This document shows, one piece after another, positions 1 to 64,000 of a stretch of 64,000 nt of DNA. Both the position numbers and the translations under genes were made by a program. Position 1 is the first letter of the stretch. The number at the start of each line of letters is the position of its first letter. The notes beneath the pieces were generated by a model. The model did not search any database, had not been told where the DNA came from, and saw nothing but the letters and a program-made list of their open reading frames with translations. The stretch spans positions 2,170,001 through 2,234,000 of the forward strand of contig JABYQN010000007.1 of NCBI GenBank assembly GCA_022606135.1, given 5' to 3'. The stretch comes from Fomes fomentarius. Taxonomy: Eukaryota > Basidiomycota > Agaricomycetes > Polyporales > Polyporaceae.

Positions 1-1035
1 CTCGCCCCCACGCTGTCCGCACGATGTCTTGCCCGTGCGCGCCCGTTCGCTGAATCCCGCCCGCGCGAGTTGGACCGAGAACGAGAGCTCACCGCGCCAT
101 ACTTCACGGAAGCTTTCCGCAGTGTATGCCCATAGTTCGCTATATCAAGCATCTCCTGGCGCCGAGCCACGCGCAGCTCCCCCACGCCTCCATTACGGGC
201 GACGTCTCCACGGTACCAGTGTTCAAAAGGGTGCTCTTCAGAGTCAGTGGACATCCGTTCGGGCGGCGTCTGGAGGCCGTGGTCGAGATGGCTTAATGAT
301 GAGTTGAGGGAGGCGGGGTTGAAAGGCGCTTGCTCCTGGAAGATGTCTGACACTTTGTGCCGGGGGACACGAACCGTAGAGCGCGACGTTTGTGAGTTCG
401 CTTGCCTCTTCTCCTCAACGGGGTACAGCTGCGAGTCAGAAGGCTCAGTGTAGTGTCGCGAGTAGCTTGCAGAGCCATTCGGGCGACTCGTTGTCCCGTT
501 GTAAGTTGAGGGTGTTTGACTGGACATGCTACCGGTCCGGTTGCGTGAGACAGGAATGCGAGTGCCCTTGGGAGCGTTGACGGGGGATATGGGGCGTGTG
601 TTGTCAGAAACGTACTGGGAATCTGCGGAAAGGGAGGATACGATGGAATACGGCTGTGAAATGGCGCGGGGTCGTCGAGAAGCTGAAGGGAGGGCACCTG
701 AATAGACTCCAGCGGAGAACGAATCCGCTGTTCTAGAGGATTGTAGACTTGGACGGGGAATTGCGCTCGGCTTGGAGAGGGAATTCGACGACGTTGACGT
801 CTCGGGTCTGGCGGCAGCATAATACTGACCTAGCTGGTCTTCGTCCGACGTGATGGAGGCGGCCGAGATGCGTCTCGCAAGTGTGTTGCTTTCGTCCTTG
901 AGACCTGCATACGCGGTCAAAGACAAGTCATTTACGTGGACAGAAAGATTTACGTTTGCGGAGCGCAGGCACAATCACCTCCTCCCAGGTCGGTTCTCGA
1001 GGCAGAGCTGATTGAGCAGTCGCAGTTAAGGCCAT
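1..1035 (-). CDS. Unrecognised Ser-rich protein, 5' part only (runs off left edge)
   Basis: The start is taken as the ATG at 1035 (protein begins MALTATAQSALPREPTWEE). A 49-nt GT-AG intron at 905-953, with a TTGAC branch-like site and a GCAG acceptor, joins it in phase to one frame open from 904 to base 1. That frame encodes about 300 residues: a Ser/Pro/Arg-rich, probably disordered stretch, then a more ordered block with EEHPFEHWYRGDVARNGGVG and MLDIANYGHTLRK, then an Arg/Ser-rich tail continuing beyond the window. The longest single open frame on this strand (293-820) is only a shadow. I do not recognise the family; the HPFEHWYRGDVARNGG block looks conserved and would be the part to search with. 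Function unknown. Confidence 0.6.
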
Positions 1036-1652
1036 TGGCCAGAGGATGAAGAAACTAGAAAGCCAAACAGCGTGGAGACTGCCTTCAGGAAGGGGAAGAA
1101 ACGAGGGACGCGAAGGACAGCGGGGGATGGGACGGTCGTCGTCGTCGTTGCGGGGAGAGAGAGCGTCGAGGGCAACATCGAGCAACGCCGAAGTGGCGGC
1201 TGGCGTTTGTTACGGGTTATTGGTTCCCGCTTGTTATCTCCATCTAATGATCTGGCCTCGGCTAACGCCGGTCCCTTGCAGTCTGGCGCACTAACAACTC
1301 CTGAACGTTCTGAACCTTTGAATGTTGAACCACACATGGCCGCAGTGTCGGCGGAAACGAACACCGACAAGAAAATCCGCTCTAATGACTGTGATTGTGG
1401 CTGGTGCCTGATGACACCTGTATTCACTGACACAACTACATAATTAAGCAGGCTCTAGCAATAAATGTAATGACGGTGCGTGTTCGTTCGTAAGATGCAA
1501 ATAATGAGAGATGCGATGTATGTGTGATGGCAATGGACCAAAAGAAAGACTGCATGATGTGGACCTCGAAAGCAACGGAACGAAAGAGCTATCTGACCGA
1601 AACATGGAAGAGAAGGAAACAAAAACGGTGATATTACATTCCGCACAGATGC
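1036..1652. other. Intergenic, nothing recognised
   Basis: This 617-bp stretch holds the upstream region of the Ser-rich gene and the 3' flank of the kinase gene. The open frames on both strands overlap each other and look like chance. No RNA gene or repeat was seen. Confidence 0.5.
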
Positions 1653-4600
1653 CTAACGCCGATCCTGGCCCTGCCAGACTATCTCGTTCAGCTGCTGCCT
1701 CGAAGACCTGCCATTGAGGAACCCGCCATTCCGTGCCGAGCTTCGCGGGTGGACGCCGTTGGAATGCGCGCCACCCATCGAGCCGGCGGGCGTCCCGGCC
1801 AATGATTCCGAGGCATGGCGTCGCATGCGCTTCGGCGCGATCGCCTTCGACGACTTGGGCGTGTCGATGCCTTTTGAAAGGCGCGCCGAGGGCTTGAGCG
1901 CTGGGGCCAATGTGGGGACTATCTCCCGCGCCAGCTCTCGGACAAGGACAGCGACGTCGTCCTGCGAGAGCTTAGCGACGATGTCATAGATGCCGTAACG
2001 TTCGACCAGGACGGCACGGTTGGGATGCACGTCACAGACCGTCCGTAAGATACGGAGGAGATTCAAGCGCACAACTGCCTTGCTCGAGCCGAGCTTGTCG
2101 ATAAGGCGCTTGAAGAACTGCGACTTCGCAACGCCGATGGTGATGCTGGTGGAAATGCGGAAGATCTTCAGGAAAGGATCAAGGAGGTTCTCGAAGGAGT
2201 TGGCTTTCGCCTGCACGAAGCACCGAAGGAGCGCGTCTAACGACTCTGGCTTCATAAGTTCGTCTTCTATCCTGGCTGTCTCATCTTGCAACCTGTCCAT
2301 GTGTCAGTCTGCGCTAACCACATGAACCACATATGACGTCTTCACTCACCAGGAGAGTATCGACTCGAGTGCACTGACTTGGAAGTAAGGATCTTCCAGA
2401 AGACGCAGGTACATCGATAACCCGTCATGCTGCCATAGAAGGATCCTGCAGCTCTTCCCTGCGCTGGCTAAATCACATAGGATGGGAAGCGCGAACTGCT
2501 TGAGTGGCGAGCTTGACTCGATGATGCGCTTGAGGCTCGTGATGATGCCAGCCTGTGCAGCTTCTTCTTGTCGCGACTTGTTCAGACGGCACAGATTATA
2601 GCACGTTTGGAAGATATGGTTGGACATTTCCTGTTGACCGATCTTGGATGAGCAGTACGGTGGGGAGGACGAAATGATCTGATCGTACCGTGCCGAATGG
2701 CCCCGAACTCTGTTCGTCAAGAATCTTGACCAGGATCTCGATCGCGTTGGCGTTCTGCAGCACCTCGAGGATGGTGGCGTTCATTGATAGATGCTTGACC
2801 GCCTTGAGCATCTGGACCAAGTACTCGGGGTCAAGAAGTTCGCACGCTCTGAGAAGCCCTGTGGTTGTGGCCAACAATATATCATTTCTCAGCTTACTCC
2901 TGGAAGGTGGACGCAAGCCCGCCACTCACGTCGAACAATCTTGCGGGTACCAAGTGCATTCCGGACATGGATATCGGACTGGGACACCTGACAGAACACC
3001 AGAATGATCTGAATGATCTTCTTGTTCATATCTGCAGCGGCCTCCCCGCGACTGGCCATGACGTTCAAGAGCGCCGAGGACAGAGGATCTAGAAGACCTT
3101 CTCGAATGAACATACGGCAAAAGTCGTTCTTCGTCGTGGGACTCTGCAGGTCGAAGACGCTGCAGATACCGTTGAGCGCATGAACGACGAGCTCGGCTTG
3201 CTCCGTGTAATCCTCATCGAGGAGATCGACGAGAACCTTCAAACCGCGACATCTGTGTATAACGTGTCAGCAGGACCCCTTAGAACGCGCGCTAACTGCA
3301 CATACGAGATGAACATCTGCAGCGTCAGGACCGAGGAGTGGCACAGCAACCGGATGAAGTGCGAGGCTTCAGTGCGACATTCCGACGGATACTTCTTGGA
3401 AGTGAAGCCTGTGAAGAGTTTATTTCAAGTGGCCGGTTGCTGGGACGTGTGTTCCACATACCCATGATTACTGGTATTCCGCCGATGAGACAGAAGCTCT
3501 CTAAGAAGCCCATGTCCGCGGTGACGAGCTACCATTCACTGGTAAATATTCAAGCATCTCAGACAACAAGCAGGGACCACTCACCGCGTTAATGATTTGA
3601 AGCAGCTTCATTGTGACATCGCGTGATGTCCTCGACTCCAGAACTTCCAAAATTGCAAGCATACCGTGAGCAGAGACCAACTGTGACTGCATCTCTGGTG
3701 TCTCGAGGATGATATTGAGCTGCCAGTGATGTCAGCTTGCATATAGCCGAGATGCACAACAGGCTCACCAATTGATCGCAAGCATCGCGAAGTTGGAAGT
3801 CTGGCGCTGACGGGGTGAGCTCGTCGATGAGTTGCGTGACAGTATTGGACAGTCGCGCGTATTTGTCACGCTGCAGGTTCGCTTCGAGGTCCTCTTCGTC
3901 GGCATAGCCTTCGTCGATCTGAGATTCATAATCAGCATATATCGACGTAGACCAGTCCAAACAGACAAACCTCTGCGAAGGGATCTTCCTCGTCATCTTC
4001 ATCGCCAAACTATATGCATGACCAGTCAACGCCAAATATGTCGATAGAGCACGAACGACACGCACCCATGACTTGTTCGACAGCCTGGTATTGAGCTGAA
4101 GCGTCTGCATCGGCTGCGCTGATGTCCCGTTCGCCTTCCCAAAGACATCCTCATAGTCTTCGTCGTCGTCCTCCGCATACTTGTCGAAGTCGGCGGCCTG
4201 TAGCCGCCTCGCCTGTTCTCGGCCAAAGGAATCATTGCCCACAAACGAGGATGAGCGTGAGTGTGCACGCGCCGAAGCGGGCCCACTCGCAGGACCAGCA
4301 GAGATGATGCTGAGGGATGGACGTGAGCGCCTGTGAGTCAGCCCAGGCAGAGGCGCGGTCATCGGACCAGGAGAAGGCGGTTGGATACCGAACGTCTTGA
4401 TGTCTTTGGGGTGGAAGAGTCCCCCTCGGACCGAGTTCTTCATCTGCGAAGGCAAGCATGACTGACACGCCAAAAAGCAAGCATGTGCTTGGATATACCT
4501 TGAAATCAGCGACCTTTTCCTGCAACTTTACTTCGTCCTCGTCGAAAACCATATCAGAGTAGTCCTCTGCGATGGGTTCGATCTGCGGCTCAGGAGCCTT

Positions 4601-6675
4601 AGAGACAGGGAGAGGCACGGTAGTTCCGAGACCTGACGGGCTGCGTACAGGCCGTATGGTCTGCGCATTGTCGGTATTATCCTCTTCCACCTGTGGCTTG
4701 TCCAGGGCTGAAATAGATGGATTCAATACTGTGGGATATCTGAATATTAGGATCCCGCCCACTTACCATGCAACTTCGTTAAGGAGATGCCCTCCTCGAA
4801 GTCGTCGTCCCAGTTGTCAGTCTGTTCTTCAGGCTGCTGCAGAATGAATGGCATAGGAAGCGTCTCGCGGATGTGGCCCAAAGGCGCTGGCATGCTTGGC
4901 TTGGACTGAGGCCCGGGCTTCCGGGGAGCCAACAGCATAGATTGCTGGGGGCCGCCTAGCGATGACGACGCTTGCAAAGACGCGATCATGTTCGTAGGCG
5001 AGGGTAAAGGGGACCCTGGTCGCCGAGTCGCTGATGTCTTTCTGTGGCGTTCAGGATGCTTGGACGGACGCGATGGTGCTGAATACCTCGTTCAGCATAG
5101 CCGACACAAAGCAAGCCCACTGCGAAACGTACACTTGAGCGCCTCGTTCCATTCTTGCACCTTCAGCACCGCCTCGTCGTAGTTATAGTTGGAAGGACGC
5201 TTCTCCGGAGCCCCATTTGTGCCCTCTGACGGTCTGTCCCCGTGTTTCTTCGCTGCCTGCTTGCGAGCGGCCATCATCCATGGGTGTCTGAGCAGCTTCT
5301 TCGCTGATACTCGCAAGTTGCAGTCCTTCTGGAAGCAGTGGTAGAGGAAGTCCTTGACTATTGGTGAGGCACCCTCAGGTATTGGCGGGCAGTCGTCCTG
5401 CACTATGCGAAAGAGCGCAGGCATAGGGTCGAGAAAATGATATGGCGGCCTGCCTTCCAGAAGCTCGATGATGGTACAGCCAACACTCCTGTAATCCATT
5501 GTGTTAGTTGCTTCGCTGAAGTACGCATACAAGTCTACTGACCATATATCTGAGGCTGTGGTTGCTCCCGATTGTTCGATCACCTCCGGTGCCACTGTGT
5601 GATGTCGAGGTCAACGCGATATTGTGAAGACGAGAGACATGTACATACTCCAATACGGGCTGCCGACAACAGCATCATCTCGGACAGCTCCCGTCGCCGT
5701 ACTACTGGCAACACCAAAGTCTGCTAACTTAACGCAGCCGTCTTTGTTGGTCAGGATGTTCGCGCCCTTGATGTCCCTGTGGATGACACCCTGGTCATGG
5801 AGATACACGAGTCCTTCGAGGACCTGCGCGATGTATACCCCAACGAGGGTCTCCGGAAACTTGCCAAACTTCTTGCATATATTGTGGAGAGACCCGTTCT
5901 CGCAAAATCTGCGCAGCGGTTCACTGCATGGACTTACGAGTAATCAGGAGTGCACGCACTCTAGTATAATGTACAGATATTCCGGCGTGGTCTCAAAACC
6001 CTTGTACTTGACGATATTGGGGTGCTATATGACGTCAGATGAGCCACTATCACAACCACAATATGGCGACGCGTCGTCGAGGAGTTTACAAAGCATAACA
6101 CAAGAAATGGGCATCACGATGCCGGATACTGCACACTCTCGACAAAGCGTGCATAGCCGAGACCGGCTACGCGGAGGTCCAGACCACGCGCATGGATATT
6201 GCGCGGCGGGTGTCGCGTAGAGGGTTGGTTGAATAGCGGACTGGAGGTGATGGAGAGGGTAGGATAGACAACACTCACGTTCAAGTTCTTCAGCAAATCG
6301 ATCTCGGACTGCGGGACGCGTCTATACGGAGTTGTAACGCCAAGTCGCGCAGGGTACGCACCATAATCTGCCCAATCTCGCTCTTGGGGATGTTACTGAG
6401 CTGAATCTCCTTGATTGCCACCGTCTCACCGGTTGCCCAATTGAGGGCACCTAAACCACGCCTCCATGGTTAGGGACATAGCAAGACCAAGGCGGCGCAA
6501 CACGTACGGTAGACTTGGCCGAACGCGCCCTTGCCCAAGGAATCTCCCAGTTGCTGTATGAAACCCAGTGTCAGGAGCCTCTCCTCGTCGTTCAGATTGA
6601 CCAAGTACGAACATATTCCTTGAGGAGCTTGTTCGAACTGGACCTGGAGCCGGAACTGGATGGTCGGGGAGACAT
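1653..6675 (-). CDS. sepH: Septation initiation network Ser/Thr kinase SepH/Cdc7
   Basis: This is the STE-type protein kinase of the septation initiation network (S. pombe Cdc7, A. nidulans SepH, S. cerevisiae Cdc15), which acts downstream of the Spg1 GTPase at spindle pole bodies to trigger septum formation. The start at 6675 gives [21 protein letters not shown], then an intron leads into the glycine loop ([15 protein letters not shown]). Further motifs follow in order: [33 protein letters not shown] near 5710, and a WMAPE segment split by an intron. After the catalytic domain come a low-complexity stretch with the family-typical WDDDFEEG acidic motif near 4800, and a long helical armadillo-like C-terminal region that is cleanest at 1653-2300. 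More than a dozen short introns are present and no break was found. It is probably a single-copy housekeeping gene, divergent from the MYND gene at 7018. Confidence 0.93.
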
Positions 6676-7017
6676 GATGGAATAGTGATCGTGACGGGCG
6701 TGAAAGAGAGTGAGAATAAGAGACTGAAGCAGGAGATGTTGTGAGCCCAACAGAGACGTTCAGCACGCCGTTGTGAACATTGACCACCGGTCGTTTGACT
6801 TTGGGCGGCGGCCAGGACGTCGTCGAAGATGGAACACTTTAGCAACTGAGCGCGGACGCGTCAATATGGCAACAAAGGTAATTGCACTGTCCGGGGTCCT
6901 TCCTCCCCGAAGGGTCTTAATGATTATCGCGTCGACTTTTCCTGTCTCTTCGACTCTCTTGAACAAAATCGGATCTGTGTGCCACTTACCCGCAAACCAC
7001 TGTCTCAACCTTCAAGA
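6676..7017. promoter_or_regulatory. Shared upstream region of sepH and MYND gene 1
   Basis: About 340 bp separate the two divergent start codons and must hold both promoters. No TATA box or repeated element stands out. Confidence 0.4.
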
Positions 7018-7683
7018 ATGACCCTTCCTTGCTCAGTGTGCTTCCAGGACGCGACACTGGTGTGCTCTGGGTGCAAACTCCAGCGCTACTGCTCGTAAGC
7101 ACTAACTTTACGCCACTGGTGGCACGCGCCGGATTGTCATCAACCACATCTCGAGCTGATATTTCTACTGCCCGATACTAGGGACGCTTGCCAGCTTGCC
7201 AACTGGAAGGCGCACAAGAAAGGATGCAAGATTCAGCAGAAGTTGAACAAGGTCAACGCCGAGCACGACTCCAAGCCTCGCTCTCGCCCGTCTTCGGGGA
7301 TCTGCACTGGCTGTAACGTGAAATTCCGTGAAGATTATCCCTGTGAGGGCTTGTGCTCGAAGTGCGGCTATGCGGCATGCGAATCGTGCGTCTGCCATGA
7401 CAGCAGGGGTGAGTGGCCATCGTACCACGAACCCCACTGACGTCTCACTCGTTCTTGAGTAGGTACTTGTTTCTGTGCGGGTTCGAACTTTGACCGCAAG
7501 TACTGCGAGATGGAGCCTCAGTGGTATCACACGGATGGCAATGGCAGAGCATACACCGGAGATCGTCACCCGGACCCATTCGATGGACCGTATCGGGACG
7601 AAGTCTATGAGCCGGAGCCGAGGGCTTGCAACAATTGCGGCAAAGTCACGAAGGTATTCAAAGCGGAGTATCGCCGACCCTGA
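7018..7683 (+). CDS. MYND-type zinc finger protein 1
   Basis: Three exons (7018-7094, 7182-7408, 7463-7683) join in phase to give 174 residues. The N-terminal 40 or so residues form a MYND finger: CSVC, then CSGC, then RYCS and C, ending HKKGC. It is followed by two further Cys-rich clusters (CTGC...CSKCGYAACESCVCHDSRG and CNNCGKV) around a conserved WYHTDGNGRAYTGDRHPDP block. MYND fingers are protein-interaction modules. The C-terminal half is not a family I can name, but it is shared almost residue for residue in layout with the second MYND gene at 18498-19450, including both intron positions. The stop lies 120 bp from the stop of HET gene A, in convergent orientation. Confidence 0.85.
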
Positions 7684-7802
7684 TCCACAAGTCTCTCTAA
7701 GTTCTTTCCAATGACTGTATGTGTACACTACGAAACATCGAAATGTGACTGGTATTCAACGGCTACTATCTCCTCATGGTAGAATATGTACATGCCCGAT
7801 GT

Positions 7803-10800
7803 TCATGTTAACACGATACGCGCTGACGTGAACCTCCCTTCGACCATGATCATGCCGCGTTCTCTCCACTCTGGGGTGAATGACTCGGGTTTGACCTGTG
7901 TGCGCACCGCCGAAACTGGTACATGTAGCAGAGCCTCACACACCACCGAAGCAGCATCCAGGGCGACATCACAGGCAACAGCCTGAGTCTGGGCGGAATC
8001 GCTAGAACGAATATTGACAGCAACCGCGAGGACATAGGGAGGAGGACTCTCTGACGATAGAGCCTCCAGGCCATCGACGGGACCTGGATGAACGATTATC
8101 CCGTTTGCGAGGACTGCTCCTTGGCCTGCGGCCTCCATGAGCGTAGACACGAGGTAAGCTGTACCCTTTCCTGGCCAATTGATGACGAGGTGGGTGTCTC
8201 TGTCAGGTCTACTGAACGCGACGGGTTCGGGAAAGGAGACTATCGTGAACGTCTGCTCCGTTACTAGGCCATGAGGGGTACATTCGGCCATGCCCATGTG
8301 ATCATGTTCCATATCCAGCCGTGTCAGGGTGCGCGGTGCCCATTGGAAGCCAGAGCATTCAAGTTTGGGTCCTGGCTGGAAGACGATGGCTGCAGGAATA
8401 TTCTTGACTTCGAGGTACAGGACTCTCATACGCTCGTCGGCCCCTTCTACCTCGAGCAACTTCTGGGCGTCGATCCCGAGAAGCCCGGCGATCGCCAACG
8501 TCTCGTCTTCGGCATTGCTGGCGGTGCGGTTACGCAGCAACTTGACGATATCCGTGAAGGAATATGCACCCTCGATATTAGGACGCTCCAGCAATGACAG
8601 GAGAGAGGGAGAAACGTAGAGATGCATGAAAGGATCACGATAAATGGGTCCCAGGGCCGACGACGGCACGACTTCCTTGCAAGAAGCGAGGAGATCTTTG
8701 AGGTGTGCAATGGAAACCAGGCCATCAACGCATTCAAAGTAGACTTCCCGCGCGAGTAACCCCTCCGGTAGGGTCCAGACGCGATGCATCCACGGAGACA
8801 ACGCAAGTCGCAAGATGAGCTCCTTTGGGGGCGTTTTGATGGAAAGCTGCCGGATCGTGGCATCGAGGACGAGAACATTTTCCGCTCGCCGATACGTGGC
8901 TGCCATCAGATCAATCGCTCTATAGCGCAGCGCCTTGCTGTCAGAGACACAGAGCGAATCTATCCAGAATGCCCCGTCCGGAACGAGCAGGCGGGCAAGA
9001 CTCGCAATACGCGCAACTTGACATGTCAGTAGTCCCACTTCCGCCGTGCTTCCGAGCCCATCGGCCCAGACATGAGAGATTGCAACGAAGGGTCCGTCCT
9101 CCGCATCGCGGACAGTGAGATTGCGACCGTCATACAGCATCGCCGGGATCTTGCCAGAGGAGAGGAGCTCGGATATGCGATCGCGGGAGGGGATAAGGAG
9201 GGTGCAGGGGGAACCAGGGCAATCTGACGCGTGCTCCGTCTCGTAAGTCGCGAGACTCAGCGTGTAAGCTTCGCAGCACTCGCGGGTGCAGGCTGTGTGA
9301 TCCTTGGCAGAGCCAGCGATGAGCGGAGGGGAAAGAGTTGTTGCATAGGCCAGTGCACAAAGCGCAGACATCTGGCAAGAGTGGGACAGATACGGGCACC
9401 ATCCCTTGGTCACCATCATTTCTCTGTACTTTGTATCCGACGCGGGCAAAGCATCGCTGAAGGAGGGCAGATCCACGCGTTCACAGCTGGCAGCCACGGT
9501 CGCGTCACATAGCGATTCCAACGCCTCAGTGAGCGTGGCCAGGCTACAGAAGATCGTCTCGAGCTCATCTTGGGTGAGCCGTCTGGCACCGGGAATCTCA
9601 GCTTTTTCGTTCTGAGCCTGCTCGCGGATGGCCAACTTCGCGCCTTTGAGTTCTCGTCTGGCATCTTCGATCCATCGACAGACTGCGGACGGATGCGTGA
9701 CGGAGGCTCGGCCGAATAGCCAGAACCAGACGAGTCGTGACACCTTTGCACTGGTCAGAATACAGGAACCGTCTGGACGACGTGTCAAGAGGGCAGACTC
9801 TGGTATCCTAAAGCCGAAAAGAGCCTCGAGAGTTCCAAACGTAAGCGCAGACTGCCAGAGCGGGAGGTGCTCTGTCGCAGACCTGGCGGTACGAAGGCGG
9901 ATCCAGACGTACGCGCTGAGTTTCTGAGCACGACAGTAGCCATCGTGGCGACCACCTAACCAGAGCATGTCTGGGAAGTAGAAGAGATCGTCGCGGGCCG
10001 AGGGTTTGATATCATCTAAAGCGACACTTATGGAGTCTATGATATCGCCGAGAATGAGCGAGATGTGCGCAATGAGCCAAACATAGTAGAGTGCCGACTC
10101 ACCGCCCAGAAGGGCGCGATTCCTGTAATCCGCCGTACTCGACCACCTTGACCAGGGCATGGGTGACCACAACGCCTTCTCCAGTTTCGATTCGTGCATC
10201 TTCCACACCGTTTCCAACGCTTGATAAAAGCTAGTTGTGTATTGAATCAGGTGTACCTCGTCATCCGCTCGGGTATCCGAATCCCCTCGTTCGTCCAAAG
10301 TTTCGGTCACGGAATCGAGCAGACGCTTGTCAGTTGAATCTCCTACTCCGTTGACCTCGGTGACGACCCTGAAGAGATCGTTCATTAAAAAACGGATCGC
10401 CGTGGAGTGCTTGTGCTGGTCCCTGTAAAAGATTGCAGGGTCGCGGCAACAGACAAGGCAATCAAGCAGAGGTTGAGGGAGCAATGGAGGGGCGGAGTGC
10501 GTCGTCATGAAGTGCCGTGAAAACAGGGAATCAACCAGGTCTATGAAAATGCTGTAGAGCTGCGATGGGGATGCATTACGGTTGCGAGCGAATTCCTGCG
10601 CCGCAGTATAGACCAGACCATATTCTTCTTCGCCCGGGTGCCATAGAGTCAGCACGGCCATCCCGGGGGATACGTCTGCTCCTTCAAGTTGGGAGGGATG
10701 GGATGCGCTAGTAGTGTCGTGCGGAGCATCCTACCGGGTTGAGAAGATTGTTAGGAATATACAGTGCTATGCGCCGCGATCCGTGTACTTACGCGAGTCC

Positions 10801-10816
10801 TAGATTCCGACTCCAT
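7803..10816 (-). CDS. HET-domain protein, paralogue A
   Basis: HET domains occur in fungal heterokaryon-incompatibility and related immune-like proteins. The start at 10816 (MESESRTR) plus a 62-nt intron (10731-10792) leads in phase into one long exon, 983 residues if nothing else is removed. The HET core is in the middle: FVAISHVWADGLGST, WIDSLCVSDSKALR, then WMHRVWTLPEGLLA. The last motif normally reads W-T-x-Q-E and here reads TLPE, while paralogue B keeps TLQE. The N-terminal third contains a Cys cluster (LLDCLVCC) shared with B. A 66-nt stretch at 10037-10102 looks like a further intron without stop codons; if spliced the protein is 961 residues. Tandem with paralogue B. Confidence 0.88.
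10037..10102 (-). other. Candidate stopless intron in HET gene A
   Basis: The stretch begins GTGAGTCGG and ends ATCATAG, is 66 nt (a multiple of three) and has no in-frame stop, so it reads through. Paralogue B has a 55-nt GT-AG segment at the matching place that must be removed to keep frame. If retained here it adds 22 mostly hydrophobic residues (ESALYYVWLIAHIS...). Confidence 0.55.
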
Positions 10817-11615
10817 GTTGAGGTGACACACTCAACAAAGGGTTGAACTGGGGGTTGAGCCTGAAGGTGGTGAGGGTGAAAAAGAAAGTGTGAAAAGGAG
10901 ATTCTGAAGAAATGAAATGTTCTGGTATCGGTAGTCGTGGCTGTGGAAGGTGTCAACCTTTACAAGATTTACGGCATACCAGTCACCGCCTCCAAACGGA
11001 TGCAAATATCAATATTGGCGTGCGGGGAATAAGATACCGTTAGCCGAATGATAGTACTGTATAGCCTTGATTACATGACACCACCGAACGTATGTGCCCA
11101 CCTTGCCAGAGCGAAGCTGTATTAGTGCTCAGATGATGAATGGCAGGATGTCTCCCGGGCCGAGACTCAAAGCCGCCTCATGAAAGCAATCGAAAAACGT
11201 CGTCAGGACTCAGATTGAAGCAGCAGAGTGGTATTTTGGTTGTAGTGTCGTCGACTCGTCGCGGTACCTGAGAGGGAACTGCCGGCCATCAAGCGCGCGC
11301 ACGACGAAATCCAATAAGCTGGCTCGTTACGCTTACCAGCCTTTTCGCGTCCCATAGTACGCTGCAGGCTACAGCGCAAGACACGTCGCTCTCTAGGTCT
11401 CTCCTTCAAATTCTCTCCTTCAAATTGCAATATCTCTGCGCTGACTATCGGATTGGATTGAATGCTTCACGCGTTATATAATGAATCATATGATGCTGCT
11501 GGCACTGGCAATTCAATTCGGAGTACGAGACGGGACCTATCGTAACGATAGGAAGACGGATGCACCGACGCCGGCTATATACATGACTCGGGGGTGTATA
11601 ATCATATGAGGAAAT
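10817..11615. other. Spacer between HET paralogues
   Basis: About 800 bp hold the HET A promoter and the HET B 3' end. The minus-strand open frame at 11203-11430 has no family features and is probably chance. No repeat was seen. Confidence 0.45.
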
Positions 11616-14505
11616 TTATGTAAACATAACACGCCTGAAAGTAATGTCACCGTCGACCACCCTGAGGTCACTCTCTTTCATGAGCCCCAGGGAAGACATC
11701 TCTTTGATGAGCCCCAGGGAGGACATGTAAGAATTCGCCTCCGCTATCTTCGCTTGGAACAGGGGTTCGCACTGACACGCGACCGATGCCCCAGCCAGGT
11801 TCTCTGTCCTTGAGGAACCGTCGGAATCAGTGAGGTAGACGGCCAGAGCCATAGTGACAGGCGATGCCTCCGATTGGGAGTCGGATGCTTGATGCGGTGA
11901 CATACCCTCCAGGACTCCAAGAGGTCCCGGCAAGGTGACCAACGCGTTCGCTGCGACGACAGCGTCCTGAGGCGCGGAGCTCCTGAGGCCCAGAACGAGG
12001 TAGGAGTTCCTGTTGTTCGAGTGCTTGATGAGAAGGTTATCTGGGTGCGTGTCCGAGCTGCTGAACTCCATGGCGGGGAAGGAGATGACCGAAAACTCGC
12101 GATGTGTGATCAACCCTTGTGGCGTGCATTCTGCAGTGCCTGCGATGTCATCGGATGCACTTTCGAGCAGCGTCAAAGTGCGCGGGGCCCATCGAAAGCC
12201 AGGGAATGGGAGTGTGGCGTGGGGCTTGTGCTTCCAGACAATGGACGCCGGGACGGTCTTCAGATTCAAGAAGAATATCCGCATACGCGCGTCAGCATCT
12301 TCTACCGCAAGCAACTCGGCAACATCAATCCCAAGAAGCCTCGCGATGGCCAACGTCTCGTCTTCGGATTTACCTGTGGAGCGTCTGTTAAGCATCCGAA
12401 CGATATCCTCGAACGAATACTTGGCGTCGGAAGGGCTCCAATCGGATAGTAGACGAGAAAGCGACGGAATCCTGCAATGGTTGCTCATGAAAAGGTCACG
12501 ATGGACGGGACCGAGTGATGACGGTACTGGTTCTCGGCAGTGCTTGTAGGCCGCCCGCAGAGACGCAAGGGAGACGAGCATATCAGCAAACTCGAAGTAG
12601 AGCTCTCTGGCGAGCAACGCCTCCTGCAATGTCCAGACGCGGTACATCCACGAGGACATCGCGATTCGCAGGATGATCTCCTTCAGTGGCATAGCGGATC
12701 TCGACAGCTGACGGATTGCGGCATCAAAGACCAGGACCTTGTCCGCATTGCGGTAGCCGTTCGCCATGAGGCGGATAGCACTTCTACGCAAAGCTCTGTC
12801 GTCCCCAGGGACACAGAGAGAGTCGAGCCAGAATGCGCCATTCGGGACAAGCTCGCGGGAGAGGCTCGCGATATGCGCAACCTGGCATTCGGGGAGCCCC
12901 TGCTCGGTTGTGCTTCCTAGTCCGTCTGCCCAGACATGAGAGATCGCGATGTAGGGCCCGTCTGCGGCATTGCGGACAATAAGTGATTGACCGTCGTAGA
13001 CGATCACAGGGATGTTGCCGGAGGATAGAAGCTGGCTGATAGAGGTGATAGCGGGCTTGAGGAAGCGGCAGATCGAGGGGTCGGAGCAAGTAAGTGCGTG
13101 TCTTGTCTCGTAGTCGTCAGAATCGACAATGTATGCTTGGCAACCCGCTTCGGTGCATGACACATGCTTCACAGCGCATCCTTCGACAAGTGGCGGGGAC
13201 AAGGTGGTAGCATATGCATGCGTGTAGGTGGTAGAGAGTTCTGTTAGCTGGCAAACAGATGGGCACCAACCCTGCATCGTCATGATCTTCCGGTATCTTG
13301 CAAAAGGCATGTCCATGCGGACAATATTGCGGGAGGGCTCTTCGATCGCAGAGCCGCTAACGACGGTTGAGCATAGGGAGCTCAATACGTCGATGAGAGC
13401 AGCTAAGCTGCACAAGATCTCCTCGAACTCGCCCTCGGTGAGCCGTCCGTGGCGGGGAATCGTTGAGATGCGATTCATGGCCTGTTCATTGATCGCCAAT
13501 GTAGCCCCACTGAGTTCACGTCTGGCGAGTTCGACCCACTGACGGATCTCTGACGGGTCGCTGACAACGCCTCGGCCAAACAGCCAAAACCAGATGAACT
13601 GCGATACCTTCGCACTGGTTAGGACGAGCGCGCCATCCGCGCGGCGCGTCACAAGCACAGACTCGGTGATCCTGAGCCCCGAAAGAGCCTCCAGGATGCC
13701 GAAGGAAACTGCAGCCTGCCAGAGTGCGAGATGTTCCGTCGCAGACCTCGCGGTTCGCAGGCGAATCCAAACGTACGCGCTGAGCTTTGTGGCCCTGCAG
13801 TAACCATCGTGGCGACCGCCCAACCAGAGGATGTCTGGGAAGTAGAACAGATCGTCGCGTGCAGAATTGGTGATGTCGTCGATCGTGATGCATGGAGGAT
13901 CTATAGTGCCACCTCGACGTGAGTATATTGTCCAAATTGACGGGAGGAATGCATATCAACGACCCACTGTCCAGGTGCGCGTGGCTCTTATATTCCGCCA
14001 TACGTGACGACCTTGACCAAGGCATGGGCGTCCAGAACGTTTGCTCCAGACGCTTCCATTTGTGCACGTTCCACAGTTCCCTCAAAACGTGGAAGAAACA
14101 GACAATAAATAACCGAGTGTGTTCTGCGTCTTCGACTTGTTTGACAGTATTCCTTCCTGCGACGACTTCGGCGAAGGCTACGAGTAGACGGGATGTGAGG
14201 AAGTTCAGGGCAGGATAGTGTTCTCGTTGGGCATTCTCGAGAGTCGGAGACTCGCAGCAGCATAGCAAGCAATCGAGAAGTGGTTGAGGAAGCGAAGGAG
14301 TGCAAGATTGCATGGTCATGAAGAACCGGAAGAACAGGGCATCGATGAGGTCAATCAAGGCCGCATCTTCCCTCTGACCTGAGGTCAGATCGCAAATGAG
14401 AGCAAACGCCTGTGCCGCCCTATAGACCAGATCATATTCTTCTACTCCGGGCTGCCAATATGTCAGAGTAGCAATATCGGGTGTACCAGAGGCTTGAGAA
14501 GGCAT
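11616..14505 (-). CDS. HET-domain protein, paralogue B
   Basis: Two exons (14505-13968 and 13912-11616) give 944 residues. The intron at 13913-13967 is 55 nt, starts GTGGGT, has CTCAC near the 3' end and ends CGAG. It restores the frame exactly where the two raw open frames overlap, so this is not a frameshift. The N-terminus (TYWQPGVEEYDLVYRAAQAFA) matches paralogue A, as do SARDDLFYFPD and WLGGRHDGYCRA. The HET core reads YIAISHVWADGLGST, WLDSLCVPGDDRALR and WMYRVWTLQEALLA, all canonical. The C-terminus carries a short internal duplication (SSLGLIKEM followed by SSLGLMKES) absent from A. The upstream region has a cluster of GTGAC palindromes. Confidence 0.87.
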
Positions 14506-15629
14506 GTCTGGTTCACCAGTGACTCCGAGGATACAGTACCAAAGGCTGTAAGGACGTCACGCCGATTTGAACGTCACGTTACGAGGACTCGTCGAAATGG
14601 TGGGTGAGGTTATGTGATGAAAGGCACGCCGCCAAATTGACCAAACACTCGGACTAATGATTACTCACGGTGCCGTTTCCATGTGCTGCGTACTTAGTGG
14701 CCAGGCAGTGCTGGGCAAGGTGACCGTCACTCACGGTAAAGCGCATAATGATGATATACTTATGTACTCAAGTCACAGTGTGACTGCATGTTCCTTGACA
14801 CAAGTGACCGTGGTCACAGTGCATGGAGGCGTTTACCGTAGGCCAAATCGATCCTTTCCCATACTATTCAAAGGTGCTGAGTGACTTCGTGGCGCAAGGC
14901 ATCATGTCTAGTCACATCTTTCAACCCTCGTTCTGGCAGAATATCGAGATGGATGCCGCATCATACATCATGATTCAATCGTGGCAATGTCATTGAAAAG
15001 CCTCGGGTACGACTGAGTTTGACATCGCACGCATAACTGTACTGCGAGCTCACAACCCTGTATGTAGAGTAAGTACTTCACGACCGGCGCCGCTGCAATT
15101 CTGACCAACGGCTACACGATTCACTCACTACTAGGACTTCCTCCATCGCCGGACAGGATACAACCCACAGAACCTCGTCGCAACATGGTCGAAGGTGAAT
15201 TATTTGATTATAGGTGAGGTGTCAATGATAGGACCGCTGCTATTGTCCGACATATCAGCACGACTATATACCACGGACAGCGCAGAGCAATCTGAAAGTC
15301 CCGCATGAATCACACTCGTCGCGAGCTCCACGGAGCGCACAAGGTGAGAACCCTAGTACGTGTATGCCGGAGCGTCATAGGAGAACCAGCTGACTGTCCT
15401 TTAACTCTAGTTTCGTTGCTCTGAATGAAGCCCGCAGCCTTCAGTATCTAAGATGGCGTGGAGTCTTGAGGCTCGAGTCCACTTATCTCCATTTACGCAG
15501 CGTCTCCTGTCAGAGACGGGGCTGCATATCGTAGGCTATCGGTGATACTAGTATCAGCGTTGAATCCGTTTGTGCTGCTATCTCATCCCACCAACCGCCA
15601 GGGCACCTCAGTCCTCGCTTGCAACCCAA
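14506..15629. other. Intergenic between HET B and MFS transporter
   Basis: About 1.1 kb holds the divergent promoters of the two genes. Apart from the palindrome cluster at 14720-14817 nothing is recognised; the open frame at 14657-14884 overlaps the palindromes and looks like chance. Confidence 0.5.
14720..14817. promoter_or_regulatory. Cluster of three GTGAC/GTCAC palindromes
   Basis: Within 98 bp lie GTGACCGTCAC (14720-14730), GTCACAGTGTGAC (14772-14784) and GTGACCGTGGTCAC (14804-14817). Each is a perfect inverted repeat of GTGAC or GTCACA arms. They lie 215-312 bp upstream of the HET B start and about 0.8 kb upstream of the MFS start. A role as binding sites for a dimeric transcription factor is inference. 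Confidence 0.5.
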
Positions 15630-17992
15630 ATGGGGCTCCTGACACCAGCCCATCCAGCAGCAGACCCAATTCAGATGGGAGGGACACCGTTGCCAGGATC
15701 AGCCTCAAAATCAGCGAACTTGGGCGATAAGAAATCGCCAGTCACAGCTAAGGACCCATATGAAGATCTCGATCTTCCCGGTATCGTAGACTTTGCGCAG
15801 GTCGAGTTGCGCGATATCTTTCAAGGGGACGAGAATGACGTAGACCCTGTGTACCATGCAAAGGCGATACGTCTCAACGCAGCGTTCCATGAGATTGGGA
15901 TGAGGCGGTATCAGGTATGTCTCTTGACGCCATTATCAAAGGGGACCAAAGGAAGGAGCATCCCGCACTGAGGGACTCACAAAGCTTGTGATAGTGGCAT
16001 CTATTCTTCGTGTGCGGGTTTGGATGGTTCACGTAAGTCACTCAGTCCACTTCCTGATCGTGTAGTATCCATGCATTCATTCCACTGCTCACAGAGATAA
16101 TGCGATCGGGGTAAGTCTGGTCAGTGGTACTGTCGAGTCCGGAGCACCTCTCATCAGTCATGAAGGTCCTGACGGGGCTCCTCATCAATCCCGTCGTTCA
16201 AGAATTCTCTGGTTTCCCGGGTCCATTCCTCATACTCGCGCAGTACATCGGGCTACTGGTCGGGTCGGTCTTCTGGGGTGTCACGTGTGATATTTGGGGC
16301 CGAAGGTATTGTCCATGTACACTCCACTCAGAGTATCGCACTGACTCCGCCGCATGTATGCAGGTGGTCCTTTAACATCACTCTCCTCATCACTGGAGTA
16401 TTCTCGCTCGCGGCAGCAGGGGCGCCGAGCGCAGTCGCGCTGGCTGCACTCATCGCTCTATGGAACCTCGGTGTGGGCGGAAACCTGCCTGTCGACTCCG
16501 CCGTCTTCCTCGAGTTCGTGCCTGCGACGCACCAGTGGCTGCTCACCGTGTTGTCTATCTGGTGGGCCGTTGGGCAGCTCGTAGCGAGTTTGGTGAGTAC
16601 GATGTGCCACAATCTAGTCAGAACACGACTGACGACCTGCGCAGCTCGCGTGGCCGTTTATCGCGAACTTCTCATGCGCGTCCTCGGATGACTGCCCGCG
16701 GTCCTCGAACATGGGGTGGCGCTATACGCTCTTGACAATGGGCGCGCTCGTGATGGTGCTCTTCGTCCTGCGCTTCTTCGTCTTTCACCTGTACGAGTCT
16801 CCCAGGTATCTGATGGGCCGCGGCCGGGATGAAGATGCCGTCGCTGTCGTCCACGCAGTGGCGAAGTACAACGGGAAGGCATCAAGCCTAACTGTAGAGA
16901 TGCTGACGGAGAACGATGTTCAGCCGGACACACAAACGGCAATGCTGAATACGAGCGCGAGAGGTGCCATCAAAAGAAAAGTGAGTGTGGTGAACAACAG
17001 TCACCTCAAGGCGCTCTTTTCGACGAGGAAAATGGCATACTCGACGGGTTTGCTGCTCATACTGTGGGGTATGTTCCTAAGTATGCTCATACGCACTCAG
17101 GTTGATTTGACTCGTCGATTATAGCATTCATCGGACTTGCGTTTCCACTGTGAGTCTCGACGCTGTGATCTGATCCTGATCTTGCGCCTCGTGAACTGAC
17201 GACAACCAGGTACAATGCATTCGTGACGGTATTGTGGGTTCTATGCACCGAGCTCTGTTCGAGATAACCAAATTCGCCTTCTACACGTAGCCTGCAGACG
17301 AGAGGGGCAGACTTTGGTGATGGCTCTCTCAACATCACTTACAGAAATGTGGGTCATCGTCCATACCTCAGACACTTGATTTCGATGTCATGACGTATTG
17401 CCCTCATAGCAAGTGATACTTAGCGTCATGGGGATTCCTGGTTCTCTCCTTGCCGGTTGGATGGTTGAGAGACCGTATCTCGGAAGGAAGGGCACCCTCG
17501 CCGTCTCAACTGGTGCGCGCGGTCTACCTTCTCTGACAGGAATTATATAGTATACACATGTACTGAGACGACACTCTTCCCACAGCACTGACAGGAATCC
17601 TACTACTCGCAAGCACAACTGCGCGGACTTCGAACGCGCTCCTCGGATGGAACTGTGGCTGGACGTTCGCGAACAACATCATGTACGCCACGCTGTATGC
17701 ACTCTCGCCAGAAATCTTCCCAGCCAAGGATCGGGGTACGGGGAATGCGCTTGTGGCGGCCGCGAATCGCGTCTTTGGCGTTATGGTGAGTAAGGCCTGC
17801 AGGTTTAATCGGTCCTGTGCGGAGAAGCTCGAAGTCAGCTCGGTTAACGATACTATACAGGCGCCAATAGTTGCGCTGTACGCGGACCTGTCCACGCCCG
17901 TGCCAATATATGTTTCTGGAACCCTGTTTGTCGCCGCCGGGTTCATCGCCCTGTTGCTGCCTTTTGAGCCAAGAGGAAGAGCGTCCATCTAA
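15630..17992 (+). CDS. MFS transporter, sugar/metabolite type
   Basis: Twelve exons fit in phase and give 557 residues: 15630-15914, 15995-16032, 16095-16110, 16166-16305, 16364-16592, 16645-17068, 17125-17149, 17210-17233, 17291-17348, 17410-17512, 17586-17785 and 17861-17992. Family marks are WHLFFVCGFGWFTDNAIG, the loop motif DIWGRRW, a GVGGNLPVDSAVFLEFVPAT block, the WWAVGQLVASL helix, RGADFGDGSLNITYRNQ and SPEIFPAKDRGTGNA. Together these place it with fungal SV2-like/sugar-porter MFS proteins of the plasma membrane. Substrate cannot be told. Exon 3 is only 16 nt. An in-frame ATG at 15570 is an alternative start. Confidence 0.88.
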
Positions 17993-18497
17993 GCGAGGTG
18001 CTTATTGACACGGTATTCTGATGATTACGACTAATTGCGTATGCAGAACCATTCAATGCCACGAGGAATCTAGCGAGGTGGTACATACAGCTGAAGTGGG
18101 ATTACCTACAGACGTCTTACGCATCAAGACGAACTTTCTCATCTCTGGAGGCCCGGGTGGCAACAAATTGGGTTACACCGTACCAGTGCGCTGCCTGAAG
18201 GCCTCATTGCTTCCAGGAGTTTCCTACCATTTGCTGTATATGCGAGATACTATGTAGATTTTCAATCGACATCATCAGTGCTGGGGGTGACCATACGTTG
18301 AGGGAAGACAGGATGCAAGTTTCGGAATCGTTGCCGGAGAACTCGGAGTTCTAGGCCGCTGTCGGCTAAACGCGTCGGTCACAGTGACGTCACTCGTGAC
18401 CAAGCGCGTAAGTACCCTGAACTAGACGACCAGCGCCTCGGCCTTGCAGGTCGTTGTTGTGAACCACCACTCTCTGTCTTGGACCTTCGCTGCAGCG
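17993..18497. other. Intergenic upstream of MYND gene 2
   Basis: About 500 bp. The open frame at 18021-18257 has no family features. The notable element is the nested palindrome at 18377-18401. Confidence 0.45.
18377..18401. promoter_or_regulatory. Nested palindrome containing a CRE/ATF core
   Basis: GGTCAC and GTGACC arms flank GTGACGTCAC, whose centre TGACGTCA (18385-18392) is the consensus cAMP-response/ATF-CREB bZIP site. It lies about 110 bp upstream of the first ATG of MYND gene 2. The GTGAC arms echo the cluster upstream of HET B. Confidence 0.5.
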
Positions 18498-19450
18498 ATG
18501 CTCCTCTTGTCGATGTCGACGCTTGCGGGGGCGATGGTTGTGCTTACTCTTGCCGCCATTTTCTTTCCCGACCCTCCCTGTCCCCTCGAAGAGGATCGCT
18601 GTGGCTTTGCGTTCTGCGAGGTGTGCATGAAAGAAGCACCATACGCGTGCTCCGCCTGCAAGACCACGCGATACTGCTCGTGAGTGTCTCTCCTCCGACA
18701 AGTGCTTGGCTGCTTCTCGGGGCTCACCACTGAGCTCAACAACACTACATGTAGACGACGATGCCAAAGTGCGGACTGGCGGAACCATCAGCGGTCGTGC
18801 AAGATCCACCAGAAGCTACACGACCTCAACGCCCGCATTGCGCTCACGACGCCTAAGCGGCCACCCGTCGGTCAGTGCACTGGTTGCAACTCGACGGCAG
18901 GCGAGGGCCGCCGCCTGGCCATGTGCAAGGATTGTGGCTACCAGGTGTGTGGCTCGTGTGAGTCGCACCACTCGCGAGGTACGTGCAGCCTGCTACTCCT
19001 AAGCATATCCTCGAGGTCCGGGCCCGCCCGCGCTACCGGACCTCTGCTCTCTCATTTCGTCACGTACCATTCCCCTTCGCCCTGTTACCGCTTCGCACCT
19101 CGTCCCCCGGAGCATGAAAGTATATCGGACCTCGCGGATCGCTCCTGTATTCCATCCTCACTGTAATAGACGTCATGAGACCGGCACGCTGACCGCGCAT
19201 GGCCCATATAGGGACATGCTACTGCCCAAATTCCAATTTTGGGAAGAAGTACTGCCAGATGGAGCCCCGCTGGTTCCATACCAACGGGCGCGGCCGCCAG
19301 TACTCGGGCGACCGGCACCCCGAGCCTTACGGCGGGGTGTATAGATCGCTCGTCTACGAGCCCAGTGCGCGCGCGTGCGACAACTGTGGCGTGGTCACCA
19401 AGGTGTTCAACAAGGAGTACCGCGACCCTTGGGCATGGCATAACGTATAG
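18498..19450 (+). CDS. MYND-type zinc finger protein 2
   Basis: Three exons (18498-18679, 18755-18978, 19212-19450) give 214 residues. The MYND finger reads FCEVC, CSAC, RYCS, CQSADW and H-x3-C, followed by the same downstream blocks as MYND gene 1: CTGC, CKDCGYQVCGSCESHHSRG, WFHTNGRGRQYSGDRHPEP and CDNCGVV. Both intron positions match gene 1, but the second intron here is 233 nt against 54. The N-terminus is uncertain. From the first ATG the protein would start with a hydrophobic segment (MLLLSMSTLAGAMVVLTLA). Alternatively a pyrimidine-rich 57-nt GT-AG stretch just before DRCGFAFCEVC may be a stopless intron, which would leave a short soluble N-terminus as in gene 1. Confidence 0.8.
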
Positions 19451-19933
19451 ACCTTGCTCCCGACTACTTACACGTGCGCAATCGTTCAGCGTACAGCTCC
19501 TTGTCGACTTCCTGGAACCGCGCAACAACTGCTGCTATCATGTTTCGCTCTCGCTTGCTATGCATCGCACATTTGTACCCATAGCATCCCCTCATGCTGT
19601 ATCCCGGCTGTATCTCCTCATCGCTTCATCACTTCACGCATCTTCACGCACTCCGATGACTTCACGAACTCTGCACATATCTTACCTTTATTCTTTTGTG
19701 CTTCGCCGAACACTCATGCATATCACTCATTACACACATCCCAAAACACACCTATCTCGCATATCCTCTGCTGTACATACCTCACACCACACTGCGGTTG
19801 TAAGAATAGGTCACACACGTCGAACATTGGATATTGAACACTGACACCAACAACGAGCAGGGTGTGCATCCTGAGACCAAGACAATGAAGCACAACAAGA
19901 CAATACGGGGGATGCTACAAACGGCAAGCATCA
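19451..19933. other. 3' regions of convergent genes
   Basis: This is about 480 bp of C-rich, CA-repeat-like sequence between the stop codons of MYND gene 2 and the L1-domain gene. The plus-strand open frames here (19239-19844, 19454-19837) are low-complexity extensions and are not supported. Confidence 0.5.
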
Positions 19934-22048
19934 TCATAGCTTTTTCGACTTCTTACCCACCACCGCGTCCTTCGCGCTCTTCGACGCAGACTTGCCAGTA
20001 CCCGCGAGCACCTTCTCTTTCTTCTTCTCCACGCCCGCCGCGCTTCGTTTCTGCTTGATCTCCGCCGAAGTCACGGTCGGCGGAGGAGGGGCAGCGGCAG
20101 GAGCACCCTCCTTTTCCTCCCCCTTCTCCCTGTGCTTCCGCTTCCTCCTCTTCTCCTTCTCGGGTGGCGCGCCGCCCTCCGCACCAGCAACAATAGGCTC
20201 AGCCGCAGCCGATCCGGTCTTCTCCAAGGACTCATCCTCATCCTTATCCTTATCCCCACCGTCACCCACTGTCGCCGGCTTCCTCTTGCGCCGCTTTTTC
20301 CCGCTCGGGGTCTCAGCAGCGGTAACAGCATCAGCACCCTCGGCGGCGAGCTTCGCGATGGCGGTCGTCACCGGGGTATCCACGAGCGCGCTGTTGCCTT
20401 TGCCCTTGCTCCGCTTCTTCGCCTTCGCGGGTGTCTCCCCAGCAAGCCCGTCCGCCGGCGTGTTGGGTGGAGCAGGCGCCTTGGAAGCAGCAGTTGCAGC
20501 GGGCGTGCCGTCCTCGAAAAAGTCGACAGCGGACGCCCGCCGTTGCTTCGAGATTGCAGGCGTGACCGGCTCTTTGAAGTCGGCGGGGGTGGGCTTGTCT
20601 GACTTCGCTGGGGTCTCCGCGGCAGCGAGGGACGCGCGGATCTTCTTGCGCTTCTCTTTCTTTGCGGGAGTCGCGATCACCGCGTCCGATGATTGCTCTT
20701 TCGCAGCAGGTGTGGGCGCGGGGATGGGCACAGGGGCAGCTTCAGCATCGGCTGCTGCCTGAGGCTTGCGGCGCTTCCTCTTAGCAGGCTGGGACGCGGT
20801 TGCAGGCGTTGCGGGTGCAGGAACGGGGGCAGCAGCAGCAGCCTGCTCCTTGTCTTTGACCTTTTCCACCGCAGCGGGCGCGTCCGCCTTCTTCGACTTA
20901 TCGTCCGAACCCTTAGCTCTCTTCTTTGGCTTGTCTTCCACCTTCTCCTCCACCTCTTCCGCCGCACGCTTTTTGCCCTTGGCCTTGGGGACCGGCGGCG
21001 CAGGCTCAACCTCCATGTGCTCATCCTCGTCAGCCTCACTCTCCTCATCATCGTCATCAGCGATGTCCGAGTCCGAGCCGTCGCTCAGGCTCGCGAGAAG
21101 CCCGTCCCACCGCCCGCCAGCGTCCGAGCCGAGGTCGCACTGCCATATGGGGAGCGCTGCAGAGAAGTTGGTCTTGATGAAAAAGCTCTGGACGTTGTCC
21201 CAGCCGCCTTTGATGTGCTTGACGACTTCGGGGAGAGCGGTCTGTAGGTTGGCGAGGACCTGGGCGGGTTTTTGGGAGACGGTGCCAATTTTGATCGACC
21301 TGCGACGTCGTGCAGTGAGCAAGGGATAATGAGGGAGTGAAGAGAGAGGAGAGCTACGTACGTGCACGTTCCTTGGTTTTGGTGGAAATATGTGGAGGAG
21401 ATTGCACGCTCGAGCTCGCCCTTGAGGTCCTTACGCGTGATGTTGACGGGGATGGGCTGTCTGTATGCGCGGCGTATATGAGGCACGAGCCGAGGTTAAA
21501 TGGGAATTCACGCACTTTTTCGCTTGGAAGAAGATCTTCCCGAGAAGAGCAGGGAGCAATGGGACGACCCGCTCGTCCGCCAGGAAGAGCCCGTTCTCCT
21601 TCAGCAGCAACCTCCTCGCTTCAAACGGCTTCCACTTTCCCTTCAAATGCCGGATGTCAACCACACGCGTGATGAACTTGATACCCTGGGCAGCAATGAG
21701 ATCCTTGTACTCGCGCTGTGGGTCCTTCGTGATAAGGCAGACCGGTGCAGTGCGAGGGTCGACAATGGGGTGTTTCACAGATCTTTCGTCGGTTCTCTGC
21801 ATCAGCGACGGACGTTCCAGGACGTTGGGAGAGACAGAAACACATACTTACATCCGTGCAGGCTTGATCTTCTTCTCGGGGTGCATGACTTTGGTGTTTA
21901 CCACCAGCCAAACGTTCTGCTCCTTACCGGGTAGGAGCTGTGTTTCCGCCTTTGCTGCTTCATGTTTTAAGGCATGGGCGAGCAACGCGTCAACTGCGCG
22001 TGTGCATTGCTGCGCCGAGACATGTCCGTCGATCAGTGTGTCCGGCAT
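19934..22048 (-). CDS. Ribosomal L1-domain protein, Cic1/Utp30-like ribosome biogenesis factor
   Basis: Four exons (22048-21852, about 21794-21516, 21460-21362, 21299-19934) give about 646 residues. The first 260 or so form an L1-like domain: MPDTLIDGHVSAQQC, HPIVDPRTAPVCLITKDPQR, LLLKENGLFLADERVVPLLP, then STYFHQNQGTCTSIKIGTVS and HIKGGWDNVQSFFIKTNFSA. Proteins of this type (yeast Cic1/Nsa3, Utp30; human RSL1D1) act in nucleolar pre-60S assembly. The remaining 380 residues are an Ala/Pro/Lys-rich tail with an acidic patch (DDDDEESEADEDE) and repeated TP-spaced basic clusters such as TPAKKEKRKKIR and TPSGKKRRKRKP. The acceptor of exon 2 is either after CAGAG or 12 nt later after GAAAG; the later one matches the usual spacing better. 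Confidence 0.87.
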
Positions 22049-22673
22049 TGCACCCAAGCTAGTGCTGGTTGTGAGAGGAACGGTCGAGTCGTTCGCGGAG
22101 AATGTGTGAGGGCTGCGAGCGCTAACGACTTGCACAAAACTTCAATTGTTGCACGTGGCCGGCAGTTCGGTCCGCATGGCGGAAAAAGTAGGACTTCAAC
22201 TTCAAGCCTAAGGAGGACCGCCTCAGACACGACGGACTCCTTGCGTTCAACCGTGAACCACTACAATATTGAGGCCCCTTTGGAGAATTTTAGATTGCGC
22301 TACGGGCCTCGGACTACGATGGGATTCAACCACCATACCTCAATCTCGGTTTCCCATATATCAGCTCGAACGGGTGTCTATGCCAAGTATGTGTTTGCAA
22401 TCATCTGGATTTGTGCGCTGTAGCTCACTGACCTATCGAGGTGCTGAATTTTATCTGGGCGATAGAGCGCGATTTCAGCGCGGATTCGACTTCTTGCACA
22501 TGGAGCAAGAAGTCATCAGATCATCAATTCCCCCGCGAACCGTTTCTCCGCTTTGCGCAATCGTTGATATGCGCCAGTACCGGACTCGTGGCCCGGTCAA
22601 TACTTGATAAGTCTTTTGGTATTAGTTAAGTACAAACATTGACCACCACGCTTCAAGCTTTCGACCCACCATC
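22049..22673. other. Divergent promoter region, L1-domain gene / M64 gene 1
   Basis: About 625 bp between divergent start codons. Overlapping open frames on both strands look like chance; no clear TATA box or repeat was seen. Confidence 0.4.
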
Positions 22674-24996
22674 ATGAGGGCAACGCTCTTTGGACTGTAT
22701 GCTCTCTCGGCGCTCACGGTTTCCGCCGCTCAAGGTGTCCCGCGACCCTACGAACTAACGGTTCACCGCGACCCAGCAAGCCTGCAATGCAACCACCTCA
22801 TTCTTCGGGACGCGCAGCCCTTCAGAGCACTCCCAGACGAGGGGTATCTGAAGAGCAAACGTCTTGAGACGGGCGAAGAGAGGATTAAATTCGTTGCGCG
22901 TGACGACGACCGCGTCTGGGCACTCGCCGAGGCCCTGTGCGGGGCGAAATCCACCTGGAACTTCCACACTCTCATTGGCGTCAAGACTGCTCAACCCGAG
23001 ACAGAAGAACTGGTGCTGCGTGCTGCTCAGGACGACCCTCTACCCCTCGAGGTCGAGCCGCTCGAGACCTCCGGTGACCCGAGCAAGCGTGTGGATTTGG
23101 TCTTCTTCGCAGATGGGTGTACGTAAGTCTCTCATGAGGTATCCCAGTAGATCTTACGCTGGCGCAGACACCTCAGAAGAAAAGGACATGTTCCTTGCGG
23201 ACGCCCGCAGGCTTGCCGAAGACGTATCCGGGAATCAGACCTTCAATACCGTCAAGCCTCTCCTGAACTTCTGGGCAGCGTTCACGCCTAGTAATGAGGT
23301 ACGACTCGCCTAGCTTTTGTTCTCTACGATACTGATGCTATTGCACTTGACTCAGAGTGGAATTGGTGTTGGCGGTCAACCTAAGGAGTACGCGAGACTG
23401 CTCTCAGTTCGAGCACGACATAATAATATAATACTGACTCCTTCCTCCAGTACTGCGTTCGGTCTGTACCGAGACGGCACGGAGCTCAGAGGCGTGTACT
23501 ACAGCAAACCCGAAATTGCACGGGAGGCATGCTTCTCCCTCGGCGATCAGTGCGACTACCCGATCCTCGTAGGTGCGTCTGTCGCTGTCTATCTCAGGGG
23601 GCGACGCGTTGACTCTTGACTCTCACAGGAAATGATCCTCTATATGGAGGTGTGCGAAACTTTCAGGTCTTTCCTTCTACAGTGCTGATGAATTATACCT
23701 TCAGGTCTAGGCGGAGAGTTTACGTGAGTACATCGCCCGAGGCGAGCGTCCCGCGCATATTTTTCTGACCTCGCGCTTAGAGTGATCACCCCATCTGTCC
23801 TCAACGGCCCACTGATCCTCAGGTGAGAGCAAGGAGTGGACATTGCGGCCATGTACTATCTACTAACTCTGTTCCTAGACATGAGCTTGGTCACTCTATC
23901 ATCGATGTGGGCGAGGAATACGACGGCTCCGACGGCTACTTCGGCGTCAACTCCGCCCAGAATACCTCTCTTGAAACGCTGCCCTGGGTCCACTGGCTGT
24001 CTAACGCCATCAATGCGACAGATGCACACATCGAACGCTCCGTCATGCCTCTGCAAGAATACACCTGGACGCTGCTCAACACCTCCGCGCCTTGGTCCAC
24101 GACGTTCAACTCGTCGGGGACGTACCCCCGCCATCTCGTTCAGTTCTCGCTGTCCGGCCTTCCTGAGGTGGACGACCTTGTCGTCGAGCTGGACGGAAAC
24201 ACCGTTCCGTGGACGCCTCGCGAGGATATTGGTGTTGATCGGTGGTTTTATGAAACCAAAGTCGACGAGACGCTCGGCGAGGGCGAGCATGAGATCAAGT
24301 TTACGCTGAAGAACAAAGAGAGAGAAGGCGAGGCGCAGCTGTGCAGCGTCGAGATTCTCGAATTTGGAGACGAGAGCGAGTGCGTACCGTCTATACTCAA
24401 GCCGTCTTCATTGAAAGGTCGCGACTGATACGGGCACAATGCACAGGTTCGTCTCGGCTCCAGGCTACTACGGCCTCTTTCCGACGTGAGTCCCCTTTTC
24501 GTCCACATATCCCGGTTGCCAGTAAGGCTCACAATCACGTAGATTCAATTATGAGAACCGGACAACATACCGTCCAACAAACGACGACTGTCTCATGCGC
24601 AAGGTCACAACGCCCAACTTCTGCAAAGCCTGTCGCGAGGGCCTCTGGCACGCCCTCCTCCGGCGTGTGTCACTTATCGACGAGCTCACCACTAACTGCT
24701 CCTCTGATGCCTCCACCGGTGAGACGCAACGTACCCTCAACGTTACCCTCGTGCCGCTTGCGCAGCTCCGTGACCAGCCGGTCAACGTCGAGGAGAGCTA
24801 TGAAATCACATGGCTCAAAGATGGTGTCGAGGTTGAGTTATTCAAGAACAAGACACAGCTAGTGGACGATGGTAATGCGGTTGGGAACTATACGGTGACT
24901 GTTCAGTATCGGACGGAGGAGGTGAGAGTCGACCCGGATGGCTTGCTGAACGGAGAGGCAGGGGTTGTCGTGGAAACCACGTGCGGATGCCAGTGA
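22674..24996 (+). CDS. Secreted M64-family metallopeptidase, copy 1
   Basis: Ten exons fit in phase and give 601 residues (exons end at 23118, 23298, 23387, 23572, 23649, 23723, 23822, 24379, 24485 and 24996; two internal ones are only 21 and 19 nt). A signal peptide is visible (MRATLFGLYALSALTVSAA). The zinc site is HELGHSIIDVGEEYDG: the HExxH and downstream Glu/Tyr/Asp pattern of peptidase family M64, whose founder is the bacterial IgA peptidase. Flanking family blocks are RVDLVFFADGYT (split by intron 1), TAFGLYRDGTELRG, CDYPILVGNDPLYGG and YYGLFPTFNYEN. Several N-glycosylation sequons fit secretion. Fungal M64 proteins are probably extracellular proteases; substrate unknown. It is followed 291 bp later by a tandem paralogue. 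Confidence 0.9.
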
Positions 24997-25287
24997 GGCA
25001 GGCGGAATGTGTACTACTGCCTGAGTGTCTGACAATGGCCTTCGATGTACACTTATCACGACTGTCTCGATTATTTCAAGCAAAAATAGGTGATCAGTAT
25101 ACTTCGCTGGCAGTTGCAAGATTTGGCCCACTTTCCAGCTTATCGAAGTTCAACAGTCTGGGCCACCTCTCCGGTCCGGCGGACCGAATGTCTGGGTTCT
25201 CATTCGCGAAGACGAACTGGCAACTTCGTGTGTTGACTGTGTCCGTTCAGCCTCGAAGCTTGAGTGCCAGAACTCACCATCACCATC

Positions 25288-27655
25288 ATGAGCCGCGTAT
25301 TGCATGGGCTGTGTCTTCTCGTCCTCTCCGTTGTAGCTCGTCACGATGTCCTGCAGCCGCACGAACTCATTGCGCATAGAAACCCAGACACTAAACGGTG
25401 CACCCATCTCATCCTACGGGATACTCAGATCTTTCGAGCCCTCCCAGATGCAGGATACCAAAGGAGCCGTACTTTACACTCGGGGCAAGAGCGGATCCAG
25501 TTCATTGATGATGACGAAGACCGCGTCTGGGCGCGCGCCGAGCTCCTCTGCGGAGATAAGTCTACTTGGGACTTTCCCACCCTGATTCGTAGCCAGAGCG
25601 ACGCTTTGCATTCGGACGATCAACTCGTATTGCGCCCAGTTCAAGAACAGCCTCTTCCGCTGGAGGTTGAGCCGCTTATCATTTCCGGCGACTCCAGCAA
25701 TCGAGTAGACCTCATCTTCTTCGCAGATGGCTGTACGTTCATTTCATCTGTTATCGTGTCACTCCCAAAGATAGTTGACACTGCCTGCACAGACACCTTG
25801 GAAGAGAAAGATAAATTCATTGGCGATGCCCGTAGGCTCTCAGAGGACCTATCTCAAAACCAGACATTCTACACCGTGAAACCTCTGCTGAACTTCTGGG
25901 CGGCGTTCACCCCCAGCAAGGAGGTACATACATTATCTCGATACTATCACCTCACTTCTAATCTTCGGTACGCACATAGAGTGGCATAGGTGTTGGTGGT
26001 CAACCGAAGGAGTACATAGCCTCATCGAAACATCGCGAACGCATACTGACAATGGTCACCTAGCACTGCATTTGGTTTGTACAGAGATGGCACCGAGCTC
26101 AGGGGCGTATACAGTAGCAAGCCCCAGGTCGCTCATGCAGCTTGCTTCTCTGTCGGAGATCGATGCGACTACCTATCATTGTCGGTATGTCTGTCAGCTC
26201 CTTATCGTTCAAGAGTTGCAGTCTTAGCGACACCTATCGAACTTCATAGGAAATGACCCATTCTACGGAGGTTCGTGGACATCCAATTCTCCTTTCATTC
26301 CCGATAACGTCCCGAATTTCCATCTGTAGGTCTAGAGGGTGATCCTGTGTGAGCGAGGGGTTCCCTAGAGTCCTTAGTCTGCCCACACATCTCACTCATC
26401 TTGTGGCTGGTCAGAACAATCACTCCGTCGCTCGCGAACGGTCCCCTAGTGCTTAGGTACTGCCAATATGTAGCAGGGGGTGGAACGGGTTCTCACTTAC
26501 CTTTCCTAGGCACGAGCTCGGTCACACCTTGATTGACGTTGGGGAAGAGTACGACGGCGGAGATAACTACTTTGGCGTGAACGCCGCACACAACACATCC
26601 CTCGGCACCCTGTCCTGGGCGCATTGGCTCACCAATTCCTCTCACGATCACGGTCGCGAACATGGTACCAAAGGTAGACATGCAGACAACACCTCTGAGC
26701 CGCGAGTAGAGCGCGCTGTCATGCCGCTCCAAATTTACGCTTGGACACTTCTCAACACTTCTTCTGCATGGTCGACGACGTTCAACTCGTCCGGGACCTA
26801 CGCATGGCACCTCGTCCGTTTCTCGCTCTCTGGTCTTCCTGACGAAGCGGACCTCCGCGTCGAGTTGGACGGGAAGGACCTTGGGTGGGTGCCGCGGAAG
26901 GACATTGGCGTCGATCGGTGGCATTATGACATCAAGATCAACGAGACGCTGAACGAAGGGGAGCACGAGGTTAAGTTTGTGCTGAAGAATGGGGAGAGGG
27001 AGGGAGAGGCACAGTTGTGCAGCGTTGAGGTACTCGGGTTTGGGGACGAGAGCGAGTACGTACCATCCTACGCTGCCATCTGACGACCATGCTGACAGCA
27101 GTGCATCACTGTTCCTGCTCAGGTTCGTCTCGACTCCAGGCCACTATAGCCTCTACCCGACGTACGTCCCTACCTATCACATATGCCGTGCCTCGCGATG
27201 ACTTTCTTCACCCACCGCACAGCTTCTCCGAGAAGAACGAGACGTCCTACCGCCCAACGAACGAAGACTGCCTCATGCGGATCGTCACCACGCCCAACTT
27301 CTGCAAAGCCTGTCTCGAGGGGCTCTGGCACGCCCTCCTCCGGCGCGTCGCGCTCATCGACAACCTCATCATGGGCTGCTCTCCTGCCGGAGAGCGCACG
27401 CTCGACCTCGCCCTCGTCCCACTTGCCCACCTCCGCACTGACCCGGTAGATGTTGAAGAGAGCTACGAGATCACGTGGGTGAAGGACGGGGTTGAAGTCG
27501 AGGAGTTCAAGAATCAGACGAGGCTTGTGAATGATGGCGGGGCTGTGGGGAGCTACGCGGTGAAGGTGCAGTATAGGACGGCGGAGGTGAGGGTCGATCC
27601 GGACGGGCTGTTGGAGGAGTCGGCGGCGATTGACGTGACTACGAGATGTAAATGA
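25288..27655 (+). CDS. M64-family metallopeptidase, copy 2, with one-base frameshift
   Basis: Tandem paralogue of the gene at 22674 with the same intron layout. It starts MSRVLHGLCLLVLSVVARHD (signal-like), then RVDLIFFADGYT (split), TAFGLYRDGTELRGVYSS, the zinc site HELGHTLIDVGEEYDGGDNY, and ends ITWVKDGVEVEEFK...DVTTRCK. It carries an extra 20-odd residues (NSSHDHGREHGTKGRHADN...) after the zinc site that copy 1 lacks. At 26169-26178 the sequence reads GACTACCTATCATTG where copy 1 has GACTACCCGATCCTC. One C is missing from a CC(C) run just before a donor site, and no alternative donor in that exon restores the frame without a stop. This is either sequence error or an early-stage pseudogene; everything else is intact. 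Confidence 0.82.
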
Positions 27656-28176
27656 GAGGTGTTTTCCGGACCATATGAGCAATGTACATCACACTCGTAT
27701 AGATATACGCGCGGGATGCGTGCGCGCGCCGAGTCCAGCACAGTGCAGGCCCAACTTGGAACCGGGGCGTGCTGGGTGATAGTTCTTTGGTCTCAGGAGC
27801 AAAACCGCCTCCGCTCCCCGGGTTGTTGACAGGTTTCAATGTCATCGAGGAGTATACTGCTGGCCCACTGGCAGGGGTTGATACTAGTATCATACTACAC
27901 ACTCGCCTTGGCACTGGCCAGTGCCGGCCATCGAATGTAGCGTCGGCAGGACAAACAATAATCTGGTTCAGCTTAAAGAGTAAATCACCGTTTGTCGGGA
28001 TGTATGTAGAGCGCGAAAACCTCTTGAGTCCACCGGCAGGATGGGTAAAGCTCAGGTCAGTGCCATCAGCATCGAACCCGAAGTCCACCAGTGTTTGAGC
28101 GCTAATGCACAGCCACTGAGCTTCCTAAGAACTCCGCTCCAGGCGAAACCACGTTGAATTTCAACCACCGTTACTC
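27656..28176. other. Intergenic, nothing recognised
   Basis: About 520 bp between M64 copy 2 and the small orphan gene. Overlapping frames on both strands show no family features. Confidence 0.45.
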
Positions 28177-28665
28177 ATGGCAGACACGAACACCACACCC
28201 TCTCCGAGCTCTCAAGCTACCGATTATCCTCTCGGACGTCCCTATCAATACAAGCCCGTTCGAGCCCGATCCCGTCCTGCCCCATCTGTCGCATTCGGCT
28301 TTCTGCTCGATTATCAGTGTCGCCTTCGTTGGGCCAAATGGTACAGCGAACTCGAGTCCGGACCGGAACACCTCTCAGGCAAGACTCCGGAGGAAGTGCA
28401 TGAGGCCCTCATCGATATGGAGTATGCTATCCGAGGGGTGCTTCCGGGTCTCATCTACTCCGAGTTTCCTGACCTCTACCCACTCCGCAACCGTATCTTA
28501 CCGATTGTCGACGGCAACTCTATCGTCCAATACTACATGTTTGTCCTCAGAGACGACGCGACATGGCAGGGGATGGATGCACCGCTGACTACGGAAGTCA
28601 TCGAAGGGGTCCGACAAAGACTGGGTGTTGGAGACGTGGAACCTAACTGGTATCGCATCAACTAG
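28177..28665 (+). CDS. Small unrecognised protein, 162 residues, single exon
   Basis: One uninterrupted frame starts MADTNTTPSPSSQATDYPLG and ends EPNWYRIN. After a 40-residue Ser/Pro/Arg-rich head comes a compact, mainly helical-looking part (FLLDYQCRLRWAKWYSELES, TPEEVHEALIDMEYAIRGVL, DGNSIVQYYMFVLRDDATWQ). The composition is that of a soluble globular protein, with no signal peptide and no membrane segment. I do not recognise a family; proteins of this kind are common as lineage-restricted genes in mushroom genomes. Confidence 0.65.
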   Translation: MADTNTTPSPSSQATDYPLGRPYQYKPVRARSRPAPSVAFGFLLDYQCRLRWAKWYSELESGPEHLSGKTPEEVHEALIDMEYAIRGVLPGLIYSEFPDLYPLRNRILPIVDGNSIVQYYMFVLRDDATWQGMDAPLTTEVIEGVRQRLGVGDVEPNWYRIN

Positions 28666-29924
28666 TATGTCCCTGCCCGTCTTTGTCGAGCCTGTCTGCT
28701 TGAACTCACTTGTTGAAATCAGCGGTGCGAAGTGATGGATTGCGGCATGCTGTCCTGGTCGTGGGAAGGCGGAGAGTGGCGCGGGTGAGGGTGAGGGTGT
28801 TTGGGGAGACGCACTGGTCTCGCAGACTTTTGCATGTGTGCGCTGTTGCGGGATGCTGCTGGAGATAAAGTATTAGGAGCATATGCTGTCGTACCACAAT
28901 GTCTACTTGCACCGGGGCGTTGTTCTTGATGTAAGCCCCAGTCTCGTATCCATCCCTGCGCCCTCTCGGAGTTTCCGACTGGTGTCAGTCCCTACTCTAG
29001 CAGAAATCACTCATTTAATACGTAAGCGTCACTGGATTATTCTTCACAGTTTCCACAAAGCTTCGTCCTCACGCATACAATATCCCATAACCAGGCTATA
29101 TGACGACAATGAAGACGAAACCGCATTCCCAAGGTGGTTGTGGCCCGTAGTCTGTCAATCACAGTAGACGCGGACCGAGTACGCAAGCACACTCCTTCGC
29201 ACAAGCCACAAGGCAACCGCCTCCGGTTCCTCGCACGCCGGCTTGCTGAAACTGGCTGTGGAGCAGTGCAACTGCGGTAGCGAGTCTGTATTTGTTCTAG
29301 ACTGGCGATAGTGAGTCATCAGGGGCCAGCCCCGAAACGGTCGCTTCTGTACTGGAGTCAGGACCCGCGCGGCCGGTTGCAAGCGCTCTTCCGCTATTAT
29401 TCAGACATCCTGGCTCGTAAGTCACTGGCCAATCCATGTATTGCATATGACATACCGTCCTGTCCAAGCTCTAACCACCTAGCACCGCCACTGTGGATGT
29501 GTGATTGTCGCCGGACCGATGGACCGACTCGTCTGTGGAGAACCCTATATCTTTTGAGGAGAATTGAGGATATCAATAGACATGATTATGCACACCGCAA
29601 ATTTGAAGGATCAATGACGGGCAAACACGGTCAAAGCGGACAAACAAAGGAAGGTGCATGAGGCAGCTGTGCTCGCTTCGTGAAGCGAACACGTGATGGC
29701 ACCACTCACGGTGCTTGCGTGGTCGGCGCTTGCCGCAAACTGTCCCTTGCTCTCTCTCCCAACCACGCCTGTCCGCTTTGACACCCTGCTTTAAGGCAAT
29801 AATAGCCGATCTTACTCTCGGAGATCTGCTCCGGTCTGCTTAGCCGTACTTCGAACTATCTTATAAACTGCCTTCTGGTATGTCTTTTCCCCTATTTCCT
29901 GACCATCATCCTCCCATCACCACC
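28666..29924. other. Intergenic upstream of FunK1, with TATA box
   Basis: About 1.26 kb. A TATAAA at 29862-29867 lies 60 bp upstream of the chosen FunK1 start, so it probably belongs to that gene. Otherwise only short overlapping frames, which I take as chance. Confidence 0.45.
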
Positions 29925-32531
29925 ATGTCTCGCGTCTCGTTTACTCCCGGTACTAAACTCGATCCTAGTGCATCCCCTCATAAGTCATACCGGTGCAACT
30001 CCGAACACTCCAACACCAAATCAAAACGTGAAACTCGCCACGGAGAATTGCGTTTCAACATGCACCGCAAGACCACCATCCTCAACCACAACAAGTTCAT
30101 GTTGAAGTTCATCGGAGACGTTGATGGAGAAGATGTGGACATCTTCTACGGCCTTTCGACTCCTACTAAAGAGTCGCCAATGTACGACACCATGGTGAGT
30201 GTCGTTGATGGTTTGACGAGTTTACATATGTACTAACTTCCCGGACTATCAGCCTGACAAGCTAAACGAGTCAGACATCTGCCCCGGATATGTCTTCATT
30301 GCTCATCCTTCCCGCTCCGACACGGCTGACACCGGCAAACTGGGTGTCGACTGTGGGATGTACCCCGAGCGATACGTCCCGCAGCTTCCCGCCGGAGAGT
30401 CTGGTTTCCCCCCGGTAGACTGGTCGGAGCTGGAGATTCCTATGGAGTGCAAGACGAAGCCCAATGACCAGGACCCTTTCGAGGACGACTCCCCGCACTA
30501 TGAGCCCACCGTTGACTCGCGCAAGGCTGTCCTAGGACAAATCCTCTCGTATGCCGAGCTCGTCTTCAGGCACCAACAGCGCACCTTCTTCTATATGGGC
30601 GTCTTCCTAGGCGACTACGCACGCATCCTGCGCATCGATCGATCGTCGATCTTCGCCACGAAGAAGTTCAACTACAAGACCGAGCCGTCGAAGTTCTCCC
30701 AGTTCCTCTCGCGGTACGCAAAGCTGTCACCGGAGAAACGCGGGCACGACACGTCAGCGAAGCGCGTGCGCTCTGGCACCAAGCTTTGGAATGAAATGTT
30801 GAGCCGGCGCACCGACACCCCCAACGATCACATACAGCAGTACTTTTCCGACTCACTCGACGAGAACTGGCCGTGGTGGGAGCTCAAGGTTCCGGTAGGA
30901 ACGACGCGCCACAAGAGGTTCTTGGTCGGCAAACCTCACTTCATCGCGCCAGGAGTCGTTGGTCGAGGCACCCGAGGCTACGTCGCGCTTCCAGTCGACT
31001 CGAAAGGGAAAGCGACGGGCGAGTTCGTCTATCTGAAGGATGCGTGGCGTGTCGATCATCCCGGCATCGATCGGGAAGGCTCCATCCTGCGGGAGCTTAA
31101 CGACAAGAAAGTCCAACATGTACCTACTCTCATCTGCCACGGCGACTTGGCTGGGACAGAGCAGGTTACCGATTGGAGGGACTTCTGGGCAGAGTGCCAT
31201 GCTGTCGAGGGAGTCAAGCCCGCTGTATCGGCCTGCCCCCTGAAGCGGCACCAGCATTATCGTCTAGTCGTGGTAGAGGTTGGGAAGCCGCTGCATCAGT
31301 TCGGCGACTACTCCAGTGAACTCATCCTGGCGTTGTTCTATTGCCTCCTAGGTGTGTTATGTCCCGTTCCTTTTTTCTCGAAGTACTTAACTCATTTCAT
31401 TCTCATAGCCCACAAGCAAGCTTACAACGCGGGAATTATCCACAGAGATCTCAGCACTGGCAACATCCTTCTCATCAAAGACGACAAGAGTGGCAAATGG
31501 GTCGGCATGCTCAATGACTGGGAGCTGTCAAAGAGGATCTCCACAGAAGTGCTCGAAGCGCGTCAACCTGATCGCACAGTAAGACATGTTTCCTCCAGTT
31601 CCCCCGATGACAATGCTGACACCGTTGGTAGGGCACCTGGCAGTTCATGTCTGCGCACGCGCTCAATGACGAGGATCGACCGATCGTTCTCGAGGATGAG
31701 CTCGAGTCGGTCCTCCACATCCTGCTGTACATCGCGATTCGCTTTATCCGGTCCAACCTGGCTCCCGCCAACGTTGGGCAATTCTTGCACGACTACTTCG
31801 ATTCGTACTCCGCCTCTGCGACTGCATATCGTTGCGGCAGTGCCAAACTGGCTGCTATGGAGCACGGCGTCATCTCGCTCAGGCGTTACAATGGCGATAC
31901 AGACGATCGCAAATTGTCCTTGAAGTTCTATTGGTCAAAGTCCACAGCATCTACGTCGTCTACGCCTTCGGAGTCGGAGTCTGATTCTGAGGCATCCGGG
32001 TCCACCCCTTCCCCTCCTGACCAGTCTTCATCGTCCACTGCTCCTCTACACCCTGATGTGGACCTTTCTAGGCCCCATCCGATTAACTTCATCTTCGACG
32101 GACTCCTGTCGTGGTTCAAGGCGTACTATGCTGAGGACCAGGCTACCGAAGATTCAGTAACAAAGGACAGCAGCGTCGGCAGTGGGGACAGTGACGAAGG
32201 CTTCGACCTCGATATCCCAGATGTAATGGAGTCGGAAGTCTTCACCTACCGGAACGCCGACACGTCCAAGTCGTCCGATGAGGTTGAGGTCAACAGGGCA
32301 ACTCTCAGAGACAATCTGAGGCGCCACGATGCATTCATCGGGCTCTTCAAGGAGGGCCTCAAGCGGGCGAAATGGCCAAAAAATGACCGAGTGAAGGACA
32401 TGAAGCCCAAGGACGGGTATGTGATTCCCAAGGATCAGGGACCGATGAGCTCGGTGACTCGGAGTTCACAGAAGCGTTCTTGTGAGGACGGTGAGATGAC
32501 CTCGCGCTCGAGGAAGAGAAGTAGGAATTGA
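29925..32531 (+). CDS. FunK1-type fungal protein kinase
   Basis: Four exons (29925-30194, 30253-31351, 31409-31578, 31632-32531) give 812 residues. FunK1 kinases are a family greatly expanded in multicellular fungi. Family marks are the long N-terminal part (ELVFRHQQRTFFYMGVFLGD), then WELKVPVG, GRGTRGYVALPVDSKG (loop region), VYLKDAWR, IIHRDLSTGNILLI (catalytic loop), MLNDWELS (in place of DFG) and TGTWQFMSAHAL (activation-segment end). The C-terminus is acidic/Ser-rich and ends in a basic tail (SRSRKRSRN). The start at 29925 has a good ACCACC-ATG context and lies about 60 bp after a TATAAA; an in-frame ATG at 29880 lies only about 18 bp from it, so transcription probably starts beyond it. 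Substrates of FunK1 kinases are not known. Confidence 0.88.
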
Positions 32532-32640
32532 TCGCCTCCTTGCATGGATGTGTTGCCCTCTTCATTTGCCACCGTCATTCTCGACGCTCGTATACATTCA
32601 CTTCTTGCGTAAAGCTTCCGTTAACCATAGTGTATGTAAT

Positions 32641-33008
32641 CAATTATCTCCCATCTCCATGTGCAAAACGATACTTCCGCCCGTCTAGTCGACTCGTCCA
32701 TTGTGTTCTGGGAGCCGGAAGTGGACATGGGTGAAACCGTGCCATAGTACCAGCTTCTCCTCACCTCGTACTATGCACATGTCTCGCTCTCGTGCTTCCC
32801 TTTCACCTCGATCGCCTTACACTTCTACACAGACATCCCATCCACCATCGTGCGTCGCTCAGAGAACGATCCCGACGCCAGCATGATCCCGAAGTGCAGA
32901 GAGTTTACTTGGGCGGATCTCCAGGTGTCACCTGTCTCGTTTGAGTTGAAGGAGGCCGAGGGAGCGCTACGGTGGGACGGGGCGGGGACGATTAGCGTGT
33001 ACGGGTAG
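32641..33008 (+). pseudogene. Gene fragment, possibly of a gryzun/TRAPPC11-like trafficking protein
   Basis: A plus-strand frame open from about 32641 reads like real protein: HLHVQNDTSARLVDSSIVFW, then EPEVDMGETVP. An in-frame TAG (32749-32751) interrupts it, and the same frame goes on as YQLLLTSYYAHVSLSCFPF, TSIALHFYTDIPSTIVRR and DASMIPKCREFTWADLQV up to a stop at 33008. The two halves look like one continuous domain. From memory the pattern resembles the gryzun domain of TRAPPC11 (FW-E-E-LGE-P-QL, then LPFTS-A-HF), but this is tentative. No start codon and no flanking exons of such a gene were found, so it is probably a duplicated remnant. Confidence 0.4.
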
Positions 33009-33602
33009 TACGTCGCACAATCAGAAACTGGGACGCAACTTGGAGTGGGATGAGTGGGGCCCTGAGGGGTCTGCCATCCTGAACATTCCCCGCAAGTCGT
33101 CAGCATCATCCGACTGGTTCATGCCGACAGTGTGGGCCGAATTGTTCGGATCGGGGGTCTCGTAACTCGTTCGTTGCTCTTCTGCGACAAGACAGGTTTA
33201 GAAATGCGCAAGGGGTACTTCATCATCTTTGGCGTCGACCTAGCATAGGCTGCGAACTAGTGCGCGCCGAGACACCATCCTCGGGAATAGCATTCATACA
33301 CAAAACTCGCGCGATTGAATGGATGGTCACATCGCCACTTAGTCGGACTCCGATATCCGGTGGACAAGAATTTGTGTGAATCTACGTCGCGGGGTCATGA
33401 TCGTACATGTGTATACACAGCTCAAGGGCCTCGTACTTATGTCTTCGAAGAGGAGACAAATCTGGGTTTGTAGCTGCGTGTTATCAAGTAATACGCATTT
33501 AGATCGACATCGGCTGTTGAACCCGAGTCGGCGCTGCGCTTCGTTCGGCTTGCAAGGAACCATCCAAATCAGAACCCACTGGAGAAGACTATGGTTCGTA
33601 CC
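33009..33602. other. Intergenic, nothing recognised
   Basis: About 590 bp between the gene fragment and the stop of the PSD-like gene. No coherent frame was found that continues the fragment. Confidence 0.45.
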
Positions 33603-35054
33603 TCAGATGGCCTGGGCCACGGCGACCTGCTTGCCGAAGTTGTAGTGCGTGCCCGAGGTCGCAGTGAACTCGACATTGGCCTCCTTCTCGAAGACCATCA
33701 CGATGTCAGAGCCTCCGAACTGGAAGCAGGAGAGCTCGTCGCCCTTCTTGACCTCATCTCCTGCCTTCACGCTCAACACCACGGACGACACCTGCGCCAT
33801 GCCGATCGGCAGCACCGCGACGAGACCGATGTCCTCCGTCTTGATGAGGATGAGGGCGCGAGCTTGGATAAACTGGTAGCCTGTACTGTTCGGGGCGTTG
33901 AGATCCCTTTCGTCGGGCGCAGGCGCATCGCGACCCACGATGAGGGGCATCCGACGGAAAGACGTATGGAACATGGGGCGGTGGGGCTTGAGGTGCCATC
34001 GCTGGTCCGAGCCTTGCTCGGCTTCTACCTCGAGGTAGCAGAGGCCCTCTATAACGCGCGCCTCCAGCACCGTGCCGGAAACCGGGGCATGCTGACGGTG
34101 GTAGTCGTTCGGCCCGAGGAACGAGTGGCAGAACCAGCCGCCCGCGAACTGTGACCCGTAGTTGTTTTCGGGGTCGTCGAGGAGCCTACTGATGGGCCAG
34201 GGGATCCCCTTGATCATACACTCTGCGTCCTCGTCCACAGCCCACTTGCTATCGAAGGAAGCGTCGGCAGGACTGACGATGATCTTGTTCGAGTCAGGGG
34301 CGTCAATTGGACGTTTGGCGGGGTCGATGTTGCGCGCGAAAAACTCGTTGAACGTCTTCCAACCGCCCGGGGGACAGGGTAGTCCTCCATGTGGTACGAT
34401 GGGGCGTTGTAGAAGGTGGCAAGGCTGTCAGGAGTGATGGATTCGGGTGTGTCGAGGAATTTGCCCATCTCCTTTGCATAGTCTATAACCCATTGAGAGA
34501 GCCACTTGTACGGTGACTGGGTTGACGGAAGGATGAGACTGGTCCAGTTTTGTTCAACCGGATTGAAGTTCATGACGTAGTAGAACAAGCAGAGTGTGTG
34601 GTAGATGAACTTCCCGTCCTTATCTTCCTCGGGGATCCAGCCGAGGAGGGTCTCGTACCAGTTGATGTACTCGTCGAATGTCTTGATGCCGAAGTCATCG
34701 AACTCCCGAACGCCAGACTCGAGGGCGGCGTCGAAGGACTTCTGGAAGTCGTTCTTGAAGTCTGCGTTCTCGGCCAAGTAGGTCCTCAATTTCTGCACGA
34801 TGTTGTCTGCGGGGAGTTTACTGTGCTCATATTTATGTAGCGTAAGTGCATAAGTACATCGATAGACCTTGCGATTTGATCGGAACTGACCGTGTGATGA
34901 GTTTCACCCTGGACTGGGTGGAGGCAACTTGGTGTGTGCCACTTGCTGCATATATATAAGGGTCACATGGGAGATACCGTCGTCGATTCATTGGATCAGC
35001 ATAGTAGGTCTGCATATTTATCGGAAGATACATACCGTCGGTGATGTCGGCCAT
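33603..35054 (-). CDS. Phosphatidylserine-decarboxylase-family protein, with one-base frameshift
   Basis: Exon 1 (35054-35036, MADITD) and a roughly 230-nt intron lead to a large exon 34806-33603. The N-terminal half (SFDAALESGVREFDDFGIKT, LGWIPEEDKDGKFIYHTLC) matches the PSD-associated N-terminal domain. The second half is the decarboxylase: GGWKTFNEFFARNIDPAKRP, SPADASFDSKW, NDYHRQHAPVSG, and FQFGGSDIVMVFEK near the C-terminus, whose Gly-Ser is where the pro-enzyme cleaves itself to form the pyruvoyl group. The frame changes at a run of five C (34369-34373 on the given strand, read as G). One more C would give about 407 residues and the family-typical PPGGWKTFNEFF. No splice site explains it. 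The family includes lipid decarboxylases and amino-acid decarboxylases such as PsiD; substrate unknown. Confidence 0.82.
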
Positions 35055-36030
35055 TATGTTATGTTGTCGCGCTGTCAACGTTCACACCGAGGGGTGCTAT
35101 GATGAGCGAAGTCGTATGAGTCTCTTGAATCCGAGGGACGTACTCTGTCGGGTCTTACAACTTGCGTGTGTTGCTCAATGCTCATACCGTCCCCATCTGG
35201 CCGAACTTATACCCTCGTGAACTATTGTTTTCCATTGTGTACTCCCATTCCAACGTCAGTCGAGTTCCCTGACAATGTCGCACTTGGTTCATACATAGAC
35301 CATGCAGCGAGCGGAGTCTCGCAGTCTTCTATTCCGGCGCCGGTATTTGATAGGTCACGGATACATAATCGTGTTCGAGGTCGTCTTCGATACCAGCGGC
35401 TGCCATGTAATCGATAGGTCAGGAGGTGCTAGAATATCTCCCTCTCACGTCGATGCCGTCATCACTGACAGCAGTGGCACTCATACCTGTCCGTGAGGTG
35501 AAATTGCCTCCTCATTCACATTATTCTGCAGCTGTGAAGCTTTGAACGAACTCACCTGGAAGCATTTACCAAGTCACAAGCCCCAACGGTATTACTTCAT
35601 GCCATCGGCCGCTGGCAGGCTGAGGGGCACCCCATTAATTCATCGGATTGACGTCGAGTGCGGCTGGCGCGCTGCCTTGAGCGTTCTCAGCTCGCGCTAG
35701 TACCGCGGATCGTATTTGAATTATCGACATGCTACGAGGGCCCGAAGCAACCTAGATATAATAATGCTGCACATCATAGTGCATCTACAGAAGTGAGTTG
35801 GGTGGAGGGTTTTTGTAAGGTCGGCGAAGAGATTTGGGCGTCTGCCAGATTTGGTAGTGGAAGCGCCAGCGCGAGCGTCTTCAAAGAACCATGCAAGGTG
35901 CGATAAGGAGGAAATAGAACATTAGAAGCAATTCACCAAAAGCTCTCGTCTATAATCAACTACAGCAAGTTTGAAAGAAATCAGATACAGAATTCTACAA
36001 CAGGACCCCATGTACATTCTCTAGAGTATG
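35055..36030. other. Intergenic, nothing recognised
   Basis: About 980 bp. Short plus-strand frames at 35166-35906 overlap each other and show no family features. Confidence 0.45.
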
Positions 36031-37867
36031 TTACGAAATAACTCGCTGTCTCGCCACACCAACTACCAGACTTCCGACGCCTGTCGCGAGCGCGCAAGAG
36101 CCAACAAAGAGTTCGACGGCGCCATAGCCGAAGCGCCCGAATCCATCGTCCATTGAATTGCCTTTGCCTGCTTCGAGGAGAAAACCAGAGATGACCGGAC
36201 CGATCACGGCGGAGATACCTTTGAAGGCCGACGTCCCGGCGAAGGCCATGCCGACGTACTCGCGCTGGTTGCCTGTACACTCGACCGCCGCATTCGGCCA
36301 TGTCGAGGAGAACCCACCGGCCTAGTGTCCGTGATGAACGTGAGAGAGAGAGAGACGTGAGACGTCAAGGCACAGGGGCAAGTCAAGCCATGGGAAGGTA
36401 CGCACCAGTGTTCCGAAGATGACGGCGAAGAAGTAGAGGTAGATCGCCGCGTTTGCAAAGCCCCAGAGCAGGAACGCGGAGAGTGCGGAGCCTATTGCGC
36501 TGACGAACATGATCGACGGGTACGGGAACCTGTCTGTCAGGTGCCCGAGGAGGACCTGTCCGACGACTGCGGACGCGTTGAAGAGCGCGAGAATCACGGT
36601 CGCTGTGAATTGGTCGGAGATACTCCTGGTGAACATCGCGATATAGAGCGCTACAGGAAATTGCGAGAGGCCCTGTAGGAGGTTGGTGACAATCTGCGAC
36701 GTGTGTGATCGGCGTGTCAGCGAGGTGTTCCGAGCGTGCCGTCGGACATGAACTAGGTGAGGACTTACGAAGCTGATGAAGAGCGGACTCCTAAGCCAGC
36801 TGAGGTGCGGAGGGATCAGCTTGGGCCGTCTCTGTGTTGCGTTGTATTTTGGAACAGGGAAGCGACTCCGCATACAGAGCAGGGCGATTGCGCTGCAGGA
36901 TGACGTCCCCATGGCCAGGATGCGCAGCGTCCAGCGCAAGCCGACCTTTTCGAGAAGTGCGTTCAGTACGAACGGAAAAACGAAGCCCCCAACGCCGGTT
37001 CCGGAGAAGATGATGCCCCCTGCAAGGCCTCGTCGCTCGGAGAACCATTCCGGAAGCAGTTTGATGACAGGCATGTATACCATACCGCCCCCCAGGCCAA
37101 CGCCAACTCCTTGTAGGAGGATGAGCTGCCATACCTGTGTGTAGTATACGCCCAGTAGTCAGTGTCAGATAATACAGACCAAGAGGATATGTACGCACTT
37201 GTGTTGCAAAGCTGGAAGCGAAGAGAGATGAGAAGTAGAGAGCGAGTCCGAACCACATGCCAACTCGCAGGAAGTCAGGGTACCGTCTCAGGAGGAATGA
37301 TAGGACGAAAGCCTGCAGTGTAGAGCGCATCAGTACTACAACATGGATACAAACTTTGGTTTCAGTACACTTACCTCTCCGTATTCAAGAGCGAGGGCGA
37401 CAGTGCCAATGGCCGCAATGGTGACACCAGAGGAAGTGTTGAACGGTGGGTGGGATGTATAGAAGTCTGTCTAGAGTTTGTCAGCGCCAGACACGGATCA
37501 AAATACCGATATGGTCCCAACCTTGGAAGATACCATAGCTGCAAACAAAGGTCAGCAACCGAGCTGTAATGGCTCATAGTACCGTGAGGACCGACCTGAA
37601 GCTGAAACCCCAGACCATCATCTCCAAGACGAACCCGGAAGCACAGAACATCCATGCTCGGACACCCCTGTCCACTGGAGGAAGCTCCTGCACGTTGGTG
37701 CCATCTTGTGGGTCCGTAACACGTAGCGCTGCCATCGATGACCGCGCGGAGAGCGTCGCTGGTGTGTCGCCAGGACTCTGCGTGTCGACCATCTCGGTGG
37801 TCACCTTGGACATCTCGTAGGGCTCTTCGACATCCCGGCCTTGCTCGCTGCTCTTGAACATGTCCAT
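36031..37867 (-). CDS. Monocarboxylate-transporter-type MFS protein
   Basis: Starts MDMFKSSEQGRDVEEPYEMS (an upstream in-frame ATG at 37987 is an alternative) and ends VGSLVVGVARQRVIS. At least seven exons. After about 70 cytoplasmic resid­ues comes DRGVRAWMFCASGFVLEMMV (helix 1), then VTIAAIGTVALALEYGEA, SFLLRRYPDFLRVGMWFGLA, GVGVGLGGGMVYMPVIK, LLPEWFSERRGLAGGIIFSG (a typical loop of this subfamily), LLGHLTDRFPYPSIMFVSAI and SAVIGPVISGFLLEAGKG. This is the MCT/MFS group of fungal plasma-membrane transporters (Mch-like); substrate unknown. A decayed copy of this gene lies at 62630-63350 on the other strand. Confidence 0.87.
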
Positions 37868-38487
37868 GGCAGCGGGTTGACGATGGTATGCGGTTGTCTT
37901 TGAGTCGGCTTCAAGACCTTTTTTGAAGGTCGCCTCCCGCGCTGGGAGTGAGTCAAAACAACAATCGCGTATCTCGAAGCCTACCATCGATTCGATTGAG
38001 AAAGCATGTCGGATCGCATACCGTGCGTTAACAAATCATGGCGTAAACTTTCGTGTCTCGGGCCAAGGTCCGGTACATCCGTTCCGGGAGAAAGTGATTG
38101 GCGCGATCATTTGGTCAGTAACGAACGAGCTTTATTGGTCATAGCGGTCAGATGCATGAAGTTCATTCTGCGTATGCCATCAGTCAACGCTTCCAAAGAA
38201 AATATGTTACACATCGGAAACCGCGGAACATGCTGTTGAGTAACGCTTGGGCCGTGGACCAATAGTCAGTAATCGATAGCAAGAGAAGCGCCTAGGGCGT
38301 GTCTAGAACCCCACAGTCCAGACACATACGCATGAAGAAGCTGTTTGTACAACACACATGATAAATACGCGCACTGCGGCTGCTTCGAGTTACATAGCGC
38401 TGCTTGCGTCTGGCGAATGAGAGGGGTCCGCTTCAACGCACCTCTGCTATGTAGAAGGACGAGTATTTGTCTGCTTACCTTGTGTCA
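37868..38487. other. Intergenic, nothing recognised
   Basis: About 620 bp between the MFS start region and the F-box gene stop. It holds the MFS promoter; no clear element was seen. Confidence 0.4.
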
Positions 38488-40362
38488 TCAACCCCGAGTC
38501 CAGTCTGGCCAGACCCCGTTGTCGACAGAGCCCGCCTCCTCCCTCCACTCCTTCGGCAACTGAGCCTCACCGTCGAGTCGCGCCCGTATGATCAACTCGT
38601 CCACGAACGTGCGCAGAGCAGCAGGCTTCCACGCATGGGACGGCTCGGGGCTCTCGATGGCAAGGCGGCGGACGCGAAGACCCTCCCACGCTCGGCTCTC
38701 GACGATCTCGCGAATGGTCTCAACGTTCGCGTCTGTCCCTCGGTAATTCCGCAGACAGAGTGTCCCGAGACTGGGACACGCTGTTGGGTATTTTGACTTG
38801 CGCTCGGGTTGGGCGACCACGAGTAGATCTTTGAAGTCCGTGATGTGGACGCGGTCGTCGAACACTACTCCGAGCGTGGTCAGCGTGGGGAGAGCGTGGA
38901 GGATGGCAGGGGTGAGGACGAATGTGGTTGGATGGCGGACGGCCCAGAGGATGAGGACGTGGGAGAAGATTGGCGCACTGAGCATGTTCGACAGTGCGAG
39001 GGTTATGCACTCTCGGGATACGGAAGACGGTGCGATGACGACTAGGAATAGTCCCGACTCTGATCGTTCGTCCGCGAGATCGACAGAGAACACGGTGTTG
39101 TATCCTCGTGTTAGTGGACTCAGCGGCTTAGCGGAGATAGACATTCGCGTCAACTGCTCTGCGTCAAGCTGCCCGCACAGCGGTGATTGAGTGAGGATGA
39201 GTGCTTCATCGAGCGGAATATTATCGATCCGGATGAGGCACTTCCGAGTGACAACGATGTGCGAAATAAGCCAGACAGAATGCTGTATGAATAGAGAGAT
39301 CCTGCGGAGCATGTAGAGGGAGATGGGATGTGGCGGGTGGGTTGGCAGTAGTGCGACGTCTCTGGTAGAACGGATGAACACCTCTTCCAGTCTAGGGCAA
39401 CGACTTAGAAGGGCGAGGATATGTGGCAGAGAAGGAATGCCAATGATGTTATCCAGCATAAGATGCGTGAGGCTTGAGAACTGGTCTGTCGGTATGATAG
39501 TCGTGCTGTGGATAATAAGCTCGCGGAGGTCATGCGCATAACCGGAGAACAGCGAGTAGGAGTGCTCCGGGAGCCCGTGTCTCGGCCAAAACCGAAGGTC
39601 AAGCTCGCACGACAGCAAGTCAGGAGCAACGACAGCGAGCAGATCCCGTGGGTCGCGACGTCTAGTCCAGTTCTCGGTCATGTCGAGCAAGAGGAGATGG
39701 CGTACTCGCGACGGTTGATCCTGGAAGAGCTCTGCGGCTGTTTCCACATCACCGTTCACGATGAGGTGCAGGGCGCTGCTCCGCGACAGATGCATGTAGC
39801 GTTCGAACGGGGTGTGGTCACGGCCGCCACATACGATGCCAGACCAGAGCGTTGCGGTGGATAGTGCAACGTTGCGCCAGTGCTTGCACACTTCGGTGAG
39901 CCGGAGAGCGGCCCGAGCGGATGGCAGCCTAAAAGGGTGAAAGGAATAGTTGCCGTGGCGCACTTCTTGGGTTGCGCATGAAGAGAAAACGCGTGCGAGC
40001 AGCTCGGGGGGAAGCGTGTTGATGGTTATAGTCGAGTTCAATAGAACTCGAACAGAAGAGGAAGTTTCTGCCAGCACATCTGAAATATTGCGTAGCTGCA
40101 TGCGCATAGGTACACTCGGTTAGCTTTCAGCTTTCAGGGATATTTGCATCACTAAACGATGAATAAGTCTTACTGTTTCGATATAGCCCGTCTGTGGGAG
40201 TCTACTTAGGTGATCAGTTAGAAGCTGAGAGTAGACCATGCTGGGTGGTACTAACTTGATTCCCTCCGGCACACCGAGTCTCTGTGCTCTTTCGAGCACA
40301 TTACGCATGTCATGCAGAATCCCAATGGCATTCATGTCGTGTAGCTTCGATGCATCGCTCAT
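38488..40362 (-). CDS. F-box-like protein 1
   Basis: Two exons (40362-40174, 40095-38488) give 598 residues. The 78-nt intron has a GTAAGA donor and a GCATGCAG acceptor and joins in phase. The N-terminal helix region (LLTDHLSRLPQTGYIET plus LRNISDVLAETSSSVRVLLN) is followed by the F-box: INTLPPELLARVFSSCATQE, then VCKHWRNVALSTATLWSGIV. This is the standard layout of mushroom F-box proteins. The rest has diverged leucine-rich repeats (LRELIIHSTTIIP, LTHLMLDNIIG, CPRLEEVFIRST). F-box proteins recruit substrates to SCF ubiquitin ligases; the target is unknown. Divergent from F-box-like protein 2. Confidence 0.82.
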
Positions 40363-40696
40363 CGCTACTGAGATCCGCTATGAGTACTTGTTTGCCTGTT
40401 GCCTATGATCAGCGTGACGAGAATCATTCAACCATATCTATGCCTGCAAACCTAGGAAATGACCTCTTCGAACTCAGAAAACAGCGGAAATGCTGTGAGG
40501 AATGGGGGTTGGGTATAAGACCCGAGGCGCGCCGGCGTGCTCAGGCGTGCGAGAATCGGGGATGCCCGACAAGTCCGATGCTTCGACTTACGTCCCGCTT
40601 ATTGTTTTCTCACCAACTTCCTGCTCTTCAGGATCCTAAATACTCTGCGCCACCACCTGTATTTCGTTCAAAGACTTTTGACGGCGACGCACTATC
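40363..40696. promoter_or_regulatory. Divergent promoter of two F-box-like genes
   Basis: About 330 bp between the two start codons. No TATA box or repeat stands out. Confidence 0.35.
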
Positions 40697-41992
40697 ATGG
40701 TATCCGTTTTTCCTACAGAGATCTATGAGTATATCATCGATGCGGTGGGACACAGCTGGAAGCCTCATAGAACCCTACGGAGTTGCGCACTCACCTGCAG
40801 GGCCTGGCTACCACGAAGTCGCATGAACATCTTCCGTTCGATGTCATTTGCGTCCGTGGGTGCGGAAGGGATACACAAGTTCTCACAGATACTGGACGAT
40901 GCTCCTCATCTGCAGCTACTGGTGGAGGAGGTCAAGGTCTCGATGAGTGACCACCCGCTCGGTGCTGGTCCTCAGACAAGAGAGGCGATTGAGATCCTCC
41001 CAATCATCTTGTGGGGGAAGCTTCCTGTCCTCCGCACTCTCCGTATCTCTGCGATCAACCGGAACACGACCCCCCTGGCACTACATCGTCTCTTCTTTCC
41101 ATGTCTTTCGCAGTTCTCGACAATCACGACTCTCGCACTATATCATGTCACGTACTCGCGGTTCCGCGACTTTGCGCAGATGCTTCACGCCTTGCGCAAT
41201 CTGCGCACTGTGGAATGCGGACAAGTTGGCTGGTTGGCATGGAGCCATTACCAGTTTCCGACGATGAGAATTGCTCGTCTCAGCCTCGTGGAAGCCTACG
41301 ATGTTGAATCGAATAGGGTAAGTGCGCGTTGAAGTTGTAATCCTGTTACAATGTGTTCGAAAGGTCTTGTATTTTTGAAATGCTGATCTTGTATGACATA
41401 GATCGATAAGCTTCACCTGCGGCGCCGGGGCGTGTGGAATCTGCTAACAGCACTCGGCGTATCACTTGAGGACCTCACACTTGATATCACCGAATTTGGT
41501 CCTTTCGTGTTGGGTGAGTCGCTTCTGCGTCACGCTCGGACCACTCATGTTCATCTCACCCTAGAAAGCCAGAGCATTGATATCCCACGAAGTGATATGC
41601 CTTGTACGAGCATCCACACCCTGCGCTTGAACGCGATCCTCGATCCTGCCCACATTTCATCTGTAAAGGCCGCAGCTAACGCTGTTTCAAATACCGGATT
41701 CACGAGACTGCACACGGTCATCGTCAGCCTGGTGCTCCCTGCAAAACACGAATCCTCCACGACGATTGACTATGTGCACGATATCGGGAAACATCTTGAC
41801 CCAGTTCTCAGTAGGTGGAGTACTCGCAACTTGGCGCAATGCGTCTTCGACGTCCCGCAGGATATGGTGAAGCCCGACATCCCGTGGTCCGAGCTGGTCG
41901 CGACTGCCTTTCCGTCGTGTGGCAAACAAGGTTTACTACGCTTCCGTTATTATCGGATCTATATAGATCGTAAATGTCCGCCTTACATCTAG
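40697..41992 (+). CDS. F-box-like protein 2
   Basis: Two exons (40697-41317, 41402-41992) give 403 residues. The N-terminus MVSVFPTEIYEYIIDAVGHS, then LRSCALTCRAWLPRSR, is the diverged F-box seen in many mushroom proteins. Leucine-rich segments follow (LPVLRTLRISAINRNTTPLA, FSTITTLALYHVTYSRFRDF, LHALRNLRTVECGQVGWL). The intron is 84 nt with GTAAGTGC and GACATAG. The gene is probably part of a large lineage-specific family; target unknown. Confidence 0.78.
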
Positions 41993-43901
41993 GGTTTCCT
42001 GGTACACTGACCACATAAACTCCTTCAGCGGCTGTGGGTAGACCAAGGAACTCCCTTGAGGATGTGCAGGCATGATACACTCAAGACAAAACATTCAATG
42101 AGGGTATACACGCGGATCTCAGTCTATACCAGGTGTACGTGCAAGCAACGCGTCGAATATCGCAGCTTCGGGCTGACCGGGTCACGAATCACGACCAGAC
42201 TGGAAGCTCAAGTCGGGCGGGTCTGCACCGTATCTGATTCGTATACAGTGGCACACTTCCCATGATGAAGCCACAAACCGTCTCCTGCCCAGTGCCCAGT
42301 GCACAGCCAAGGGCTCGCATGAGGTGAGTGGTGGGTGGAGTGGGCCTTCGCTGCAGAGCGCGCTGCAATTCCGTCAACCGCTGATACACCTGATGAACAC
42401 GAAAAATTGCAGTGGCACCTCGTGCGGTTGTGCGCTCGCTCTTGTGTTTCTGGGGCAACACGGAGTGGATGTGTTTCAGAGCCAGCTTCGCTGCTGCCGC
42501 GACACAGCGGCATGCCACTCTCTCTTTAGCGGCGGTCAAGAACTCCGAGTAACCTTCGCCACGCACTTCGCCCTGACCATCCTGTTGCACTGCTCGCCCA
42601 CATGGCCTCCCGTGCAAACGTCAACAGAAGGGCGAGAGCCGGGCCCACAGGCACAAACGTTAACCGTACCGCTGCTCATGCCTCCTATCTATGTGGTATC
42701 CAGTTTCAGGGTCGCTGTCTCACCTCACGGAAGCACCAGCGCAGGCACATGGTACGGGTCGCTGCAGCATAAAACCCGCGTGCGCGCTCGGCAACTGACG
42801 AATATGGCAACCCTTGTATTGCAACGCCCAAGAAGCTCGCGTCCAATCATGATGAGTGGCCGCTGAAGAACCCACCGCACCTCGACCGAGTAAATATCTG
42901 ACAAACTCTGCGCGCAAGGATGACAAGAAGAAGCACATATTTTGAGTGTCGTGACGAGGCGGATGACGAGTCGCGACTGGAACTGGAATACGTAATACGT
43001 GTGCGATGATGAATCCGGGTTCGGTGATTATGTGAATGATGTGGACGCGTACACGGGACACCGGGGAATATTAGACATACGATGATGACGAGAGAGAGGA
43101 GGTGTGAGCATTGGATGAGACGGGCGAGCTGGGGGAAACAGGGGGGTTGCAACTGATACAAGACAAATATCGAATGGATGAGAAATACACTATCTGGAGG
43201 CGCGAGTGGGAACGAATTGCAGTATGTACGGGTGATGATGCGATAAAAGAAGTCCGTCCGGGAAACCAAGTATAGCAACAATAAGTTATTCATAGCGAGA
43301 GCGAACACGCAGTCCGGTCGCCACCGTCCTCAACGGCCACCGAGAGACTGCGCCTCTGCGATCTGATACCCCCTCCGTGTATCAGGGCGTCGTGAGGCGA
43401 TCTGCGGCCTACGCAATCCGCTCGTGCCCGTCGTGTCACCGTGTTTGCGGTAGAAGTCGAGAGACAAGGTGGAGGCCCACTAGCGCACGCCAAGCGCCCC
43501 GACCTTTGTACGGAGGAGCGCAGGAGCAAGATGGTGTCAGGTCGGACTGGGGCGGATCTCGGGGGCAGCGCACGAGGCTGGAATACTCGAGGTGCCTTTG
43601 ACAAAGCTGACGCTGTCAAAGGGGTAGGGGGGGGATCGAGCGCCTCGATTACGGCTGCGAGTAGGTTTGACGACGCGGAATTTGCGGGGTAGACGGAGGA
43701 CTCCGACTTGTAGCGTAAAAGGTGGAGCCCAGAGCATGAAAGGCGGAGCCGACAGCGTGAAAGGTGGAGCCGGGAGCGGTGGGTGGAAGAGGGAGAAGGG
43801 GAGAGATCGTGAAGAAGGGGAACGGAATGGGCTGAGCAATGCGCATTGTGGATGGTTTGCAGCCTGCGCAAGCTGCATGTATGTCGCGGAACGATGCACC
43901 C
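41993..43901. other. Gene-poor stretch, nothing recognised except a minisatellite
   Basis: About 1.9 kb. Open frames on both strands at 42189-42866, 42847-43308 and 43290-43899 have no family features and overlap each other. A three-copy tandem repeat lies at 43715-43779. Confidence 0.4.
43715..43779. repeat. Three-copy 21-bp tandem repeat
   Basis: Three imperfect copies of the unit AAAGGYGGAGCC-N3-AGCGTG follow each other. Differences are mostly in the three N positions. The repeat lies just 3' of the first tiny peptide gene, which runs leftward, so it may fall in its 3' untranslated region. Confidence 0.7.
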
Positions 43902-44027
43902 TTAGAAGAATACAGGGCCATTCGAAGAGGCAATGTTTCGAATGTTGGTCTGCGAGGATGAGGAAGAGCCAGAAGGCTTAGGCTTTGAGCTGGAGGTGGA
44001 GACGGGAGTGGCAGACGAAGCGAGCAT
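43902..44027 (-). CDS. Tiny Ser/Pro-rich peptide, PVFF family copy 1 (41 residues)
   Basis: A 126-nt frame starts MLASSATPVSTSSSKPKPS, continues with five Ser and ends QTNIRNIASSNGPVFF followed by TAA. The N-terminal part is Ser/Thr/Pro/Lys-rich and probably disordered; there is no signal peptide and no membrane segment. The ATG is the first one beyond the expected transcription start of a TATATAAG box (44147-44158), with a C/T-rich leader of about 100 nt. The last 16 residues align with two other tiny frames in this window (47764-47916 and 54036-54152). Function unknown. The repeated C-terminal block with different synonymous codons is the main reason to call it a gene. Confidence 0.68.
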   Translation of the reverse strand: MLASSATPVSTSSSKPKPSGSSSSSQTNIRNIASSNGPVFF

Positions 44028-44146
44028 GACGACGATTGTAGTAGCTGTAGTAGGCAAGGGACTCGGAAGAAGGTATGCCTGCTAGGAGGATGAGGCCGCG
44101 AGTTGTGAGTTTGGTGAATTGAGGACGAAGGCGAAGTAGGACATAC

Positions 44147-44158
44147 CTTATATATTGC
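44147..44158 (-). promoter_or_regulatory. TATA box of tiny peptide gene 1
   Basis: On the minus strand the sequence reads CGCAATATATAAGG. It lies about 120 bp upstream of the ATG at 44027. Confidence 0.55.
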
Positions 44159-45162
44159 GCTACGGACCACGACAAGACGCTGCACCGGACATAATGATAC
44201 GCTGTGCGAGCGCGGCAGCCTCATGACGTGGTATGACTCGGCTACAATCGCCTCTGAACCCCCCAGACCGGTACCTGAAAATCCGGACTGGACAGAAATG
44301 ACTTGTCGACAAGACGACAGGGGGCGGTCTGCCACTTGCCGCATTGCGATGAACGGTGACGCCGCGACGGCGGCGGATGTAATTTCGAACGCGGAACAGA
44401 AAAAGCATAATGGTCAACCAACCACTCACCACACAAAAGGAACGCACCCTTGATGCTGCACGAGACTCCGAAACGGGACATTCGCAGCACTTGGTAACAG
44501 TATTTCATTTACCGCACTTTACATAACGCCTGCGCGGTGTGCGACGATTGGTGCGGCCGGGAACGCAGTTCGCGTCTTCCCGGCATTCGGGCAACACGGT
44601 AATGGTAGAGTGGAGGGGGCCGGTGCAGAAACAAGAACGGAAACATGAAGAAGAGGATCCAGAACAGATAGACACGTACCATACACAGCATTGGCGAGTG
44701 ATAGAAGTCCGTCGAGAACGCCGAGTCAGATATTCGAAGGCTTGAGTGACTCGAGCTGCTATCTTGTCATCCCGCCGCGATGTCTACCCTGTCCTCGAGG
44801 CTGAGGCGCATCGAGGCGTTGGGCGGTGCAGACTGTACAGTGGGTGTCCTCAGCACATCCTCGATGTGGACTGGCGGATGAACGATTATATCTGTCGTTT
44901 CTCACAGCATTCAGTGTGGGCGCGGGTGAGCGCGATTCATCACCTTGACCCAACTTGCCCGGAAAGACGGCGATAGTGCGGTTTGGTTCTGTTCCAATCC
45001 AAGAGCAAACGGTCGAGATACCTCGAGATAATATGGCTAGTTGCGGTCGCAATAATTGGGCAAGACGTTCAGCAAGACGAGTTGCAAGTCATCGTTCGAA
45101 TCCAAGACACGCGACTGGGAGTCGGTGGATGTGAGAACTTCCCAAGTGGTTCTAAGCGAACC

Positions 45163-45176
45163 GAACCGATCGGTTC
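45163..45176. repeat. 14-bp palindrome, copy 1
   Basis: GAACCGATCGGTTC is a perfect palindrome. With one flanking base on each side the 16-mer CGAACCGATCGGTTCA is identical to 52473-52488. Confidence 0.6.
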
Positions 45177-47763
45177 ATCTTTGCCACCGAATGTGATGAA
45201 CCTGTGCACATCCGAGTCCCAACAGCACGGGCTGATGATGAATTGCCAACTTCCATGACCATCATACCAAGTTTCAGCAATCCTTCGATACGTGAGGTCA
45301 TTATTGCGATGAAATGTACGTTATTGCCTCAACGCCGTCTGTATCGCACTCATGAATGTTTAGATGATCATGCCGCAATCAATTCAATGTGAGAAGAGGG
45401 ATAGCCGGTAACGCCCCCGTCAGCCCGCCGCCCCTCTAGTGGCATGTTGCAGTTGCAGACATACCGCGACATTGTCATTCGGCACTCACCGGTACTCAGT
45501 ACTCATCGCTAGCCCGCTCCAGGCCGTGAATCAAAGATGGCGGTGCGCACATCGCTCCCGTGTCTTGTCTTCAGCCGCAGTCTGGCATGATTGACGTGCA
45601 CCAGAAGACAGAATTTGGTGCCTATCATATGTATGTTTTTAGGTGAAAGATGGACGTGCGGCCCAACACTTGCTGTCGTAATAGGAGCTCCCGACTGTTT
45701 TCCTGGTTGCATGGGTGCAATTTCCGACGCAGCAGAATCGACACCCTCTGGAAAGATCGCATGCTCGTCATGCGTATACATCGGTCTAGGTGACAACGCG
45801 TTACTCAGCATAACGTACCGGTGGGCTCCAGTACTCACCGAGACCAACAATCGTACTAAGCGTTACAGGACCCTATTGACGCTTATCTGTCATTCCTACC
45901 CTCACTCGGACAAATTGTCCCCGCATAGAACTGCATGCATACTCCAAGTCAGACCCACGGTGGCTTCGCGGAGATTATCTGGCCACAGATATACAGCGTC
46001 CGGAAGTACATCTCCCGCCTCTCCCATCTCCGCGTCCCTGCGCATCTCCATGCATATCAACCCTGTTGAAGCCCCAGAACCCAGCGAACGTACACATCGA
46101 CCGCCCAGGTCCCTGGTTCTCGCCAGGAGGCTGCCGGCACCCCCTCAACCCCGGACACACCCACACACCATCTCTGGAGGTTCCATCAACGCGTTCTGCG
46201 GGACGCCTCGGGTTTACGCCTCCGCTCCGTGTGCCTTTCTTCCACTTCTTCTCTTGCCCCCATCCCCGGTCCTCCACCTTGGTCGGATCGGCCCTGAATT
46301 TGATTATCTGGATCAACTCAATCATGCGAAGCCTCATTAGCTGCCCAGCGGCCTTGGTCGCGCTCTCGTCCGGGCTCTAGAAGGGAGGCCCAGGATTCAC
46401 AGGGTCGACAAGGAACGTGACACAGCTCCCCGGCCTCATCACACCACCACGCCAGCGTCCAACCGGGGGGGGGGGCTGCGAAGGTTATTTCATGTGAGCC
46501 AAGCACGTCTTACTCAACGGCCGTCGTTAGGCTTACGTGTCCGTCGCGTCCCATGCAGAGATTACAAAGCAGATCGCGGAATGTGGATAGTTGGGGATCT
46601 AGACACACGCGACAAAACTGTGCACCAATCACTCCTATCCGGCGGAGGTGCCGGCCGGCGGGTCTGCAGGCCAACCCGCTCCCAAATGCGACTGAGGGCT
46701 GTGCATCTCAGCATGGGCGGGTGTCCTCAAGGTTCCAGACGTCGAACTTTGCCCTGCGGTTCTGTCAAATAGCCGTGCCTGACTCATGTTCGGGCGGGCA
46801 CAACCTCTCTACCTTCTAGCCTGACAGCCTTCGAAAAGGCACATACACACACGATGGGCCACGTAAAAGCGATGCATCTGCACGTCTGCTGCGCGTATAG
46901 TCAAATTGAGGCAATTAAATAGCGATTTATTGGCTCGGCAGTCACGGTTATGTGTTGGTAGCTAGTACGATACACCATCGCATGGTCATATTACATGATA
47001 CAGATCGTCATCCAAGCTACCAAGCACCGTAATATCATAGGTCAATACGATTCTAGGTCCGAGGAAGTTGGAACTGCGCAGGATAGTCACTACGTTGGGG
47101 AACCACATGGCCGCAGTGGTGCCAGTGGACACTGACTAGTACTATAGTAGTGACTCTTCACCGCTGTAGGCCGATGTGCGCACAGTGCACACTGTACCAC
47201 CCTAATCCTCCCATCCGCCCAACACGCAGCCACCTCAACCCATCAGGATTCTTCAGCCTTCTGAGCTTCCTCCGACCGTACCGTCCACGCAGAGAACCTC
47301 ACGGGAGGTCTAATTGTGGGGGAGACGCTCGAGAAGCCTTCGGCGGGCGCTGGAGCCGTGCGACGGCATCCGGCGTCATACGTCCGATCGGACCCACGCA
47401 GCGTAAGAGCGGTGTAGCGGCGAATATGTCAGCAACCGATGGGATGGAACGACGCGAGGTTCGCATGGTGGGCCGCGGATGCGGATGAGGACGAGGTGTG
47501 AGTCGCGGGGGTGGTGGCGGCGGAGAACTCCGACGCTGGCTGTCGAATGCGGAGAGGGTATCGAAGAACGGAGGGTATGTCGGACTCGGGAACGACCGCG
47601 ACTGATTTTGCAGCTTAAGGGTCGGAGTCGGAGTGGCACGGTGGAGGAAATGGAAGTCAATGAGGGAAGTGATGTGCGTTCGTGACGTCGTGAACGCACC
47701 GAGTGCGTCTCGGGCGGATACAGGGTTGTGCAGTGGCGCGTCATGGTGCATGTCACCCTGTGC

Positions 47764-47916
47764 TCAGAAGAAGACGGGTGCAGACGTCGCGGCAATCGCG
47801 CGGATGCCTCCAGTCTGCGATGTGGGCCGAGAGGGCGTGCCAGAACTTGTCTGTGTGGTAGGACGACCATTAACGACCTGGTTGGTGGGGGTAGAGATGC
47901 TGCTGTTGGTCTGCAT
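47764..47916 (-). CDS. Tiny Ser/Thr/Pro-rich peptide, PVFF family copy 2 (50 residues)
   Basis: A 153-nt frame starts MQTNSSISTPTNQVVNGRP, runs through a Thr/Ser/Pro-rich middle and ends QTGGIRAIAATSAPVFF followed by TGA. The ATG is the first one downstream of a TATAAAG box (48045-48052) after a C/A-rich leader of about 100 nt. The C-terminal block aligns with copies 1 and 3 (Q, I-R, A and P-V-F-F all match) while codons and even the stop differ. No signal peptide, no Cys. Function unknown. Confidence 0.66.
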   Translation of the reverse strand: MQTNSSISTPTNQVVNGRPTTQTSSGTPSRPTSQTGGIRAIAATSAPVFF

Positions 47917-50718
47917 TATGCGTATGGATGTGGTGGGCGAGTGGTACTGTGTGGAGGATGTATAGAGCAGGTGGGGCAGTGATGTCTGATGAAGCGGAGA
48001 CTGGCTGAGGATTGTTCGCTGAGGGTTGGTCTCGAAAACCGTCGCTTTATAAGGTCGCCAACGGTGAACAGGAGCTGTCAGAGTAGGGCGTGTCGAGCTG
48101 AACCTTCTTGGCTCGATGAAGCAATCATTGTGTTACCGGTATGCGTACTCGGGTAACATGCGCGCGGAGGCTGTCCGGGGAACCCAAATCCGATTAGGAC
48201 TCGGAGGTACGCACCATTGATAGTGTTACCGAACAGCCCCAGCGACATGAAGGAAGGCGCCAATATCGTAAGCGAGCAGTGCCTTCGAGGCACAGATTCC
48301 GGCACGAGTCGGTTTGTCGGTGTGATGGTGCAGCTGCACCCTGATTCATTCAGCCAGGAGCGCGCGACGAACTCGATAGGACGCGGTGACACGGTGGTGC
48401 ATCCCCGGCACATTGGCGAGGTCAAGCCCGCCAAGAGCTGGGCTAGACGGGCTGACGATGCTCACAGTGGCCGATCTTTCCCAGCTCCGCACGGAAGCCA
48501 TGGCATCGACACCTGGCAGAAAGACTCTCGATGAGGTGAGAGTTCACGCGAACTGCCAGCCCAGCGCTAGAGCAGAACGCCTTATCGAGATGCGAGAAGG
48601 ATCAGCCCTATCCGGATTCAGAAAGCAGACCACTCTGGCTTACGAACATACCAGCCTCCGCCATCTCGGAGCGAATCCAAGCCTCGTTACTGCCCGTCAT
48701 GCTCGGCATTTCGGCGGCTTGGACGCAATGTATCATCGTCGTAGTCGTAGTGATTACTCGGCTGCAGCATTTGGGCGCACCCACAATGACATATGAGCGA
48801 CTTCCTTGTCGAACTCCGCGGATTACACACACAACGACCTGTGTTCCTTGTATGTGCAGCAGTCAAATTCGTGCAGCTGTGTGGAACAATACGATGACAT
48901 CCATACCGATTACACCAAGCCAAAATATGGCAATTCGGATCCGAGCTCGTCCTCCGCAGATCACGGCCGGGGTAAGCTCATGCTCGGTTTCGCAAAACTC
49001 ACGCCGGCACGCGAACACATCCAAGAGGAGTATGGAGTCTTCCCAACCAGGGAACAACAGCGGACATCAAGATGGACATCGAGGGCGCGGCGTGGACTGC
49101 CAAGTCGCCGCGTCAGCATCCGCATAAGTCAGTACAATAGTGAGCTGCAGGGTTACTCTTCTATACGGATTGGACAGACTTACGTGGACGGCGCATCTAT
49201 CCCAGCATCCATAACGGCGGCAGGCCTACCCGCGATAGATGCCCATGCTTCCTCGTGCACGCGATAGTACCGCACTCCCGCGTCCAGGAAGGAGTGGCCC
49301 GTAAGCTCTCTCGCCGACCGGCACTCCACCCCACTTAGGGCCCTTCGCGCTCGTCTCCATTCCAAGAAGCTACTGCAGCAGGCGCCTGAGAGGTCTTCGC
49401 ATGCTTCCGTAGCGCCTACAGTGCCTGTTCGCGTGGGCCATCTGGATCCCGCCCATGGAGGCACGGCCCAAGCCCGCAGTAGCGACGAATCGGCGATAGG
49501 CATGCATGCCGCAGAACCTGACCTGAGTACGCCCTTGTTCACATCGCAACGTGGGTGCAGCATGTACTACACTTACCTTCACTCACGATAGCGGAAGTAC
49601 GGCGAGGACAGAATAAGGCTCTGGCTCGTAGTGCTATCGGACGCGAGTGGGGATAGGCCCTGTCCTCTGGTTACAATCGCTTTCCTGTATGTGGACAGTG
49701 GAGCACAACAGTGTACTTGAAAGACTCCGGGAGAATATCGCCCTGGATGACTCACTCACCCGAATCATGCGCTTCCATCTCACGGCCCTGTCCACCGAGC
49801 GGACAATTGATTGATCGCACGACAGTGCTGGAGTACGCAGCCGAGTAGGGACCTTCCGCCAAATCCGCCATTGTTCCACCATGAGGGTCATCACGCGCTT
49901 GCGGTACGATAGCGGCGGTAGTTGCAGGCACTGGCAGGCAGCGTAGACCCGCTGGAGAAGGTCAGCAGTCTTCAAGCACATCCGATTCTAATCGGGTCAG
50001 AAAGCAGATGAATGTGCCGTGCTTCGCATGAACGAAGTCTGGTGCACGGTGTCAACAGGGGTCTACGTGAAAGGGAGAGAGACGGCCCCCTTCACATAGT
50101 CTCGCCACTTGGTCGCTAGCCAAATATCCAGACACGGCAGAACTAGCATCCTGACGCGCCCACAGCGCCCACTCGGCGTTCTGACTTCTCTTGCGGGTAC
50201 AATCATCTAGGAGAGACTACATGAGAAAAGAGATAATTATGGGGGTGAATGGAACTTCCAACGGATGGTACGTACCTACCATAGGGCTGGCTCAGCTCGC
50301 TCGCGAGCCGGGGTCCGACACGACCCGATCGAACGCCGTTCCCTTGCTTCCTCGAAGTTGATTCGGTTCGTGAGCGTACCCTCATGCACCCTCATGCCCT
50401 GTGCTAGAAACTGGACATCCCCGACGCGCCGGAGACCTGGTGTATGATGGAATGTTCCGCGAAGAGATGCAAGCCGGCTTCCTAACACCACTCCGAGGGC
50501 GGAGGGGGTATCGGGATCGAGCTTCAGTGAGACGCACTATGTAGTTATTTTCCATCGTTAGTGCGTCCGGTAGCGTAGAGTTAAAACCCCAAACCTTAGC
50601 TGGAAATAATGCGGCCGAACAGCGGTGATATCGAACGTCAGAACGACGACTGCATAGAAGGTTATACACTTTGTAGTATAATGCGACTTAACCTCTTGGA
50701 CGCTATACTCGTTGTCCA
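47917..50718. other. Gene-poor stretch, possible orphan spliced frames
   Basis: About 2.8 kb. On the minus strand, short protein-like frames (49981-49760, starting MCLKTADLLQRVYAACQCLQ; and 49563-49196, ending with RYYRVHEEAWASIAGRPAAV) are next to good splice signals such as GTGAGTGAG...ACATACAG and GTAAGTCTG...TTGGCAG. I could not join them into one complete gene and do not recognise them. Confidence 0.35.
48045..48052 (-). promoter_or_regulatory. TATA box of tiny peptide gene 2
   Basis: On the minus strand this reads TTATAAAG, about 130 bp upstream of the ATG at 47916, with no ATG in between. Confidence 0.6.
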
Positions 50719-52273
50719 TCACATCACCTCGACAATAATCTTGCCACTGTTTCTGACAGCATCAGCTATGTCATATATTGCCTCCGTGCATTATTGACGA
50801 CTCGTACCTGTTGCTGTTTGCTTCCATCTCACGATGTGCTTCTTTGATCTCAGTCCAGGGATATATCTCAATGGACGCGGTCAGCGCGACTCCACAGTTC
50901 TCGCTTTATCGTAATGGGATCGAGGACAGTACCTTATGAATATAGGTCCGGATCGGTCCCTCGCCAGAGCTACCAGTGATATGGTCGAAGGCCTCGCGCT
51001 TGAACCTAGAATAGGTCGTGTCAGCCTTTAACAAACACAAGGAGATATTCTAGGACCGGACCTAGCGACCAGTTCGGCCTGATAATCGACAGTGCGCGAA
51101 CGCAGGGTGGAACCTTGGATTCGGAGTCGTTTATATAAGATGGGCGCAAGATTGACATTGGCGACTTCAGCACCTGCAAAGGTTTCACTGAATCTGTGCA
51201 TAGGACCTATTTGAAGTGACTCACCGCTCAGCAAGGCGAGCATCGTCATCCTGCCATCATACGCCAGGGCGTCGATGTTCTTGTTCCAATGAGACTGCCC
51301 GACAAAGTCGATGATCACATTGACGCCTTTCCCGTCCGTCGTCTTCTTGACCTCCTCGGCAAAGTCCTGAGTTTTGTAGTTTACCGCATGAGTGGGACCC
51401 TGGGGAAAGCCGAGCAGGCACTCGAGCTTCTCCCGGGTCGATGCGGTGGCCGTGACGGTATTTCTGAGATAGACGATTAACGTGAAGAACTCTGTGGAGG
51501 GGGAGCACAAGGAACGCACGCGCCGTAAAACCGCGCCAATTGGATCGCGGCTATGCCTACTCCTGACGCTCCGGCATGGACGAGAACGTCATCACCCTTC
51601 TTCACTTCGCCCAGAAGCACCAAGGCCTGGAAAGCTGCTCGATCAATGAGTATATATTTGTTGTTGGAGCACAGACCCCGCGAGGGACGGGAGCGATACT
51701 CCGAGCATAGCGGACAGCGACGCACATCGAAGAGCACGATGACGCAGGCTGCGAGATGCGAGACGTACCTGTGAGAAAGACCTCTGGTATGCCCGCCGCC
51801 TCGGCCCAGTTGAGGTGCGCTGGCTTGCTGATGAGATTCCTGTGAGGAGCCACTACGTACTCGGCGTATGCGCCCTGATGATGATGAAATGGGAAGAAGG
51901 TCAGTGCATATATGCGGTCATCGGGTACAGAACTCACTCCACCTGTAAGGCCTAGGACTTCATCGCCCTCTCGCCATTCCGAAACACCTTCTCCCACCTG
52001 AACAACACGACCGGAGAATTCCACGCCGAGGATAGTCGAATAACCTGGTGGCGGTGGGTATTTGCCTTCCCGCTGCGAGATGTCCATGCGATTCAGGCCA
52101 AAAGCCTTGACCTACAGTGTATATGATTGGATCAGCACGTTGTTTGTTGGCTCTGTGGTACGAGATCTGACCTTCACAAGGACTTTCCCTGGTCCCGGAA
52201 ATGGTTTATCTGTCTCTCCGAGATAGAGATTGTCGACAGGACCTTTATCGTCCTTGATCAAAATTGCTTTCAT
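50719..52273 (-). CDS. NADPH:quinone oxidoreductase, PIG3/TP53I3 type
   Basis: Medium-chain dehydrogenase/reductase family, zinc-independent quinone reductase branch, probably cytosolic. The start at 52273 ([20 protein letters not shown]) is followed by [49 protein letters not shown], then the Rossmann nucleotide-binding part [38 protein letters not shown] and the C-terminal [20 protein letters not shown], ending GKIIVEVM. Eight or more exons, introns of 50-140 nt, all GT-AG. No break was found. A 14-bp palindrome lies about 200 bp upstream of the start. It reduces quinones with NADPH in a detoxification or redox role. Confidence 0.9.
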
Positions 52274-52473
52274 GGTGGTCGGATTCTGAGTACCGCGAGC
52301 AGAGGCGACCTTGATAACTTAAACTCGGACCCTAAGCTTGTCTTCCCATCGCTGTGCGAGCATGTCGGACCGGGACAATGTGTCGCAGTGAAGTCGTCAT
52401 AGTTCAGTCATAGCGTAAAGTCAGCAACGTGCATGACTAAGTCTAATGACTTGAGCCAATCCATCTGGGGAAT

Positions 52474-52487
52474 CGAACCGATCGGTT
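52474..52487. promoter_or_regulatory. 14-bp palindrome upstream of quinone oxidoreductase, copy 2
   Basis: GAACCGATCGGTTC, identical to 45163-45176, is about 200 bp upstream of the start codon at 52273. Its centre CCGATCGG has the CCG/CGG half-sites favoured by Zn2Cys6 fungal regulators; that reading is inference. Confidence 0.5.
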
Positions 52488-53823
52488 CAATTCTCTGCCG
52501 AACAGCCAATTTGAGTCATTGCAGTTGTCCCACCGTTCTGACTCTGAGTCTTGTCTCTTAATACCTCCACGTTGCCTAGACTGCGTATACTGTAGCTCAC
52601 TGCAACCCTGATGCGTCGAACGATAACACTGGTGGTTGAGTATTGAGTACGCACCGGGATGACTAGCATCCACGTGCAGTCCCAGTCTACGTGATAAATT
52701 CACAGTGTTTCTTTTTTCCCCTCGATCCATGGAGCCTGTTGCTCTTACTTGGAAGTTGGCCAAAACCTAGGCAGCACCTGAAGACACGGCTGTGAAGGGC
52801 TACCTATCAGTACGTACTTCTGCGACACTCGTCATGATGAAACATTTCAATTGAAACAATCTAACACAGGTTTTGCGGGCCCTGATAAGTATAAGCCTCG
52901 AGCGCGGAGACCCGGTGAACACGCTTCTTCTTCCTCCGCCTTCTCTTTGCTCCTCGGCTTGTCTCCGAATGTCCGAGAGTCGTGCTTATCAGCATCATGG
53001 TGTGTCTTCGCACGCTCACGCACAGTAGATAGTAGACGCGATCATCATGTCAAACGTGTTATGAAGGAAGCACCGGTCGTCTTTTCCTTGTAAGTCACCC
53101 TATGTTGTTGCTTCGGAACCGTCAGCGCTGACCCGTCTGATGCTGTCGCACTAACTGTAGGTGTGAAAGCCGGTCGCTGAGGCCCCGTGGCTTCTTCAAA
53201 TCTTCTTCAGCGCTCTGGTTGGTTGGCAATAGCTTCTCACCGCTGGTGCCGCAAGTAAGACCGCGACACCATACCAATTGTGGACTAAGGTGATTACTAT
53301 GCTCGGAGACAGCCACAAGAAACGAACGAGGCAACTCCGATGAGTCTAACTGTCGGGCCGGCACCTTGCTCTTGGGCAGCGCTAATGAAGCGACTCCGAC
53401 GTGGAGGTCGCTCCTTCATTATACACTGCACAGCGTACGGCGCCCTGCTCCGTCAAAGCCACTTGACGAACACAGCCCTGACAGTGACCTACAATAGGCG
53501 ATGTTCGCCTCTCAACCTCGAGGCATATTGTCCATGGCGCCAGATGGAGATTGGCGCTGATGATTTTCGTTTGGGAGTCGGCGCAGTTACGTGCTCGTGC
53601 GTTCGCCTTCGCTGTCGAAACGCACGGCAAGGCACTGCCCGGTCCTATTCGGTGTGTGGGTGCCGTCACATCTACTTAATGCCATGTGTTTGACAATGCG
53701 CGCTGGACGCCAGCAGCGCCGCTTCCCATCGCTCATCATGCGCGTCTGCTTTACGCTTCCATTGACGTTGATTGCGCGGATACCTGTGCATGACGGATAT
53801 GCGGCAATATGCGTTGCTGCGTC

Positions 53824-53829
53824 TATAAA
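53824..53829 (+). promoter_or_regulatory. TATA box of tiny peptide gene 3
   Basis: TATAAA is followed by about 200 nt of C/T-rich leader without any ATG before the start codon at 54036. Confidence 0.6.
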
Positions 53830-54035
53830 GAGGGTGTCACCCTAGCAGTTCCACATATCGCCGCAGCGACATTCGCTCCCGCTTCCTGCTTTCGAGCATC
53901 CCGCCTTTCGACCCTTCAACCGGTGGTTCCCATAGACTCCAGTCGGCTAATCCCGTCTATCTTATTCTATTCGCCTTCCCATTTTTGGAGAAGTCCACGG
54001 TTCATCCCATACTACTTCATTACCCTACTTCCACC

Positions 54036-54152
54036 ATGTCGGCCAACACGTTCACCACTCCTGCGTCTTTCTCGCAGCCTGCGAAGCCCAAGCCTTCCTC
54101 GCAGAACATCATCCGCACGAACGCTGGCGCCGTTGCACCTGTGTTTTTCTAG
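54036..54152 (+). CDS. Tiny peptide, PVFF family copy 3 (38 residues)
   Basis: A 117-nt frame in excellent start context (CTTCCACCATGTC) begins MSANTFTTPASFSQPAKPKP and ends SSQNIIRTNAGAVAPVFF followed by TAG. It shares KPKPS with copy 1 and the whole C-terminal block with copies 1 and 2. It is the first ATG after a TATAAA box. The sequence TTTTTCTAG at the stop could look like a splice acceptor, but the other two copies stop with TAA and TGA, so the shared end is a protein terminus and not a splice site. Function unknown. Confidence 0.7.
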   Translation: MSANTFTTPASFSQPAKPKPSSQNIIRTNAGAVAPVFF

Positions 54153-56508
54153 GTGCCCTACGCTATCCCCTGTCCGACAATCCTACCACTCCGCGGCCTC
54201 CGCGCGAGGACTGCCCCGTCGCCGTCGGCAACCTCGCCCACCATCATTCGAGTCTCCTTGCCGAATATTCACCTCTATGCTATATCGCCGCCGTAATGGC
54301 CCCGTTAGGGCAACCACTATGCTACCGGGCGATCCGCCCTGCGGCTGTGTATGATGCGTCGGCCCATGCCCGCCCGAAGGACTCTGGCAGGAACCCTTTA
54401 AGTACCTTATCTCTATTTTACTCCTAGTCTAGTTATTCGACGCAGTCTATTGCTATATTTATTCTGCCTCCTGGGTGACCCGCTTTGGTATCTTATGCAC
54501 TCAGTGTATCCTCGTTGTACTCTAGCATGTAGTTCCGTACGTACTGCACAGTCGCTTCCATTCCTCCCATTGTAATCTTTTCCATCGTAATGGAAGAAAC
54601 TACGTGCATGGAATGTTGGATGAATGATGTGCAAGAACAAGAACACGAGCGGCTGTCGACAAAGAAGAAGCGTACACCTTTGAGCAGAATCCGGATGAGG
54701 TATAGTATACGTTGATCTACGTGTACAATGAATCCGCGAAGAGTATGTCCGCCCGAGCTGTGGCGAGTTTCATGTACGAATCATCTAGTGAGAGAGTCCC
54801 CTACTTCTATTCTTCTTCTTCATGCATTCACCAGTTATTCATCATCACACACCACAGGGAAGCGACGGCGAACCTCGCCAGTACCTTCAGGGTCTACTGA
54901 TAAGTTCTATGACCCGATCTCGGAGGATGCAGGTGCCACACGTACGAATGCTGTACCAATCTGTCAACTAACAGGATGAAGCCTCGATATTTCCCTATGG
55001 AGGATGAAAAGGTTTCCCTGCTTGTGAAGCTGTCCATAGAGAACAATTGACTCGGGTTGCTAGTAACCGTTTAATTGCAAGGAGAACTCGCGATCTGACC
55101 TTGAATGAGTCGGCAGGAGGCTCACTTGGACCATGGAACTTCCGATTGGTAGACCAACGCGAGTCCCCCCGTTTGATAGTATGTTGTGCTGATGCGTATG
55201 AGGTACTACTGGCTGTGGCGGAACATGCCGCAGTGGCTATTGATCTTGTCATGGTAGTACAGGTTGCCAGACAAAATGCAGCAACCTAGCAAGCGCACAC
55301 TGGCTTCTTATCGCCTGCCCTAAACCTTCAACACACTTACCCGCGCGTTTCTACGGTTCCTCTTCCCCGGCCCCCCAACGTCGCCTCTATACTCATGAGC
55401 CTTGAGGGAGACTTCCTCGCAACTGGGAGTCTGACCCTCAGGCGGCAGTCTAAAGGTGTCTCATACGTGGTTGGTGAGTCAGTGTTGCGGCTCAGTGGTC
55501 ATTATCCGCTCTCGCTCATACCGTGTTCAGTTTGTTAGATAAGCACGCCAATGTTGCCCCACGGAACTGGGTATACGGCGCAACCGTACGTCTCTGCTGC
55601 ATCATCTGCAGGAGATCCGATCTTGCTGATGCTTGGCTATCGTAAGGAGGGACAGGCTGGCTCTGCGAGCAGAGAGGACACCTGGCTAATAAGGACCATC
55701 TGATATCGCGATCGGCGGATGTCGACCAGCCTCTGTGAGTTGATCCCGCTGGACTTCATTGTCGATATCCAGTCCACTCATGGTGCTCTGCAGCAAGCCA
55801 AGCTTGCGCGGTGCAACATAGCCTGCGTCTGGCAAACAACACACCCCAGCGACCCATGGTCGCGCCGGTAGCTGTGGATCCGTTCGAGCAGACGATCGTC
55901 TCCCCGGGCGAGTCCTGACGCCGCCGTTGATTGCAAATTAATTACCCCAGGACATCTCGCGCGTATCGTCGTTATCCTGCGCTTGTGTATGTCGAGGCTT
56001 CGTCTCCGTAAGCATGTGTAGGGCTCGATGTGTATGCGTGCACATGTGCTAGCAGCTCAGTCAATATACAGTCATGCACTATCCGTCATTATGCTAACCC
56101 CTTCGTCGGCCAAGCTTTCAAGTGTCAAGGAAGAAGTCTGCGTATACGTGGATGGTGCTGAGAAGTCGTCGACTGGAGCTCATGCATCATGGTCGATCAG
56201 TGATTTGATCTCGTATCAGGCCCCTCGGAGGAATCATGTGAAATGGAAGTAGGAAAGCACGGCACGACCGTTTGTATAAGCTGGGAGCTGGAGGTGGCAA
56301 GGCAGCATCGTGGCAGGTGGTGGTACTACGCTTCAGGCCTGTGACCCTGGTGCCGAAGCGGAATATGACCTACCCCTGACGATGACGAGACGGCATCGCT
56401 ACAGTTGCTTGCGCTCAGAGTGCGGTGGAATAGTTTATCCTCGCTGCAGTGATAATCATAAACCGCATCACATATATTCGCAAAGGTGTCCGTGAACGTC
56501 CATCTATC
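54153..56508. other. Gene-poor stretch
   Basis: About 2.4 kb. It contains one weak spliced candidate (55395-55703) and otherwise overlapping short frames without family features. Confidence 0.4.
55395..55703 (+). CDS. Possible small spliced gene, unrecognised
   Basis: After a C/T-rich leader, an ATG opens MSLEGDFLATGSLTLRRQSK. A GTGAGT donor at 55474 and a TTGTTAG acceptor at 55538 continue in phase to DKHANVAPRNWVYGAT, and a GTACGT donor with a TCGTAAG acceptor leads to a 19-codon last exon ending at 55703. The total is about 60 residues. The splice sites are good but each has an alternative, and no relative is known to me, so this is a weak call. Confidence 0.28.
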
Positions 56509-57926
56509 CTATTCTTCGATGTCCTCCATCTCCACGTCTCCTGTTTCGTCCGTCCCCTGGCTCTCGTCCCCAGAGCCCGTTTCTTCGCCGTCTGAGCTCA
56601 TGTCCTCATCGTCATCGTCACCATCGTCCATGAGGCATAAGACGCATTTCAGGTTTCCGCCCTGCCGTATATACTCGCTCAGAAAACCCCGGAACCTTGC
56701 CTCGATATGCTCTTCCGTGACCATGTGATAGCACACATCGGTCATGTTGGCCTCTATCTTGAGCTGAACCGCGCCTGGGTTGTCCCGGAGCAGAGGCGTA
56801 ACGGCATTATCCAGGTCCATTCGGGACATGCATTCAAAGATGGTGGTGTAGCTGCTATCGGAGAAGCTGATGATGATGTTCTTGGGGCAGTTGAGACTGA
56901 CGGCGGCAAGAGCTCTGGATATCCATGCCACATGGTGATCGTGCCGATGGATGGTAAGACGGAGTTGCTCAAGTCGCGGGTAATGTGACATAGCTGAGAC
57001 ACGGTGAGCCTCTTCCAGCTAAATCGACAGTGGTTGAGATCATGATAGTCACCAGTATAGATCCCATTGTCTCCCCTAAAAGGCCAAATCTCCAGCTTCT
57101 TCAGGGCACGCGCAACTTGAAAGAGCGACAAAACGAAATCGAGGTCTTCGGATTTTATGTGAATTATCTGTCAAACGTTCCATGCGTGAGGTTTGCTAGA
57201 TAGGACTCGAAGAATCTGGAGTGTAGTTGCCTTAACCGCGGTCAAATTGGTGCAACACCCGGGGAAACCCTGCGGATCTAATTTGCGTGCGTTCCAGTAA
57301 TCACTTTCGAAACAAAGCTGGTCCAATATAATCTTCCTCAGGTTTGGGGAGCACCAAACGATGGGGTACATGTGCTCGTGAGAGACACAGTAGAAGTTGT
57401 CGAGTTGGAGGGTTGCGAGGGTGGGTTGACGCACGATCGCCTCTATCAGAGCTTGGAACGCGGTGGGCGCCCCTGCGTAATCGTGTCCGAAGGTTGCCTC
57501 CTTGATTGCGGATAGCCTTCCCGCTAGGTGTGCTGGAAACGGTATGTTGATGTCGTCGGGTTCCTCGCCCATATCTTCGTTGGACCATCCCAAGGCGATG
57601 ATGAGGAAAACGCAAAGCCTTTCGACGAGCGCCCCTATCTCCGGACTCCCTTCAAGCGTCTTAGCAAAGCGTTCAAGGGCAATCCGCGTGGACAGAAAGA
57701 CGTGCTTGTAGAGGTGTCTCTTAGCGCCACTTGTGCACACCCGAGATAGAAGAGCGAGGGCCGAGAGGGTCTTGTAAGCCTCCTTGATGAGGGCGACATT
57801 CTCGACGCTGAAGAAAAACCAGGGGTACGGATAAAGGGGTTCGGCGGTATAGTCAATAATCGTGCACCAGATATCCCTGTATTTGTCCATGTCCATTCGG
57901 ACAACAGGACAGGGCACCGAGTTCAT
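56509..57926 (-). CDS. F-box-like protein 3
   Basis: Three exons (57926-57207, 57167-57053, 56993-56509) give 439 residues. The 39-nt first intron is short and has a weak GTCCTA donor; the second (59 nt, GTGACT...TCTCAG) joins in phase and resolves the overlap of two frames. The N-terminus (MDKYRDIWCTIIDYTAEPLY, then LSALALLSRVCTSGAKRHLY) is the diverged F-box of mushroom proteins, and leucine-rich segments follow (QPTLATLQLDNFYCVSHEHM, LRKIILDQLCFESDYW, PRLEQLRLTIHRHDHHVAWI). The C-terminus is strongly acidic (DDGDDDDEDMSSDGEE). Function unknown. Confidence 0.75.
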
Positions 57927-58918
57927 AGGAAGACTAGGGCTGTGCGTGAGTGTATCCCATATACAAAGTGGATGAGGGGCTTACTCAAAAGAAGTACTTG
58001 AAACGAAGATAGCTAGTGAGGGGGAAGGGTGACAGAGTTGCCAGCAAAGAGGGCAAGTAGTAGGCTTGATATAGGGCGACGTGTGAGCACCGATGGCTGA
58101 TCAGTGGCAACAAACCAAGTGGCGACAAAGGGCTGCCTGGTGCCGCAGAGTATTGGCTGCCGGGTACGTACCGCCTGTCGTCATAGAGACTTTGGAATAT
58201 GATCCACATTGAGTGGCGAAGTTCTCCGGAGGGAGTCTGTTACAAGGCGACTGATCAGTTATGGGAAATCGTGAAAAAACAATGACACGGAGAGATAATC
58301 CTGGATGAATGCATGGTACCTGGTTACTATGCTACATCATTTCTATGTGCTGTTGTAGTTCATATGAGCCATAAGCTCGTCGACGATCGCACAGCTCCCC
58401 TCAGTGCTCATGCCCAAACTCGGAACAAGCGCGGGGTCGCTCCTTTGTTGTGAATAACAAATACACCCCTCCCGATTCATCGAGGTTTCCTGAGCTGAAA
58501 AAAAAAACGACTTGAGTATTTGCACCGCATCAGAGGATGCCACAGATGTATACTAAAAATGAGGACGGGCTGAGATTCCATGTCGCGGTTTCGTATAACC
58601 GGTGTTGTGAAGGGAGAATGTGCTGTAGGATGCTCGAGTACAATCTACAACGTCACAAGTTCCGCCGTTCTTCTGTACGTCATTTGAGTGACAATAGCAC
58701 GGGGCACGACTCGGACCCGAGTCGGACGTCGTAGAATTGAGTGAGTTGAAGTTGATTGGCGCTGCGTTGCTTACAACTGTTAGGTTGAGAAGGCGAAAGC
58801 TTCCCGATGCATCTCTGGCGCCAATCTTTTCAGACCTCGGACTCGGAACGGTTTGAGTCTTTCTGCTGTTCTACACATAGCATCCCTGGGTCGAACATCA
58901 ACTGGCAGTGAAATCGTG
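57927..58918. other. Divergent intergenic region
   Basis: About 990 bp between the starts of F-box-like gene 3 and the CDC43-like gene. Short frames on both strands show no family features. Confidence 0.4.
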
Positions 58919-60445
58919 ATGTCTATTCTATCTAGGAGCGGGCATGCTTCGCATGCTCGGAGGTGCCTCATTGGCATCCCCTTTAGCCAAGTGGAAGTCG
59001 ACTCGTCGAGGTGCGGAAACCAACTCCTTTCTAAACGATTCCCTTTATCGATCTCAGTTGCATCACGCCCGTATACTCAGATAACTTACGCCTTCATCAG
59101 GATCGCATTGGCTTTCTATTGTCTAGGAACCCTAGATATCCTAGGAACTATGAACTCTCAATCTAGCGAACTGGATCGTGAGACGTGGAAAGACTGGCTG
59201 TGGGAACAGTATATTTGTTGGCAAATGAACTCTCCCATAGCGAAAAAGTTGCGCTGATCTGCCGGATTTGTATAGCCGGTGACTACGGCACAGGATTTCG
59301 ACCCAGTCCGTACAGTACCCCCGAAGATTCCAAGGTACGACGAGGCCTCCTCTTCCGCTCACTTTCCAACACGACCCACAGGGGCAACCATGCGAATATG
59401 ACACACCACATCTAGTCATGACATATACAGCCCTACTGTGCCTCGCCATTCTACGTGACGACTTTTCCAAGCTTGATCGTTCAGGTGTGCTACGCTTCTT
59501 GCGTGCATGCCAGCAGGACGACGGGAGGTCAGGCATATCATACGCTCTCTCTAACCGCACTCACCACCTCTACTTATAAGTTTTGCCGCACTTCCTACCG
59601 GTGGGGAGTCCGATCTCAGGATGCTCTACTGTGCCTTCGTAATCAGCAGTTTTCTTGATGATTGGTCTGGCATCGACCTCGACCGTGCTATCGCCTACAT
59701 CCAGAGGTGCTATGTCAGCCATTCGTGTTCCATCTAGCGAAGCGAATGCTTATACTCAAATTACGCAGAGCTACGAAGGTGGATACGGGCAGACCCCATA
59801 TGGGGAGGCTCTAGGTGATTATTGTGCGACCTATCAAGCGATAAAATCTGACTCGCTTGTACATAGGCGGAACATCGTACTGCGCGATTGCGGCGCTATA
59901 CATGGCACCTGACACTCCTACATCCCCGCGATCTGATCGTCTCTCTGGTACTCAGCGTGCACGCACGATCCGCTGGTTGGCTCAGAACCAGACCGAATCG
60001 GGCGGGTTCTGCGGGAGGACATGTAAACTCGCCGATGCATGTTACTGCTTTTGGTGTGGAGCCGCCCTGAGCGTAAGTCGATTATACTCTGTCTACCAGG
60101 CCTTTCTCACGTCATGTCAAGATTCTGGGAGCAGGCGACCTCGTAGACGAACACGCCGTGGCGAGTTTTCTCGCACAGTGTCAATTCAAATACGGCGGGC
60201 TTGCGAAGGCTCCCGGAGAGAAACCTGGTGAGCTGTACTGCTGCCTATAGCACCGATTTCTCTACTCATCGGGCTTTCCAGATCCATACCATACATATCT
60301 CTCGCTCGCAATCCTCGCAATCCTACCATCGAAGAAGCAGGAAGACCCAAGCTGGAAACTACCCCGCCTGAACGCACTGTGGAATGCTACTGAAGAGACA
60401 GCGCAGTGGGCGAAGGAACATATACCCAGCAAGGGCCCATTGTAA
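58919..60445 (+). CDS. CDC43: Geranylgeranyltransferase type I beta subunit
   Basis: This is the catalytic beta subunit that, with the shared alpha subunit, attaches geranylgeranyl to CaaL proteins such as Rho GTPases. Nine exons (ends at 59010, about 59216, 59334, 59527, 59713, 59814, 60072, 60227 and 60445) give about 355 residues. Family marks in order: GHASHARRCLIGIPFSQVEV, ALAFYCLGTLDILGTMNSQS, TGFRPSPYSTPEDSK, LVMTYTALLCLAILRDDFSK, LRACQQDDGSFAALPTGGES, SYEGGYGQTPYGEALGGTSY, GGFCGRTCKLADACYCFWCG, FKYGGLAKAPGEKPDPYHTY. The zinc-binding D-x-C and the later His are present. The donor of exon 2 (GTTGGC) is weak but the only one that keeps frame. GGF-C-GRT-C-K is an uncommon variant of the usual GGF-Q-GR-x-N-K. 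Intact. Confidence 0.9.
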
Positions 60446-60665
60446 GTACGATATTTTGCATTCTCGTCGACCATCGCACGACTGACGCACGACAGGTAAA
60501 AGGAAGTAAATGTTTTATGTATATTCTACCTCGTGAAAGGATCGCGCTATCGTATAACATACCATGGGCGTACTCAGACAATGGAGGTACAACTGGCATG
60601 TTGTAGGTGGGTCCGTGATACAAATTGCCAGAATGGCGCTACAGTGAAGGGGTATGAGATACTGG

Positions 60666-61936
60666 TCATCGGTGAGTGGCCCGTGCCACTTGATTGGACT
60701 TTGATGAAGCGGGGCTCGACCAAGTGCTTGACCAGCTAGCAGAACCACTGGCAAACGAAGAAGGGGATAGTGGGCTAGATATGTCACTCGTTGAACACAC
60801 AATATCCTGTTGCACGGAGGTCTCCATTGAGGGAGAGAAGTCCTGCGGCTCCTCTATCAAGATGTGAACGCTCAGCCAAAGGGAGCTTACCTACATCGTC
60901 ATGCACCACGAGCTCCTCTGCGTCGAAAGGTTCGCCACTGTAGCTGGTGGAGACACGTTGGAGGTTGTTGCGGAACGGGGGCATGTACGCGTTGCGCATA
61001 CTCGCATCACAGAAAGATAGCAAGAGTCGCGCCGCGCGCCCCTGCTCGATCGCCTTCATGTCCTTCATGAGTAGGTCCAGGGCCTTCCTTACAAAGTACG
61101 CTGGAACCAGCGCTTCCTGGAACAGCTTTCCTATGAAGGCGACTGTGGTCATTGCGGCCCAGTACGCAGCTTCAAATGGCTGGTGTACGCCTGAAGACAG
61201 CCCGTGCTTTCCCTGTGCATACAGATGTGAGTGGGAGCTGTCGTGATCATATGTATAAACTCACTGTTGGCTGCCACCACGCCGCGAATTCGTCCCACAC
61301 ACACCGCTTCAGGAGTTCCCTGAAGACCTTCGCATGCAGGGGTCTGTCGCAATCTGTCTCGAAACAACCGAACAAGATCTTCGCAATACGTGCGACGTTA
61401 CCGCACACATCTTCGTCATTTGTTTGCTCGACCATGCACTCGACACACGTCCAGGCCAGTGCGAGTAACGGGAGCCCGCCATCTGATGCCCAATCGTCCT
61501 CCTCCGTCACGATACTGTGAGCACTGCTTTCCTGGAACGCTCTATCGCTCGGTCGGACGATTGGTCGAAACAAGCTCGTCCACTTGAACTTCCACGGCAA
61601 CCCGGTTGATGTCGCGTGCAATCGTCTGGCAAGCGGGGCGAACTTGCTCAAGTGCATCCAACCTTCGGTATACTCGACCGCGAGCAGCGATTTGCTCTTG
61701 TACGCGTATTCTAGTGCGGCGTTGTGCGTCCACTCGGTCAACCACGCCTCGAACGCTATGGAGTCCCAGGTTTCCTCGTCATAGAGGTCGAACCGAGAAA
61801 GCCCATGGACCTTCAGCATGATGCTCGTCGAGTCCGGGTTGTGCCTCGACTCCAGGGGTTGGCTCGCCACACTCTGGCGTCGACCGGTGCCAGAGTCGTT
61901 CGAGGCGTAGTATTGGGGTGTCGTTCGAGACGCCAT
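60666..61936 (-). CDS. Unrecognised protein with MIF4G-like C-terminal segment, copy 1
   Basis: Three exons (61936-61265, 61212-60891, 60853-60666) give 394 residues; the last intron is only 37 nt. The start MASRTTPQYYASNDSGTG lies about 190 bp downstream of a minus-strand TATAAA near 62128. The N-terminal half has FDLYDEETWDSIAFEAWLTE, LPWKFKWTSLFRPIVR and RIAKILFGCFETDC, then VFRELLKRCVWDEFAAWW. After the first intron comes AAMTTVAFIGKLFQEALVPA, then LDLLMKDMKAIEQGRAARLL, which has the look of a MIF4G repeat (the eIF4G pattern RFIGELF-x-L). The tail is Ser-rich. The same layout is repeated in the gene at the right edge. The overall family is not one I can name. Confidence 0.7.
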
Positions 61937-62629
61937 CGGGGGATGCTGTGGTTGGGGTGGTGGTTTCAGCTGTGAGTAGAATCTTGGGCCTCGAGCGAGC
62001 GAGCACACGATTGGGATCGCCGACCGGAATTGAGGAGCGGCGCAGGTGGTTGTCTGAGAGTAACTCTCGTGCATGTCCGAGGCTGGAGAATAGGCGGAGC
62101 GGCTGGTGGCGAGCAGTGGCAAGGTTATAAAGGGTTGTTTGACGGGGTTGGTTTTGCCGCAAGGGAAGAGCGAAACAAAAGCAATGAGGAATCCATCATG
62201 ACTGAGGCAGTACAAAGCGAGGGCGGCGAGGTTGAAAAAGAAGGGGCGTTGTGGCCTGCGCGTCTGCTATGCCACGTTTTCAACGGTGATGCCACGCAAT
62301 CAGGCTGCGACTCTCAACACTACAGGCCGCCTATCCCCGTTCACGACACAATCAGACAGTAATCCGTCTTGCGGGCAAAGGTATACTCTCGTGCCCGAGA
62401 CCTTGAAGCGTAAGTCGCTCACAGCTTAGTAGTATCATCAAACATACATCTAATACAGCATGACCGTTCATCTCAGGCTTCGCAGCATGCCCCCGCTTCG
62501 TACGTTGTCTTGTTTTGAAATTGGACTCACACAGCCGAGAAAACATTGCAAATACCTCCAGCAACCACTGGCAAGGGACCGGCGTAGAAGGATTGACTGT
62601 CGAGGATGAGTGGTTGCCAAGAACAATAC
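61937..62629. other. Upstream region of MIF4G-like gene 1
   Basis: About 690 bp. A TATAAA on the minus strand near 62128 fits the gene at 61936. The alternative upstream ATG at 62215 lies before this box and is therefore not chosen. Nothing else recognised. Confidence 0.45.
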
Positions 62630-63350
62630 CACACTTTCTACGCGATCATCGATTTCAGATCTGCAAACGGGCGACCCACAAAAGGGTACCAACGTACAGG
62701 AGCTGCCTCTTGCACCTGTAGACTTGAAAGAACTTGGCGCCTGGAGTATCGCACTCGGTCACATTCATCTCTTAACATGCCATTCGGCATGCCGCATCAC
62801 CATAGTGGCCACTATCGGCACGCTTACTCTTGCGCTTGAATATTGAGAGGTCAGCTCAAGCACTACTTGACCAGTCCACTTTACTCTGCAGCAACGCACT
62901 CTCACTACAGACATTGATCCTGTCACTCATATTCATGAAACGATACCTCGACTCCGACTTGCAGCCGATTCGCGTGTGGCCCTTTACTTCGTCTCCCAAT
63001 TCGCTTCCAGTTTTGCGACGCAGGCTCGTGAATGACTCCTCTTCAGGTCATAAGCTTAAGCTCCCACTCTGAGCGAAAGTAGAACTACAGGCGTGGCGAT
63101 TGATCCTCTTCGGAATTGGAGTCGGCGGGATCATAGTGAAACTGATCACTGAGTATATACCTTTCTGAATGGTTCTCCAAGCGTGGACGTCTGACGGGCG
63201 GCATCATCTTCTCCTGAACAGACGTCGACGACTTCGTGTTCCCATTGTGATCGACAGCCTACTCGGAGAGGTTAGGCTGCACTGAGTGTGGCGCGCATCT
63301 GTGTTTACGACGTCGCTAAGCAGCAACTCAGCCTGTGCTCTATACGGTAT
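62630..63350 (+). pseudogene. Decayed copy of the monocarboxylate-type MFS transporter
   Basis: Matches the gene at 36031-37867 piece by piece in changing frames: TTLSTRSSISDLQTGDPQKG and TNVQELPLAPVD (gene: SARSSMAAL...DPQDGTNVQELPPVD); ITIVATIGTLTLALEY then stop (gene: VTIAAIGTVALALEY); ILSLIFMKRYL and, one frame away, VALYFVSQFASSFATQ (gene: LALYFSSLFASSFATQ); WRLILFGIGVGGI (gene: WQLILLQGVGVGLGG); LSEWFSKRGRLTGGIIFS (gene: LPEWFSERRGLAGGIIFS) followed by stops. An intron position is kept, with its GT donor changed to GC, so this was a DNA-level duplication and not a retrocopy. The segment encoding helices 1-2 is missing or unrecognisable. Confidence 0.85.
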
Positions 63351-63418
63351 TTAACATGCGTGCTTGAGGAGTCCATTTGATTGCTCTTTGCACCGACGTT
63401 TTAACTAGTATATTTCTA

Positions 63419-64000
63419 TTACCCCGCCACCGAATGGCATGGCTCAAGAGTGTCTACGGTTTGTATTACATGAATTATGAAGATTGGAGGGACCATCTTT
63501 TCTTTGAACAGCATTCCGATGAAACGAGTGATCGCAAGGCAGCCAGTGGGAGACACCGGAGGGAACCCATATTTCCGCGAAACCACTGCCTGTGCTCGTA
63601 TACAGTAAGCCGGGAATTGAACGCATATTCTGGACCGGATGTCAACGTACCACCTCGCACCTGGCTTCAAACTCCTCCCATACACATCGCTGCAGGAGCG
63701 CCACAAATGCTCTCGCGCAGACGACGCTTTCACGCTCCTTCAGCGCCCCGAAGAGATCTTTGGCAAGCCTACAGACCGTGTAGCTGTCGTTCTTGTCCCT
63801 CTTGACTGCTTGCTCAACACATGTCCGAGCGAGAGCAAATAGTTCCTGTCCACAATCACGGACCCAGCTGTCTTGAGTGTAGATGATCTCACGTGCAATA
63901 TGCTCCTGCGCCACGCGGTCCCTCATCACCAGGTACTTGCGCACTAAGCTTGTCCATTTGAACTGCCACGGCATGCCTCGGTCAAGCTCACTGACAGGCG
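63419..64000 (-). CDS. MIF4G-like protein, copy 2 (5' part beyond right edge)
   Basis: The frame entering from the right edge reads MPWQFKWTSLVRKYLVMRD, ALARTCVEQAVKRDKNDSY, VCRLAKDLFGALKERESVV and ALLQRCVWEEFEARCE, parallel to copy 1 (LPWKFKWTSLFR, RIAKILFGCFE, LLKRCVWDEF). After an intron (GTGGTACG...GAGCACAG) comes GCLAITRFIGMLFKEKMVPP, the same MIF4G-like segment. The frame stops at 63419, earlier than in copy 1; a further intron from GTAGAC would extend it slightly. The 5' end is outside the window. It sits in tandem with copy 1, separated by the MFS pseudogene. Confidence 0.65.

Follow-up and report, generated by a model that had tools for sequence, protein, structure and literature searches.

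Three short genes and their common carboxyl end

The window analysed here, a 64,000-nucleotide stretch of a Fomes fomentarius contig, carries three short genes, each with a TATA box upstream and each within a segment of pronounced strand skew (Table 1). The original prediction had named three frames of 41, 50 and 38 residues with a common PVFF ending directly before the stop, and all of them were located in the window. The last 13 residues of the three products form a gap-free alignment, I-R-x2-A-x4-P-V-F-F-stop, so that the predicted motif stands, while the shorter variant of its A-x(3,4)-P spacing does not, A-x4-P being found in all three genes. Reading the codons in the three frames gave GTA, GTC and GTG for the valine, as had been stated. 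Within the tail, codon positions 1 and 2 agree in 8–10 of 13 codons in the three gene pairs and third positions in 6, 3 and 6 of 13, and the residues that are identical within the last 13 differ in their synonymous codons in 4 of 8, 5 of 7 and 4 of 8 cases, respectively. Because identical residues often use different codons, and with three different stops behind them, the likeness of the tails lies at the level of the protein, as originally proposed. A splice-site artefact was rejected as the source of the tail, as GTATTC, GTCTTC and GTGTTT fit the splice donor consensus poorly and the residues upstream of them are conserved with synonymous changes. Structure prediction from a seven-row alignment was uninformative (pLDDT 63.6, pTM 0.13, no DSSP output).

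Table 1 Genes, promoter-like elements and skew segments of the window, and relatives of the encoded peptides. Promoter roles and segment limits are inferred, the latter being approximate.
Feature	Position in window	Strand	Description
Gene 1	43902–44027	minus	41 aa, stop TAA; subtype 1; tail 43902–43943
Gene 2	47764–47916	minus	50 aa, stop TGA; subtype 2; tail 47764–47805
Gene 3	54036–54152	plus	38 aa, stop TAG; subtype 3; tail 54111–54152
TATA box of gene 1 (TATATAA)	44148–44154	minus	127 bp before ATG
TATA box of gene 2 (TATAAAG)	48045–48051	minus	135 bp before ATG
TATA box of gene 3 (TATAAAG)	53824–53830	plus	212 bp before ATG
C-rich-strand segment, gene 1 unit	43401–44250	minus	skew peak 0.45
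C-rich-strand segment, gene 2 unit	47301–48250	minus	skew peak 0.38
C-rich-strand segment, gene 3 unit	53701–54400	plus	skew peak -0.37
P0001, Fomes fomentarius C8Q74DRAFT_1369741			hypothetical protein; end equals gene 1 letter for letter
P0005, Fomes fomentarius C8Q74DRAFT_1369742			hypothetical protein; end identical to gene 2
P0006, Ganoderma sinense GSI_02958			subtype 2 (with gene 2)
P0007, Daedaleopsis nitida C8Q80DRAFT_1117239			subtype 3 (with gene 3)
P0009, Lentinus tigrinus L226DRAFT_571900			subtype 1 (with gene 1)
P0002, P0003, P0008, metagenomic			subtype 3 (with gene 3)
P0004, metagenomic			subtype 2 (with gene 2)

The six frames of the window hold three PVFF-stop endings, all with I-R-x2-A upstream, and a chance origin of the shared tail was rejected on the grounds that 60 windows simulated with a second-order Markov model contained a mean of 0.017 PVFF-stop endings each (maximum 1) and the full motif in none. 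When the three loci (2.6–2.8 kb each) were compared with one another in six frames, the peptide ranked first for genes 1 and 2 (E 4e-4) and for genes 2 and 3 (E 0.026), and second for genes 1 and 3 (E 0.005), after its own antisense (E 0.003). The other matches, among them a weak one of 180 residues between the loci of genes 1 and 2 (E 0.018), begin at E 0.011 and resemble low-complexity sequence.

Across the genome (40.9 Mb in 24 contigs), the DNA pattern for PVFF followed by a stop or Trp has 14 matches against 12 for the reversed control, and PVFF-stop alone is thus not enriched; IRxxA lies upstream at only three of the 14, the window loci themselves. Endings of the PIFF type (4 matches, 4 in the control) and the PV[FY][FY] type (27 matches, 38 in the control) revealed no further family member in the genome. 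Searches of the genome with single proteins, an insensitive approach, likewise gave no other convincing member: none of the three genes, when used as query, recovered either of the others, the metagenomic relative P0002 found gene 1 only at E 0.074, and stray matches on C1, C18 and C6 (E 0.041, 0.116 and 0.255) have alignments that stop short of PVFF. Judged by these patterns, the genome has three members with an ending of the PVFF kind, and divergent paralogues could be missed.

The anatomy in front of the genes resembles that of promoters. The TATAWAR pattern occurs at 15 sites on both strands of the window, which correspond to 11 distinct places, as several of the 12 sites that do not belong to the genes are palindromic and are read twice. 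Over the 400 nt that follow it, the C-skew is 0.46, 0.35 and 0.33 for genes 1–3 and lies between -0.11 and 0.01 for the remaining 12 sites, i.e., a strongly C-rich strand follows only the three gene sites. A TATAWAR 90–230 bp upstream is found for 37 of the 2247 ATGs in the window, the three genes included, and for all three family genes. The skew segments match the genes in position and sense strand, but with 16 segments of this kind in the window, skew alone is unspecific. Read together, TATA boxes and skew would mark out three Pol II transcription units, separate from one another and some 0.7–0.95 kb long. The three loci share no more upstream 6- to 8-mers than random triples do. On the minus strand, positions 44163–44192, immediately in front of the gene 1 TATA box, read MSGAASCRGP in another frame, and the Lentinus tigrinus model P0009 begins MSGAASHRG; this likeness suggests that promoter DNA, and not a protein, is what has been conserved.

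Relatives, subtypes and annotation

A profile built from the three window peptides and searched against 5.8 billion proteins returned four relatives (P0001–P0004), the same four were found in a second search among 161 candidates, and a third search with a longer alignment yielded nine (P0001–P0009) among 4584 candidates. Independent E-values are those of P0002–P0004 in the first search (4.4e-8, 9.7e-7 and 2.9e-3) and of P0006–P0009 in the third (1.1e-11, 2.0e-9, 1.4e-8 and 2.4e-5); those of P0001–P0004 in the later searches are not, as these sequences were then part of the profile, nor are those of P0001 and P0005, which are copies of genes 1 and 2. All four named species belong to the Polyporaceae. 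The check for further members in related genomes that had been proposed with the original prediction therefore found relatives in three other Polyporaceae genera, as well as four metagenomic proteins, and because of these relatives the family reading is favoured. The three loci are real genes of a conserved family, as evidenced by the relatives across genera and by the TATA box that each gene has of its own. Searched with the three window peptides, Pfam yielded no family at E up to 10, and it yielded none for P0005–P0009 at E up to 1; NCBIfam and PDB gave no match to the family, and 61 stretches of viral contigs that fit the pattern included no confirmed relative.

The motif I-R-x2-A-x4-P-V-F-F is contained in all ten distinct sequences, with I, R, A, P, V, F and F of the tail invariant throughout. 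Conservation is anchored at the carboxyl end, as had been claimed, with FF terminal in nine of the ten members. A stop directly after FF, also part of the claim, holds for those nine and fails in the Lentinus tigrinus model, which ends PVFFP. Similarly, cysteine is absent from nine members as predicted, and P0004 has one near its N-terminus, while the predicted lack of a CaaX box is borne out by the absence of a tail cysteine in all ten. No signal peptide was seen by eye.

Sorted by eye, the ten distinct sequences fall into three apparent subtypes, the fronts of which differ in length and sequence while the tail stays (subtype 3 ranges from 38 to 43 aa). Since each subtype in this grouping spans more than one genus, the duplications are probably older than the genera. 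Subtype 2 outside Fomes (P0004 and P0006) seems to begin with a hydrophobic MQFLFDLF; gene 2 of Fomes fomentarius has no such start and begins MQTNSS instead.

It had been suggested that the family may escape gene callers. This does not apply to genes 1 and 2, which are annotated as hypothetical proteins, and does apply to gene 3, for which no annotated protein was found among the matches of the three profile searches. The N-terminal extensions of annotated genes 1 and 2 look wrong and their 5' ends are doubtful, as the gene models extend through the TATA boxes or splice over them.

Possible functions of the conserved tail

As the front of the protein drifts while the hydrophobic tail is almost fixed, the product would be expected to act in trans via its tail. 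Tentatively, and with somewhat less than even confidence, we favour disordered intracellular microproteins whose C-terminal tail docks on a partner protein. The three loci would then be microprotein genes that are transcribed separately and translated, as old paralogues that the Polyporaceae have retained in three subtypes, and the fast-changing, Ser/Thr/Pro-rich front of a short and probably disordered protein might serve as a tether or spacer. The working part would be the tail I-R-x2-A-x4-P-V-F-F, at the carboxyl end or one residue before it, with the arginine and the hydrophobic P-V-F-F terminus forming a C-terminal short linear motif that docks on the partner inside the cell, and with different specificity conferred on the paralogues by the variable tail residues. 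Acidic residues are absent from eight of the ten members, which counts for this microprotein reading. Unless the gene model is wrong, the PVFFP ending of Lentinus tigrinus counts against the idea that the FF end must strictly be free.

The alternative that survives best, although we consider it unlikely, is a leaderless signal precursor, in which the front would be removed after the invariant arginine and the resulting 11-residue [A/G]PVFF peptide exported non-classically and then re-imported or perceived by other cells. Eleven residues follow this arginine in nine of the ten members and 12 in Lentinus tigrinus, and each of the three subtypes has its own set of conserved inner residues, which gives them the look of separate ligands. 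Like the precursors of CaaX lipopeptide pheromones, family members are of about 40–55 aa with a variable front, occur as several paralogues of short and easily missed genes, and have an arginine-containing motif 10–15 residues from a hydrophobic end. Mating pheromones diversify, whereas the tail of the PVFF family is nearly invariant across genera. In the available portions of the sources, basidiomycete pheromone precursors carry an E/R-type pair 10–15 residues from the end and give mature peptides of ~9–11 residues (PMC3140503), and Cryptococcus Qsp1, also from a basidiomycete, has 11 residues and is released by cleavage of a precursor (PMC6571750, PMC7537855), both of which the family resembles in size and layout. 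Even the additional residue behind the terminal motif is not without example, since one pheromone precursor ends CAAXW, as given in the accessible part of PMC3140503.

On the other hand, the invariant pair is I-R and not E-R, forming the 13th and 12th residues from the end in nine of the ten members, and isoleucine precedes the arginine in all ten, where pheromones have an acidic residue. The members have neither a CaaX box nor a dibasic site in front of the tail, and no signal peptide is apparent by eye. Unlike the precursors of CaaX pheromones, the PVFF tail is without Cys or CaaX, the family has no Pfam match, and no receptor, including the STE3 type, was recognised among the 20 window frames scanned out of 409 of at least 70 aa; membership in that class was rejected given the lack of a tail cysteine in all ten members and of a Pfam match. 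For Qsp1, secretion and maturation by Pqp1 are established, whereas export and processing of PVFF peptides are hypothetical. A narrower version, in which three TATA-promoted paralogues would release distinct, non-prenylated APVFF or GPVFF peptides of 11 residues, leaderless and near-unchanged across genera, is more doubtful still.

Another role, e.g., as a ribosomally made and enzyme-modified peptide or as a peptide of the membrane or cell wall, appears improbable. Mushrooms do have short, leaderless precursors with multiple paralogues, namely the Amanita MSDIN family, and one MSDIN core happens to contain the letters PVFF; yet MSDIN precursors, as far as the available text of PMC7998459 describes them, combine a conserved leader with a variable core in the middle and a recognition tail, the reverse of the PVFF-family layout. 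Membership was rejected, none of the ten members starting with a conserved N-terminal leader of the MSDIN type, and the 20 window frames scanned include no recognisable modifying enzyme.

Least probable of all, and in our view very improbable, is a role in cis, whereby the nascent tail, close to the stop or directly at it, would cause arrest or recoding from within the ribosome exit tunnel and control translation of a downstream ORF. The conservation does sit directly before the stop, and ATG-initiated ORFs of 113 and 150 aa start 23 and 12 nt after the stops of genes 1 and 2, an arrangement (ORF of at least 110 aa within 30 nt) seen at only 3.6% of random window positions. These two ORFs are, however, unrelated and have no Pfam match, and gene 3 lacks a downstream ATG ORF of at least 80 aa before +575. 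The nascent-peptide signal of the Agaricomycete antizyme sets a precedent, with peptide-level conservation shortly before the stop of ORF1 and third codon positions free, as in the PVFF genes; its shift site, according to the available sections of PMC4505036, is UUU-UGA, followed by antizyme ORF2. The PVFF genes, by contrast, end TTC-TAA, TTC-TGA and TTC-TAG and have no Pfam-recognised frame downstream among those scanned, and identity with antizyme ORF1 was rejected since a UUU-UGA site is lacking and the scanned +1 frames have no Pfam match. Both an arrest uORF and recoding of the antizyme type are disfavoured because the genes share no convincing downstream ORF, use three different stops and, in the Lentinus tigrinus model, have a proline between FF and the stop.

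Novelty and neighbouring sequence

Some member sequences are already public as hypothetical proteins: two are from Fomes fomentarius, and Ganoderma sinense, Daedaleopsis nitida and Lentinus tigrinus contribute one apiece. Among the matches listed in CC-licensed PMC literature, titles and abstracts do not name the PVFF family, CC-licensed PMC papers do not mention C8Q74DRAFT, and the available parts of PMC8893723, PMC11827164 and PMC3068285 contain no mention of the family. As far as these searches of CC-licensed PMC titles and abstracts reach, novelty applies to the family as such, to its tail and to its promoter anatomy. It would constitute an orphan family of microproteins or peptide precursors.

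This conserved family of ~38–61 residues (with starts chosen here) spans four wood-decay genera and is nameless in Pfam, NCBIfam and PDB, and its members either lack an annotation or carry one with a doubtful start. A near-fixed 13-residue tail on an otherwise drifting protein points to a binding partner, protease or receptor, and is short enough for synthesis, making its role directly testable. Moreover, combining promoter and tail in the same way could bring further hidden peptide families of fungi to light.

Concerning the surroundings, 11 of the 20 frames submitted to the Pfam scan lie within 42–51 kb, and none of them gave a match across this region of about 9 kb (42000–51000), which holds genes 1 and 2. 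The region is flanked by an F-box-like frame (38491–40119, E 5.6e-7) and an ADH_N frame (51605–52111, E 1.4e-16). In Rfam, no family reached the threshold in 42000–56500. Between genes 1 and 2, a C-rich-strand segment on the plus strand (45801–46400, peak skew -0.31) has no TATAWAR, no PVFF frame and no Pfam match in the frames scanned, and is possibly another short or non-coding transcript. Finally, a C-rich-strand segment on the minus strand lies just downstream of gene 1 (42851–43350, peak skew 0.36), including a frame that starts MNNLLLLYLV, and could belong either to the distal portion of the gene 1 transcript or to a unit of its own.
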